The notes under the pieces were generated by a model, which was not told where the DNA came from, searched no databases, and worked only from the letters and a program-made list of their open reading frames with translations. 64,000 nucleotides of DNA, taken from the NCBI GenBank assembly GCA_951799405.1, contig OX637354.1:2914001-2978000 (forward strand), in the 5' to 3' direction. Each line of letters opens with the position of its first letter. Position 1 is the stretch's first letter. Made by a program: the position numbers and the translations under genes. Source of the stretch: Agapetus fuscipes. Lineage: Eukaryota; Arthropoda; Insecta; Trichoptera; Glossosomatidae. This document shows positions 1 through 64,000 of the stretch, piece by piece.

Positions 1-156
1 GCTGGTGGCCGGTGAGGCGCGCCAGGGGCTTCTTGTCCTGAGCGGGCAGCCACAGGAACATGGTAAAGTCGTCAGAGCCCGACACCAGGCGCTCCTGCCC
101 CCCACACTGCTGCAGCAGCGAGGAGTAGCGCTCCAGGGCAGCCGCCTGCACACCAG
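1..156 (-). CDS. Nle: Nle exon 5 (truncated by window edge)
   Basis: Acceptor CCCCAG|CTGGTG; the phase fits exon 4. Encodes ERLVSGSDDFTMFLWLPA and KKPLARLTGHQ, a strongly conserved Notchless WD repeat. The reading frame is open to position 1. Confidence 0.94.
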   Translation of the reverse strand, partial: MVCRRLPWSATPRCCSSVGGRSAWCRALTTLPCSCGCPLRTRSPWRASPATS

Positions 157-3100
157 CTGGGGACATCACATTCACATTACTCCACTCATTTTCTTTAGGA
201 ACTCTTATAATATAATATTTCCTTGACTTATAGGTTGGTATGAGGTACATACTGTAAAAAAATAGTTCACTTTGCCAATGTCACCCCTGTTACAGTGAAG
301 ATCGGCAAGAATTGTAGGGCTTATGTTCATTTGAGATTGGGTTTTATATTGTAGGTTCACATGCGGCATGTTTAAGCGCAAACTGTCTGCTTGTGTGAAT
401 GCATTTAATATAAATCGTAAATTTAATACATCTTTGATGCAGTCCTTGTATCTGATTCAGTAGTAGAATTGCAAACAATGCTCTCTAGATTGAACGAAGC
501 TCTGGTAGGTAATTATTTGAAGTTGAATGCAAGTAAGATGAAAGTTTTGGTTTTTGAAAGAAATGAAGAAAATACGGACTATGAATTTAGAATCAATGGA
601 TTGCACGTTGATGTGGTAAATGAGTTTGTATACTTGGGATGTAAGTTTGAAAAAGATGGAAGAATGACACACGAACTTGAAAGAAGAATAATGAAGGGCA
701 GGTGTGTACTGGGTGCCACAGCTTGTATCGCCAAAAATCAAAACATATCTAAAAATGCTCGACTGGCGGTACACAGTGGCATACTTTTACCCACCTTGAT
801 ATATGGAAGTGAAGCCTGGACGGTGAGTGAAAGTGAAATTAGTAAGGTCCATACTGTTGAAATGGACTTTCTAAGAAGTATGATTGGGAAAAAACGGAGT
901 GACAGGGTGAGGAATGATTTTGTAAGAGAAGAATGTGGTGCAAGAGAAAGTGTGAAAGTGAAGATTAAAAGAAGTTTGTTAAGATGGTTTGGGCATATGG
1001 AGAGAATGAATAAGGAAAGACTGACGAAGAAAGTATATGTTGGTAGAATAGATGGATGTCGTGGTAGAGGAAGACCGAGAAAGGTATGGATGGACCAAAT
1101 ATCCGAAATTGCAAATGAATGGAATATCCAGAGTCATAATAAAAGAAGAGCTTGCATGAAGAAGGTTATGACTCTGGAGGAAATGAAAGAAGTATGTAAG
1201 GACAGAAAGAAATGGCGTTTGATCTGTAATGTTGGCGGCTAGGGTTTATTAAAATGAAATTTGTTTTATGTTTTTAAGTTTTTGATGTCCATGTATATTA
1301 TTATTTATTGATTTAAAAAATGTAATTTGTCGTGTATGTTCCTTGACTTATAGGTTGGTATGCGGCTGACCACCCATGCTGTAAAAATGGTTCACTTTGC
1401 CAATGTCACCCCTGTTACAGGGAAGGACGGCAAGAGTTGCAGGGTGTATGTCCATTTGAGATTGGTTTTTATGTTGTAGGCTCACATGAGGCACGTGCAA
1501 GCGCGAACTTGTACGTGTCTTGGTTGTGGGAATGCATGTAATGGGAATCTCCAATGTAACATATCTTTGCAACTTAGATTAGATTAGATTAGATTTGCAA
1601 CTTAGATAATTGATAGTAGAAGATTATTTATTTGGTGAGCGATATTTTTGTGTGAATCACATCTCAAGAGCCCTCACTAATTTTTAAACAAGACCAAGTT
1701 GCTGTAAGTCTGGATGGATCTTTGATGACCAGTCTTTGGTAAAGGTATTTGAATTTTTCAACCCAGCGAAGAGCATAATATTTGAAAACATAATATTGTA
1801 TATTTTTTGTGCTCTGCTGGGATTCAAACCCACAACCTTCTATTTACAAGTCCGAAACGGTATCACTAGCCTACGGACATTATGTTATTTTTCTAATCAC
1901 ATTATCATCAAAGTGAACCAATTTCAAAACTATATATAGATAAATGATATGCACAAACCAGGATCTGTGTTAGGAGTTTTTTTGGTGTTTGGGTCCCAAG
2001 GACCTGTACGCAACACGGCGTCAGTGCTGAGAGCCAGCGTGTTGACCCAGTGAGCATGCCCCTGCAGCACCCGGCACAGCGCCCCATCAGAATCCCGCCA
2101 CACGCGCACGCTGCGGTCTTGCGAGGCAGAGTACAGCAAGCCCTGGCCGCCCCAGCGCAGCGCCGTCACCGCGGCAGTGTGCCCTGCCAGCGTCAGCACA
2201 CACAGCCCCGTCACCACGTCCCAAATGCGCACGTCGCCATCTTTCGAGGAGCTGGCAAGGCGCCGGCACACCGGGACTTGGTGACACGGCTCCCAGGCCA
2301 GCGCGGTGATCCACTTGCGGTGTCCCATGAGTTTTCCCTGCAGTTTCCCGGTGGAGGGCTCCCACAGCAGCAAGCGCCCAGACTTGCAGCCTGAAGCCAA
2401 GCGGAGTCCATCGGGAGACCAGCTCACACACAGCACCCAGTTGTCGTGGCCTGCAACACAACAAGAGCTATCAGCATTGCTTATGATATCTGTAGACTAG
2501 AATTCAATTCACAAAAATAGACATTATTGTTAGTTACCCAATGGTGGAAGTGATTCCGAAAATATTTGTAACATACTTACTCAAAAAATCAATAAAAGTG
2601 GAATAAAACAATGTTTTAATTTCTTTTAAAATGAATTTCCACAGTGTTTCACAAAAATCTTTTGAAAACTTATTATCTGTTATTATCTTATGTATTATTC
2701 CTTGACTTATAGGTTGGTATATTCCTTGACTTATAGGTTGGTATGAGGCTGACCACCCATACTGTAAAAAATGGTTCACTTTGCCAATGTCACCCCTGTT
2801 TCAGGGAAGGTCGGCAAAAGTTGTGGGGCTTATGTTCATTTGAGGTTTGGATTTTATTTGTAAGTACACATTCAGCATTTGTAAGCGCGAACTACACTTG
2901 TTGGTTTGTGGGCATACATCTGAGAGCTTTAAATGAATATATCTTTGCAACTTAGATTATAGATTATAGATCTTATGTATCTGTTTTAACTTTTTACAAA
3001 AATGGACCTTAGTAAGAAAGAGAACAAAGAACTTCATAGTTGCATTTCCATGTGTACAAAAATCTCAGGCAATTGTAAAAATGTTCCTAGAAAATTGGTA

Positions 3101-5919
3101 ATATCGCGAATAATAATTGCTGCTGAGCAAGTCTGAACACAGCTAGAATTGACAGATAACACGCGCTATAAATATTGTGAATATTTATTTGAAAGGAAAA
3201 AGGCATTACTTTAAGACATTATGGCATGTGCTATATTTGGGTGTCGAAACACAAAATGGATTTGGACAAAATGGCCTTATTTCTTATGACTATATCACTG
3301 CAACGTTTGATAGGACTGAGACAAATGTGGGCTATAGTATGTATATCAATGCAGTAATTTAGTTTCTGCTCTATGTTATTACTCAATGGCTTTCAGTAAC
3401 CACCTCCTCCCTCCTTCCTCCTGCCACTAGCTAGCTCACTGTCTGCGTGACTGACCTGTGCATGTGTGCAGTGGCGTCTGTGTGTGCAGGTCCCAGAGGC
3501 GCAGGGTGGTGTCCCCGGAGCCACTGGCCAGCTGCCCCCCTGAGGGGCTGAAGCTCGCAGCTATGACGGCCTCCGCGTGGCCCTCCAAGGAACTGAAACA
3601 TCACACTTCCTGATGAAAAATGCACTCATGCATAGTTTACAAAACTTTAATAAGGAGGTATATTACAGAGTGAACACACACTCTTTGTTTAGATTAGATC
3701 TTAGAATCCAATGGCGAAATACAGGTAATAAGTATCACACTTAGTCACTGCCCAATCAGTGATGATGAGTTGATGATTTCTTTACAGCGCCGATTCATGA
3801 TGTAGCCACTCCAAGGGCGCTTGTGCAAACGATGCTAGAAATTTACATGTCTTCAGTGCATTTTGGAACTTTCCATGGTCCTCTAGCTCTCTCACATGAT
3901 GAGGCAGGTGGTTCCAGGCCTGAGGACCAACAACTGCAAATACATACTCTCCAAACTCTTCTTATCGGCTCTTTAATATGTGATTTGGCTCCGGTTTCCG
4001 CTGAGCTTTTTGCCGAGGGCGACGGGCTTGATTAAATCAGCGAGATATCCAGTCCAACCAGTGTCCAACAACCATAGATGTTGACTAAATTAAAAAATGA
4101 GGGAGATTGAAAGCCACCTTTATTGTACTCGAAGTTGATACTGTTGAAACCATCAGAGTTCTCATGTAATGTGGATCTAATCTAATCTAATCTAAGTTGC
4201 AAAGATATGTTACATTGGAGATTCACATTACATGCATTCCCACAACCAGACACGTACAAGTTCACGCTTGCACATGCCTCATGTGAACCTACAACATAAA
4301 AACCAAATCTCAAATGGACATACACCCTGCAACTCTTGCCGTCCTTCCCTGAAACAGGGGTGCCATTGGCCAAGTGAATCATTTTTACAGCATAGGTGGT
4401 CAGCCGCATACCAACCTATAAGTCAAGGAACACGTTTGAGGTGGAGCATGCGGAGCCGTTTTATTTTGATATTTTTCAAGTAGGTTTCTTTCTCTCTCTC
4501 CTTTCTTTCACTGCTGATTAAAAGTGATATTTGAAACAGAAAAGAGTACGCTTCTTGAATGAAAAGGACAGTCCATGTACCTACCTGGTGCAGCGAGTGA
4601 CGGCCCTGACCCGGAACACGGCCTGCTGCTGGCAGATGATGGTCACCACCTGCTCCGGGTTCCGCTCCTCACCCGCCAGGCACTTCTCTAGCGTGGAGGC
4701 TACCTCTTGCTCCCCCACATAGAACACAAAGGGGGTGCTCTCCTCCTGCGTAGACAACACATACACAGCATTAATAATAATAATATTAGGATGATTTATT
4801 TGATGAGCGCTGTTTTTGTGTGTACCACACCTCAAGAGCCCTCTGCGAGCTTGGTTGTCGCTGTAGAAAGTGCCAATTCTCAAGCAAGACCCAGTTGCTG
4901 TAAGGCTGAATGGACCTGTGGTGACTGGTCTTGGGTAAAGGCATATTACTTCACACTACTCGTGATTTTTTTGATTTACTCAAAATTTTCTTCAACTGAA
5001 ATTCCTTGTTCTTCCTCTGTAGTCTTCACATCTATAATCTATAATCTATAATCTAAGTTGCAAAGATATATTCATTTAAAGCTCTCAGATGTATGCCCAC
5101 AAACCAACAAGTGTAGTTCGCGCTTACAAATGCTGAATGTGTACTTACAAATAAAATCCAAACCTCAAATGAACATAAGCCCCACAACTTTTGCCGACCT
5201 TCCCTGAAACAGGGGTGACATTGGCAAAGTGAACCATTTTTTACAGTATGGGTGGTCAGCCTCATACCAACCTATAAGTCAAGGAATATGAATAATAAAT
5301 TACATTTAAATATAAAAAAGAACAAAACCCACATAAGGATGATTTATTTGGTGAGCGCTATTTTTATTTGAATTACACCTCTAGAGCCCTTTGTGAGCTT
5401 GGCCATTGCTACAAAGCGCCAATTCTCAAGCAAGACCCAGTTGCTGTAAGGCTGGATGGACCTTTAGTGACCGGTCTTTGGTAAAGGTATGTGATTTATT
5501 TTTTACCCAGCAAAGAGCATATTTGAAAATTTAAATGGTAGGTATATTTTTTGTGTGCTGTGTGAGATAAGAACCCACAACCTTACATTTACGAGTCAGA
5601 AGTGTTAGTCACTAGACTATATAGCCATAATATTCAGGAGCTAAAAGGTTAATAGTGGAGTAATGTGAGTAAATTTGGACATTCCGAATATGAGTATCGC
5701 TGCTGAATTCAGCACAGGTATTGTAGCAGTAGACCCAGGAGAGTCCAGGAGGAGACTGCTGAGTATAGGGAGGAGGCCCACCTGCTGCAGGAGCGCGTTG
5801 CACAGCAACTGCAGCTGCTCCCTGTTGATGGAGAGCGGCAGGTCCAGCGGGGCGCCGATGTCCTCCCCCGTGTCGGAGGTGAAGCGCGCCTGCACGGTCT
5901 GCGGCCCCGTGTCCGCCAT
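1..5919 (-). CDS. Nle: Notchless (Nle), WD40 ribosome-assembly factor, 5 exons, 3' partial
   Basis: Notchless is a nucleolar WD-repeat protein that works with the AAA ATPase Midasin to release assembly factors from pre-60S ribosomes; it was first named for its effect on Notch signalling. Exons on the minus strand are 5919..5782, 4745..4585, 3592..3456, 2450..1959 and 156..1 (runs off the window). All junctions are GT-AG and all phases agree. The 361 visible codons hold the N-terminal NLE domain (PLDLPLSINREQLQLLCNALL, a close family match) followed by WD repeats with GHxxW, SPDG, ASGSxD and IWD-type motifs. The family is usually about 480 residues, so roughly a quarter is missing at the C-terminus. 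Introns are filled with R265 and SINE copies. Identification rests on recognised family sequence, not a search. Confidence 0.95.
219..445 (+). repeat. R265 copy in Nle intron
   Basis: Begins CCTTGACTTATAGGTTGG, runs through the usual CACTTTGCCAATGTCACC block and ends near TAATACATCTTTGATG. It immediately precedes the LINE fragment in the same orientation, so one LINE fragment is bracketed by two R265 units. Confidence 0.75.
466..1607 (+). mobile_element. LINE 3' fragment with RT C-terminal ORF and R265 tail
   Basis: An open frame at 469..1242 (about 257 codons) encodes the C-terminal part of a non-LTR retrotransposon reverse transcriptase of the endonuclease-RT type common in insects. Visible motifs are FVYLGCKFEKDG, ILLPTLIYGSEAWT, LLRWFGHMERM and [13 protein letters not shown]. 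There is no N-terminal endonuclease or YADD core, so it is 5'-truncated. About 100 bp of non-coding sequence follows, then a full R265 unit (1339..1607) ending in a (GATTA)n tail. The same order recurs at 24650..25540, so R265 appears to be the 3' terminus of this LINE. It lies in the Nle intron, antisense to the gene. Confidence 0.85.
1339..1607 (+). repeat. R265 copy ending in (GATTA)n
   Basis: Full-length unit from TTCCTTGACTTATAGG to GCAACTTAGATTAGATTAG; it is the 3' end of the LINE before it. Confidence 0.88.
1622..1890 (-). repeat. SINE-C copy
   Basis: Reverse-strand copy of the tRNA-like SINE-C: a B-box-like stretch (GGTTGTGGGTTTGAATCCC region near 1820..1845) and the downstream body ending GCTCACCAAATAAAT. 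The A-box end near 1885 is degenerate. Confidence 0.75.
1959..2450 (-). CDS. Nle: Nle exon 4 (three further WD repeats)
   Basis: Acceptor TTGCAG|GCCACG, donor CCTG|GTTTGT (phase 1). Encodes HDNWVLCVSWSPDG, SGRLLLWEPSTGK, GHRKWITALAWEP, SSSKDGDVRIWD, LRWGGQGLLYSASQD and GHAHWVNTLALSTD. The donor was chosen because its phase matches exon 5 and the family has a variable linker here (PWDPNTKKTPNTDP). Confidence 0.92.
2697..2974 (+). repeat. R265 copy with duplicated 5' head
   Basis: The first 20 or so bases (TTCCTTGACTTATAGGTTGG) occur twice back to back at 2698 and 2722, then a full unit follows to a (TATAGAT)n tail. The body is base-for-base the inverted twin of 5033..5289. Confidence 0.9.
3456..3592 (-). 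CDS. Nle: Nle exon 3 (first WD repeat)
   Basis: Acceptor TTTCAG, donor ACAG|GTCAGT. Encodes SLEGHAEAVIAASFSP, ASGSGDTTLRLWDL and HTCTG, a textbook WD repeat with GH, the SGD turn and LWD. It joins exon 2 within a Ser codon and exon 4 within a Gly codon. Confidence 0.94.
3760..4075 (+). repeat. Dispersed repeat (family H), longest copy
   Basis: Shares GATTTCTTTA-AGCGCC and CACTCCAAGGGCGCT with copies at 21684..21820 and 40706..40860. This copy extends furthest 3'. It resembles a LINE 3' region, but no coding motif was recognised. Confidence 0.6.
4179..4433 (-). repeat. R265 copy
   Basis: Reverse orientation, with a (TAATC)n tail at the low-coordinate end and CCTATAAGTCAAGGAAC at the other. 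A 75-codon frame is open through it, as in many R265 copies. Confidence 0.88.
4585..4745 (-). CDS. Nle: Nle exon 2 (NLE domain end)
   Basis: The acceptor ACGCAG|GAGGAG joins exon 1 in phase 0 to read LLQQ-EESTPFVFYV. The exon ends VRAVTRCT with the donor AG|GTAGGTAC. VRAVTRCT just before the first WD repeat is characteristic of Notchless. Confidence 0.94.
4787..4948 (-). repeat. SINE-C 3' half
   Basis: Contains the body and the TAATAATAATATTAGGATG tail, but the tRNA-like head is missing (breaks near 4948). Lies just upstream of the Nle exon 2 acceptor. Confidence 0.75.
5033..5289 (-). repeat. R265 copy, perfect inverted twin of 2721..2972
   Basis: Reverse-complement reading shows no difference from the copy at 2721..2972 over about 250 bp, apart from tail length. 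The pair flanks Nle exons 2 and 3. Confidence 0.9.
5338..5626 (-). repeat. SINE-C near-full copy
   Basis: Runs from the tail (AGGATGATTTATTTGGTGAGC) through the body to a B-box-like AACCCACAACCTTACATTTA and a degenerate A-box end near 5626. It sits between the R265 copy and Nle exon 1. Confidence 0.78.
5782..5919 (-). CDS. Nle: Nle exon 1 (start codon, NLE domain)
   Basis: 46 codons from ATG at 5919 (context GAACATGG) to the donor CAG|GTGGGC. The frame upstream has only a GTG two codons earlier, so this ATG is the best start. It encodes MADTGPQTVQARF and the first part of the NLE domain, ending NALLQQ. Phase 0. Confidence 0.93.
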
Positions 5920-6611
5920 GTTCACTCACAAATACACGACAACAATCTGAGGGAATGTGTTTACAGTCACTATAACCTACAAACAAGCATGCTAGTGACA
6001 GATGTCAGGTAGGCTCAGACTTCTTCTTCTTCTTTATGGCGAATTCCAGTAGAGAGCAAAGCGCCAGTGTCAAGTAGACTTGGGGTTCTGCTGATATTTT
6101 ATTCTGTGGATCCTGTGAGTGGATCTGTTGCCTTTGAAAAGGCGGATATTTTATTCATTTTTCTACTCACTTTTTTTTTTCATTTCATTGTTGTAGAAAA
6201 AGTATTGTATGCCACTGCACCTAATTAGCCACAATAACACTCATGCTGTTCTATTCTATTATATATATATTATATTATAATTTATAAATATATATAATCC
6301 TTTATTATATTACCCTTCGTCGTCGTCATTCGTCGTCGAGTTTCGATTTTCAAAATCAATGCCATCACAGCAGATGAAACACATTCATGCTCTATAGCAA
6401 ATTAATTTTTGTATATATGCTGCAATGCGGCGAGCTTACGCGTGTGTGTTTACAAATGTATGAAAACTTTTAGGAATTAATCTGTTTGTTCATACTAAAA
6501 ATGTATGGAACAATATTGACATCTAGCGGCAAAACGTAAAAGTTTTTTTTACATTTTATTTTATTTCATGCAAATTAAAAATAAAAAAAAAGCCAAATAA
6601 AAATGGATTTC

Positions 6612-8768
6612 AATCTGTAATCTAAGTTGCAAACATATATAACATTTGAGATTCATATTACATGCATTCTTACGAGCAGACATGTATAAGTTCTAATCTA
6701 ATCTAATCTAAGCTGCAAAGATATATATCATTTAAGATTTATATTAAATGCATTCCCACAAGCAGATATGTATAAGTTCCCGCTTACATATGCTGCATGT
6801 GTACTTACAACATAACAGCCCATTCCAAATGAACATAAGCCCTGCAACTCTTGCCAACCTTCCCTGAAACAAAGGTGAATTTGCAAAGTAAACCATTTTT
6901 TAAAGTATGGGTGGTCAGCCTCATACCAACCTATAAGTCAAGAAAATTATTTTGTGTATTTCTTTACATAATCTAAGTTGCAAAGATACATACCATTTAA
7001 GATTCATATTAAATGCATTCCCACACGCAGACAGGTACAAGTTCACGCTTACAAATGCCCAATGTGGACTTGCAAAATAAAAAAACTAATCTCAAATGAA
7101 CATAAGCCCTGCAACTTTTGCCGACTTTTCCTCAAACAGAGATAAAATTTGCATGGTAAACCATTGCTTACAGTATGGGTGGTCAGCCACATACTAACCT
7201 TTTAGTCAAGGAAATTATTTTGTTTAGTTCTATAATCTAAGTTGCAAAGATACATACCATTTGAGATTCATATTAAATGCATTCCCACAAGCAGACAGGT
7301 ACAAGTTCACGCTTACAAATTCCCAATGTGGACTTGCAAAATAAAAAAAACTAATCTCAAATGAACATAAGCCCTGCAACTCTTGCCGACTTTTCCTCAA
7401 ACAGAGATAAAATTTGCATTGTGAACCATTGCTTACAGTATGGGTGGTCAGCCACATACTAACCTTTTAGTCAAGGAAATTAATTTGTTTAGTTCATTAA
7501 TCTAAGTTGCAAAGATACATACCATTTGAGATTCATATTAAATGCATTCCCACAAGCAGACAGGTACAAGTTCACGCTTACAAATGCCCAATGTGGACTT
7601 GCAAAATAAAAAAAACTAATCTCAAATGAACATAAGCCCTGCAACTCTTGCCGACTTTTCCTCAAACAGAGATAAAATTTGCATTGTGAACCATTGCTTA
7701 CAGTATGGGTGGTCAGCCACATACTAACCTTTTAGTCAAGGAAATTAATTTGTTTAGTTCATTAATCTAAGTTGCAAAGATACATACCATTTGAGATTCA
7801 TATTAAATGCATTCCCACAAGCAGACAGGTACAAGTTCACGCTTACAAATGCCCAATGTGGACTTGCAAAATAAAAAAAACTAATCTCAAATGAACATAA
7901 GCCCTGCAACTCTTGCCGACTTTTCCTCAAACAGAGATAAAATTTTCATTGTAAAACAATCTTACAGTATGGGTGGTCAGCCACATACTAACCTATAAGT
8001 CAAGGAAATTATTTTGTTTAGTTCTATAATCTAAGTTGCAAAGATACATACCATTTGAGATTCATATAAAATGCATTCCCACAAGCAGACAGGTACAAGT
8101 TCACGCTTACAAATGCCCAATGTGGACTTGCAAAATAAAAAAAACTAATCTCAAATGAACATAAGCCCTGCAACTCTTGCCGACTTTTCCTCAAACAGAG
8201 ATAAAATTTGCATTGTGAACCATTGCTTACAGTATGGGTGGTCAGCCACATACTAACCTTTTAGTCAAGGAAATTATTTTGTGTAGTTCATTAATCTAAG
8301 TTGCAAGATACATACCATTTGAGATTCATATTAAATGCATTCCCACTAGCAGACAGGTATAAGTTCGCGCTTACAAATGCCCCATGTGGACTTATAAAAT
8401 AAAAAACTAATCTCAAATGAACATAAGCCCTGCAACTCTTGCCGACTTTTCCTCAAACAGAGATAAAATTTTCATGGTAAACCATTCTTACAGTATGGGT
8501 GGTCAGCCACATACTAACCTATAAGTCAAGGAAATTATTTTGTTAAGTTCTATAATCTAAGTTGCAAAGATACATACCAATCGAGATTCATATTAAATGC
8601 ATTCCCACAAGCAGACATTTATAAGTTCACGCTTACACATAATGCATGTTGACTTACAACATAAAAACCCAATCTCAAATTAATATAAGCCCTGCAACTC
8701 TTGCCAATCTTCCCTGAAACACAGCTGAAATCTTCAAAGTGAACCATTTTTTAAACTATGGGTGGTCG
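6612..8768 (-). repeat. Tandem array of R265 units (period about 265 bp)
   Basis: GTTGCAAAGATACATACC recurs at about 6712, 6977, 7241, 7506, 7771, 8035, 8300 and 8561, giving steps of 261 to 265 bp: about eight units head to tail plus a partial at 6612. Each unit is an R265 copy plus a short linker (TATTTTGTTTAGTTC type). Units from 7240 on are more alike than the outer ones, as expected for a satellite homogenised by unequal exchange. The array lies between Nle and the 3' end of the Osiris gene. No gene is seen in this stretch. Confidence 0.9.
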
Positions 8769-8969
8769 ATTTTCTTTTACAAAGGCTGCATGTTTTTATT
8801 TTACATGTTTTCCGAATTTTAACGCGAGGAAACTATGCGCAATATACACATTCACCAAATGTTAAGGGGTTGGGCTGCGTAGCAGCCAGGGGCAACGCCC
8901 CTAGTATATATTATATCATTCTATTATACACACTAGTAGTACCTACTCATAATTTTCTCTTCTCTGTTT

Positions 8970-9152
8970 TTATTTTATTTCTTTTTTTCTATTTTCTTTC
9001 TCTGTTTATATTTTCTTTCTCTGTTTCTATTTTTCTTTCTCTGTTTATATTTTCTTTCTCTGTTTCTATTTTTCTTTCTCTGTTTATATTTTCTTTCTCT
9101 GTTTCTATTTTTCTTTCTCTGTTTATATTTTCTTTCTCTGTTTCTATTTTCA
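8970..9152 (+). repeat. Pyrimidine-rich minisatellite
   Basis: TTTCTTTCTCTGTTTATAT alternates with TTTCTTTCTCTGTTTCTAT, about 19 bp each and therefore a 38-bp higher-order period, repeated about five times. Frames through it (FSFSVSIFLSL on plus; lysine/arginine-rich on minus) are by-products. Confidence 0.9.
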
Positions 9153-9239
9153 TATATTATGTATTTTTTGATCAATGCATGTTTTATATGGCTGGTCATG
9201 TATTGCACGCTCCACGTGACTGAGATGGAATAAAGATTT

Positions 9240-9955
9240 ATTATTATTAGTTATTACTAGTCAGGCATAAAAAATATATTAAAGTATTTTATAATTTATT
9301 GACTATTGACCATATTTCCTCAAGAAAACACTATTGGGACATGTTATTTAATTCTTTATTCACATTTATAACCTTGTTTATTATATAAACCTTTCTTAAA
9401 AATAACAATAAGTTAAATAAATAAATAAATATTACAATTAATTGAACATTAACTACAAAAGCTGCAAATTCAGTAGGTATAAATTACTTACTTTAGAACT
9501 TAAGTTTATAATAATTAAGAAGAATTTGAGATGATGGTACATACATATGTATTACATTAATATTGCTAGTTCATAATATTATAATGATAAACCCTGTTGT
9601 AGCATCTTCCTAGAGGTTTGCCCAGGTTGATAAGGAAAAACTTGATGATTGTACACAGGCCTGGAGGGCGTCTTGTGGTGTATATATATTTTTTAAGGTT
9701 CCTTGCTAACTAACAATCATTTTTTGAATCAAGAACAAGAGCTTTGTGAATATCTATATCTGAACATATAAAATGAATTTCATCATGTACCTACTTAAAG
9801 CAAATTAAAACATTTTATATTTCAATGAAAAGAATTTGAACAAAGTTGTTTATTTTTAAAAAAATTGTAAAGATGAACTTTCACAAAGTTACTGCTAAAA
9901 ACCTAGATAATAAAATGGACACAAATTTGAATTTAGAACCTTTTTCTTGATGGAC
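9240..9955. other. AT-rich stretch, no feature recognised
   Basis: No open frame of note, no RNA motif and no repeat shared with the rest of the window, apart from a block near 9865..9920 (AAAGATGAACTTTCACAAAG) that reappears in the one-sided tail of the foldback at 22449..23047. Confidence 0.5.
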
Positions 9956-9959
9956 AAAT

Positions 9960-10214
9960 CGCTGCCTTAGTTCTTGTTTACCGTATACGCCATTGAGAAA
10001 ATTTTACATGAGCAATGTTTGCATGTGTACTGGACCAATGTGTCTTATGAAAACAAGAATTTTATTTTAAAAATATTTAAAAGAACTCTCACATTATCGA
10101 GGTTTACAGTTTTTCTTAGCTCAGATTGTATAGAATTTGATTCATAAGACAACTGCATGAAAAAGTCATATTTGACAAGATTGGCGTATACAGTAAACAA
10201 GAACTGGGGGAGTA
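9960..10214 (+). mobile_element. MITE-D copy 1 (255 bp, TSD AAAT)
   Basis: Terminal inverted repeats: left CGCTGCCTTAGTTCTTGTTT, with the right end reading CTCCCCCAGTTCTTGTTT on the other strand, extending through ACCGTATACGCCA. Flanked by AAAT on both sides. Too short to encode a transposase. Confidence 0.85.
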
Positions 10215-11350
10215 AAATGTTACACTTGTATGGGACAAAGGCCTTTAGCAATCAATAGCAAAATAATCTTTGTCTTTTCTCTAGCCACCTGGCTGTGTGA
10301 CATTACAATTTTGTTTCTGTCTATTCATGTGCAGAAGATTTCATTTAACATTCACTACTGATAAGCATAGTTATTCTGCAAAGTTACAGAAAAAAAGATG
10401 GGGGGGCATATCTTTCCTTGCACCAGGGCTCCCAGTGGACTTAATCCAGACCTGCTTGCCCTTGAGATGAATGAACTTATTGATAAGCCTAAATGCAATA
10501 ATCTTTTCATGGAACAGCGGAAGAGATTCAAATTGTGCATAAAATCAATTTATAGAGAAGTCTAGGAAGGACAATTGGGCGTTCCTCGCAGGCCAGTCTA
10601 TTCAGCTGATGGGATTTAAGCAGGGGTATGTATCACATATAGGCACATGCGCCTAATAGTTAGGCAAGTGGTATAAAATGCATTTAAGCTTGATATTGAT
10701 ATTTAAAATGCAAATTTTAAGTTCGATTGGAGCCATCGTTAGCACTTCAGTCAATTTCAAATGAGTTATTTGAAAGGAATGGGAGAAAATATTTATTCTG
10801 AAATGTGTTTGCCTATACTTTATGCACGCCCCTGAATCTAAGTGAGACAACAACAGGTAACCTTGTACTAAGTACTGAGAATAAGAAATAATAAAGGTAC
10901 TCAAGTAACTACACGCTATCATGTTGGTTAGTTTACATGAAACTTGATATTCCATAAACAACACTAAGAACTGTCTTACGAACAATAATTGTAAGCTTTC
11001 AACTTTGATTGAGGTACATTCCTTCTTATTTTTACAGATGAGTTTGCTCAAGTCAGGAAATACTTAATCATACAATAAATAGTTTTATTTACACTTATCG
11101 TACTAGAAATAAATAAGTTTATACAATTGTTATAAGTATATGCCACAAGACTTAGCGCTAAGGGAGACACACTAGCAGTCACCTGCTTGCTCTCAAGATA
11201 GGTGCATGTTCCTGGCTATGCAAACTGTTTAGTGTGCTCTTTTTAAAACTGTTATTTTTTGCATTTGCATAAAACAAATAAAACACTGGTGTTTAACTTC
11301 TTCTTATTATCTATGACGCTACAATTTGAATACTTTTATGCAATTAAGAA
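10215..11350. other. No gene recognised
   Basis: Unique-looking AT-rich sequence downstream of the Osiris gene. Short frames on the minus strand have no recognisable motif. AATAAA-like signals on the minus strand near 11085 could serve the Osiris 3' UTR, but that would make it over 800 bp long. Confidence 0.4.
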
Positions 11351-11364
11351 AAAAAAATGGTTTC

Positions 11365-11850
11365 TGGCATCACCCCTGCTGGGTTGTGGTGCCACTACAG
11401 GAGATGTGGCACAACTGGGCACATATATTGAAGTAGAATGTGCCATCACCCCTGCTGGGTTGTGGCGCCACTAAAGGAGAGCAGGATGTGACATTCCCCT
11501 TGCTATGTATTCGTAGATTTGAGTCATAGCACTAGAGGAGATGTAACAACAATTTGAGTAGAATATGCCATCACCCCTCTGGGTTGTGGAGCAGCTATTG
11601 GAGTAAAATGTGGCATCATCTTGCTGGGTTGTGGCGCCACTAAAGGAGAGCAAGATGTAACATTCCCCTTGCTATGTGTTGGTAGATTTGAGTCATATCA
11701 CTACAAGAGATGTGGCACAAGTATTGGAATAGAATATGCAATCACTCCTGCTAGGTTGTTGCCCCGCTACAGGAGATGTAGCATAATTATGTGGAGCAGC
11801 ATTTGATATCATCCTGTTAGGTTGTGGCGCCACTAGAGGAGATGTGGCAG
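11365..11850 (+). repeat. Degenerate two-level tandem repeat
   Basis: CTGGGTTGTGGCGCCACTA-type units of about 60 to 90 bp lie inside a larger period of about 174 bp (compare 11452 with 11626, both followed by AAAGGAGAGCA and CATTCCCCTTGCTATGT). Lies just 3' of the Osiris stop codon. Confidence 0.75.
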
Positions 11851-11913
11851 CCGCTTGTTAGTGTGTATGTAGGTTGGTGAGATTGTTGTGTCTGTTGACC
11901 TCAGCTGCAGACT

Positions 11914-12000
11914 TCAGTTCTGTGTCCTGGCCCAGCCGCCGTACGGCTCATACGCCGTGTGTTCATCGGAGGGTGAGGGCACCGGCACGTACTCCACTTC
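11914..12000 (-). CDS. Osiris exon 6 (C-terminus and stop)
   Basis: Acceptor TTGCAG|GAAGTG, 28 codons ([20 protein letters not shown] and so on), TGA at 11916..11914. Phase 0 with exon 5. GC-rich coding sequence amid AT-rich flanks. Confidence 0.88.
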   Translation of the reverse strand, partial: EVEYVPVPSPSDEHTAYEPYGGWARTQN

Positions 12001-15000
12001 CTGCAACGTGAAACACCACTGCATAAGGAAATGTGCGACAAAGCAAGCCATACACAAACAAAATGATTCTATTATTCATGCCACAGTTTGGCAGTGAAAA
12101 TTTTTCTATAAGTTGAGCTTAATAGTCTCACAATTCATTCGCTACTAATCTACAGATATAGCGAAACTTCTTGCCTCGTTTTCGTGGATTACCGTGGATT
12201 GCTTAGTTATTTCACAAATTTTATGTTGATCAATGAGCAGCACACAATAATTATGCCGTGATATCCAGGTATTCATTAAGTTTGGTTGATTGATTTGGTT
12301 TGTTGCTTCAACCCTTCTAATTATAGAATCTCTTTTCAATAGGATATCAACTTTATCTCCTTTACACGCTGTTAGTTTTGTTATTGTAAAAAGCTTCTGC
12401 AAATTTATGCAAGATGGTGTCGATCGGTGTCATGCAATTATTGACCATAGTAATTCCAAATGTGGGGACGAATTCAAAGTAGAATTTCTTTTAAAGAGAA
12501 CTCCGGCGAGGGCCACATTAGCATGAGCAGTGAGGGGAAGTGCACCCTGTCCCTTGCTGGTGCGGGAATGAGTGTTAGGAGTTGGGACTCTGGATGCAGC
12601 AGTTGGGGAAGGCCCTCCAAAGCAGGAATGGTGAGTGAATGCTTTCAACTTTCTAATTATGATGTTAGTAAGTAATTAACCAAACCAGAAAAGTAATGCT
12701 AAGTTCTTACCATGCACAGGGGAAGTGTTTGCCATGCACAGGGGAAGTGTTTGCCATGCACAGGGGAAGTGTTTGCCATGCACAGGGGAAGTGTTTGTCA
12801 TGCACAGGGTTAGTTTTTTTCATTGACAGGTGAAGTCATGCACAAATGGAGAGATTGTCATGCATAAGTGGAGAGATCGTCGAGCACAAGTGAAGTGATA
12901 GTCATGCACAAGTGAAATGATTGTCATGCACCGGGGAAGTGTTTGTCATGCACAAGTGGAGTATTGTCATGCATAAGTGAAGTGATTGCGTCTTACAGAA
13001 GTGGAGTGATTGTCATGCACAGTGGAAGTGTTTGTCATGTACCGGGGAGTGACTATCATGTACCTACCTACAGGGGAAATGTTTGTCATCCACAAATGGA
13101 GTAATTGTCATGCATAAGTAGAGTGAGTGCATAAGTGGAGTGACTTTCATAGAAGTGTTAGTCATGCACAGGGAGTGTTTGTCATGCACAGGTAAAGAGA
13201 TTGTCATGCATAAGTGGAGTGATTGTCATGCACAAGTGAAGTCATGCACAAATGAGTGATTGGCATGCACAAGAGAAGTGATTGTCATGCACAAGAGGAG
13301 TGATTGTCATGCACAGGAGAAGATATTTTCCCACACAAGTGGAGTGATTTTCATGCACAAGTAGAGTGATTTATACACACAAGTGCGAAGTAATTGTCAT
13401 GCAAAGGGGAAGTGTCTGGCACGTACAAGTGGAGTGCTTGTCATGCGCACGTGCAACTGCATCTGTTACCTGTTTCTGCGTGTCCAGGTTCCTGCCCCAG
13501 CCGCCCCAGCCTCCTGCGCTCGTGTCGTGCTCCTGGTCGTGCTCGTAGTGGTGCTGGTGCTGCGCGTGCTCATAGTAGATCACCTGCACGAGCACGCACG
13601 CGCACGCGCACACACACAGTATTAGTAACAACACAACGAGTTATAACAACAAATACACACACACACACACACATATATAGCTGTGTCTTCCCTCCTGTCG
13701 TAGGAACTTATATGAAAGACTAAAGAGATATAGCATGTACATATATGTTAATAAGTATTTAAAGCATATACATTAAAAAGAAAACTAGGTATCTAATTAT
13801 TTCTAGAATCTTATGGATGCAGGTAGAGCCAATACTGTCGTTGTTTACAGGCTTTTTCTCTTGTACCCCGAGTGTACCTACAACATTGCGTAAATCTTAT
13901 CTAGATTGCGTAAATTTAAAACCTATGATATTCACGACAGCACGCCTAGAGAGTGATTAAGTTTTCAAATACTTTTTTTATCGATTTACGCAATCGAGGT
14001 GAGTTTATACAGTGCTTTAGTATACTCTGGGCAATGTTGGCTTCACAAAAAGGGTGACAAATTCTCGAAAAATAGTTTTTCAAGTGCCTTTTCACACGAT
14101 CCGGTCTAGTGCCGGATTGAAAGTCTCAAAGTGTATGCGCGTGGCGTGGTTTGTCCGGATATCTCATACAGCCGGATAGCCCGGGGGCGTGCATGACATT
14201 TCAGCCATGGTTAGGCAACAACTTGTGATTTTTCTGATGTTTGGAAGAGAAAATATTAATTTATTGTAAAAAAAACTGTGCTACTACATATTTATGTAGT
14301 TCTAAATCTAAATCTAAGCTGCAAAGGTATGTATCATTTGAGCTTCATATTAAATGCATTCCCACAAGCAGACACGCATAATTTTGCGCTTACACATCCC
14401 GCATGTGGACCTACAATATAAAAAACCCAATCTCAAATGAACATAAGCCCTGCAACTCTTGCCGACCTTCCCTGAAGCAGGGGTGACATTGGCAAAGTGA
14501 ATCATTTTTTACAGTATGGGTGGTCAGCCGCATACTAACCTATAAGTCAAGGAAGTTAACTTGTGTTTTAAATTCTTTTGAAGTTTAGTATCATTTGCTC
14601 GAATCCATTTTGTGCGGCATCAACTTCTTGCCTTCATTGAGGTTTCGCCACTGGGATAGCCGAGACCGGATCGTGTGAACAGGGGTTAGTGTTGGCAGGT
14701 CCTACTTGCTTAGTGGGCTACAGCATGTTAAAGAGCAACAGCTACACAATGTTACAGCAACAGAGTAGGTACATACTATGTGGGAATAAAGCGTTACAGT
14801 TATTTCACACAAGACGCATTCTATCCGGTTTGTCTACGTTTTCTTTTATCCGGCGCCGGGTCGGAAGTCATAAGTGTGGAGATGTATGAGAGCTTTCACA
14901 CACTTTGTCCGGGCAGAATGCGTTTTGTCTGAAATGGCCCTTAGAGGGAGTACGGTTTGTCAGGGCAGAATGCGTTTTGTTAGAAATGGCCCTTAGGGGG

Positions 15001-18000
15001 AGAAGGGTTTGTCAGGGCAGAATGCGTTTTGTTTGAAATGGCCCTTAGAGGGAGTACGGTTTGTCAGGGCAGAATGCGTTTGGTTTGAAATGGTCCTTAG
15101 GGGAATAGGGTTTGTCAGGGCTGAATGCGTCTTGTATTGAAATGGCCCTTAGAGGGAGTAGGGTTTGTCCGGGCAGAATGCGTGTTGTCTGAAATGGCCC
15201 TTAGGGGGAGTAGGGTTCGTCAGGGCAGAATGCGTGTTGTCTGAAATGGCCCTTAGGGGGAGTAGGGTTCGTCAGGGCAGAATGCGTGTTGTCTGAAATG
15301 GCCCTTAGGGGAAGTAGGGTTTGTCAGGGCAGAATGCGTGTTGTCTGAAATTTCCCTTAGGGGGAGTAGGGTTCGTCAGGGCAGAATGCGTTTTGTCTGA
15401 AATGGCCCTTAGGGGGAGTAGGGTTTGTTAGGGCAGAATGCGTTTTGTCTGAAATGGCCCTTAGGGGGAGTAGGGTTTGTTAGGGCAGAATGCGTTTTGT
15501 CTGAAATGGGTCTTAGGGGGAGTAGGGTTTGTCAGGGCAGAATGCATTTTGTCTGAAATGACCCTTAGGGAGAGTAGGGCTTGTCAGGGCAGAATGCGTT
15601 TTGTCTCAATTATGTCCTTTAAGGGGTGTAGGGAGGACAGCGGCTGAGATGAAGGGTCTCGCATGTGGCAAATTGTGACCTATTTATTTTTACGGGCAAG
15701 GGGGCCATGCTCACGCCAACCACTTCAGTTGAAGTGGAGGTTTCCTAGCTCCCGAGGGGACTGGTTCTCATTTCTTGTGAAGGCTAGTAAATTAATTTTG
15801 GGTTTGAAATAAACAACGAAACGGGAAATTATTTCTGACACCCTCGGTGGGGGTCGAACCGGACCGGACCCAAAACGTGAGAAATCTCGCAAGACTTGTC
15901 TCCATCTAGACAATGTCTAGACGCTTCTTTACAAACGGAAAATCAAAAGTGAGGACTTGATTTTCGCTATCTGGCGACAAAATTTCTCTTTTGTGTCCGG
16001 ACGCTCCCACAGCGCAGCCGGTACGTTTGCTTGTTTGTTTTATGTCCATCAGAGGTAGTTTCATACAAGCAATATTTGTATGTGTAGGTACTGGACCAAT
16101 GCGTCTTATGAAAACTAGAAATTGATTTTCAAAATATTTAAAACAACTCTCACACTATCGCGTTGTACGTTTATTTCTTAGCTAAGATTGTGTAGAATGT
16201 GGTGATTCTATTGAAAGGTCATCTTTAAATCAAATGGTTGATAAGCCAATCAAGCACCAGGGTTACCAGCACTCTTGGTAAGCCGCCACGTCATCGTGAG
16301 TAAGCGCGATCATGCACGTTTGGCATTCTGCGCGCAGTTTGGCGCTACTTCCCACTTCCTGCTTTAATTTGGTTAAGGAGGTCACAACACACTGACCTGC
16401 ATGCTGTATGGCACCGTGTACAAGCGCACCCACACACCAGCAGCGCTCAGAGCATTGAATAAGACATAGAGGAGCCGAAACTAACTTACTGCATTGATAC
16501 ATACTATTAGACCGGTCCGTAGTCCAGTGGCAACACTTCGGACTCGAAAATGGAAGGTTGTGGATTCGAATCCCGGCGTAGCACAAAAATATACCATGTA
16601 TATTTCCAAATGTGCTCTTCGCTGGGTTGAAAAATTCATAAACCTTTACCAAATACCGGTCACTGAAAGGTCCATCCAACCTTACAACAACTGGGTTTTG
16701 CTTGAGAATTGACGCTTCCTACAGCGACGACCAAGCTTGCAAAGGGCTTTTGAGGTGTGATTCACACAAAAACAGCGCTCACCAAATAAATCATCCTAAT
16801 ATTATTATTATTATAGATCACATTTGTCTCTGTCCTGTCAAACGTTGCAGTGGTGAAGTCATATAAAACATGTTGTACGTGTCATATTCTAGGTTTTCTT
16901 GCTTTCTTCATTTTGTGTCCTGTCGATAGCTCAGTTGGTAGAGTCCTTGCATTCCATGCCGTGAGCTCGGGTTCGAATCCCGCCGAAGGTGTCAGAAATG
17001 ATTTCCCGTTTCGGTGTTTATTTCAAACCCTAAAATAAATTACCGGCAAGGCTTACTCAGCCTTCACAAGCAATGAGTATCAGCCCTCTCGGGAGCTGGG
17101 AAACCCTCACTTCAACTGAAGTGATTGGATTAAGGCCGGTCCCCCTTACCTGTAAAAATAAAAAGGTTCAACTCGCCACATGCGATCCCTTCGGGGATAA
17201 CGCGGCAAGAAATTACACAATATGTGTAGCTTAGTTGCGTTTTTTTTGCGTTTTGACACCCAATTAGAACGCGTGCCATAATGTTTCAAAATAATGCCCC
17301 TTTCCTTTAAATTTCGTAAATTTTATCGATCACAAGATTTGTACCGCATGCGTCTATGTACGGACCGGTCGGGGCATAGCGCGCACGCGGCAATGTTGCC
17401 ACCTTTCTAGAAACATTTTTACATTCGCTCGAGTTTTTTTGTACACATGGAAATGCAGCTGTGAAGTTTTTTGTTCTCTTTCTCTTACTAAGGGCATTTT
17501 CGTCAGTAGGTTGAAACAGATAATATAATGTATAGTTTTGGTAAAATAATTTCTAGTCCACAGATATCATGTCAATGTAAAGACATAGGTACACATATAT
17601 ACCTCCATGGGTACACACTATAAGTACACGAGGAGCATCTGCTCAGTGGGCGGGAGGTACTCACACACTCATTAAAAACATTACCAAGGTGTTTTACTTA
17701 CTAAGAATGCATTTCATATTGAAGTGCGAAGAGAAATGCAGTCAACGAATCTACAATGATTTGCATACATTTTTCATTATAATAAAAATGAAATGACTTT
17801 AGTTGGTAGCCGCATCACTCGAGAACGGTTGAAGCAAAGATTTTGCATCCATCGAAGATTAATGGATAAAAATTGGTGAATGTAGAAGATGATTTTCAAA
17901 CACGATAAAACCATCGATTATCTTTTATTTATATCGATGGATAAAACGTCATCTGTGATTTGATTCAAAGATGACTTTTGAATGAAAATGTCTTATGAAT

Positions 18001-21000
18001 CTTTCCTTGACTTATAGGTTGGTATGAGGCTGGCCATCCATACTGTAAAAAATGGTTCACTTTGCCAATGTCACCCCTGTTTCAGGGAATGTCGGCAAAA
18101 GTTGTAGGGTTTATATTCATTTGATGTTTGGATTTTAATTTATTAGTAGGTACCTACACGTGTCTGTTTCAAACAGTGTTTGTAGGCAAGCATTTGATAA
18201 TGAATTTCGACTACATCTTTGCTACTCAGATTTAATAGAATATTATAAATCACATTCTACACAATCTGAGCTAAGAAAATACGTAAAACACGATATAGTG
18301 TGAGGGTCGTTTTTAGTATTTTCAAAATTAGCTTCCAGCATTCATTTGTCAAACATTTGTCAAGTACACATACAAAAATTGCTCATGTGAAATAATCTGA
18401 TAGACATAAGACAATTAAGCACTAAGTGGATGAGTTGATACCCATCTGGTACTGGGAGAAACCCTGTAGGAGCCAGTATGCGGCTGGTCACCCCATACGT
18501 TTTCACTGATGTTGGTTTACTTGTGATTATTTTGTATGAAACTCTCGAGTCCCACTTTTAATATAAAGTAATGTGATTTCTATAGGCATCATCAGGAGAG
18601 AGTTGGTGCGGCAGCGTTAGTGGTAGGAGTCACTCCAGCTGACGGCTGGTAGAACGGCACAGTGACAAAACAACACATGACATAACGGTGCTTTCCAGTT
18701 TGCAGGACCAATCGAGTGGAACAGACTACCACCTAATGTGAGGAAGGCGGAAACTGTTGGTGTTTTTAAAGGAACACTAAAGACGCATCTTTACAAAAAA
18801 TCTTATCCGTGATTTGAGAGGGCCCTATAGGTGTGACACACAAAAAACGGCGCTCTTTAATTACGTGTACCTTCTAAATAAATTATCCTTGTTTATATAT
18901 ATACCTAACGCCACGTGACATTAAAAATCTCAATGACAGTACATCACAAGAGAAAACATTTAAACGTCAAAAAATCACAAGAAAGTACATCAAAATGACA
19001 AAACATCATTTATGACCGAACATTACATGAAATTACATCGCGTGACATAACACCTCATGACATAAGCGACAAAACATCACATGATGGATCAACTCATTTC
19101 TAAAACAGAACATACTAATGACGACAAAAGGGACATGACAAAATGGAACACATTTATTTATTTTGCAACGGCATACTGCGCATTGATTAATTAATATTTT
19201 TGTTGTTTGTGATGTTTTTCCATGTGCCGTTAATGGTATGTTCTGTTTAAGCTATGCGAGATTTTGTCATGTGATGTGCTGTCCTTGTGATGTTCCCACA
19301 TGTGAAGTTCTTTCATGCGATGTTCTGTCATGAGATGTACTGTCATTGTGATGTAATGTCATGAGATGTATTGTCATTGTGATGTTATGTCATGTGATGT
19401 ATTGTCATTGTGATGTTATGTCATGTGATGTAAAGTCATGTGACGTTATGTCATACGTTGTTTTAAACTCAAGTGTTTTTTTTTGTCATGGTGATGGATT
19501 TCCTGTGTTGTTTTATCATTGGGATGTTTTGTCATGATATGTACTGTCATTGTGCTGTAATGTCATATGATGTTTTCTAATGTAATGTACTGTCATGAGA
19601 TGTAAACTTATGTGACGTTATGTCATGTGTTGCAGTGGCGATGGGTGCCATACAAGCCGATTCCCATCGGTTTCCCGTTTAAAATGAGGCAAAAATGATA
19701 ATAAAGTAGACTGCATGGTTTCAATGGGGAAAAAATACGTATTGTTTCTTTGGTTTTAAATATATTTTTTTACTTTGTGCCTATATTTTTTAACTACTTT
19801 GTTACATAATTTTAAAAGGAAAGCCGATGGGAACAGGCTTGTATGGCACCCTTCGCCACTGATGTGTTGTTTTGTCACTGTGCTGTTCTAAACTGTCACG
19901 CTGATAGCGCGCACGACACTCGCTCTGTTCTCCATAACGAGATGAGACGATGTTATATTTCTCTTCTGCTGATAAAGTTAATCGCTCACGTGTTTAATTA
20001 CTGGTTATGGGTAATAATGAGCAGGAGTTATGTTGGCAGTTAAGTGCTGTGCTAATACTATAACGCTGCCTTAGTTCTTGTTTACCGTATACGCCTTTGA
20101 GAAAATTTTACATGAGCAATGTTTGCATGTGTACTGGACCAATGTGTCTGGACCAATGTGTGTATCGAGTTTTACGGTTTTTCTTAGCTCAGATTGTGTA
20201 GAATTTGATTCATAAGACAACTGCATGACAAAGTCATATTTGACAAGATTGGCGTACCTATACGGTAAACAAGAACTGGGGGAGAGATAAGTTAAGTGTG
20301 GAGAGGAATTTCTCTTCATGAATAACAATAACAATATGATTTGAAATTATTAAGTGTAAATCTATTGATACAGTGAAAGTCTATTGTCCAATCTGTCCAA
20401 TCCAATTGGATAAAACAGAGTTTTAATTCACTTTTCGTTTAATTTTTTTTTTGCTCCAACGTTTTCGCCTAATGAGACATCTTCAACAGTACAATTATGC
20501 TCCTGAAGATGCCTTATTAGGCAAAAACGTTTGAGCAAAAAAAATGAAATAAAAAGTAAATTAAAACTGTGTTTTATCCAATTTAACTTTTACATGATAT
20601 GATTTTATTTCGATCAGTGACTTCTATGGGAGCATGCTACAATTATACACTTCATGAATAAATATGACTAAATAAATGCAACTAAGCTACACATACAGTG
20701 TAACTCCTTGCCGCGTGAACCTAGTTATTTTAACCGGTAAGGGGGCTGGCCTTACGCCAATCACTTTAGTTCAAGTGGGGTTTCCCAGCTCTCGAGGAGG
20801 ATGTTACTCATTTCTTGTGAAATCTGAGTAGGTAAGCTTTTTGCAGGTTTTTTTTTGGTTTGAAATAATTACCGAAACTGGAAATCATTTCTTACACCCT
20901 CGGCATGGAATGCAAGCACTCTACCAACTGAGCTATCGACCGGAACTGCTACACGGATATTAGTGAATTTAGATGGCATCTAAAGGAAGGCGCTCATTTG

Positions 21001-24000
21001 ACTTGGCGGAAGTAAATTAACCGCAGTTGTTTTATTAAATTGAACCCAACAATATTGTTATTGTTAGTAAGAGGACAAAGGACCTTGAATTTAGCGTCTC
21101 CTCAGCTGATGCTTACCTTCTGAGGCTGGTGCCCCTTCTTGAGGTCCAGCCAGAACCTGGCGATGTTGAGGGCCAGCCCCGCCAGCGCGATGGCGAAGAA
21201 CTTGACCTGCAGATGAGCGGACAGCAGCTGCAGCAGGAGGCCTATCTTGGCCTTCAGGACGGCGCCCAGCAGGAGCAGCTTCAGGATCGCCTTCTTCTTC
21301 TTCTTCTTCTTGCCACGACCGTCTGCCGCGACAAACAATGAATGTGAGCGATATAATTACTTGAGAGGTCGATGCATTACATATTGTTGAAGGAAGGTGC
21401 TCGGGCAATTGCAGGTTAACATTGTCGCCGATTGTATATTTACTTCTGGGGTGAAAGTCTCGACGGCCGTCGTTAGATTTAAGCTGCACCTATTTGAAGA
21501 TAGGACGGAATAAAACATGGCGGGGCCTGAACAGCTGATCGATGCTGATAATGAGGTTAACCACGGAGCAAGAAAAAAACCATGTGGTCAATCCTCCCAA
21601 CACAGATACATAGCTATGTACTAAGCCCCACCTGATAATAAACTGGGCAAAAGTAGTGTAGCGTCTGACACGACGAAGAAGAAGAAGAAATATGAGGTGA
21701 TGATTTCTTTATAGCGCCGTTTCGTGATGTAGTCACTCCAAGGGCGCTGGTGCAAACGATGCCAGAAATTTACATGTCTTCAGTGCATTCCGGAACTTTC
21801 CATGGTCCTCTACAGGCGCAGGCAAATATAAGTAAGTAAGATATTGCATATTATACATACTCAGCAGTGGCGAAGGGTGCCATCGGCTTCCCTTTTAAAA
21901 TGATGTAACAAAGTAGTTAAAAAATATAGGCACAAAGTAAAAAAATCTTACATTTAAAACCAAAGAAACAATACGTATTTTTTCCCCATTGAAACCATGC
22001 AGTCTACTTTATTATCATTTCTGCCTCATTTTAAACGGAAAACCGATGGGAACCGGCTTGTATATTGACATTGTATAGAATATATTATGAAGATCATTGG
22101 TCAAAACAAAATGAATGGGTGAGGCGTCAGAGCCGTTTAGCGTACCAAAAAGTCTACGCCTAAGGCGTAGTGGAAGTAAGGCAAGTTGTATGAGAAATTT
22201 CTTTTTTTTTGTTATTTCGTCACCTTAGTGCTTGTTTATCTTATGTACGTCAGAGGTAATTTCACATGAGCAATGTTTGTATGTGTACCGGGCCAATGTG
22301 TCTTATGAAAAAAATTGCTATTAAAAATATTTAAAACAACTCTAACATTATTGTATTTTACGATTTTTTTCTAACCTCATCTTGTAGAGTGTGATTCTTA
22401 CGAGTAAGTCAATTTCATTGAAAGGTAATCTTTGAATCAAATGGTATATTATTTAAAAAAAATAAAATAATAAACTATTGTTTTAATTCACTGTGAGTTT
22501 ATTTTCGTAATGCACTACTAGTTTCGGCAGTGCAATATCTGCCATCGACGGGTGCTACCTTAGTACCTTCAAACTAACATAAAAATACAAAGATAGAATT
22601 TAATCACTTATAGAAGGGGAGGGGGTATAAGGTGGGCGGAGCTGGAGCTGGAACGGAGAGGGAACAATGAAAGAAGAGGGGAAAGAAGATGAAAGAAGAG
22701 GGAAAAATTATGAATAATTTCGAAAATCTTGAGATACATAAAAAATTAAATTCTGAAAATAATATAATTAACATTGTCTTTCCTAATACATCCCCTCTTC
22801 TTTCATTGTTCCCTCTTAAGCTCCGCCCACCTTATACCCCCTCCCCTTCTATAAGTGATTAAATTCTATCTTTGTATTTTTATGTTAGTTTGAAGGTAGC
22901 ACCCGTCGATGGCAGATATTGCACTGCCGAAACTAGTAGTGCATTAAGAAAATAAACTCACAGTGAATTAAAACAATAGTTTTTATTTTATTTTTTTATT
23001 TTAAAGATGAACTTTCACAAAGTTACTGCAACAAACCTAGATAATACAAATGGTATATAAGCCAAAAAAGCACTGTGGGGACGGTTTTATGTCCATTTTT
23101 TGATGCGCGTAAACTACCCTGATGGCGTAAATTGCAAAAATGTATGAAAGAAAACTCACTCATTAGAAGTGCCGTCACATACGAGTATTCTATACAATTT
23201 CGATGTTAGGAGGGTTAGCTGTTTTTTGAAAGAAGTATTGAAGGAACATGTGCGGGAAAAAGGTTGAGAATTGAAATGTTAGTTATTGTTGGCCATGGTT
23301 CAGCATGGTACATATGTATATTACACATACATTATAGGTGTTATGGCCGAGGGAGTCAAGTGGGTGATCTTTCTAGCGTATTTGTAATAGAATAACGCTG
23401 GTTCGATCCCCGCGTCGGTCATTTTTTAAATTAAAATTAAATTAGGCTCTGATTTATTTGGTGAGCGCTGTTTTTGTGTGTATCACACCTCAAGAGCCCT
23501 CTGAAATTTGACTTGCGAAATTGAATGATTCCTGTGGAACACTTTTCGATGAGATTCTTTTTAAGAAGCCATTTGAATGATTGCGCAAAGACCACCAGGT
23601 CAAGCTACTTCTTGGCCTTGGTAGCTTTTTCGGTGGCTTTAGTAACTTTGCCGGAAGAGGGATCCTTGAATTTTACTGACTTAATGACACCGACAGCCAC
23701 GGTCTGCCTCATATCACGGACAGCAAGCCTACCCAGGGCAGGATCGCTGTCCGTGGCTTTGATCCTGGTTCAACAGATGTCATTGGGTACTTATAAGTTA
23801 ATAATTCATAAAAATATACAACAACAAAAATATTAATTTATCTGGCCAGAAACAGGTATTGATATACCTGTTTCTGGCCAGATAGAATAGGAAGTGACAC
23901 AAATCATTAAAAAAAAAAAAAAAAAACTAAGTCTTTCTCAATATTCGATAGAAGGTATAAATATGAATTTTCTTTAAAATAACTTCTAGTCCACGGATAT

Positions 24001-24887
24001 CATAAGTCAATGAAAATTACCCTATCGAAATGTTAGTGGTTATGAAAGGCCACGGTGCAGCATGGTTTATAGTTCAAGTCAGAGTGAAGATTGGTGAATA
24101 GCATGCAATTAGTGAAGAGAAAGAGTAAGAGAGAGTGTGCGGGTCTGTCGCACCTTCCTCCAGCTGTCTGGGCGAGCTTCCTCCTCTCTTCACACGCGTC
24201 CTCCCCTCCCCAGCCAGCTCTGGCTGCAGCAGAACATCCAGAGCTGGCGCCTCCTCCCTGTGGACACCTTTCTCTTCCTCCTGCTGCATCTGCTGCTGCT
24301 GGTGCACGTGCAGGCTGACTGGCTTCTTCTTCTTCTTCTTTTTCTTCTTCTCGTGCTGGTGCCCCCCTCCCTCCTGCCCCGCGGAGATGGTGATGGACTC
24401 TATGCCGCCCCCTCCCCCGCCGGACTTCTTGCGCGCCATGGACCTGCAGCAGAGGAACGTGGTCGTGTAAGCCTGTTTACAGATTTTGATTTCTTAAACC
24501 TGTGGAATGCTAAAGATCCCTACTGGAGTTGGTTTGTAAGTAAGTACATCTTCTATTTATGACTATGCTTTACAGAAAAAGTCAATGGGTATGCAAAAAA
24601 TATAACTGTGAATAAAAATTACGAATGAAAAGAAGTTTGAAAGTAGGTATATGTTGCAAGAATAGATGGATGTCGTGGTAGAGGAAGACCGAGAAAGGTA
24701 TGGATGGACCAAATATCCGAAATTGCGAATGAATGTAATGTCCAGAGTCATAGTAAAAGAAGAGCCTGTATGAAAAAGGTTACGACTCTGGAGGAAATGT
24801 AAGAAGTATGTACCTAAGGACAGAAAGAAATGGCGGTTGATCTGTAATGTTGGCGGCTAGGGCTTATAAAATTGGAATTTGTTCTCT

Positions 24888-24945
<58 letters not shown>

Positions 24946-27900
24946 AATCCATTGCGGGAGACTCCCTAGATTCTAAAGACTCTAGGGGTCTATGACACTT
25001 GTTGTAGTGCCGCAGAGGTGTACGAGCTTGGTCCGCCGGGATCCGAATCCACAACCTTCCATTTACGAGTCCGAAGTGTTGCCACTACGGACTACGGACC
25101 GGTCCAAGATGCCAACGACACGCGGTGTACCTGAGCGGTTACCCATCCAAGCACTGACCACGCCCAATGTTGCTTAACTTCGGTGATCTATGGGAACCGG
25201 TGCTTTCAACATGGCTAACGTCGTTGACAAGTTTTGATATCCATAGATATTTTTATTTATTGATTTAAAAATGTAATTTGTCGTGTATGTTCCTTGACTT
25301 ATAGGTTGGTATGCGGCTGACCACCCATGCTGTAAAAATGGTTCACTTTGCCAATGTCACCCCTGTTCCAGGGAAGGACGGAAAGAGTGTAAGTCCATTT
25401 GAGATTTGGTTTTTATGTTGTAGGTTCACATGAGGCATGTGCAAATGCGAACTTGTACGTGTCTGGTTGTGGGAAAGCATGTTATGTGAATCTCCAATGT
25501 AACATATTATATTTGCTACTTAGATTAGATTAAATTAGATTAGCGGATGTACATCATCTTTCCTGTTCAAATTCTATCATATTATCTATTACCCACTTCC
25601 GAAAAATATTTAACCGAGGTCCTAGCCAGAATCAAGCAATCAAATTGGATGTGTCAATCAAATATTAATTGGAGGTTGGAGCAACAGGCCCTAAGCCGCC
25701 AACATTACAAATCAACATTACAGATTAGCTGCCATTTTTTCCTGTCCTTACATACTTTTCATTTCATCCATAGTCATAACGTTCTTCATACAAGCTCTAT
25801 GTACTGTTATTATGCCTCCGATATCCATCTGAATTTAGTAGCAACCAAGTCTGTTTCCTATCACGGGCATCCTTATCTGTTAAGCAGAATAATGTCATAT
25901 TTTACTTGTATATGGAGTTCTGCAGCAGGGTGGCCAGTTCTTGCAGTGCCAGCTGGAGTCTCTGCGCTGCTTGGGAAGGAGCCTCCAGAGCGGGGCCTGC
26001 AGAGGAGCCCTGGGGGGCCGCCAAAACACGCGCCTGCGCCATGGACAAGGTCACCTCGCGGTCTGCTTCAGCTGGAACAATAACACGTATTCATCATCAC
26101 AGTAACAGTAACACAGAACATGCTTTGTCTTCAGGCCTGAATTAAAGGCGGTTCGAACGGTGTGACCGAACTTGGGCTGGAAGTCTCATCACCAAGGTAA
26201 TTCTTACCTACCAAATATCGGTAATATTTGAGTCCTCTTAGAGTCCTGTAAGAACCCTCTGCGAAATTGGTCGTCGCTGTAGAAAGCGCCAATTCAAGCA
26301 AGACAAAGTTGGTGTAAGGCTGGATGGACCTATGGTGACCTGTTTATGTCTATGACCATGTCTTTGGCAAAGGCAGATACATTTTTCAAACCGGAAAAGA
26401 CCATATTGGGAAAATTGAATATTTTCTATGCTCTGCAGCGGTTTCGAACCCACCGCCTTTAGAACCTTCTAATCACAAGACCGAAGTGTAAGCCGCCAGA
26501 CTACGGGCCGGTCAGGAAATAACTTCTGTCAACCATCAAACACAGAAAGCTGATGTACTTCGGTCACATTATGAGAAATGAGAAGTACCGCCTTCTCCAT
26601 ATTATCATACAGGGTAAGATTGAGGGGAGAAGAGCTCAGGGACGCCGAAGACACCGCAACTCAAAAACCTACGATAATGGTCACAAATGAACATAAATTC
26701 TTGCTGCCGTTTCTTTCTGAACAAGGTTTACATTGGCAAGAGTCTTAGCCAGTTTACATGTATTTTACCCAAAGTTTTGTTCGTTTACAGTTGTATTTTT
26801 AGTTTATTTTCATTTGCTACCCATGCAAGCGTCGAAGCGCGAACCTGCGCGTGCCTGTTCGTGAATACGAATGAGATGGGGACTTAATTATTTCATATTC
26901 CTATCTGTGCATCTAAATTTAGATGAGCAATTGTTTCAAGGTAAAAAAAACTCAGGCATGATATTTTTAAAGAGATGCGTCATGCGCCATGGTGCGTCAT
27001 GCGTCATAGTGCGTCATGCGTCACGATGCGTCAAGCCCCGTCTAGCTATGCACTTGGTAGGTCATCTGCTCGTCTAACACCTCTCCGTGCACTTTCTACG
27101 GTACCATGCTAAAACGGCACAGTGACAAAACAACACATGACATAACGACACATGACAAAACAACATATGACGTTTCATTTAAATGATAATACACAACATG
27201 ATAAAACATTACAATGTTAAAACATCACAGGAAAGTACATCACAATGACAAAACATCCCAAGACAAAGGATCACATATCTAAAACAGAACATACCATGAA
27301 CGGCATATGAAAAAACATAACATGACAAAATATCACAAAACAGAAAACATCATAAACGGCATGACAAAAAAGCGAGACATGAGAAAATGGAACTCATGCA
27401 TATATTATTTTGGTAAAGCTTTTAAAAAGTCAACGCCCTCTATTATTATTACTTGATGAAAAAAAACGTAACCAAGCTGCACATAAAGAGCAACTTCTTA
27501 TCGCGCTATCCCTGAAGGATTGGCATGTGTCATGTGGAACCATTATATTTTTAAATGTAAAGGGGCCGACTGTGTTGTTTGTGATATTTTGTCATGTGAT
27601 ATTTTTTCATGTGCCGTAATGGGTATGTTCTGTTTAAGATAGATATGTGATGTTTTGTCATAAAGATGTATTTTCTGTGCTGTTTTATCATTGTAATGTT
27701 TTGGCATACGATATACTGTCATTGTGATGTAATGTCCTGTGTGGCACTGTCTATAATCTATAATCTAAGTTGCAAGGATATATTCATTCAAAGCTCTCAG
27801 ATGTATGCCCACAAACAAACACGTGTAGTTCGTGCTTACAAATTCTGATTGTGTACTTACAAATAAAATCCAAACCTCAAATGAACATAAGCCCTGCAAC

Positions 27901-30900
27901 TCTTGCCGACATTCCCTGAAACAGGGGTGACATTGGCAAAATGAACCATTTTTTACAGTATGGGTGGTCAGCCTCATACCAACCTATAAGTCAAGGAATA
28001 CGAGTAATAAATAACATTTAAGTATTAAAAAAAACCAACAAAACCTTAAAAGTAAATCTATACAAAAAAACGTCAAACGTCAAACTGTCATGTGTCGTTA
28101 TGCCATGTGTTGTTTTGTGACTGTGTCGTTCTACCGTGGCATCACTTTCTACACAACAGCAGTGCATCAGGTTAATGCGTGTGTGTGTGTGTAGCATGTT
28201 TATGTTTACAGGTGAGGTGAGGTGGCCAGCCTCACGACAGCATTCCTAACTGGGCTGCCGAGTCCGACACCTAGACTCTCGATTTCACCTGTGGACAGAG
28301 CTGTGAGGTGGAATGAGCGTTTAACATATAACATCACGAACATTTTCAGTTATGTTTAAATTATTCATTTATTTATTTATTTATTGTCTATTTATTGTTT
28401 TATTTATTTACATTATACAGAAAATGTAAAGCACTGACAGTGAAAAGCTATACGTTTCTACAAATAACTTAAACATGAAAGTACTTAGATAAATTAAATA
28501 ATTCGGTGGTAAAAAGTCGGTGTTATAGCCGCGGGGATCAAGACAGGTTAGTTGGAACTGGATAACGCTGGTTCGAATCCCGCGACGATAACTTCGACCC
28601 TGGTTCAACAGATGCCGTTGCATGCTCACAAGCTTCTGCTTTCGCACGAAGACAACTGGCCAGGTAAAATAGGTTAGTGGATTGCATTCCTTTCCACAAA
28701 TCTATTTAAAAATAATAATAATAATAATACAATAAATACCTATACATTTTTCTACGCATCCGTACGTTCGGACTCTCATAGTAAACGATCCAGACTAGTT
28801 GTAAATCTGTTGCGACTTTCTTGAATTCAATCTAATAAAACGTTTCGAATCTAATTTACCCAAATTATTTTATGATTCCCTCTTATTTGGTTCACTGTTT
28901 AACCTTCTTACTACCTCGTTCAACCTCTCGGGCACTAAAAACCTTCAGTTGAGGTGGCGGTTTCCCGTTTAGTTGGTTCTCATTTATTCCGAAAGCTGAG
29001 TAAATCTTGCCGGTATTTATATTGGGTTAGAAATAAACACCGAAACGAGAGTTCATTTATGACACACTCGGTGGGATTCGAACCCGAATTCACGACATGG
29101 AATGCAATCACTTTACAAACTGACCTGTCGATCGGACTTTAAATTCAAATGTGCAATACTAGTCAAATCCAGCAATTGGATCTAGCTTGAGAATTGGCGC
29201 TTTCTATAGCGACTACCAGCTCTAAGCTCGCACAGAGGGCTCTTGAGGTGTTCATATTCACACAGAAACAGCGCTCACCAAATAAATCATCCTAATAATC
29301 ATTTATTTGTTCGTATTTTTATAATTTACGAGTGGAATTAAATAAAAAGTTCGATTAATTTATTTTAAATATGGTTGACATTCAGTCAACTTACAGCAAC
29401 ATAGTGCCACGGTTTCTTGCCTACTCTGCCACTACAGACAGCTTTCGCCCTTTTATAGAGAAAATAAGAACCTTTCTCGAATCTTTGAGAACTGGCACAT
29501 GCCAGACCTTGCCAGAATATTCTATTTAGAATATTCGAACAAATACTCAAACAATATCGAACAGATACAAGTTCAATCATTAAGGTACATAAAATCTACA
29601 GACTTTATCACACAGACAAGTAAAAACACATAGACACACAATTACACTTTCGCAACAGTATCTACCTTTTGAGTTCACTGATTGTTTTGTCATCACCATC
29701 GTCGTCTATAGGTCGTGATGCGGTTGGATTAGCTGGTTACCTGATGGAGGAGGAGGTCAGGGTCAGTGGGACAGGTCACTGCAGGTCACAAGAGGTCACG
29801 CCATCTCTCAAAAGCAAGAGGAACTGCAGATGAGAGCGTGGACCCGCAGCTCTAGCATTGTTCCCAAAATACTGCTCCGAGATAGCTTTTACTTTCGGAT
29901 CTTAGTGCAAAATTTAAACTGAGATCTGAACTTCAGATTTAGATTAAGCTAAGAGATAACAAGCGCAAAGTAGGTGATTTGCAATATTGTAACTGTACTG
30001 CCGATGTTCCACTAAGCGTGGCCAGAGCCTTTGCATAGTTGCCTCCATTTTTTTCTATCCTTGCAAAACCTCTTTCAACTCATTCATATCCATCATCGTT
30101 TTATTTTTATTTTTAAAAATCATCCTGTATTATATCCTATTTTTTCATAATTTCTAAATAACATTACACTCGGCTTGAGGTTAATTCTGTCGCCATTCTG
30201 CTAAGGGTGACAAGAGCATTTGCACAGTTGCCTCCATTTCTTCCTTTTGCAAGCCTCTTTCAATTCATTCGAATCCACATCACATAATTCATGTTTTTCC
30301 TTTTTTTACGTTCACTCTGTTTATTACAATTCTTTCACGATTTCTCCAATCTGATCAATACACACCTTTCTTGGTCTTTATTTTCCTTTGAAATTTGAAA
30401 TTTCAAACACGAACACATGCCCTGCAAATAATTACCGACCATCTCTGCAACAGGGATGGCATTATCAAAAGTTAACCAATTTCTGCAGCATGGAAAAATA
30501 ATAATAATACTAGGATGATTTATTTTTTGAGCGCCGTTTTTGTGTGAATCACACCCCAAGAGCCCTCTGCAAGCTTGGGCGTCGCTATAGAAAACGCCGA
30601 TTCTCAAACAAGATCCATTAGCTGTAAGATTGGATGGACCTTTGGTAGAGTTGTATGAATTTTTCAACCCAGCTAAGAGCATATTATTTGAATAGAAATG
30701 GTACATTTTTGTGCTTCGACGGGATTCGAACTGACGTCTTTCCATGTACGAGTCCAAAGCGTTACCACTACGCTGCCTTAGTTCTTGTTTGTCGTATACG
30801 CCATTGAGAAAATTTTACATGAGCAATGTTTGCATGTATACTGGACCAAAGTGTCTTACGAAAACAAGTTTTTTTTTTTTTAAATATTTAAAAGAACTCT

Positions 30901-33900
30901 CACATTATCGAGTTTTACGGTTTTTCTTAGCTCAGATTGTGTAGAATTTGATTCATAAGACAACTGCATGAAAAAGTCATATTTGACAAGACTGGCGTAT
31001 ACGAAAAACAAGAACTGGGGGAGCGACTAGACTATGGATCGGTAGAAAAGCCTCGTACCAACATTTGAGTCAAAGAAATACAGTGAATATTCACTTAAGT
31101 AGGCAGTGTTATCTACTGAAGCGGTATTGAATGTCAAAATTAGCACATATCGAAATGAGCTATTAACATTATGCAGGCGAGTGAATGAGAATACAAAATA
31201 AACTCTTAGAACATTTGGCACTTGCGCTCTTTACGAGTGAAAATTTCACCGTAAAAACAAGTGCAAGGCAAGTATGTAGATGCATGCAGGTGTGCGGGTG
31301 CCTGCTTACCCACATAATGCCACACTGTCAGTTACCGTGACCTCAAATACTGCAAGCGAGAACATCTGCAGGGGCAGCCAGGGAGGAGAAAGCGAGCAAT
31401 ATCCTGAAGAAGTTTTTTTTTTTTTTTTTTTTTTTTATCATAATATTTTACAATTTTATTCTAAGATATTTACTATTTATCATACTATGTTTACATTTAT
31501 TTCTAACCCTCATGCGAAAGCAGATGCTTGTGTGCATTGAGGGCGAGAGCTTAACTACTTATATTTAACATTGTTAAGTGTAAACCAGAATGCATTTGAA
31601 ACTAAGAGAAGTTTATTTTGAGAGATTTCCACAGACCGGTCCTTAGTCTGATGCGGTGAGGCTTCAAATAGATACGGTAAAACCTATCGACGGCCTTCGA
31701 GACTTCCACCCCTGAACAGAAAAGGAACACAGCCGAATAATATAAATGTAAAAAAAAACAGTATAGAACAACGAGTTGCCGATCAATGTCCGGTCGATAG
31801 CTCAGTTAGTAGAGTGCTTGCATTCCATACCGAGAGCTCGGTTTCCAATCCCACCGAGGGTGTCGGAAATAATTTCCCGTTTCGATGTTGATTTCAAACC
31901 CAATATAATAATTAGTGTTGCAACAAATATTCGGTAACTATTCACTATTTGTCATATTCGGCTACTTTTTCACTATTCGGCCAGATACCGAATAGTAACA
32001 CTACGGCTGAATATTTGGCGTGCCGAATGCCACTTTAAAAGAAAAGGAATAAAAGTTCCGATGTTCTCTCCATCACCATTGTGTGGTGCATTATGAGTTA
32101 AGAAAAAGTTGAACATTAATTGAAAACCACATTTCGTGAATAAATCCTACATTTCGCACGTTTAATAATAAAGAGAAATAACTGAAAAATTTAAAAAATC
32201 GAGTTTGTAATAAAACGCAAGAACAATGCGAGAAGAATAGGTAGAATGCGACAGCCGTTCAATTTGGACGAATATGACCGAGATAAAACATCGGTCGCCT
32301 TTTTCATCCATACAAGTTGTACTGGTTGTCTGAACTTCAAACGTGATTTCCCAACATTCTTATTTTTTGAGTTATTGCTCTGTTGGCTGTAAGAACAAGT
32401 TACGCTGCCTCTGTTTTTTCGGAAACCACGCCACCTGTCCTCATGGAGTTGCTTATTTCGTGATTTTTTCAATTTTGTTTTATTTCATTGAATGTGCAGT
32501 TACATTGTAATTCCTAACAAAAAATTTAAATACGAAATTAACTAAAAAAAAAAACTTAATTTCAAATCTAAAAGAGGCAGATTGTCACGAAGAAAGGCTA
32601 TTTTGTCAGCGTTATCCGGAAGCAGGCGATTACGTTTTTCTTCTTTTAAACGTTTCCAGCTTCCAAGAAAAGCCTCTCGCCATGACGCGCGGGATTTGAT
32701 GGGGTGAACTGGGCAACCAATAGTGAAGACTCGGAAGGCGGCGGATATTCAGTACCTAATCTTTGGATGACCGAATACACTATTCTTTGCATCACTAATA
32801 ATAATGAATAATAACGATATAAAAAAACAGTTAACTCCGAACTTGTAAAATAAGGAGTTGCCGATCTCACTCAGAGAAAGTTGTGATGCCTCCTATAGAG
32901 GCACGCAGACCTGTTCGTTCGATAACCGGTAGAGTTTCATCTTCATTCTTCACGTGGGAACAAGACTAACCGGAACAGCCAGACAGAGGAAGAGAGAGAG
33001 CAAGAGTGGGAGGGAGACGACTTGCTTACAGAATGAGAGCACACCGATACGACACGTGGAGCTCTGGAACATCTCGCACGCATCATCGTCTTAATGCGAC
33101 TAATCCGACATCACAATCGCACTGCCAGAAGATTAATGTGTTCCGATTATTTGAAAAAAAAAAGTGGAGAAAGAATGATGTCATTCGGCCGGATAAGTTG
33201 AAAATCAGAGGCGCTGGTCTCATATCCACATTAAAGAATGGAAATTGAATTTTATTAAATGCAGAAATAGCAATCTGGTCGATAGTTCGGTTGGTAGAGC
33301 GCGTACATTCCATGCCGAGAGCAAGGGCTCGAATCCCACCGAGGGTGTCAGAAACCCCTAATAAAATATCGGCAAGGCTTACTCAGGCTTCACAAGAAAT
33401 GAGTGCCATGAGATGGGAAACCCACACTTCAACTTAAATGGTTGGCGGAAAGCCGACCCACTTACCTGTAAAAAATAGCTTCCACTTACCACATGGAAGA
33501 ACGCGCAGGAAGTAACTGTATACGTATGGCTTAGTAGCGTTAACATTTTCAAAAGATGTTATATCGCCACCTAAAAGGTAAAAATGAATAAGTGTTGTAG
33601 ATTCACTAATTTGAGAAATCGTAGATAGAACATTTTATTGTCTACAGAAAAGTATGGAGTGATCAGATTGTGGAGATTGTGAAAGAATGGGATATACAAA
33701 GTGAGCGTAAAAGAAGAAAATGCATGAAAAAGGTGATGGATATGAAGGAATTGAAAGAGGTATGTATGTCAGGATAGGAAAAAATGGAGGCAACTCTGCA
33801 GAGGCTCTGGCCACCCCTAGCGGAATGGCGACAGAGTTACAGTTACAGTTACAGTTCTCATAGTAAGTGAACTAATTATTAGGAAGTGCTCATGACAAAC

Positions 33901-36900
33901 TTCTAAGATACAGGTTATTCAGACTTTTATAGTGTTTTCTCTCGTAGAAAAAACTAAGGAACAAGGTGTATTTACCTGAGAAACCCATGTTACCTTAATA
34001 CGTCACTTATTCAGTTTTACCTTTAAGGTATCGATATTATGATGTATCTATCAGTTCATATGTTCCACTGGAGTTGGCCAGAGCTCTTGCAGAGTTGCCT
34101 CCACATCCTCCTATCTTAACACACCTCTTTCATTAATATCTCACCTCTGACGTCATGAGTATTAATCTACTCTTATTGTGCATGATTTTGTCCGCCTGCT
34201 GATGTACCGTTCTCAGGTCACACTGAGCGATAATTGTTCCTCCAGTTTGTATTGTTCTAACATGAGTATCCACAATAGCAGGCATGAGTACATAAGTGTT
34301 GTGAGTACACCGTTATATACATGACGTCAGCTTATGTAGGCACAATATGTACGTTTACAGGTTCGCATCAAGGGCGGTTTGAACGGTGCGACCGAACCAG
34401 GGCCCCCGCGTCCTAGGGCCCCCGAGACATTTTAGAAAAATATACTTAAACATATACTTCCGGGAACTAAGACTTGCCTGGTGACTTGTATGGAAAACTA
34501 TTTCGATACCTTCAACGTAAAACTGAATAAGTGACAAATGAAGCTAACAAGGGTTTCTTACAGACTCGTACATGCACCTTTTTCCTATTTTCTACGAGAG
34601 AAAACACTTGAACTTGTGAAAATCCTGTAGTTTAGAAGTTTTTCATGAGCACGTTCTTATAATTAGTTCACTTACTTAGAAGTTACATCCAAAAGAATAT
34701 TTAACCCACGATTTCTCAAATCAGTGAAACAGCACTTGTTCAGTTTCAAGTTTAAGACGAAATTCCCTCCTATAAATACCATAGACCTCTAGATTATTTG
34801 AAATATTGGGAGTCTTCCGAACAGGATTCTCAAAAATAATCTAAAGACGCTCCTATAAGTTTCTTAATCTATATTTTGGTATGAAACTGACCACCCATAC
34901 TATAAAAAAATGGTTCGCATTGCCAATGCACCCCTCGTTTCAATTCAGAGAGAGTTGCACGGCTTTTGTTTATTTGTGATTGGGTTTTTATTTTGTAAGT
35001 CCACATGTGGCATGTGTAAGCGCTAAATTGCACGTGTATATTTATGGGCATGCATTTAATATAAACCGTAAATGTAATATATCTATGCAACTTAGATTAT
35101 AAATAATAGAGACGCCATCAGTAATCGTTTTGATTCGCAATAAGTACCTTTATATTTTTTTGAGGGAAGGTTTATGGGGGTCGCGACTGCCCTGCGCACC
35201 AGAGCCCCAATGGTCTTAATCCGGGCCTGGTAACACTTGTATGTAGGTAACACACCTGCTCAGAGCTCCACAGAGAGACAGACGATGGAAATAAATAACA
35301 CATTAAAGTGTGAAAAGGTAAACAGAAATGTATTGTCCATGTGAAAATGAGTCCACGGAGTAATTGATAAGTCAGTGCCTGCTCGATTATTAGCATGGAG
35401 ATGAGAGCGCGTGCCCGCATTCAGGTATTAGCGTATCCAAAATAATGACCTACCTACAACCTCCAACATTGACGCTTGATATCTGTCGACTTCTTCTTCT
35501 TCTCTTCGTGTGACTTCTATCTAAGATCGGCGATCATCATGGCTATTTTGACTTTCGATGCTGCGGCTCGAAACAAGGACTTATATATATATTGGTTGAT
35601 TTTGTTCTGAAGCCCCATTTTCACTAAAATTTAGTCACGAGGGCCCTTTTTCTCGGTTTGACCTTTCAAACAGGTGCGTCTTCAGCTTCCTCCTGAAGCT
35701 TGCCCTGTCCTTTTCTTTTTTCACCTCAACCGGCAACTCGTTCCAAGCCATTGGGCCCGAAACTTGGTGCTTCTGCCGAACCACTGTCGCAGGTTCTTCA
35801 GCCACGATGTCCTTCGGCGTTCCTGAGATCTTTTCTCCTCAATCTTACCCTGAATGATAAGATGAAGGAGACGGTATTTCTCATTTCTCATAATGTGACA
35901 TAAGTGTTACACTGCATGCGTAGCTAAGTTGCGTTCCGTGCGTTTATAATATCATTCAATAAAAAGTCGCTATGTTATTATTGAACATACCAAGCTTTGA
36001 TAGTAAAGATCTCGGTGAAAAGAAAGCAGAGAAATCGGAATCAATTTGTAGTTTTCTATCCGGTTTAAGCATAAGACCTCCCGCATGCTGAGTGGTCAGC
36101 TAACCACTGCACCACTGACGGGACAGTTGACTTTATTACGAAGTTCAATATCACATTCCGCGTTAATTTATGGAAGTGAGCTACGGTAATGTGATCAGAT
36201 ACTTTGGTATGTGGGTTGCGCGCTTGCCTGACCGCTCAGCTCCAACCAGCAAATAGATATATCTACTCGTATTTTCATCATAGGTACTCACTACTAATAG
36301 AGGTAGTAACTCATAAATCGATGATCATACTCAACGCAACTTAGCTACACATATAGTGTAACTTCATGCCTACGTTATCCCCGAAGGGGTCGCATGTAGC
36401 GCTTCGGGATCTATTTATTTTTTTACAGGTAAGGGGGCCGGCCTCACACCAACCACTTTCAGTTAAAGTGGGAGTTTCCCAGCTCCCGGGGGGGCTGGTT
36501 CTCATTTCTTGTGATGGCTTAGTAAACCTTTGAGATCGAACCCTTGCTCTTGGCATGGAATGCAAGCATTCTACCAATTGAGCTATCGACCTTTTTACGA
36601 GCTTGATCGTCGTCGCTACAAAGCGCCAATTCTCAAGCAGGACCCAGTTGCTATAAGGCTGGATGTACCTTTGGTGGCCGGTCATTGGTAAAGGTTTTAT
36701 GAATTTTTCTACCCAGCTAAATCTAATCTAAATCTAAGTTGGAAAGATATGTATCATTTGAGATTCATATTAAATGCATTCCCACAAGCAGACACGCATA
36801 ATTTTGCGCTTACACATTCCGCATGTGGATCTACAATATAAAAAACCCGATCTCAAATGAACATAAGCCCTGCAACTCTTGCTGACCTTCCCTGAAGCAG

Positions 36901-38742
36901 GGGTGACATTGGCAAAGTGGACCATTTTTTACAGTATGAGTGGTCAGACGCATACCAACCTATCAGTCAAGGAAATCTATAATGTATATAAAGATTAAAT
37001 TTTCTATAGATTCTATAATCTAAGTTGCAAAGATATTGTTAAGAACGTAGGAGTTCGTGGGGACATGAGCCTGAACACGTAGCTCGCTGGTACGTGGGGA
37101 ACATTGCTCTGGTATAATCCATTATGGACGTATCTCGAACATGCAAAAATCGTCTCTTTCGTACATATAAATACGAGCAAAGATTCTGTGGGAGAGGAGA
37201 GTCTCTTTCAACATTGAGCCGCGAAGTCGATGAGCTAGAGCGAGAAGAGTATTGCGTAACCAATATAGTGCAAGACCCCGCCTCACGAAATCTTACCTCA
37301 TCCACTACCAGGCAGAGACTAGTAAGAGGTGATGCTCCACATTAATTACCTGCTTTTTGTATAAAAAATAATATTGCAAACCTGGAGCGTTTTGAATGTG
37401 GCCATTTTTTTGTAAAATATAAAAAACGATAATTTGAAGTAAGTTGTATGAGCCATGGAAATCAAGGAAAAAAATATGGTACTACATATAATAATAATCT
37501 ATAATCTAAGTTGCAAGGATATATTCATTCAAAGCTCTCAGATGTATGCCCACAAACAAACACGTGTAGTTCGCGCTTACAAATGCTGATTGTGTACTTA
37601 CAAATAAAATCCAAACCTCAAATGAACATAAGCCCTGCAACTCTTGCCGACATTCCCTGAAACAGGGGTGACATTGGCAAAGTGAATCATTACATACATT
37701 ACTAGTAATAAGAGGATAAACATACTACAAATTTGTATTTCCAGCCCTTCTCGTTCAGGAGAGAGGAAGGTAAAATAGTATTTTTTACAATATATTTTAT
37801 AACAAAATTGATCAAAAGTTTCCAATTTTGACAGTCGCATTTTGGGAAAGATATGGTTAATTTTGTGCCCTTTAATTATGGCAGGAAAGAGCAAGAGCGG
37901 CGGGAAGGCGAAGTCTCGCAGCAGCCGCGCAGGGCTCCAATTCCCCGTGGGGCGCATCCACCGCCTGCTGCGCAAGGGCAACTACGCTGAACGCGTGGGG
38001 GCCGGAGCGCCCGTGTACCTAGCTGCCGTGCTGGAGTATCTGGCTGCGGAAGTATTGGAGCTGGCGGGCAACGCTGCTAGGGACAACAAAAAATCCAGAG
38101 TGGTCCCCCGTCACCTTCAGCTCGCCGTCCGCAACGACGAAGAACTCAACAAGCTCCTGTCTGGCGTCACCATCTCTCAGGGTGGGGTGCTGCCTCAGAT
38201 CAACCCTGTCCTGCTGCCTCGGAAAACCAATACCGGCAGCAAAAGTAAAAGCCAGGATGACTCTAAAAAGTTCTCTCAAGAGTATTAAATTAGTCATTTG
38301 AGAAAATAAATGACTAATGTAATACTCTTGAGATCCAACTGATTTTTTTTTTATGGAGTCAGAATGAAGTTTCAAATTTTCTATTTTTCCAGATGGGCAA
38401 ATGTCATAAGTCTGTGTTAATTAAGTCCTTTGCAGCGGTCCGGTTCGTAGTCCGTAGTGGCAACACTTCGGACTCGTAAATGGAAGGTTGTGGATTCGGA
38501 TCCCGGCGGAGCACAAAAATATACCATTTATATTTCGAATGTGCTCTTCGCTGGGTTGAAAAATTCATAAACCTTTACCAATGACCGGTCACCAAAGGTC
38601 CATCCAGCCTTACAGCAACTGGGTCTTGCTTGAGTATTGGCGCTTTGTAGCGACGACCAAGCTCGTACACCTCTGCGGCACTACAACAAGTGTCATAGAC
38701 CCCTAGAGTCTTTAGAATCTAGGGAGTCTCCCGCACAGGATT

Positions 38743-38819
<77 letters not shown>

Positions 38820-41800
38820 AAAAACAAAAAAAAAAAAAAAACAACAGTCAAAATGTGATATTTTTGTATATCAAATATAAGAACATTAAATTTAATACAA
38901 TTATGATGTCTTATATATTTTTGCTATCTGCTAGTCCAGTGGCTAACGTCTGAGACTGTGCATGATAACAATAAATAGTTTAACAAATGATAAAGTTAAT
39001 TCTACATGGGTAATTTAATTTTACAACACAAGAGTCTTGCTTGGTTTGGCGCTCTTTTAATGAGGATAGACTTCAACGAAGAACTGAAGAAAATAATGTC
39101 CCAACAATTTATGTAAGAATCTTCCTTCTTGACTTACAGGTTGGTATGAGGCTTGCCACCCAGAATGAAGAAGACCACCGAGAAACCATCTATGGGAATT
39201 TCTGTAAAATTTGTTAGTTTGCTGAAGTCATCCTGTTTCAGAGAAGGGTGTCAAAAGTTGCAGGGCTTATGTTCATTTGAGATTACAAAAAAATACATAT
39301 ACCAAAGACCATTATCGTCTCGTACTTTTCATCTTTTTCCACGAAATCAACATCGTAAACGTTTGTTGAACTATTGTCACAGGTTTTTCAGCAATGATAT
39401 CTTTCGGTGTCCCTGAGATCTTCTCCTCTCAACCTTACCCGGTATGATAAGATGGAGAGGGCGGTATGCCTCATTTCTTAAAACATGACCGAAGTACATC
39501 AGCTTTGTCTGCTTAATGGTTGGCAGAAGTTCCTTTGTGGTATACGTATAGCGTTCCCTTAGTGCTTGTTTGTCTGATGTCCGACAGAGGTAATTTCACA
39601 TGAGACCACATGACCATGAATTTGTCATGTATGTTCCTTGACTTATAGGTTGTTATGCGGCTGACCACCCATAATATAAAAATTGGTTCACTTTGCCAAT
39701 GTCACCCCTGTTTCAGGGAAGGATGGCAAGAGTTGCAAGGCTTATGTTCATTTGAGATTGGGTTTTTATATTGTAGGTCCACATGCGGCATGTGTTAGCG
39801 CGAAATTATACATATCTGCTTGTGGGAATGCATTTAGTATAAATCTTAAATGATATATATCTTTGCAGCTTAGATTAGATTAGATTAGCCATGTGTGTAG
39901 GTATGTGTACTGGACCTATTCACCTATGTGTCTTATCATCTTATGAAAAGTGGAAATTGATTTTAAAAATATTAAAAACAGCTCTCACATTACCGTTTAT
40001 TACGTTTTTCTTAGCTCAGATTGTGTAAAATGTGATTCTAATGGCAATATAATTTAAATACCATCTTTGAATCAAAGGGTAGATAAGCCAAACAAGCATT
40101 GGGGGGACGATGCGTCGGAGGACTACCTCATTGGTGACCCAATCACGCCAAGAGATCCGAAGCATTTTTCGGTAGAAGCCAATTACTCTCACTTAATACA
40201 CTAATGGAATGAATGCAAAAAGAATCAAGAATTAGAATAGATGTTTTCCTAATGGTACAAGGTAATTATGTTAAACAGTTTTTACTTTCATTTGTAATCT
40301 AATAAAATGCTCGTAGAGAAGATCCAACGTGACATAACTTACATCAGAAAACGACAAAATGTGATGGAATTAGGAATGGGCTATATGTATCGATATATCA
40401 GAAGTACCGATGTATATTTTTTTTAAATATCGATATTTTTCTCGATATTAGAAATATCAATTAATCGATAATTCGATATTTTGTTTGTAGTATCAAAATC
40501 GTATCAAATACAATATTTTTTTGCAAATGTGTTTTTGCCCCCCACACTTTATAGGTGGTTGTGTTTTGAAGCCAACATTTTTACGTAGCAAATCGCAAGT
40601 CCACTCCCCCCCCCCTCTCGTCAACAGATTTTTTGGCTAGAAATTCCGAAATTTTGAGACGTTACCCGCCAGTGACCGATATTTTTTTTAAAACACGTTT
40701 CTGATGATGATGATGAGTTGATGATTTCTTTATAGCGCCGTTTCGTGATGTAGTCACTCCAAGGGCGCTTGTGCAAACGATGCCAGAAATTTGCTTGTCT
40801 TCAGTGCATTCCGGAACTTTCCATTGTCCTCTAGCTCTCTCACATGATGTGATTCTACCCTCTCCCCCCCAGTCGACAGATTTTTGAGCTAAAAAATGAA
40901 CGTGATGTGTGTTGGACGTGTTTGTTTTTGGAAAATTTCGATACTGTTTTAGTATCGATATATTTTCATCGATATATTTCGATAGTGGAAAAAAATATCG
41001 ATTCGATACATCGATATTTTTTTTTCATTTGCCCATCCCTAGACGGAATACAAAATAATGTGACGGAGCATAAAGAAATGCATAAAACAGAGTCGTTAGT
41101 ATGTTAACTAGGCACTAACTGGCCATAAACCACACTGCCGCGTTCCCGTCTGTGTCAGAGGTGTCATGGTTCCCACACATCAAGGTCCAAGGTCATGACA
41201 GACATGTTTTGCGGTCAACGGCTTGAGGTTTACTGCCACTTCGCTCCCCCAGTTCTTGTTTACCGTATACGCCAATCTTGTCAAATATGACTTTTTCATG
41301 CAGTTGTCGTAAGAATCAAATTCTACACAATCTGAGCTAAGAAAAACCGTAAAACTCGATAATGTGAGAGTTCTTTTAAATATTTTGAAAATAAATTTCT
41401 TGTTTTTATAAGACACATTGGTCCAGTACACATGCAAACATTGCTCTTGTGAAATTTTCTCAATGGCGTCTACGGCAAACAAGAACTAAGGCAGCGACTT
41501 ATTTAAAATGAAAACCTGCAATTCCGGGCGCCGGAAAATGGCGCGCTATATGAACTTTTTGTAAAAACGCTACTGACTTATTTTCTGCATTAAAATGTTT
41601 TCAAATATTTAAAGTTTGCACTTTAATTTTTTTTAAATGTGAAGAATATTCAATCCCATCTGGGCATTTATTATGAATTTAATTTACAAAAAAAAAATTA
41701 AAGTTCATTAGAATAACGTTGGTTCGAATCACGCTTGACCCTTTGACCATAACTTCGACCCTGGTTCAACAGATGCCATTGCATGCATACAAGCTTCTGC

Positions 41801-42281
41801 TTTCGCGTGAAGACATCCAGCCAGGACAAATAGGTAGGTAGATTGCATTCTTCTTCACAAATCTATTTAAAAAAAAGATTATTTTTTTGTAAAACTTATC
41901 CGATTAATCCTGACTTAGACGTCTGTTTGAAGGAAAAAAATTAACAGTGTTCTTCACAAAACTTCACAAAACATTTTTTTTTTTCATTGAAAATTTACTT
42001 TAGGCTGCGGTTGAGCCACGGGTTTTATGTACGTAAATAACGCCGTAAGATATCAATAACATAAATAAGAGGAAGTTAATTTCTTAGCACATTTTTTTTA
42101 ACTTGGTTTTAGATGTCTCACCTCCCCACTGTCTGAACTGCTCCTGCAGGTATACGTCTCCCACATCAAGAGCCCTCGCAGCGCATGGTCTTGGCTGCAG
42201 CAGGCAGGAGGACCAGCTGTTGGCCAGCACCGCACCAGGCCCGGACAGCACCAGGGCCCCCAACACCAGCAGCGACAACAT
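11914..42281 (-). CDS. Osiris-family (DUF1676) protein, complete, 6 exons over 30 kb
   Basis: Osiris proteins are insect-specific secretory/endosomal proteins expressed in cuticle-forming epithelia. Exons on the minus strand are 42281..42122, 26071..25906, 24443..24154, 21322..21117, 13583..13470 and 12000..11914 (1023 nt, 340 residues). All five introns are GT-AG, and the phases (1, 2, 1, 0, 0) match at every joint. The protein has a signal peptide (residues 1-20), a Cys pair at 26 and 33, a Gly-, Lys- and Gln-rich middle, RVKR near 192-195, [10 protein letters not shown] followed by a hydrophobic segment (about 217-262), then [17 protein letters not shown] and a Gly/Trp/Tyr-rich tail ending [13 protein letters not shown]. 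Cysteine pair, lysine run before the hydrophobic segment and His/Tyr-rich tail are the usual Osiris order. Which Osiris paralogue it is cannot be told. Confidence 0.88.
12711..13445 (+). repeat. Minisatellite, unit about 22 bp (GTCATGCACAAGTGGAGTGA)
   Basis: About 30 degenerate copies in the last Osiris intron. The first part is a purer 27-bp variant (GCACAGGGGAAGTGTTTGCC repeated four times at 12715..12800), the rest is diverged. It ends just before the exon 5 donor. Confidence 0.9.
13470..13583 (-). CDS. Osiris exon 5 (His/Tyr/Gly/Trp-rich)
   Basis: Acceptor GTGCAG|GTGATC, donor AAACAG|GTAACA; 38 codons, phase 0 on both sides. Encodes [20 protein letters not shown] and GGWGGWGRN, typical of the tail that follows the hydrophobic segment in Osiris proteins. 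Confidence 0.9.
13600..13680. repeat. (CA)n-type microsatellite
   Basis: ACACACACAC and CGCACGCGCACG runs around 13590..13675, beside Osiris exon 5. Confidence 0.8.
14093..14676. mobile_element. DNA-transposon remnant with CACACGATCCGGTCT termini
   Basis: TTCACACGATCCGGTCT near 14093 is mirrored by AGACCGGATCGTGTGAA near 14660. The interior is split by a nested R265 copy (14302..14557). The superfamily is not settled. The 52-bp satellite to the right contains a related end-like sequence. Confidence 0.6.
14302..14557 (-). repeat. R265 copy nested in DNA-transposon remnant
   Basis: Reverse orientation, with a tail of CTAAATCTAAATCTAAG and the head CCTATAAGTCAAGGAAG. Confidence 0.88.
14905..15620 (+). 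repeat. Minisatellite, 52-bp unit, about 13 copies
   Basis: GGGCAGAATGCGTTTTGTCT and GAAATGGCCCTTAGGGGGAG recur every 52 bp (for example 14913, 14965). Variation between units is mostly single bases. It lies in the intron between Osiris exons 5 and 4. Confidence 0.92.
15660..15905 (-). repeat. SINE-B copy (A-box end lost)
   Basis: Contains the conserved AAGGGGGCCATGCTCACG and CAGTTGAAGTGGAGGTTTCC core and TTTCTGACACCCTCGGTGGG, then diverges at the position of the tRNA-like head. Confidence 0.75.
16032..16262 (+). mobile_element. Old MITE-D-related copy
   Basis: GCTTGTTTGTTTTATGTCCA at the left, GTACTGGACCAATGCGTCTT inside, and CCAATCAAGCACCAGGG at the right. Diverged subfamily with AGTGCTTGTTT termini. 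Confidence 0.65.
16510..16815 (+). repeat. SINE-C, full tRNA-like head and (ATT)n tail
   Basis: Head GACCGGTCCGTAGTCCAGTG with a B-box-like GGTTGTGGATTCGAATCCC, body GCTGGGTTGAAAAATTCATA, tail CACCAAATAAATCATCC then ATTATTATTATTATAG. A good reference copy for the 3'-tail variant ending in (ATT)n. Confidence 0.85.
16918..17250 (+). repeat. SINE-B, best-preserved copy
   Basis: A box TAGCTCAGTTGGTAGAG (16927..16943) and B box GGTTCGAATCC (16970..16980) are correctly spaced for a Pol III type 2 promoter. The non-tRNA body follows (TTTCCCGTTTCGGTG, AGCTGGGAAACCCTCACTTC, CCCTTCGGGGATAACGCG) and ends ATGTGTAGCTTAGTTGCG then T-rich. It lacks the rest of a functional tRNA fold, so it is a SINE, not a tRNA gene. 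Confidence 0.9.
17256..18000. other. No gene recognised
   Basis: AT-rich intronic sequence. The block near 17400..17510 is a diverged inverted copy of 2990..3100 (shared TACACATGGAAATGC and TTCTCTTTCTCTTACTAAG), so it belongs to an unnamed dispersed repeat. Confidence 0.5.
18003..18240 (+). repeat. R265 copy, slightly internally deleted
   Basis: CCTTGACTTATAGGTTGG head. The region after TTTGGATTTTAATT is shortened, and the tail is CTACTCAGATTTAATAG. Confidence 0.82.
18243..18425 (-). mobile_element. Old MITE-D-related fragment
   Basis: ATTCTACACAATCTGAGCTA and the CAAGTACACATACAAAAATTGCTC block in reverse orientation; termini eroded. Confidence 0.6.
18700..18905 (+). mobile_element. CR1-like LINE 3' end, truncated
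   Basis: Parallels 49786..50240: TTTGCAGGACCAATCGAGTG, GGAACAGACTACCACCTAAT, then CAAATAAATTATCC-type 3' end. Encodes remnants of a FAGPxEWNRLPP-like motif. Flanked by ACG-containing direct repeats within foldback element 1. Confidence 0.7.
19633..19861. mobile_element. hAT-type MITE, TSD ATGTGTTG
   Basis: Terminal inverted repeats CAGTGGCGATGGGTGCCATA (left) and its mirror TATGGCACCCTTCGCCACTG (right). Perfect 8-bp direct repeats ATGTGTTG at 19625..19632 and 19862..19869. 229 bp, non-coding. A CAGTGGCG start plus an 8-bp TSD points to hAT. Confidence 0.88.
20064..20286 (+). mobile_element. MITE-D copy 2 (internal deletion, TSD ATAA)
   Basis: Termini as in copy 1; ATAA flanks both sides. 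About 32 bp are missing inside, with a short duplication TCTGGACCAATGTGT. Confidence 0.82.
20390..20592. mobile_element. Palindromic element with hammerhead-like core
   Basis: Arms AATTGGATAAAACAGAGTTT and its mirror AACTGTGTTTTATCCAATTT enclose a palindrome of about 190 bp. On the plus strand, CTGAAGA (20503..20509), a GCCT/AGGC hairpin and AAAAC look like a decayed hammerhead core. Probably an inverted pair of Penelope-like terminal repeats. Confidence 0.55.
20688..20943 (-). repeat. SINE-B copy
   Basis: Reverse orientation. Ends with the A box as CTACCAACTGAGCTATCGAC; the B-box region is shortened. Confidence 0.85.
21117..21322 (-). CDS. Osiris exon 4 (lysine run and hydrophobic segment)
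   Basis: Acceptor CGGCAG|ACGGTC, donor AGAAG|GTAAGC. Encodes [50 protein letters not shown] and LKKGHQPQK. This is the diagnostic Osiris block: a lysine run, then a long hydrophobic stretch. Phase 1 in, phase 0 out. Confidence 0.92.
21684..21820 (+). repeat. Family H repeat, short copy
   Basis: GATGATTTCTTTATAGCGCC to TTTCCATGGTCCTCTA; see 3760..4075. Confidence 0.65.
21865..22064. mobile_element. hAT-type MITE, second copy, inverted
   Basis: Starts CAGTGGCGAAGGGTGCCATC and ends near ATGGGAACCGGCTTGTAT, with the distal 15 or so bases of the right terminus lost. Interior matches 19633..19861 in reverse. Confidence 0.78.
22222..22448 (+). mobile_element. Old MITE-D-related copy, split by a foldback
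   Basis: Starts CCTTAGTGCTTGTTTATC, stops at AAATGGTATA and resumes at 23048..23085 (GCCAAAAAAGCACTGTGGGG). The interruption is the foldback element at 22449..23047. Confidence 0.7.
22449..23047. mobile_element. Foldback element with 200-bp arms, Penelope-like layout
   Basis: The left arm (about 22455..22680) and right arm (about 22790..23005) are near-perfect inverted copies sharing ACTAGTTTCGGCAGTGCAA and GGAGGGGGTATAAGGTGGGC. A 40-bp one-sided tail (AAAGATGAACTTTCACAAAG) follows the right arm. Flanked by 10-bp duplications AAATGGTATA (22439 and 23048). Inverted terminal repeats plus a short tail on one side plus a TSD of about 10 bp fits Penelope-like elements. No coding sequence between the arms. 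Confidence 0.65.
23448..23513 (-). repeat. SINE-C 3' fragment
   Basis: GATTTATTTGGTGAGCGCTG to TCAAGAGCCCTCTG only. Confidence 0.7.
23605..23745 (-). pseudogene. Elongation factor 1-alpha C-terminal retro-fragment
   Basis: The minus strand encodes [20 protein letters not shown], then [22 protein letters not shown] followed by TAG (23607..23605), which is the C-terminus of translation elongation factor eEF1A. Only about 46 codons are present, with unrelated repeat sequence upstream and no splice signal. It is therefore a processed-pseudogene fragment or transduced piece rather than an exon. It lies in the intron between Osiris exons 4 and 3, on the same strand as that gene. Confidence 0.85.
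24154..24443 (-). CDS. Osiris exon 3 (low-complexity middle region)
   Basis: Acceptor CTGCAG|GTCCATGG, donor GAAG|GTGCGA. Encodes [38 protein letters not shown], a Gln/Glu-rich stretch, [14 protein letters not shown] and [19 protein letters not shown] is a possible furin-type site. Phase 2 in and phase 1 out agree with both neighbours. This is the least family-typical part of the protein. Confidence 0.8.
24887..25228 (-). repeat. SINE-C with 5S rRNA-derived head and long poly(A)
   Basis: Read on the minus strand: a 119-nt 5S rRNA-like head (25228..25110), the tRNA-like segment GACCGGTCCGTAGTCCGTAG, a B-box-like stretch, the tail variant GACTCTAGGGGTCT, and a pure poly(A) of about 55 nt (poly(T) here). 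The 5S part keeps ATCACCGAAGTTAAGCAACA and GGTCAGTGCTTGGATGGGTA, which cover the internal Pol III type 1 promoter. It is a mobile element, not a 5S gene: there are substitutions throughout and it is inserted in a LINE. Confidence 0.88.
25110..25228 (-). ncRNA. 5S rRNA-derived SINE head (copy 1)
   Basis: 119 nt from GTCAACGACG to GTGTCGTTGGC. Terminal halves still complement each other and the A-box and C-box regions are intact. Supplies the promoter of the SINE above. Confidence 0.85.
25290..25540 (+). repeat. R265 unit at LINE 3' end
   Basis: TTCCTTGACTTATAGGTTGG to ATTAGATTAAATTAGATTAG. About 15 bases are missing after GGAAGGACGGAAAGAG. Confidence 0.86.
25545..25691. mobile_element. Partial MITE-M (TAA-type), uninterrupted
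   Basis: GTACATCATCTTTCCTGTTC to TTGGAGCAACAGGCCCTAA. It matches the right part of 54657..55142 and shows the site before insertion of the nested element there (GTCAATCAAATATTAATTGG). Confidence 0.7.
25906..26071 (-). CDS. Osiris exon 2
   Basis: Acceptor GTTCCAG|CTGAAG, donor TACAA|GTAAAA. Encodes [20 protein letters not shown] and [20 protein letters not shown] plus SIY; a Leu/Ala-rich helical stretch. An in-frame TAA follows directly, so the donor is needed. Phases 1 and 2 match exons 1 and 3. Confidence 0.85.
26225..26516 (-). repeat. SINE-C copy, diverged
   Basis: GAGTCCTGTAAGAACCCTCTG body to GACCGAAGTGTAAGCCGCCA and the head CTACGGGCCGGTC. Confidence 0.78.
26520..26700 (+). mobile_element. 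RTE-like LINE RT C-terminal fragment
   Basis: Encodes [20 protein letters not shown] and [18 protein letters not shown], the conserved end region of endonuclease-RT LINEs. Related minus-strand pieces are at 35780..35900 and 39365..39540. Confidence 0.75.
27100..28142. mobile_element. Foldback element 2, TSD CACTTTCTAC
   Basis: Left end GGTACCATGCTAAAACGGCA then CAGTGACAAAACAACACATG; right end mirrors it. The same short subrepeats as foldback element 1 fill both arms. Flanked by identical 10-bp repeats CACTTTCTAC (27090..27099 and 28143..28152). An R265 copy is nested in the right arm. Confidence 0.72.
27749..28000 (-). repeat. R265 copy in foldback 2
   Basis: (TATAATC)n tail at left, CCTATAAGTCAAGGAATAC at right. 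Close to the 5033..5289 subfamily. Confidence 0.88.
28945..29137 (-). repeat. SINE-B copy
   Basis: GGTGGCGGTTTCCCG core to GTGGGATTCGAACCCGAATT (B box) and a degenerate A-box TTTACAAACTGACCTGTCGA. Confidence 0.78.
29165..29305 (+). repeat. SINE-C 3' half
   Basis: GCTTGAGAATTGGCGCTTTC to CACCAAATAAATCATCC and TAATAATC. Confidence 0.78.
29306..29990. other. No gene recognised; possible reverse LTR-like promoter
   Basis: On the minus strand, TATAAAAGGGCGAAAGC near 29455 resembles an LTR core promoter, but no matching termini or duplication were found. The rest is unassigned. Confidence 0.3.
29995..30310 (-). mobile_element. Two LINE 3' fragments
   Basis: The minus strand carries TGGCCACGCTTAGTGGAAC-like ends twice (near 30010..30110 and 30185..30290), both with ATGGAGGCAACTRTGCA. 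The same 3' end is seen on the plus strand at 33640..33860. Confidence 0.65.
30512..31043 (-). repeat. SINE-C split by MITE-D
   Basis: 30512..30770 is a SINE-C body and B-box (GATTCGAACTGACGTC). The head continues at 31026 (ACTAGACTATGGATCGGT) after the MITE. Confidence 0.8.
30771..31025 (+). mobile_element. MITE-D copy 3 (255 bp, TSD ACTA)
   Basis: Starts CGCTGCCTTAGTTCTTGTTT and ends AAGAACTGGGGGAGCG. ACTA at 30767..30770 and 31026..31029. Removing the MITE and one ACTA restores a normal SINE-C head, so the duplication is certain. Confidence 0.92.
31789..31912 (+). repeat. SINE-B 5' part, cut by a hAT-like insertion
   Basis: CGGTCGATAGCTCAGTTAGT A box, then GAGCTCGGTTTCCAATCCC (damaged B box). 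Confidence 0.8.
31913..32797. mobile_element. hAT-like non-autonomous element, TSD ATAATAAT
   Basis: Left end TAGTGTTGCAACAAATATTC, right end mirrors TAGTGATGCAAAGAATAG. Perfect 8-bp duplications ATAATAAT (31905..31912, 32798..32805). It contains a copy of the 247-bp MITE-N (about 32155..32410). No transposase frame. Confidence 0.85.
33275..33541 (+). repeat. SINE-B copy
   Basis: GGTCGATAGTTCGGTTGGTA A box, GGGCTCGAATCCC B box, end TGGCTTAGTAGCGTTA. Confidence 0.85.
33550..34770. mobile_element. Old element with long diverged inverted arms
   Basis: Plus strand 33855..34045 (TTATTCAGACTTTTATAGTG, CTTATTCAGTTTTACC) is mirrored at 34490..34690 (GTAAAACTGAATAAGTGAC, AGAAAACACTTGAAC). The outer parts 33555..33635 and 34690..34765 also mirror each other. 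A LINE 3' end (33640..33860, with a TTACAG repeat tail) is nested inside. A related end lies at 57995..58070. Confidence 0.6.
34862..35110 (+). repeat. R265 copy, diverged
   Basis: TTGGTATGAAACTGACCACCC to CAACTTAGATTATAAATAAT. The head is degenerate. Confidence 0.82.
35115..35780. other. No gene recognised
   Basis: No coherent frame or named repeat. The end (35640..35780) leads into a minus-strand LINE fragment. Confidence 0.4.
35780..35900 (-). mobile_element. RTE-like LINE fragment
   Basis: The minus strand encodes a decayed [19 protein letters not shown] stretch, as at 26520..26700. Confidence 0.65.
36334..36718 (-). repeat. Composite SINE-C + SINE-B, copy 1
   Basis: Read on minus: SINE-C body (GAATTGGCGCTTTGTAGC) passes through CAAGCTCGTAAAAAGGTCG straight into the SINE-B A box (ATAGCTCAATTGGTAGAATG) and body, ending TGTGTAGCTAAGTTGCG. 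The same junction and the same internal SINE-B deletion occur at 55168..55662. Confidence 0.85.
36719..36977 (-). repeat. R265 copy
   Basis: CTAATCTAAATCTAAGTTGG tail to CCTATCAGTCAAGGAAA head. Confidence 0.87.
37490..37690 (-). repeat. R265 copy, head truncated
   Basis: ATAATCTATAATCTAAGTTG to CACTGGCAAAGTGAATCA-like end (ACATTGGCAAAGTGAATC). The head is lost about 190 bp upstream of the H2A.X start. Confidence 0.85.
37878..38288 (+). CDS. Histone H2A.X-type, intronless, 136 aa
   Basis: A histone H2A variant that pairs with H2B in nucleosomes. H2A.X is the form phosphorylated at its C-terminal SQ motif at DNA breaks. Visible: basic N-tail [79 protein letters not shown] (acidic patch intact) and C-terminus KKFSQEY, an exact SQEY phosphorylation motif. 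The start at 37878 is chosen over an in-frame one 12 codons earlier because MAGK is the normal histone start. Family length is about 125-143. The docking region reads [12 protein letters not shown] rather than the usual LPNIQAVLLPKK. No intron, so it may be a retrocopy, but the frame is intact. It lies antisense within Osiris intron 1. Confidence 0.95.
38275..38332 (+). terminator. 25-bp hairpin at H2A.X 3' end containing AATAAA
   Basis: Left arm 38275..38299, loop 38300..38307, right arm 38308..38332; 24 of 25 positions pair. The left arm includes the last four codons and the stop. AATAAA (38305..38310) straddles the loop and the right arm. It differs from the canonical replication-dependent histone stem-loop (6-bp stem, GGYYYTTHT-type), which is absent. 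Confidence 0.85.
38435..38847 (+). repeat. SINE-C with long poly(A) tail
   Basis: Head GGTCCGGTTCGTAGTCCGTA, B-box-like GTTGTGGATTCGGATCCC, poly(A)-tail variant CTAGGGAGTCTCCCGCACAG, then about 90 nt of A with few interruptions. A long uninterrupted tail suggests a recent insertion. Begins about 100 bp after the H2A.X hairpin. Confidence 0.88.
39123..39285 (+). repeat. R265 copy, diverged and truncated
   Basis: TTCTTGACTTACAGGTTGGT to GGCTTATGTTCATTTGAG, with a small insertion after CCACCCA. Confidence 0.75.
39365..39540 (-). mobile_element. RTE-like LINE fragment
   Basis: The minus strand matches 26520..26700 (CTGATGTACTTCGGTCATGT, GGTAAGGTTGAGAGGAGAAG). Confidence 0.68.
39633..39888 (+). 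repeat. R265 copy preceded by LINE-type flank
   Basis: ATTTGTCATGTATGTTCC precedes the unit, as in the LINE 3' ends. Tail CTTAGATTAGATTAGATTAG. Confidence 0.87.
39896..40112 (+). mobile_element. Old MITE-D-related copy
   Basis: GTGTACTGGACCTATTCACC to AAACAAGCATTGGGGGGACGA. Confidence 0.65.
40371..41041. mobile_element. hAT-like element with TAGGRATGGGC ends
   Basis: Left TAGGAATGGGCTATATG, right mirrors TAGGGATGGGCAAATG. Inside both ends are ATCGATAT runs. Flanks GATGGAAT (40363..40370) and GACGGAAT (41042..41049) form an 8-bp TSD with one change. A family H repeat is nested at 40706..40860. Confidence 0.82.
40706..40860 (+). repeat. Family H repeat
   Basis: GATGAGTTGATGATTTCTTT to CTAGCTCTCTCACATGATG, nested in the hAT-like element. 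Confidence 0.68.
41242..41496 (-). mobile_element. MITE-D copy 4 (255 bp, TSD ACTT)
   Basis: Starts CGCTCCCCCAGTTCTTGTTT and ends ACTAAGGCAGCG; ACTT at 41238..41241 and 41497..41500. Confidence 0.92.
42122..42281 (-). CDS. Osiris exon 1 (signal peptide, Cys pair)
   Basis: ATG at 42281; donor GGAG|GTGAGA. Encodes [20 protein letters not shown] (signal peptide), then [20 protein letters not shown] and [11 protein letters not shown]. The frame is open 12 codons further upstream but with only a GTG there. Phase 1 joins exon 2. Confidence 0.85.
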
Positions 42282-42431
42282 CGTGAACAATATTAACACT
42301 TGCAGTCCAGGAAACACACTTTGTGTTCACACTTGTATCATAACCTTCGCACTGAGCACTAGAGTAGTGATTGCCGCAGTCGGGGGCGCCTCACAAGCGT
42401 TTGCGGCGGCAGCGGGTCACGGACAAGGCCA

Positions 42432-42457
42432 ACTGAAGAAAGGCTCTCTCTTATAAC
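42432..42457 (-). promoter_or_regulatory. Possible Osiris core promoter (TATAA and TCAGT)
   Basis: On the minus strand, GGTTATAAGAGAG (TATAA at 42455..42451) is followed about 21 nt later by TCAGT (42436..42432), the arthropod initiator consensus. This would give a 5' UTR of about 150 nt. The spacing is shorter than the usual 30 nt, so only moderate support. Confidence 0.4.
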
Positions 42458-42504
42458 CGAGCGTCACACCAACACACGGGAGGGATATGCCCATACAACA
42501 CCAG

Positions 42505-42806
42505 TAATAATAATATTAGGATGATTTATTTGGTGAGAGCTTTTTTTGTGTGAATCACACCTCAAGCGAGCCCTCTACGAGATTGGTCGTCGCTGTAGAA
42601 TGCGCCAAATCTCGAGCAAGGCCCAGTTGCTGTAAGGGTGGATGGACCTTTAATGACCGGACTTTGGCAAAGGTAGATATGTGATTTTTTCAATTATATG
42701 AAGAGCATTATTTGAAAATATAAATGGTATTGTGTTCCACCGGGATTCGAACTCACAACCTTTCATTTACGAGTAAGCAGTGTTGCCACTGGACTTCGCA
42801 CCGGTC
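42505..42806 (-). repeat. SINE-C copy upstream of the Osiris gene
   Basis: TAATAATAATATTAGGATGA tail to CACCGGTC head. B-box-like GGGATTCGAACTCACAACC. Confidence 0.84.
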
Positions 42807-42861
42807 AATATATAGGACAGTACATCGTATTGCTATGTTTTTTTCGCGGGTCCTATTTAAT

Positions 42862-43078
42862 TAAGGTAGGTATGAGGCTGACCCTGTAAAAAAAATGGTT
42901 CACTTTGCCAATGTCGCTCCTGTTTCAGGGAAGGTCGGGATCTTGAAGTTTGGATTTCAATTTGTAAGTGCACATGCAGCATTTGTAAGAGCAAAATTAC
43001 ACGTGTCTGTTTGTGGGCATGCACTTGATATGAATCTTAAATGTTAAACATATCTTTGCAACTTAGATTATATACTTA
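42862..43078 (+). repeat. R265 copy (diverged)
   Basis: GGTATGAGGCTGACCCTGTA to TTGCAACTTAGATTATATAC. About 40 bases are missing inside. Confidence 0.78.
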
Positions 43079-43357
43079 TACGTTCGTATGAGGCTGACCA
43101 CCCATACTGTTCAATTTTATAACAACTTCGTTTAATTAATTTGAGATTCTGCTCAAATTTGATTCGCATATTAGACACGCATAAGTTCGTGTTTGCACAT
43201 GCAGCATGTAAACCTATAACATAAAACCCAAATCTCAAATGAACATACACCCTGCAACTCTTGCCGACCTTACCTGAAACAGGGGTGACACTGGCAAAGT
43301 GAACCATTGTCTACAGCATGGGTGGTCAGCCGCTTACCAACGTATAAGTAAAGGAAC
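43079..43357 (-). repeat. R265 copy, tail-to-tail with previous
   Basis: A short plus-strand R265 head (GAGGCTGACCACCCATACTG at 43090) abuts a reverse copy ending CAACGTATAAGTAAAGGAAC. Confidence 0.78.
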
Positions 43358-43709
43358 ATACACAACAAATTGCATATTAGAAAAGACAGATGAAGAAGTT
43401 GTACGGAGAGTCATATCCCTCTGATATTGGTGTGTACGCTTAACTGATGCATTAGTGTGCGTGACCCACATCTGGCGTCTCCCTCACACACACCTGCTGC
43501 TCTGCTCTCTTCTCTCATGGTCTCTTCATTAACACTGAAGTACTTAGAGCAGAGTATCATCTTAATTATCAGTCATGTACCTGAAGTACCAGAGTAGTCA
43601 AAGTAATTAGGTACAAATTAAATCTTCCGGAAAGGCAAAGAACGTACTGTTAGAAATGTGCGATTGTGTGTTTTTACTTGTGTGAGTGTAGCTGTGTCTC
43701 TAGACGTAA

Positions 43710-43885
43710 GAGCTCGTTCCCACTTGTCGGGTGTCGGATCTGTATATGAATCGGAGGTTCCACTGGCAGAAAAATTCGGACAAAATCGGTTTCCGATAAG
43801 TGTGAATAGCTCCATACATAATGTTCTGCCACTGGAACCTCCGATTAATATACGGATCCGACACCCGACAAGTGGGAACGAGCTC
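43710..43885. mobile_element. Harbinger-like MITE, TSD TAA
   Basis: Arms of about 58 bp: GAGCTCGTTCCCACTTGTCG leftward, mirrored exactly at the right end. TAA on both sides. 176 bp, non-coding. A 3-bp TAA target fits PIF/Harbinger. Confidence 0.85.
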
Positions 43886-43924
43886 TAAGTGTTTAAATAA
43901 TTGTACGTAGGATGAATTGTTTTA

Positions 43925-44395
43925 GTCATGCGTGCTTCCAGTATCCACCTACGGCTTGGAAACAAAAGGGCTCACTCAGTATAGCGCCAACAGACTGAGG
44001 ACGTGCCAAAGAGCCATTGAAAGGAGGATGCTGGGAATCAGCCTCAGAGACAGGGTTCCAAAACAGGATATCTGTAGACGCACTTGTGTCACTGATGTCA
44101 TACAGAGAGTGGCCTGCTTAAAGTGGCGCTGGGCTGGTCACGTTGCAAGGCAGGACCATGACAGGTGGCCGAAATGGATCGTCCAGTGAAGGCCCAGGAT
44201 GTTCAAGAGGGGAGCGGGAAGACCCCAACTGAGGTGGCTGGACGACATCAAGAGAACTGCAGGTAGAGGATGGCTAAGCACAGCAGCCGATAGACAGGAT
44301 TGGAGGACGTCTACGCCCAGGAGTGGACTGTGCCATGTGTGCCCTGTCGATATATGAACCTATGATAGAAGTGCGTGACCAGTAAAGCCTTTGAA
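43925..44395 (+). mobile_element. RTE-like LINE RT C-terminus
   Basis: Encodes LPVSTYGLETKGLTQYS, RAIERRMLGISLRDRVP, RVACLKWRWAGHVARQDHD, then after a stop GAGRPQLRWLDDIKRTAG. Typical C-terminal region of RTE-type endonuclease-RTs; broken by one stop. Confidence 0.82.
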
Positions 44396-44404
44396 CTAGA
44401 GTAT

Positions 44405-44586
44405 TACATGTCGTCGTCCCAGTGCTTGTTAGACTTATCTACTATTTTATTCAACGATGACCTTTTAATGAAACTGTCTAAAGAATTACATTCTACACAA
44501 TCTGAGCTAAGAACAAAACGTAAAACACGATAATGTGAGAGCTGCTTTAAATATTTTTTTAAATCAACTTACAGTTTTCATAATAC
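44405..44586 (-). mobile_element. Old MITE-D-related copy split by the DEK LTR element
   Basis: CCCAGTGCTTGTTAGACTTA to CAGTTTTCATAATAC; resumes at 47561 (ACATTGGTCCAGTACACATA). Other copies read straight through this point, which proves the LTR element inserted here. Confidence 0.8.
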
Positions 44587-45040
44587 TGTAACGAAATACA
44601 CTGGTAGATGTTTATTGGTGTACGTGTGTTTTGAGAGAATGTTCTGGCCCAGACGATTGTAATTGTAAGGTGTGTATGTAGGTAGGAAATGGACTCTTCA
44701 TGAAATAAATATGTCCAGAATCGTCTATACAACTGTGGTAGTGGAAGTTTCTAGGGCAGGCTGGAATGGCCCCTAGGTTCCGCTATAAGAAGGGCGACAA
44801 TGGGCTGAAGCGAGTCAGTCTTCGAAGCACTCACACAGAGGAATATCTAGTTACTAGGGCGACCAATATGGTGTAAAATAAATGTAATCTGTACGAAATA
44901 AATAAGTGTGTTAAAATAAATCTGTTAGAATAAGTCTGTTAAAAATAAATCTATTGTAAGAAAGTCTGTGTAAATAAACTGTATGGCTAACTTGTGTTAA
45001 ACTTGTGTTTTAATTAAAAGAACCCGGGAAAAACGTAACA
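44587..45040 (+). repeat. 5' LTR of the DEK element
   Basis: 454 bp, TG...CA. A TATA-like GCTATAAGAAGG is at 44782..44793. Several AATAAA motifs lie in the 3' half. Followed by PBS at 45042. Confidence 0.93.
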
Positions 45041-45041
45041 A

Positions 45042-45057
45042 TGGTGTCGGTGTGAAG
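45042..45057 (+). promoter_or_regulatory. Primer-binding site candidate
   Basis: TGGTGTCGGTGTGAAG directly after the LTR. TGG is the complement of a tRNA CCA end. The primer tRNA was not identified. Confidence 0.6.
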
Positions 45058-45395
45058 TTTAAAACCAAGTACCAAGTAAAAACTGTGCTTGAGACTTTTG
45101 AAAAATATATGTGGACAACATAATAAAAACTGATGAATAAAAAAAAAAAAGTTTTAAATAAAACTGATTAAACTTGAATTAAAAACGATCGTGTGGTTAC
45201 CCGCTAAAAATTTGATTGAAGTGTGGATAGATAACGTGTTAATAATATTGCGTTAGTGTTTGTAAATACTCATTAGCCGATGACGAAGCAAAGTAAATAA
45301 TCATTATCTAATATCATTATTTGAAATTTAAAAATATTTTTTGTGTAAAATAATTTGTTTTGAAGTAAATTTAAATTTTTGTTAAAATAAAAAAA

Positions 45396-47102
45396 ATGGC
45401 TAAGGTGAACATCAAGGACCTCAAAGTCTCGGAGCTTAAAAATGAGCTTCTGGAGAGGGACCTGGAGACCTCAGGAGGGAAGGCAGCCTTACAAGCACGC
45501 CTCATGGAGGCCTTGGAACAGTCAGGCGAAGACCCGGCATATTTTGTCATGGCGTCTGGAGGGGACCGCGAGCGAGCCGTGGAAGAGTTTAAAACAAAGA
45601 TGGCTGCCAACTTCAAGAGCTTGAGGGAAGACCTAGCTGGTTGGAAGGAGGAGATGGCTAAAAACCTAGCCTTAAAAATGTCGGTGGACACTGATAGTGT
45701 AAAATTAAGTGATAATCAGGATGACAAAAAGGCCGATATGTCAACTGAGGATGAGTCATCTCAGAAGTTGGGGAAGGGAGACCTGAAGGCCAAAAACAAC
45801 GGCCAGCTCAAGGCTGAGGACGCAGCTGACAGCAAAGATGACAAAGATGATGTCAAGTCGGCTGAAAACGGCAAGAGTGACTCGGCCGAGGTGAAGGCTG
45901 ACAAGGATGCGAAGGAGGAGACGGACGCCAAGGAGGAGGATGAGGACGCCAAGGACAAGAAGGGCAAGGCCAAGAAGGCCAACAGTGTGAAGAAGAAGCC
46001 CGCGCCCAAGAAGAAGGCGGAGGAGGCCGTGGAGGAGGCTCCCAAGAAGAAGAAGGCCGTGGAGCCGCCGGTGCCCGTGCCCGCGGGCCGGGGCATCCCC
46101 ATCGACCACATCCCCGACGTGGAGGTGGCCATCTCCAGGTTCAAGATGGAGGACCTCAAGTTCCGGTACAATCAATTGTGCCGCACGAACCTCATCAAGC
46201 GCAACAAAAAGAAGTTCAAGGGCTACGAGTTTGAGAAGGACACGCCTGAGCACAAGGCCAAGCTGGAGGAGGTGCAGAAGCTGGAGCCCAAGCAGCTGCG
46301 GACGCTGTGCGAGAAGCTGGGCTTGGACAAGAGGGGCGCGCCCACGGAGCTGGCCAGCAGGGTGGTGGGCTTCCTGCTGCTGCCAAAGCAGGTCTCCTCG
46401 CACGCCAGGGGGCTGATGAAGGAGAGGCCGGTGACTGACCGCGGCGAGGCCACGGGAGGCAGGCCCAGAAGGTCCGCTGCTGCTATTGTCAAGAGAGGTT
46501 ACTCTAACGAGGAGTATGAAACAGATCCGGAAACCAAAGTGCGGGGACCCAAAGTCAGCAGGGATGAATTAGGGGATTCAGATGGCTCGTACAACCCGAG
46601 TGACTCCGGACAGGAGGCGGACTCTGACTTTGACCCGTCAGTGGGGGAGGGGGGCGCTCCCTCCCGCAGGCGCCGTGCCCCCGCCCGCAGGGGCTCAGCC
46701 AAGCAGAGCAAGCAGAAGGGACGACCCAAGCATGGCGCGGCAGGAAGCCACTCAGCGAGTCAGAGGACGAGAGCGAGAGTGAGAACTTCGCTTCCGAGCA
46801 GGAGAGCGGCTCCGACGACCAAGGATTCTGATCCTTTGACGCCGGCGAGCAAGCGGGGCCTAGGAGCGGTGGCCGCCCGGGGACGCGAAGCGGTGCCCCC
46901 AGCCAAGGAAAGGCGCCCATGCCGGCCGCCAAGAGGAAAGCACCCCCCCCCACACCAGCCAGCAATGACGGGCAAAACCCTAAGGGAAAAATACCGTGGA
47001 ACGTCATTTTTCCTGACCACTGGATGCAACTGTGGGTCAAACTGCCCGTACCTTCTTAAAGAAAAGACTGTTCCGGGGCGGAACAGTCTAAGGGGGGGAT
47101 AA
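45396..47102 (+). CDS. SAP/coiled-coil (Gag-like) + DEK-like chromatin protein fusion
   Basis: 568 codons. Residues 1-94: a SAP-type motif (VSELKNELLERDLETSGGK, LQARLMEALEQSG) and a coiled coil, as at the N-terminus of some retroelement Gag proteins. From Met95 (MSVDTDSV, plausibly the host start codon): a Lys/Asp/Glu-rich stretch, then a DEK-type domain (about 228-335) with IPIDHIPDVEVAISRFKMED, KFKGYEFEKDTPEHKAKLEE and LCEKLGLDKRGAPTELASRV, then RRSAAAIVKRGY and an acidic/basic tail. DEK is a chromatin and DNA-topology protein that binds cruciform DNA. From about residue 445 the frame seems shifted: the +1 frame encodes the acidic serine-rich run SESEDESESENFASEQES expected of DEK. The printed C-terminus running into the polypurine tract is probably not original. 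Confidence 0.85.
   Translation: MAKVNIKDLKVSELKNELLERDLETSGGKAALQARLMEALEQSGEDPAYFVMASGGDRERAVEEFKTKMAANFKSLREDLAGWKEEMAKNLALKMSVDTDSVKLSDNQDDKKADMSTEDESSQKLGKGDLKAKNNGQLKAEDAADSKDDKDDVKSAENGKSDSAEVKADKDAKEETDAKEEDEDAKDKKGKAKKANSVKKKPAPKKKAEEAVEEAPKKKKAVEPPVPVPAGRGIPIDHIPDVEVAISRFKMEDLKFRYNQLCRTNLIKRNKKKFKGYEFEKDTPEHKAKLEEVQKLEPKQLRTLCEKLGLDKRGAPTELASRVVGFLLLPKQVSSHARGLMKERPVTDRGEATGGRPRRSAAAIVKRGYSNEEYETDPETKVRGPKVSRDELGDSDGSYNPSDSGQEADSDFDPSVGEGGAPSRRRRAPARRGSAKQSKQKGRPKHGAAGSHSASQRTRARVRTSLPSRRAAPTTKDSDPLTPASKRGLGAVAARGREAVPPAKERRPCRPPRGKHPPPHQPAMTGKTLREKYRGTSFFLTTGCNCGSNCPYLLKEKTVPGRNSLRGG
47066..47088 (+). repeat. Hairpin before the 3' LTR
   Basis: GACTGTTCC, loop GGGGC, GGAACAGTC: a perfect 9-bp stem just ahead of the polypurine tract. 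Role unknown. Confidence 0.85.
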
Positions 47103-47556
47103 TGTAACGAAATACACTGGTAGATGTTTATTGGTGTACGTGTGTTTTGAGAGAATGTTCTGGCCCAGACGATTGTAATTGTAAGGTGTGTATGTAGGTA
47201 GGAAATGGACTCTTCATGAAATAAATATGTCCAGAATCGTCTATACAACTGTGGTAGTGGAAGTTTCTAGGGCAGGCTGGAATGGCCCCTAGGTTCCGCT
47301 ATAAGAAGGGCGACAATGGGCTGAAGCGAGTCAGTCTTCGAAGCACTCACACAGAGGAATATCTAGTTACTAGGGCGACCAATATGGTGTAAAATAAATG
47401 TAATCTGTACGAAATAAATAAGTGTGTTAAAATAAATCTGTTAGAATAAGTCTGTTAAAAATAAATCTATTGTAAGAAAGTCTGTGTAAATAAACTGTAT
47501 GGCTAACTTGTGTTAAACTTGTGTTTTAATTAAAAGAACCCAGGAAAAACGTAACA
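47103..47556 (+). repeat. 3' LTR of the DEK element
   Basis: Same length and sequence as the 5' LTR but for one base near 47542; followed by TSD ATAC. Confidence 0.93.
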
Positions 47557-47776
47557 ATACACATTGGTCCAGTACACATACAGATATTGCTCTTGTAAAG
47601 TAACCTCTGAAGCGCTATTCTACTAAATTCCTTACCTTACCGGTTTGCGTCCAATAATAAGGTGTATCTACTGTGATTTTTTTTTTATCTATGTGCAGTT
47701 CTTTCGCAAGTGCTAGCAAGCTCCGACTTGGATTGATATCCAAAGTGTTAGGAATTTAGCAGAATAGCTCTTCTAT

Positions 47777-48030
47777 TTCTTGACTGATAGGTTGGTATGA
47801 GGCTGACCACCCATACTGTAAAAAATGGTTCACTTTGCCAATGTGACCCCTGTTTCAGGGAAGGTCGGTAAGAGTTGCAGGGCTTATGTTCATTTGAGAT
47901 TGGGTTTTTTTTATATTGTAGGTCCAAATGCGGCATGTTTGAGCGCGAAATTATGCGTGTCTGCTTGTGGGAATGCATTTAATATTAATCTAAAATGATA
48001 CATATCTTTGCAGCTTAGATTTCGATTTAG
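47777..48030 (+). repeat. R265 copy
   Basis: TTTCTTGACTGATAGGTTGG to TTTGCAGCTTAGATTTCG. Confidence 0.86.
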
Positions 48031-48339
48031 AATGGACATAAGACAAACAAGCACTGAGAGACGATGCATTAATAGAAACGCATGAGTAATGGCATGCATG
48101 ATAGCCAGTAATTACAATGCACAGATGAAGTGTACACGAGTCAGTAGGTGTTACGTATAACTGAGTTCTATTTCACTTTCTGTGGAGGAACATCTTTAGC
48201 TACACATGTTAACTAATATCTGCCGCCTTTCTCTGAGCTGCACACAGGCCATGCTACAATGGTGGTAGTCTCTACGTGTGAGTGAATCTATTGGTATAAA
48301 TTAATTCATACACCTAGGTCAATCATCTCATGTTGGGAT

Positions 48340-49310
48340 TGAAACTATTGGTTCCGCAACCAGCCTTTTTGAGACAATTGTATCTGTAGCCTGTCTTGTC
48401 GAGGCTGTTGGATCAGCAATCAACCTAGCTGAGACTATTGGATCCTCAGGAAACCTTTTTGAGACTATTGGATTAGCAGCCAGGCTTGTTGATTCTATAG
48501 GATCAGCAGGAAGCCTTGTTAAGATCATTGGATCAGCAGGAAGCCTTTTTGAGACTATCGGATCAGCAGCCAGGCTTGTTAAGACCATTGGATCAGCAGG
48601 AAGCCTTTTTGAGACTATTGGATCAGCAGGAAGCCTTGTTCAGACTATTGGATCAGCAGGAAACCTTGTTGTTGAGACTATTAGATCATCCTGAATCCTT
48701 GTTGAGACTATTGGATCAGCATGAAGCCTTGTTCAGACTATTGGATCTGCAGGAAGCCTTGTTAAGACCATTGGATCAGCAGGAAGCCTTTTTGAAACTA
48801 TTAGATCAGCAACCAGGCTTGTTGAGACTATTGGATCAGCAGCCAACCTTGCTGAGGCTGTTGGAACTGCAGACAGCCTTGTTGAGACTATTTTAGTAGC
48901 AGTTAGTGTTGGATCATCAGGAAGCCTTGTTGTGACTATTGGATCAGAAGCCAGCCTTGTTGAAACTATTGAATCAGAAGCCTGCCTTGTTGAGACTATT
49001 GGATCAGCAGTCAGCCTTGTAGAGACTTTTGTATCAGGAGCGAGCCTTGCAGAGACTATTGGATAAGCGTAAAGCCTTCTTGAGGCCATTGGATCAGCAG
49101 CCTATCTTGCTGAGAGTATTGAAGCAGCAGAAAGCCTTGTTCAAACTATTGGATCAGCAGCCAGGCTTGTTGAGACCTTTGTATCAGCAGCCCGGCTTTG
49201 AGACTTTGGCAGCAAGCCTTGCAAAAACTATTGGAACATCAGAAAGCCCTGTTGAGACTATTGGATCAATAGGAAGCCTTTTTGAGACTATTAGACCAAA
49301 CCTCAAACTA
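48340..49310 (+). repeat. Minisatellite, 30-bp unit, about 32 copies
   Basis: GGATCAGCAGGAAGCCTTGT followed by TGAGACTATT repeats with variation. Because 30 is divisible by 3, frames stay open on both strands as 10-residue repeats (LLDQQEALLR; PIVSTRLAAD). Nothing else supports a gene: no splice signals, and frames break between blocks. Confidence 0.92.
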
Positions 49311-49785
49311 GATTGAGAACTACTCAACGATATTGAGATATTTTTTTCTTCGCCAATATTTTTTAATCCTCTCTCGGACATAGCCCTCCCTCGTCCTTCC
49401 ATATCCCATACACAGAAACTTCTCGAGACGAAATTCAATTGAATACATCGAGAAAGGAAGATGATGATGACGATGAAAGAACCGGATGTGAAACTGGCGG
49501 TTGATTTTGGTGTTTTGGGTTAAACTGTAAAATATAATAAGTAAATAAATAAATAATTATATTATAGTGCAATTTGAGGACAGCAACTTCGAGTTTCCAA
49601 ATAAGCCGGCATGAGTTATGTCGATGACTTTCTTCTTGCCCGGCATTCCATATCCCCAGTGGTACCAACAGCATGTGATATACTACGCGTAGAAGGAGTT
49701 GGTGGTACCGGTGGGCAAACACACACGCACATGTGACATGGCGTGCCAATAAACTAAGTAAAAAAATCAGGCACTTCAACTGTCA

Positions 49786-50240
49786 ATGATACCTACTCCT
49801 CATGTTACATTACTACATTGGCTTCGTTTTCCTGAGAGGGTGGTCTACCGTGTGTGTTTGATGGTATTTAAAGCCCTAAATGGTTTGGCTCCATCATATC
49901 TGGCAGACATGTTTTCCCCCGTTGAGGTGAGTGTGAGGGGGCGGACACTTAGGTCAGCGGGGTGTCGAGCTGTCAGGTTGATGCAGCCTCGTCGTCAAAT
50001 ATGCACTAATTTTAGGGATCGCGCTTTCCGGTTTGCGGGACCAGTGGAGTGGAACAGACTGCCACCCGGAGTGAGGGTTTCGGAATCTGTTGGCATTTTT
50101 GAGAAAGCACTCAAACAGCACCTTTTTAAAATACCTCATTCATGATTAGGAGGACCCTTGAGGTGTGACATACACAAAAACGGCGTTCTTTTGTCATGTA
50201 TTAAATTTTAATTAAATAAATTATCCTCATATATATGTAT
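49786..50240 (+). mobile_element. CR1-like LINE, RT C-terminus and 3' end
   Basis: Encodes LLHWLRFPERVVYRVCLMVF, KALNGLAPSYLADMFSPVE, FRDRAFRFAGPVEWNRLPPG, then VRVSESVGIFEKALKQHLFK and stop at 50145, the classic end of CR1/Rex-type RTs. The 3' end has a TTAATTAAATAAATTATCC repeat. Confidence 0.88.
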
Positions 50241-50319
50241 ATTACATTATCAACATTGTACAATATTTAAGCAGTAACTGTTTTGAAAAATTTGTAATTT
50301 ATAATTTACTCAATACAAA

Positions 50320-50563
50320 CGGTGCTATTCTTAGACATTTTAGTCGTCCGTTGAGCCCACGCTTTGACAAACTAATGATGCATTTGTATGAAGACGTGTC
50401 AATCCAAGATGGCCGCAAGTGAACACCTGATTTGTTTTCATATAAATATTACCGAAATTCGGTAGGTAAGAATGACCGTGGTGATGAGACTTTCAGCCCA
50501 AGCATCATTGGTTTGTCAAAGCGTGGGCTCAACGGACGACTAAAATGTCTAAGAATGGCACCG
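50320..50563. mobile_element. Inverted-repeat MITE
   Basis: CGGTGCTATTCTTAGACATT and on to CCACGCTTTGACAAAC (left) is mirrored by GTTTGTCAAAGCGTGGGCTC to AATGTCTAAGAATGGCACCG (right); arms of about 58 bp. The interior includes the ATTCGGTAGGTAAGAATGAC block also found in the foldback at 53793..54473. Confidence 0.8.
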
Positions 50564-50624
50564 AAAACGTCTAACGGTATCACAATGCAATACATTTCTA
50601 CAGCCTGTTGCGTAATGGCCAGTA

Positions 50625-50801
50625 CAACCTTCCATTTACGAGTCCGAAGTGTAGCCACTGGACTACGGACCGATCCAAGAAATGCCAACAACACGCGGTG
50701 TACCTGAGCGGTCACCCATCCAAGTAGCATCCGCGCCCAATGTTGCTTAATTTCGGTGATCTAATGAGAACCGGTGCTTTCAACATGGTATCGTCGTTGA
50801 C
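50625..50801 (-). repeat. SINE-C head with 5S rRNA-derived start (copy 2)
   Basis: The minus strand reads a 118-nt 5S-like segment (50801..50684), then TTGGATCGGTCCGTAGTCCA and a B-box-free remnant, truncated at 50625. The 5S C box reads GGATGCTACTTGGATGGGTG. Same order as 24887..25228, so this is a family feature. Confidence 0.85.
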
Positions 50802-51344
50802 AAAGTGTAAGGAATTTAGCAGAATAGCGCTTCTAGCCAAAGGAAACGTCCTTTTGAAGAGTGAGTGAGCGAATAAGGATGTGGGTCGTCCGTAATAACG
50901 GGAGCACGCACTGTGGTCACCTGAGTAGATACAAAACATTGCGTGAATTTCTCTCGATCGTGTAAAAAAGATAATACATGAAAGATACAACAGCGCCCCT
51001 AGTGAGTGATTCAGTTTTCATACATCTTTGTAATATATTAATCGAAAGACTCGTTTAACAGTACCTGCGCACTGCTCAGTGGGCGGAGAGGCAGTAGTGA
51101 AATTAAAATCATATCGAAATCTCTGAAATTTAGTAAGTAGGTTACTAGGGGACTCTGCGTGTGCAGTTGGCGCTATAAATCAATTAAAAATTAAAAATAG
51201 TGACGCATCCAAGCTAGGTTCACATAGAATGCTTGATTTTAAGACCATCTTACGTATAATCTAAGTTGCAAATATATTGTTACGAATGCATGAGTTTTTT
51301 TTAAATAAATAGATTAGTGGAAGGGAATGCAATTCACCAACCAA

Positions 51345-51566
51345 ATATGCTCTGCGCTGGGTTGAAAAAATTCATAAAGCCTTTACCAAAGACCGGTCAC
51401 TAAAAGGTCCATCCAGCCTTACAGCAACTGGGTCTTGCTTGAGTTTTGGCGCTTTGTAGCGACGACCAAGCTCGTACACCTCTGCGGCACTACAACAAGT
51501 GTCGTAGACCCCTAGAGTCTCTAGAATGTAGGGAGTCTCCCGCACAGGATTTCTTAAAAAAAAAGT
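51345..51566 (+). repeat. SINE-C 3' part, poly(A)-tail variant
   Basis: GCGCTGGGTTGAAAAAATTC to CTCCCGCACAGGATTTCTTA and a short A run. Confidence 0.82.
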
Positions 51567-52500
51567 AATAAAGAAGGATCTTTATTGGCGAGTCGTTTAT
51601 TTAAAAGTAAAAATACTTCTTCATCAAAATTATAGCATTTTTGCAGGCAAAACATCGAAAAATCACATCCTCCATTTTGACTGATTGATTGTAAAGGCGC
51701 TTCCCGAAACCGGTTGTGATTTTATGGCAATGGCTGAGTACACGTTGCCGGTACTATTTGACGTGATTGCTGTCGCGCCAGTGAAAGCAGAGAGGCACTT
51801 GCTCGGTGCGAAGTAAGTTGAGGACAGTAATTAAGTATTCACGACTGTCTCATTAGGCTCACTATGCCCGTGTGTGCGTGGCCTCACGCCGAATCAGCAA
51901 AAGCAGGACACTGACACACTGGGAGGACTTGTTCTGCTCTTGCAAACGCAACTAAGCTACACATATAGTGTAACTTGCCTGCGTTATCCCCAAAGGGATC
52001 GCATGTGGCGCTTCGGGACCTATTTTTTTTCATATTTCCTTGAATAGTGTTCTCATTATAAAAAATCTGCTCCACTTTGAAACTTAACAGTGTATCATTC
52101 TGTAATTAAAAATATTTCCAAAAAATAACGCATCAAAAGAATGACAAGAAATGTGAACGAAAACATGTTTTTTAAATATTTTTTAGCAACATTTTTAAGC
52201 TGTAGTATAAAAAAATTAAATGTTTAGTGTACATAAAAAAACCAATAAACACGCTTATTTTGTCACTCTTTTACTAAGGCCATAAATTACATAAAAAAAA
52301 ACATATTTAAAAAAAAAACGGCAATTTTCGGAAAGCGATGTCTTGAATAGATTCCAACAGAAGAGATCCAGTCTTTCAGTTTCTCTCAGGTTTTCGTACC
52401 GGTTAGGTGTGCCCAGCTTTTATAAGAAATCACAACCTGATCTGGAATCGGAGCTCTGAAACAGGCTGAGGCTGGCCGCCTTGCTTTTTAAAGTAAGTAG
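51567..52500. other. No gene; one SINE-B fragment
   Basis: AT-rich. A SINE-B 3' fragment lies at 51946..52025 (GCAACTAAGCTACACATATA, reverse). Otherwise nothing recognised. Confidence 0.5.
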
Positions 52501-52530
52501 TTTCTATTCGCCAACGCTTCGGTCGATTGA

Positions 52531-52803
52531 TTCGGATGATTTATTTAGTGAGCGCTGTTTTTGCGTGTATCACACCTCAAGAGCCCTCTGCGAGCTTGGT
52601 CGTCGCTTTAGAAAGCGCCAATTTTCAAGCAAGGTACCCAGTTGTTGTAAGGTTGGATAGACCTTTGATAACCGGTATTTGGTAAAAGTATATAAATTTT
52701 TCAGCCCAGTGGAAAACATATTTGAATAAATAAATGGTATATTTTTCGTGCTCGCCTGGGATTCGAACCCACGAACTTCCATTCACGAGTCCGAAGCATT
52801 ACA
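52531..52803 (-). repeat. SINE-C copy
   Basis: GGATGATTTATTTAGTGAGC to AGTCCGAAGCATTAC; B-box-like GGGATTCGAACCCACGAAC. Confidence 0.82.
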
Positions 52804-53155
52804 AACAAGATGTTTGTGGTCCAAGTCGCTGGCATTGTCCTTTGTGATGTAGATCATCCTTGCTGCGTGTTGAAGTGAACAGTTATCCTAATGTGTTTGC
52901 TGCTGTTTCACGAATACAGGCCCGGATTAACCCCTCTGGGGGCCCTGGTGCGAGGAAAACCTCGGGGCCCCCTATATGCCCCCCACTCTCCCTGAAAGTT
53001 ACCCTCCCCCCTTTCACCTCTATTATTTTGAAATGTTTTGTATACAATATTTCTAAGTCTTCGGGGGGCTTTTGATCACGCATGCCTAATAATACTTGAG
53101 CTCCAAAGATATTTTTGTTGTAATGCATTTAAACCCATTTCTAGCAAGTCTGTAT

Positions 53156-53472
53156 TTCTTGACTTATAGGTTGGTATGCGGCTGACCACCCATGCTGTAG
53201 AAAATTGTTCACTTTGCCAACTGTCCCTATGCTATCGAACTGTCATGTGATCTTGATTATGTTGTTTCAATAAATAAATAAATGTCACCCCTTTTTCAGG
53301 GAAGGTCGGTAGGAGTTGCAGGGTGTATGTCTATTTGAGATTTGGTTTTTATGTTGTAGGTTCACATGCGGCATGCGCTAGCGCGAACTTGTACCTACGT
53401 GTCTGCTTGTGAGAATGCATGTAATGTGAATCCCCAATGTTACATATCTTTACAACTTAGATTAGATTCGAC
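53156..53472 (+). repeat. R265 copy interrupted by a 62-bp insertion
   Basis: After CACTTTGCCAA, 53221..53283 is foreign sequence ending in (AATA)n; the unit resumes at TGTCACCCCTTTTTCAGGG. The insertion looks like a short retroposed 3' end. Confidence 0.82.
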
Positions 53473-53792
53473 TGTAATTGGGGACCTATTGGTCGCAAAT
53501 GCCCCCAAAAGACCCGAGCACTGAAAAAAAAAACGAGGATTTTGGCCCTTTGGGAGTCCCTGGCTTCAAACCACCCTTAATCCGGACCTGTCCACAAGCA
53601 CAAGGTCGCTTTCTCTCTATTGATATTTGCTGCTAGTATGCACATGACTATTGACTACATTAGCGACCTGACCATCGTAGTGACCTGGTTTTGTTTTGTT
53701 TTGTGTGTGGTGACCTGTCGCTATTATCACTCTAATATTGAACCAAAATATCGCCCACTGTAACACACGTCATGGTGACCACACGGCTCCAG

Positions 53793-54473
53793 GGCTGGAA
53801 GTCTCATCACCACGGTACTTCTTACCTGCCGAATATCGGTAATATTTGTATGAAGACCTGAGTACGAGTTGCAAAACTTGAGTAAAGTAAAGATAACGGA
53901 AAGTATTAAAGAGTGGTTTTCCCAAAAATCTGCCGTTTTTGTTTGTTTGAACTTGATTTTCTTCATCACTGTAACTCTTTTGCGACGAGCATATAAAGTG
54001 TAAGAAACAAAAACGGCAGATTTTGGGGAAAATCACTCTTTAATATTTTCCGTAGGTAAACTTTACTTTACTCAAGTTTTGCAACTCGTACTAAGTTTTT
54101 CTATTGCGGCCATCTTGGATTGACAGGTATTCATACAAATCTAATCTAATCTAATCTAAGTTGCAAAGATATGTTACATTGGAGATTCAAATTACATGCA
54201 TTCTCACAACCAGACACGTACAAGTTCGCGCTTGCACATGCCTCATGTGAACCTACAACATAAAAACCAAATCTCAAATGGACATACACCCTGCAACTCT
54301 TGCCGTCCTTCCCTGAGACAGGGGTGACATTGGCAAAGTGAACCATTTTTACAGCATGGGTGGTCAGCCGCATACCAACCTATAAGTCAAGGAACACACA
54401 CACACGACAAATTACAAATATTACTGATATTCGGTAAGTAAGAATTACCGAGGTGATGAGACTTCTAGCCCAG
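53793..54473. mobile_element. Foldback DNA element, R265 nested
   Basis: Left GGGCTGGAAGTCTCATCACC with CTTACCTGCCGAATATCGG, mirrored at 54418..54473. A second inner palindrome (GAGTTGCAAAACTTGAGTAA at 53870, mirrored at 54060) makes nested hairpins. An R265 copy sits at 54137..54397. An orphan end is at 26180..26225. Confidence 0.75.
54137..54397 (-). repeat. R265 copy
   Basis: CTAATCTAATCTAATCTAAG tail, CCTATAAGTCAAGGAAC head followed by (CA)n and ACGACAAATTAC, the LINE-type flank. Confidence 0.88.
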
Positions 54474-54474
54474 T

Positions 54475-54653
54475 ACAATTTCACTTGAGCAATGTTTGTA
54501 AGTGTACTGGACCAATGTGTCTTATGAAAACTGAAAATTGATTTTAAAAAATATTTAAAACGACTCTCAAATTATCGTGTTTTACGTTTTGTTTCTTAGC
54601 TCAGTTTGTGCAGAATGTGATTCTTGAGATGATTGGATATTTAAATTAATCAC
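54475..54653 (+). mobile_element. Old MITE-D-related fragment
   Basis: AATGTTTGTAAGTGTACTGG to CTTGAGATGATTGGATAT. Confidence 0.6.
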
Positions 54654-54656
54654 TAA

Positions 54657-55142
54657 GGGCCTGTTGCACCAAGCTCCAATCAGACAAAAATCAAAACTAT
54701 ATGTTTCCCATCAAATAAAAAATTTGGTTGCATATACGTAAATCAGCTGATGTACATCATCCTTCCTGTTCAGACCCCATCATATTATTAATTATCCACT
54801 TCCGAGAAATATTTAACCGAAGCTCCTTACCAGAAGCAATAAAATTTTATGTGTCAATCAAATCGCACGTTTAATAATAAAGAGAAATAACTCGAAAATT
54901 GGGAAAATCGAGATTTTGTAATAAAACGCAAGAACAATGCGAGAAGAATAGGTAGAATGCGACAGCCGTTCAATTTGGACGAATATGACCGAGATAAAAC
55001 ATCGGCCGCCTTTTTCATCCCATACAAGTTGTACTGGGTGTCTGAACTTTAAACGTGATTTCCCAACATTCATGTTTTTTGAGTTATTGCTCTTTATTAT
55101 TAAACGTGCGAAATATTGATTGGAGGTTGGCGAACCAGGTCC
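54657..55142. mobile_element. MITE-M (TSD TAA) with MITE-N nested
   Basis: Ends GGGCCTGTTGCACCAAGCTC and the mirror of GGACCTGGTTCGCCAACCTC; TAA at 54654..54656 and 55143..55145. MITE-N interrupts it at 54864..55110. Confidence 0.82.
54864..55110. mobile_element. MITE-N, 247 bp, TSD AAAT
   Basis: Arms CGCACGTTTAATAATAAAGA, mirrored. AAAT at 54860..54863 and 55111..55114. The copy at 25653 keeps the empty site (one AAAT), confirming the duplication. Confidence 0.9.
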
Positions 55143-55167
55143 TAATTCTGTTTGTGAATTGTAAGTA

Positions 55168-55662
55168 CCGGTCCGTAGCTCAGTGGTAACACTGCGGACT
55201 CTGAATGGGAAGGTTGTGGGTTCAATTCCCGGCGGAGCACAAAAAATATACCATTTATATTTTCAAATTTGCTTTTCGCTGGGTTGAAAAATTCATAAAA
55301 CATTTACCAATGACCGGTCACCAAAGGTCCATCCAGCCTTACAGCAACTGGGTCTTGCTTGAGAATTGGCGCTTTGTAGCTACGACAATCAAGCTCGTAA
55401 AAAGGTTGATAGCTCAATTGGTAGAATGCTTGCATTCCATGCCGAGAGCAAGGGTTCAATCTCAAAGGTTTACTCAGCCTTCACAATAAAATGAGAACCA
55501 GCCCCCCCGGGAGCTGGGAAACCCCCACTTCAACTGAAAGTGGTTGGTGTGAGGCCGGCCCCCTTACCCGTAAAAATAAATAGGTCCCGAAGCGCCACAT
55601 GCGACCCCTTCGGGGATAACGCAGGCAAGAAGTTACACTATATGTGTAGCTTAGTTGCGTTT
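55168..55662 (+). repeat. Composite SINE-C + SINE-B, copy 2
   Basis: SINE-C head ACCGGTCCGTAGCTCAGTGG and B box GGTTGTGGGTTCAATTCCC, body, then CAAGCTCGTAAAAAGGTTG joined to ATAGCTCAATTGGTAGAATG of SINE-B, ending GTGTAGCTTAGTTGCG and T-rich. Junction identical to 36334..36718. Confidence 0.88.
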
Positions 55663-55780
55663 TTTTTAAGTACCTACATATGCAGCATTTGTAAGCACGA
55701 ACTTGTACGTGTCTACTTAAGTGGGCATGAATTTAATATGAACTTTAAATATTTATATATCTTTGCAACTGAGATTATTA
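55663..55780 (+). repeat. R265 3' part
   Basis: ATATGCAGCATTTGTAAGCA to CTTTGCAACTGAGATTATTAG. Confidence 0.78.
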
Positions 55781-56013
55781 GAATCATAAAAAATTGAGTG
55801 TCTAGTGATTTCAGCAGCTGATCACCCTACAAGCTACGCCATCTTGTCAGCGATGAACATAGCTTTATGTTAGCATAAGGAGAGTGCAGTAATTAAGTAC
55901 ATCACTAGTCAGCAATAGTGATGGTTTGTCTTATGTCCATGGCAGCTAATTTAATATGAGCAAAGCTTGTACGTGTACAGGACCAATGCGTCTTATAAAA
56001 ACTGGAAATTGAT

Positions 56014-56298
56014 GATGCTGGAGAGATGTTTTCCGGGATCTGTTGCCGTGGTCTGTGGTAGCTGGAGCTTCCGGATGTTTCGCCCATGTCAACGATGGAC
56101 TTCTTCAGCGTGCAAATGCAATGATGAAGATTTTCTTGATGATAACTGTCACTTTTATTACACTTTCACGCTGAAGAAACTTATCGTAGACATGGGCAAA
56201 ACGTCCGGAAGCTCCAGCTCCCACAGACCACGGCAACAGATCCCGGAAAACATCTCTCCAGCATCATCAGCCGGCCGTGTAAGCCTAAAACTCTTATA
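56014..56298. mobile_element. Foldback with hammerhead-like cores, TSD GAAATTGAT
   Basis: Arms of about 85 bp (CTGGAGAGATGTTTTCCGGG and mirror) with a one-sided extension of about 35 bp (ATCAGCCGGCCGTGTAAGCC). Perfect 9-bp duplications GAAATTGAT (56005..56013, 56299..56307) split an old MITE-D copy. The minus strand at 56108..56077 reads CTGAAGA, hairpin, GAAAC. Layout fits a pair of inverted Penelope-like terminal repeats with tail. Confidence 0.7.
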
Positions 56299-56407
56299 GA
56301 AATTGATTTTTAAAATATTGAATATTATTAAATTTTAATTTTTACTGTTTAATTGTTTAGTGTTTATTTGTTTTATATACTCAAATGCAGGTAATTAATT
56401 GCTTTTA

Positions 56408-56668
56408 TTTCTTGACTTATAGGTTGGTATGAGGTTGACTACCCATACTGTAAAAATGGTTCACTTTGCCAATGTCACCCCTGTTTCAGGGAAGGTCGGC
56501 AAGAGTTGTAGGGCTTATGTTCATTTGAGATTGGGTTTTTATATTGTAGGTCCACATGCGGCATGTGTGAGCGCGAAATTATGCGTGTCTGCTTGTGGGA
56601 ATGCATTTAATATGAATCTCAAATGATACATATCCTTGCAACTTAACTTAGATTTAGATTTAGAGATT
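56408..56668 (+). repeat. R265 copy
   Basis: TTCTTGACTTATAGGTTGGT to ACTTAGATTTAGATTTAGAG. Confidence 0.88.
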
Positions 56669-57121
56669 AGGGGTTGGCCTTTCAACTCCAACCACATAAA
56701 ATATTTTACAAATTAAATAAAAAATCTCACATTATCGTGTTTTACGTTTTTTCTTAGCTCAGATTGTGTAGAATGTGATTCTTAAGACAATTTGATTTAC
56801 AGGTCATGTTTGAATCAAATGGTAGATAAGCCAAACATGCACTGGGGGGACGACGTTCTGGTGGGCAGGCTGGAGCTCTCTACAGCCTGTACTTGCAGTA
56901 ATCAGTAATTATTGCTTGCTATCACTTGAGTGACACACTTAAACTCCTTATCTCATCTTACCATGCGACATCTCCCTCACTTACTTACTTATTTACTTTA
57001 TTTAAGTTTCATTGCATCAAGACATGCAGCTTATAAGTTATAGGTACTTATATTATTCTCTTTTTTTTATAGACCCGGTACCTAATAATTGTTATTATAC
57101 CACTTTATACTGAACAAAAAG

Positions 57122-57972
57122 AACGCAACTAAGCTACACATATAGTGTAGCTTATTGCCCCGTTATCCCTGAAGGGGTCGCATATGGCGAGTGAAACTAT
57201 TTATTTTTACAGGTAAGGGGGACTTGACTTATAGGTTGGTATGAGGCTGACCACCCATACTGTAAAAGATGGTTCACTTTGCCAATGTCACCCCTGTTTC
57301 AGGGAAGGTCGGCAAGAGTTGCAGGGCTTATGTCCATTTGAGAATTGTTTTTTTTTTATATTGTAGCTGTTCCTTGACTTATAGGTTGGTATGAGGCTGA
57401 CCACCCATGCTGTAAAAAATGGTTCACTTTGCATAATGTCACCCCTGTTACAGGGAAGGACGGCAAGAGTTGCAGGGTGTATGTCAATTTGAGATTTGGT
57501 TTTTATGCTGTAGGTTCACATGAGGCATGTGCAAGCGCGAACTTGTACGTGTCTGGTTGTAGGAATGCATGTAATGTGAATCTCCAATGTAACATATCTT
57601 TGCAACTTAGATTAGATTAGATTAGGTCTACATGCGACATGATGTGAACGCGAAATTATGCGTGTCTGCTTGTGGGAATGCATTTAATATGAATCTCAAA
57701 TGATACATATCCTTGCAACTTAGATTTAGATTTAGAGATTAGGGGCCGGCCTTCCAACCACTTCAGTGAAGTGGAGGGTTTCCCAGACCCGAGAGAATTG
57801 GTACTATTCATTTCTCGTGAAGGCTGAATTCCTAGACCTGGCCGATATTTTTATTTTTGGGTTTTGAAAAAAACACCGAAACGGGAAATCGTTTCCGACA
57901 TCCTCAATGCGATCGGAACCAGAGGTCTTGGCATGGAGTGCCAGCACTCTACCAACTGAGCTATCAACCAGA
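57122..57972 (-). repeat. SINE-B interrupted by nested R265 units
   Basis: SINE-B occupies 57122..57222 and 57736..57972 (reverse; A box CTACCAACTGAGCTATCAAC, B box damaged). An R265 unit entered after AGGTAAGGGGG. Confidence 0.82.
57224..57735 (+). repeat. R265 inserted into R265
   Basis: The outer unit starts 57224 and stops at TATATTGTAG (57367). A full inner unit (57369..57627, GATTAGATTAGATTAG tail) follows. The outer unit resumes GTCTACATGCGACATG and ends TTAGATTTAGAGATTAG at 57735. Confidence 0.85.
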
Positions 57973-58071
57973 TTCCCACATTTAAATTAAAAAAATATAT
58001 TTTATCCAGGATTTCTTAAATCAGTGAATCGGCATTTATTTAGTTTTACCTTTGAGGTGGCGATATCATAC

Positions 58072-58467
58072 TGTTATGTAAATAAGCAATGTAAATATTA
58101 AAATAGTTAAAAGTATTAGTTATAGGAATTCTTTATTGTGTTGGTGGGTAGGATTGATAATTGTGTGTTAAAAGAGAAGTCTCTAGACTAAGTAAATACT
58201 TCGAGAAGCTTCGAGCAAAAATATGTTCCGGAGTGTTCTACTCTCTCAGTATAAAAGGGTGCAAGTTGTTTGCACTGACCAGTCTTATCTTTGAGCTCCA
58301 CCAATACAATAAACAAATTCGACCAGTGAACTAAAACCAGTGTAATTAAATAAATCCAAGTGTTAAAAATAAATGTAAATTGTAGAATAAATTCAGTGAA
58401 TATAAATATTCAGAAAGAAGACGAGTATGTTTTAATTTAGAGACTATTTCGAACCAAAAACACAACA
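58072..58467 (+). mobile_element. Probable solo LTR, TSD ATAC
   Basis: TGTTATGTAAATAAGC...AACACAACA, 396 bp. TATAAAAGGGTGC near 58250 and several AATAAA sites give U3-R-U5 layout. ATAC lies on both sides (58068..58071, 58468..58471). No second copy in the window. Confidence 0.72.
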
Positions 58468-58541
58468 ATACATTAGTCCAACAGGCCCAGCCCACACTGA
58501 TCATGACTCACACGTGGGACACTTATGGAAACAAGAAAGCT

Positions 58542-58617
58542 TCTATAATCTAAGTTGCAAAGACCTACACATTAAAAAAATCATATTAAATGCATGCCCA
58601 CAAACAGACACTTGTAC
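58542..58617 (-). repeat. R265 fragment
   Basis: CTATAATCTAAGTTGCAAAG to CCCACAAACAGACACTTGTA. Confidence 0.75.
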
Positions 58618-58760
58618 CTAATGCTGGAGATATGTTTTCAGGGATTTGTTACCGTGGTCTGTGGGAGCTGGAGCATTCGGAAGTTTCGCCCATGTCTGCG
58701 ATGGGCTTCTTCGGCATGAAGGCGCAAGAATGAAGATGATCTTGATGAAAATTGTGATGG
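58618..58760 (-). mobile_element. Foldback arm with hammerhead-like core
   Basis: Diverged copy of the 56014 arm. Minus strand 58714..58683 reads CCGAAGA, perfect GCCCAT/ATGGGC hairpin, GAAAC. The opposite arm's remnant is at 63380..63432, beyond the Gypsy element, which therefore inserted into this foldback. Confidence 0.65.
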
Positions 58761-58890
58761 AAGTGTAGGTGCACTCGAGATTTAAATAGGACAAATAATG
58801 ATTCTCTGCGTGTTTTATGTTGTGGAGCAGCGACATCTGTTTATATTACTTTGTATGTAAGTATGTGAAATACCTGTTTATACTTTGTAC

Positions 58891-59055
58891 TGTAGTGATT
58901 TTGTACCTAACAGGGCTGTTAATTTTGAATATTAGAATGCTGCTTCTTTTGTTCCCAAAAACAATAGCTTTGAAAAAACAATAAAAAATTTGCGTGTAAG
59001 AAAAGGGCATGCAAGAGTTTTATTTAATAACACCCAACACTCAAAGACCTTTACA
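58891..59055 (+). repeat. 5' LTR of the Gypsy element
   Basis: 165 bp. No difference from the 3' LTR seen by eye. Confidence 0.95.
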
Positions 59056-59056
59056 T

Positions 59057-59074
59057 TGGTGACCCCGACGTGAT
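59057..59074 (+). promoter_or_regulatory. Primer-binding site for tRNA-Trp
   Basis: TGGTGACCCCGACGTGAT, complementary over 18 bases to the 3' end of animal tRNA-Trp including CCA. Begins one base after the LTR. Confidence 0.88.
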
Positions 59075-59177
59075 AAACAGTTAAAAAGGGTGTTATTCCA
59101 ATTAAATTGTGTTCCAACCAAGTGTCAACAAGTTTTCACCAAAAATAGTGTTTGAAAATCATTTTGTCAAAAAAAAA

Positions 59178-60014
59178 ATGGCGACCGGCGAAAATCCAAC
59201 CACATGCGTTGCGGCGGTTAGCGTCAAGCTAGCTCCTTTCTGGAAGGAGAATGCCGCTTTGTGGATTCTCCGAGCGGAAACACAATTCCGCCAGGCCAAC
59301 ATCACTGTGGACATAACAAAATTTGACCACTTGGTAATGAGTCTGGATGATGCAACGCTCACAATTGTAGCTGATATTGTGACGGCGCCCCCAGCAACAG
59401 AAAAATACGAAGCTCTGAAAAAAGCACTTCTAAACGCTTTCCACGAGTCTGAAGAGACTAGAATAACAAGGTTGCTCAATGACATACACCTGGGAGACAC
59501 AAAACCATCACACATGCTGCTCAAAATGAAACAGCTGGCGGGAACAAACTCAGCAGATAGCACAATCGTGAAAAGACTGTGGTTACATCGATTACCACAA
59601 TCCGTCCAAGTTATCTTATCTGGGTCAAATAACCAACCGCTGTCAGAGCAGGCAGCAACGGCAGACCGGATCATGGAGGTATACCAGAACAGCGAGCATA
59701 CTGTTGCTGCGACCTCCCAGTCCTTCGCTCTCACTGCATCTTCTACGTCACCCAAGACTGAAGAATCCAACATGCAGTATATAATTAAACAACTGGAAGC
59801 AATCAATAAAAGGTTAGAGCGCCTTGAGCAGTGCAACCGAAACCGCAGCCAGAGCCGTAACCGAAATCACAACCGTGACCTGAAAAATAATCAGAACGGG
59901 AAACAGAACCAGCAGACAGGTTACTGTTACTTCCATAATAAGTACGGAAACAAAGCGTACAAGTGCACCGAACCCTGCAAGTTTCCGGGAAACTTCACAA
60001 GCCCCCCACAGTAG
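59178..60014 (+). CDS. Gag of Gypsy element (278 aa)
   Basis: Structural protein of the retrotransposon particle. Start MATGENP chosen at 59178; the frame upstream only has GTG. Capsid-like region with [18 protein letters not shown] near residue 20; a basic Arg/Asn-rich stretch ([14 protein letters not shown]) near 240; then a zinc-binding box [18 protein letters not shown] (CX2HX9CX3C). Stop TAG at 60012. Pol overlaps in the -1 frame; CCCCCCA at 60002..60008, one codon before the stop, is a candidate slippery site. Confidence 0.92.
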
Positions 60015-63000
60015 CAGCGAGTGAGGAGCTAAAGAAAAATTGCTGCAGACTTGTCATCAGAGACCAGCGGTCCAACAAAAGGTTTTTGATCGATACTGGG
60101 TCTGACATTTCAGCGATCCCAAAAACGGTAAATACACCTCATAAGCTAGCATCACCAACACTGTATGCTGCAAATGGTACAAGAATTCAGACGTATGGCA
60201 CGCACACCATCTCCATTGATGTAGGCTTGCGCCGTCTCTTTTCATGGACGTTCATCATTGCAGACGTCACTCAACCGATTATAGGTGCGGATTTTTTAAG
60301 CCACCACAATCTTCTCGTGGACCTCAAGAAGAAACAACTCGTCGATGGTACCACAGGGCTCATAGCCATCGCTAACCGGTTGCTAGGCCCATCAGATGGC
60401 CTGTCAACTATTGACGTGAATAACAAAGACGATTATAACATGATACTTCAACAGTTCCCAAGCATCACGAGACCTCAAATCCATCATGCATCTACACGAC
60501 ATAGTGTCAAGCACGCCATCCAAACAACTGGACGCCCTGTTTTTGCGAAAGCTCGTCGACTAGCACCAAAACAGTTGGAAGCTGCTAAGGAGGAGTTTAG
60601 AAAAATGTGTGAGCAAGGTATCTGCCAACCATCAAAGAGCAGCTGGTCGAGCCCACTGCATATGGTCAGTAAGCCCAATGGAGGTTGGCGACCATGCGGC
60701 GACTATAGACAGTTGAATGCTCAAACGATACCGGATCGATACCCGATCCCGAGTTTACAGGATTTCTCACACAAATTGAACAAAATGAGCATCTTCAGCA
60801 CTATTGATCTTACTCGAGCATACCACCAAATTCCAATTGAAGATGATGATGTGGAAAAAACCGCAATAATCACACCGTTCGGGTTATTTGAATTTAAAGC
60901 GATGCAATTTGGATTGTGCAACGCTGCACAGAGTTTTCAACGGTTCATGCACAAAGTTCTGCAAGACTTGGAATTCTGTTTTGTCTACATAGACGACATC
61001 CTCATAGCATCAAGAGATGCAACGCAACATAAAGATCATCTCAGACAACTGTTCACAAGACTCACCGCAATATGGACTTGTGATCAATCCTGACAAATGT
61101 GTCTTCGGTGCTCAGGAAGTAAAATTCTTAGGCCAACTCATCAACAAACAAGGGATAAAGCCCGCTGAAGAGAAAGTGAAGGCAATTTGTGATTACGCGT
61201 TGCCCACAACTGCAAAAGACTTGAGAAGATTCTTAGGAATGATAAATTTCTATAGAAAATTCATCCCCAAGGCAATTGAAAAACAGCAAATACTCTACGA
61301 CTCCATCGCGAAAGTGAAAAAAGGGGACAAGAAACCGATCACATGGACAGAAGAAATGATTCATGCTTTTCAACAAACAAAAACTGATCTGGCAAACGCA
61401 ACATTGCTAATACACTCTGATGAAAACGCAGAAATCTCTATCATGGTGGACGCATCCAACACTGCAATGGGAGCCGTCTTGCAACAATGGACCCACAACC
61501 AATGGTCTCCGCTGGCATTCTACTCCAAGAAATTTTCAGCAGCTCAATTGAAATACAGCACATATGACAGAGAGCTGACAGCACTATATGAAGCTGTAAA
61601 ATATTTCCGCAGAATGTTGGAAGGTAGAAGTTTCCATATTAAAACGGATCATAAGCCCATAACTTATGCATTTAACAAAAACAAACAAAACGCATCTCCA
61701 CGACAAGAGCGACAATTGGATTATGTGTCCCAATTCACCACGGACATAAGATATGTGCCAGGTGAGGAAAATGTTGTTGCAGATGCACTTTCAAGAGTGG
61801 AAACTATTGCAATTCCACCGCAAACCGACTTCGAGCAAATGGCAGAAGAACAAAAACAAGATTCAGAACTAGAAACATTTTTCACTGAAAATTCTTCACT
61901 CCAGATGAAACAACTATTAATTCCCGGAGGCAATAAAATGATTTGGTGTGACACATCAACAGGAACTATAAGACCATTTGTTCCCAGAAGTATGAGAAAA
62001 AATATTATACAGCAATACCATGATATCAGTCATACTGGACCAAAGCCTACGTACAAATCAATAAGAACAAGGTACGTTTGGCCCAACATGCAAAGTGACA
62101 TAAAAAAGTTGGTAAAGACATGTATCAGTTGCCAAAGGACTAAAACATCCAGGCACACAACAAGTCCACTGCAAGAATTTCCTACACCAGACGAAAGATT
62201 CCAGTGGATACACATAGACTTGGTAGGACCACTCCCACCATCTCAAGGACAAACCTACTGTCTGACCATCATCGATCGATATACAAGATGGCCAGAAGCT
62301 ATACCAATAAGTGACATCACAGCCAAAACAGTGGCTGCCGCTCTGATCACAAACTGGATAGCAAGATTCGGCGTTCCTGCAACTATTGTCACTGATCAAG
62401 GACGACAGTTTGAATCCCAGCTATTTTTCGAAATCACAAAAATACTAGGAATCAAACACAACAGGACAACAGCCTATCACCCTCAGTCTAACGGCTTAAT
62501 TGAAAGATGGCATCGTACCCTCAAGGCTGCTATCAAAGCTCACACAACAGTGAAATGGACCGAACATCTCCCGATGATTCTCCTTGGCTTGCGGAATGCT
62601 ATTCGCGAGGACATTGGACACTCTCCAGCAGAACTGACGTATGGAACTACCCTACGACTGCCAGGTGACTTCTTCCAAGATACAACACCAGCAGAACCAG
62701 GTTCATTCGCAAGAGAACTACAGCAGTCATTACAAGATATAAGACCAACACCAACAGGCAATCATGGGAAAAGACGGACCTTTGTACACAAAGCACTGAA
62801 AGATTGTACACATGTGTTTGTGCGAACTGACGCTTCTCGTACTCCACTACAAGCACCATACGAGGGACCTTTCTCTGTTGCCAAAAAGAGTGAAAAATAC
62901 TTTTCAGTAATGATAAAAGGTCAAGCTAAAAACATCACCATAGATCGTTTGAAACCAGCTTACATGCCTGAAGATACAACAGAAACTACAAACGCAGACC

Positions 63001-63134
63001 CAAAACCAGTACCAGTAGTAGCTAGAGAAAACACACCAACAACTGCTACTCCTGCAACTCCTGGGACTCCTGCTACTACAACCACTACAACAAGATCGGG
63101 CCGAAAAGTACACTTTCCAGACAGATTCTACTAA
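59963..63134 (+). pseudogene. Pol of Gypsy element, broken by one frameshift in RT
   Basis: Frame 1 (59963..61093): protease with [12 protein letters not shown] with [11 protein letters not shown]. Frame 2 (overlapping, to 63134): end of RT, RNase H ([32 protein letters not shown]), integrase zinc box (H-H-C-C around 62020..62150), DDE core ([30 protein letters not shown]) and a GPF-type C-terminus. The change of frame falls near 61062..61068, consistent with one extra base. No other stop is seen. No env. Expected to be made by -1 frameshifting from gag. Confidence 0.93.
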
Positions 63135-63210
63135 AAACCTAAGAGAAGTCAAGATTCACCGATCACCACTTTCATCGCATCTGCCCTTGGCAAATGCTGG
63201 AGGGGACCTC

Positions 63211-63375
63211 TGTAGTGATTTTGTACCTAACAGGGCTGTTAATTTTGAATATTAGAATGCTGCTTCTTTTGTTCCCAAAAACAATAGCTTTGAAAAAACA
63301 ATAAAAAATTTGCGTGTAAGAAAAGGGCATGCAAGAGTTTTATTTAATAACACCCAACACTCAAAGACCTTTACA
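63211..63375 (+). repeat. 3' LTR of the Gypsy element
   Basis: 165 bp, preceded by a purine-rich CTGGAGGGGAC, followed by GTAC. Confidence 0.95.
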
Positions 63376-63379
63376 GTAC

Positions 63380-63455
63380 CTACCTACGGCAACAGATTCC
63401 CGAAAACATCTCTCCAGAGTCCAGCATCATCAGCCGGCCGCATAAACTCTTGCAG
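63380..63455. mobile_element. Second arm and tail of interrupted foldback
   Basis: CGGCAACAGATTCCCGAAAA to AGCATCATCAGCCGGCCGCA; matches the right end of 56014..56298. Confidence 0.65.
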
Positions 63456-63470
63456 TAAAAAAAAAAAAAC

Positions 63471-63806
63471 GCAACTAAGCTAAGAAGCTACACATATAGT
63501 GTAACTTCTTGCCGCGTTATCCCCGAAGGGGTCGCATGTGGCGAGTTGAACCTATTTATTTTTACAGGCAAGGGGGCCGGCCTTACGCCAACCACTTCAG
63601 TTGAAGTGGGGGTTTCCCAGCTCCCGAGGGGGCTGGTACTCATTTCTTGTGAAGGCTGAGTAAACCTTGCCGGTATTTTGATTATGGGGTTTGAAATAAA
63701 CACCGAAATAGGAAATCATTTCTGACACCCTCCTCGGTGGGATTCGAACCCGAGCTCACGGGGTAGAATGCCAGCATTCTACCAACTGAGCTATCGACCG
63801 GACAGA
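63471..63806 (-). repeat. SINE-B, near full length
   Basis: From the end (CTAAGCTACACATATAGTG, duplicated AAGCTAAGAAGCTA) to B box GGGATTCGAACCCGAG and A box CTACCAACTGAGCTATCGAC. Confidence 0.9.
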
Positions 63807-63907
63807 GCTTTTCACAAAACGAATCGCCAACTTTTTGTAATCGAAAATTCACTGTAAGCTGTGGATGAGCCATGACTTTGCTGTATGAGAAGGACACCGA
63901 AAGACAC

Positions 63908-64000
63908 GTAAGTTCGTGCCGACAAAAGCTACATTTGTACTTACAAAATAAAAGCCAAACCTCAAATTAAGCTCTGCAACTCTTGGCGACCTTCCCTGAA
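63908..64000 (-). repeat. R265 copy running off the window
   Basis: AGTTCGTGCCGACAAAAGCT to CTTGGCGACCTTCCCTGAA. Confidence 0.75.

What the first reader, a model, noticed from the sequence alone, without database searches (positions are those of the whole stretch)
44583..47560. Young LTR retrotransposon that carries a Gag-like/DEK-like fusion in place of gag-pol
Seen: two 454-bp LTRs with one difference, TSD ATAC, PBS-like and polypurine sites, and a single ORF. The ORF starts with a SAP/coiled-coil segment and, from Met95 on, reads like the chromatin protein DEK (lysine/acid-rich leader, DEK domain around residues 228-335). Known: acute retroviruses capture host genes as Gag fusions; an equivalent in an insect LTR element would be unusual, and DEK is a proto-oncogene in mammals. 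Inferred: the host DEK mRNA was captured from its own start codon, and the element is now mobilised in trans.
Basis: partly seen in the sequence, partly recalled or inferred. Interest (0 to 1): 0.92.

Follow-up and report, generated by a model that had tools for sequence, protein, structure and literature searches.

The report
Insect jumping element carrying host gene
In an insect genome, a defective jumping element has picked up an intron-free copy of one of the host's own chromatin genes (DEK), joined it to the start of its own coat-protein gene, and recently spread to hundreds of sites.

Summary
The window carries an LTR retroelement with 454-bp LTRs (one mismatch), TSD ATAC and a single 568-aa ORF. 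Residues 1-58 are the SAP-domain start of Ty3/gypsy Gags found in the same genome (92-96% DNA identity in three of six read); the coiled coil is shortened and the capsid missing. From residue ~92 the ORF is host DEK. The host DEK gene, found on another contig, supplies nine exons: eight introns are gone, six of eight joins are visibly exact (two lie inside deletions), and identity is 94.9%. The DEK_C exon is absent. The Gag-DEK junction occurs 293 times in the 618-Mb assembly (reversed control 0). Twenty-two LTR pairs differ at 6 of 9,895 bases, so the spread is recent; the DEK divergence is older, and copies with more Gag (L034, L038, L073) show later shrinkage. Variation among copies looks neutral, so a benefit of the DEK part is not shown; copying in trans is inferred. 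Gene transduction by LTR elements is known (retroviral oncogenes, maize Bs1, crocodilian ERVs). A Gag-start/chromatin-protein fusion as a several-hundred-copy insect family is a new variant; my searches of an open-licence library showed no description.

The parts
44583..44586 (+). target site duplication ATAC, left
   Evidence: sequence; other copies also show 4-bp duplications (flanks printed)
44587..45040 (+). 5' LTR, 454 bp, TGTAACG...CGTAACA
   Evidence: same LTR at 40 scored places of 1,091 candidates
45042..45057 (+). primer-binding-site-like TGGTGTCGGTGTGAAG; the same stretch follows the LTR of Gag-bearing Ty3 elements L056 and L058
   Evidence: priming tRNA not identified
45396..47102 (+). 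fusion ORF, 568 aa; stop codon abuts the 3' LTR
45396..45670 (+). Gag N-terminal piece: SAP domain (residues 6-41) and shortened coiled-coil-like stretch; Gag capsid missing
45671..46958 (+). captured DEK: nine host exons without introns, in DEK frame to about 46732, out of frame to about 46820, in frame to about 46906, then out of frame
46077..46400 (+). DEK core (pseudo-SAP/SAP) with a 4-residue deletion relative to host DEK
   Evidence: a profile of six sequences (this ORF and five DEKs) matches PDB DEK chains 2jx3 and 8kcy
46984..47102 (+). 3' tail resembling the end of a Ty3 element's last ORF (degenerate CCCH finger), ending in the polypurine tract; 46959-46983 unassigned
47065..47089 (+). 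palindrome AGACTGTTCCGGGGCGGAACAGTCT, similar in two other Ty3 elements (L060, L061)
47090..47099 (+). polypurine tract AAGGGGGGGA
   Evidence: sequence
47103..47556 (+). 3' LTR, 454 bp, one mismatch to the 5' LTR
47557..47560 (+). target site duplication ATAC, right
   Evidence: sequence

Best explanation
A non-autonomous Ty3/gypsy-type LTR retrotransposon that transduced the host gene DEK. Steps: (1) a transcript carrying the Gag start became joined to DEK mRNA. Both joins sit at or beside DEK exon edges, so a chimeric spliced RNA from an insertion in the DEK gene is the likeliest source (inferred). (2) Reverse transcription rejoined the 3' end to the tail, polypurine tract and LTR of a Ty3 element, losing capsid, protease, RT and integrase. 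The structure is shown; the event is inferred. (3) The Gag-DEK element, with its own LTR, persisted, shrank stepwise (coiled coil, leader, four core residues), and recently rose to about 300 copies (shown by sequence). (4) It is copied by proteins of SAP-Gag Ty3 elements that are abundant in the genome and share PBS, LTR ends or Gag start (inferred). The fusion protein is probably made from the LTR promoter (inferred), but the DEK part behaves mostly as a passenger now (weakly supported).
For: TSDs and near-identical LTRs in copies: 22 LTR pairs, 6 mismatches in 9,895 bases. 293 junction copies, control 0. 212 LTR-PBS joins, control 0. Host DEK_C exon found once; DEK exons matched in order with introns absent, 94.9% identity. 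Gag start 92-96% identical to Gags L054, L055, L057, which continue into capsid-like sequence (Retrotrans_gag PF03732 above its cut-off in L054, below it in L055, L057 not scanned). Tail 76.6% identical to the 3' end of the L054 element (L060). Same PBS stretch and an LTR half at 79.7% in another Ty3 element (L056). Copies with longer Gag: L034, L038, L073. Four copies taken from the zero-mismatch junction list because they were outside the best-scored lists have LTR pairs with 0 mismatches; 3 of 4 keep a 570-572 aa ORF.
Against: No autonomous element with the same LTR was found in the limited set read. Among the pieces read, Gag start and LTR have their best relatives in different Ty3 elements, so the parent was itself a recombinant, or is lost or unsampled. 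No RNA data. The 5' join is one base short of exact splicing to the exon edge, and two inner exon joins lie inside deletions, so template switching is not excluded for the outer joins. Part of the host-element divergence could predate capture (capture from another species).
Confidence: 0.9

Rival explanations
1. (Compatible with the capture itself.) The Gag-DEK protein is a working part of the element: the SAP/coiled-coil end joins helper Gag particles, and the DEK core binds nucleosomes, easing nuclear entry, integration or escape from silencing.
For: ORF open in 108 of 109 best-scored copies over the 375-codon DEK part. In the first ~350 codons three of four DEK deletions are multiples of three, and the fourth is if the uncertain exon 3/4 edge is set by the host frame. 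Host-versus-window dN/dS is 0.23 unweighted, and the stem between host DEK and the element ancestor has 26 syn, 17 nonsyn, below a neutral ~2:1.
Against: Among 21 copies variation in DEK is 43 nonsyn to 22 syn against a neutral expectation of 68% nonsyn (p=0.42). Element branches 14 nonsyn to 10 syn. Changes hit residues that are the same in all five DEKs compared, I>K, M>K, D>G, P>S. One search lists best-scoring copies, so intactness is biased. DEK_C is absent.
Confidence: 0.2
2. (A variant of the capture.) The element was horizontally acquired, already carrying DEK from a related species; the 5% divergence is species divergence.
For: At one well-aligned site the element keeps the residue of the five other DEKs while the host changed (T, host M). 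The LTR pairs are far younger than the DEK divergence.
Against: Host DEK differs from the other DEKs (for example FEKDTPEHKAKL) and the element shares this, so the donor would have to be a close relative. The Gag piece matches elements of this genome. Copies with more Gag, and L073 with the full DEK core, are in this genome.
Confidence: 0.2
3. A DEK processed pseudogene fell into an ordinary LTR element by chance.
For: Introns are absent, as in a retrogene.
Against: No poly(A) and no DEK_C end follow the DEK part; its ends coincide with exon edges; in frame with Gag; capsid and Pol lost; 293 junction copies.
Confidence: 0.04

Closest known systems
Acute transforming retroviruses (Gag-oncogene fusions; recalled)
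   Same: host mRNA without introns fused in frame to a Gag start, viral genes lost, helper needed
   Different: Ty3/gypsy-type element in an insect genome, hundreds of copies, a chromatin protein instead of a growth-signalling gene
Maize Bs1 retroelement (host gene transduction; passages seen in PMC13317346 and PMC7264820)
   Same: LTR element whose ORF holds pieces of host genes
   Different: Bs1 carries segments of three genes; the DEK element holds nine exons of one gene in about 300 copies. [quoted passage not shown]
Crocodilian ERVs with captured KIT-ligand or nectin3 mRNA (abstract and other passages of PMC4299795)
   Same: captured host mRNA in an LTR element lineage
   Different: vertebrate ERVs; nectin3 replaces env (six insertions in one lineage), while here DEK stands in place of the Gag capsid and Pol
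Ty3/gypsy elements with a SAP-domain Gag in the same genome (L054/L060, L055, L057)
   Same: Gag start (92-96% DNA identity), 3' tail and polypurine region (L060)
   Different: they continue into capsid-like sequence (L054's Gag lies in a 1,843-aa open frame) and no DEK was seen in the pieces read; no LTR like the DEK element's was found in those pieces at E<=0.01

Membership tests
LTR retrotransposon insertion | two near-identical LTRs, TG...CA ends, target site duplication, PBS and polypurine tract | tested here: met
   PBS tRNA not identified
LTR retrotransposon insertion | dispersed multicopy family | tested here: met
   293 junctions, 212 LTR-PBS joins
Autonomous Ty3/gypsy element | own protease, RT, RNase H, integrase | tested here: not met
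   only SAP reaches its Pfam cut-off in the single long ORF; the insertion with TSDs is 2,978 bp
Ty3/gypsy-derived non-autonomous element | sequence derived from a Ty3/gypsy Gag and 3' end | tested here: met
   the RT clade of the relatives was not tested
Transduced cellular gene | separate intron-bearing host source gene | tested here: met
   C11 gene
Transduced cellular gene | introns precisely removed in the element | tested here: met
   eight introns absent; six of eight joins visibly exact at GT-AG sites, the joins of exons 3/4 and 7/8 lie inside deletions
Transduced cellular gene | fused in frame to Gag | tested here: met
Acute-retrovirus-like transduction | mobilised in trans by a helper | not testable with these tools
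   candidate helpers present but no activity data
DEK protein | pseudo-SAP/SAP core | tested here: met
   by sequence only; four residues deleted; the fold job had not finished
DEK protein | C-terminal DEK_C domain | tested here: not met
   not found in the ORF, present in the host gene

The most novel reading that the evidence does not exclude
A host chromatin factor has been turned into a tool of a selfish element: the Gag-start/DEK fusion co-assembles with helper Gag and uses the DEK nucleosome-binding core to reach open chromatin or blunt silencing, or the hundreds of DEK-bearing copies feed piRNAs that turn the host's own DEK down in the germline. Either would make it an insect counterpart of an oncogene-carrying retrovirus, kept for millions of generations.
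Probability: 0.2. Interest if true: 0.92.

Novelty: new variant of a known kind. Interest (0 to 1): 0.74.

Why it matters
Transduction of cellular genes is the classic trick of acute retroviruses. Here much of the record is readable in one genome: the source gene with its introns, Gag relatives, copies with more Gag, and about 300 copies of the fusion. That makes several questions testable: how LTR elements splice host exons into themselves, whether a captured chromatin gene helps an element spread, and whether a host gene becomes a piRNA target once an element carries it.

Tried and rejected
Tried without result: look for the fusion in other species by protein search (only ordinary DEKs and one SAP-Gag fragment, P0003; one search was capped at 8,000 candidates, probably because of low-complexity words). 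Look for an autonomous element with the same LTR: of the 100 LTR-PBS places listed (212 counted), I compared by eye the 43 zero-mismatch ones on contigs C1-C12 with the 100 junctions listed (293 counted). 36 of 43 have a listed junction within about 0.8 kb; 4 of the other 7 were read and all 4 carry DEK; 3 were not read. The 3'-junction count did not complete. A fold of the ORF (ticket) had not finished. A macro-domain-like look of the L060/L061 end was dropped: among the Pfam matches only a CCCH zinc finger reaches its cut-off. The first variant count in 17 copies (pN/pS 0.41 Gag, 0.23, 0.96 and 0.59 for three DEK parts, 1.28 tail; about 0.5 for DEK as a whole from its counts) did not survive weighting for mutation bias. 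The weights (kappa 3, doubled weight for C/G to A/T) are assumed; the UTR variants meant to set them (272, of which 108 transitions) looked spoiled by misalignment. Rejected: ordinary DEK with an N-terminal SAP; assembly artefact; random pseudogene inside an LTR element.
Full report
WHAT IS THERE. The window lies at G000:C22:2914001-2978000 of a 618-Mb assembly in 148 contigs. Its DEK part is closest to lepidopteran proteins, so a moth or butterfly is likely; the species is not given. At 44583-47560 sits an LTR element with TSD ATAC, 454-bp LTRs differing at one base, a PBS-like stretch, a polypurine tract and one 568-aa ORF. In that ORF only a SAP domain (residues 6-41) reaches its Pfam cut-off.

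GAG START. Residues 1-94 were searched alone. One database protein matched, P0003, a 349-aa SAP protein that runs, by eye, through a coiled-coil-like repeat into a capsid-like stretch. In the own genome, P0003's capsid part hits a very abundant Gag family: 150 scored of 929 candidates, three of them in frames of 1,689-1,853 aa. Of six 5' regions fetched, L054, L055 and L057 match the element's first 175 ORF bases at 92-96% DNA identity. L056 and L058 match weakly (65% DNA, 53% protein), and L059 only in the coiled coil. L054 carries SAP and Retrotrans_gag PF03732 above their cut-offs; L055 carries SAP above and Retrotrans_gag below the cut-off; L057 was not scanned but aligns on into the same capsid-like stretch. 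The window element keeps the SAP and a shortened coiled coil and has no capsid.

DEK PART. A DEK_C query, a domain absent from the ORF, has exactly one match in the genome, C11:946574-946732 minus. Reading 15.7 kb there gave the host DEK gene. Nine exons between C11:960427 and C11:950038 match, in order, element DNA from about 45671 to 46958; eight introns are absent. Six of the eight joins are visibly exact at the host's GT-AG sites. The joins of exons 3/4 and 7/8 lie inside deletions of about 134 and 40 bases, and the exon 3/4 edge is uncertain by a base or so. 66 of 1,291 aligned bases differ. The 5' join lies at or within a few bases of the exon start (host cag|AGCTCTTAAAAATG, element CCTAGCCTTAAAAATG). 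The 3' join is exactly at an exon end (CACACCAG), followed by other sequence. Two outer joins at exon edges point to a spliced chimeric RNA; a one-base offset at the 5' side leaves template switching open. The tail query found only matches of 13 bases or fewer in the DEK gene.

THE TAIL. From about 46984 the DNA resembles the 3' end of the L054 element (L060, 76.6% over 124 columns), including a palindrome and the polypurine tract; 46959-46983 is unassigned. In L060 it encodes a CCCH zinc finger; in the window ORF two of its ligands are changed (sequences, read by eye). The LTR's second half matches the LTRs of L056, L058 and L061 at 78-80%, and L056 and L058 have the same PBS stretch. No LTR match reached E 0.01 in L054, L055 or L057. 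The element is thus a mosaic of relatives whose exact parent was not found.

COPIES AND AGE. The DEK part was scored at 109 places of 586 candidates, all listed at 98-100% identity; 108 of 109 have no stop, but these are the best-scoring ones. The 32-base Gag-DEK junction with up to 3 mismatches occurs 293 times, reversed control 0. The LTR-PBS join occurs 212 times, control 0. Of 20 LTR loci fetched, 17 have paired LTRs (one pair with a truncated LTR) and 3 a single LTR. With the window and four more copies, 22 LTR pairs differ at 6 of 9,895 bases. At 2.9e-9 per site and generation (recalled Heliconius rate) that is about 1e5 generations. The first 17 were found by best LTR match, so they lean young. 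The four others were taken from the zero-mismatch junctions because they were outside the best-scored lists: their pairs have no mismatch, three of four keep a 570-572 aa ORF and one is frame-shifted. Among the 17, L033 lacks the ORF start, and L034, L042 and L050 have deletions within DEK.

STEPWISE SHRINKAGE. L034 and L038 have a longer Gag coiled coil, and L034's longer leader matches the leaders of Gag-bearing elements L062-L064 at 83-92% over about 200 bases. Four copies of that type, L034 and L038 among them, head the list, whose query is L034's own Gag start. L073 has the long coiled coil and still holds the four DEK core residues (LHQF) that the window copy has lost. So the family lost sequence after capture.

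SELECTION. Host versus window DEK over 349 codons: dS 0.127, dN 0.029, ratio 0.23 unweighted. Of 24 residue differences, 15 are element-derived, 3 host-derived and 6 unclear, judged against five other DEKs, of which P0006 is partial. With L073 as third sequence over 348 codons: stem 26 syn and 17 nonsyn; element branches 10 syn and 14 nonsyn. Among 21 copies, DEK variation is 43 nonsyn to 22 syn, against 68% nonsyn expected under assumed mutation weights, p=0.42. The current burst shows no constraint. The stem does, but it includes the host branch and any time before capture. So I do not claim that the DEK part is useful to the element.

MECHANISM AND STATUS. Shown by sequence: RNA-level capture of DEK, in-frame joining to a Ty3-type Gag start, absence of Gag capsid and Pol, about 300 dispersed copies, very similar LTR pairs in all 22 copies measured. 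Inferred: chimeric spliced RNA as intermediate, copying in trans, translation of the fusion. Known parallels: acute retroviruses (recalled); maize Bs1 (passages of PMC13317346 and PMC7264820); crocodilian ERVs with KIT-ligand and nectin3 (passages of PMC4299795, abstract included); bdelloid LTR elements with extra ORFs (abstract of PMC5408684). A passage of PMC7264820's abstract states that transduced ORFs are present in one or a few copies. Searches for DEK with LTR elements or for such captures in insects (listings only, apart from the papers named) showed no description; the library holds open-licence papers only.

DEK CONTEXT. A profile of this ORF and five DEKs matches solved DEK structures, the core 2jx3 and the longer chains 8kcy and 9l1x. 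The captured piece keeps the core and lacks the C-terminal domain (1q1v).

Noticed in passing
window 59109-63134: Another Ty3/gypsy-type element: a first ORF with DUF7041 (PF23055), a last ORF with RNase H and integrase, and between them an ORF that looks like protease/RT by eye, in overlapping frames.
   Followed up: partly
window 48339-49292: Long 30-bp minisatellite (TTGAGACTATTGGATCAGCAGGAAGCCTTG) that reads as a 10-residue repeat (LRLLDQQEAL-like) in one frame and an ETIGSAGSLV-like repeat in another, both broken by stops.
   Followed up: partly
L060:602-1102: The last ORF of a SAP-Gag Ty3 element ends in a CCCH zinc finger (PF00642, above cut-off) just before the polypurine tract, preceded by a stretch shared with L061 (GGG..NRDWRIIR-like) without a Pfam match.
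   Followed up: partly
window 47065-47089 and L060, L061: A palindrome AGACTGTTCCGGGGCGGAACAGTCT just upstream of the polypurine tract is largely kept in diverged Ty3 elements; it may be an RNA hairpin.
   Followed up: no
L046 (C7:18447350-18457340): A single LTR of the DEK family lies between two open stretches that look by eye like pieces of a protein kinase (MARK/Par-1-like), so DEK-element LTRs may have landed inside genes.
   Followed up: no
window 469-1242: ORF resembling the end of a LINE-type reverse transcriptase (by eye).
   Followed up: no
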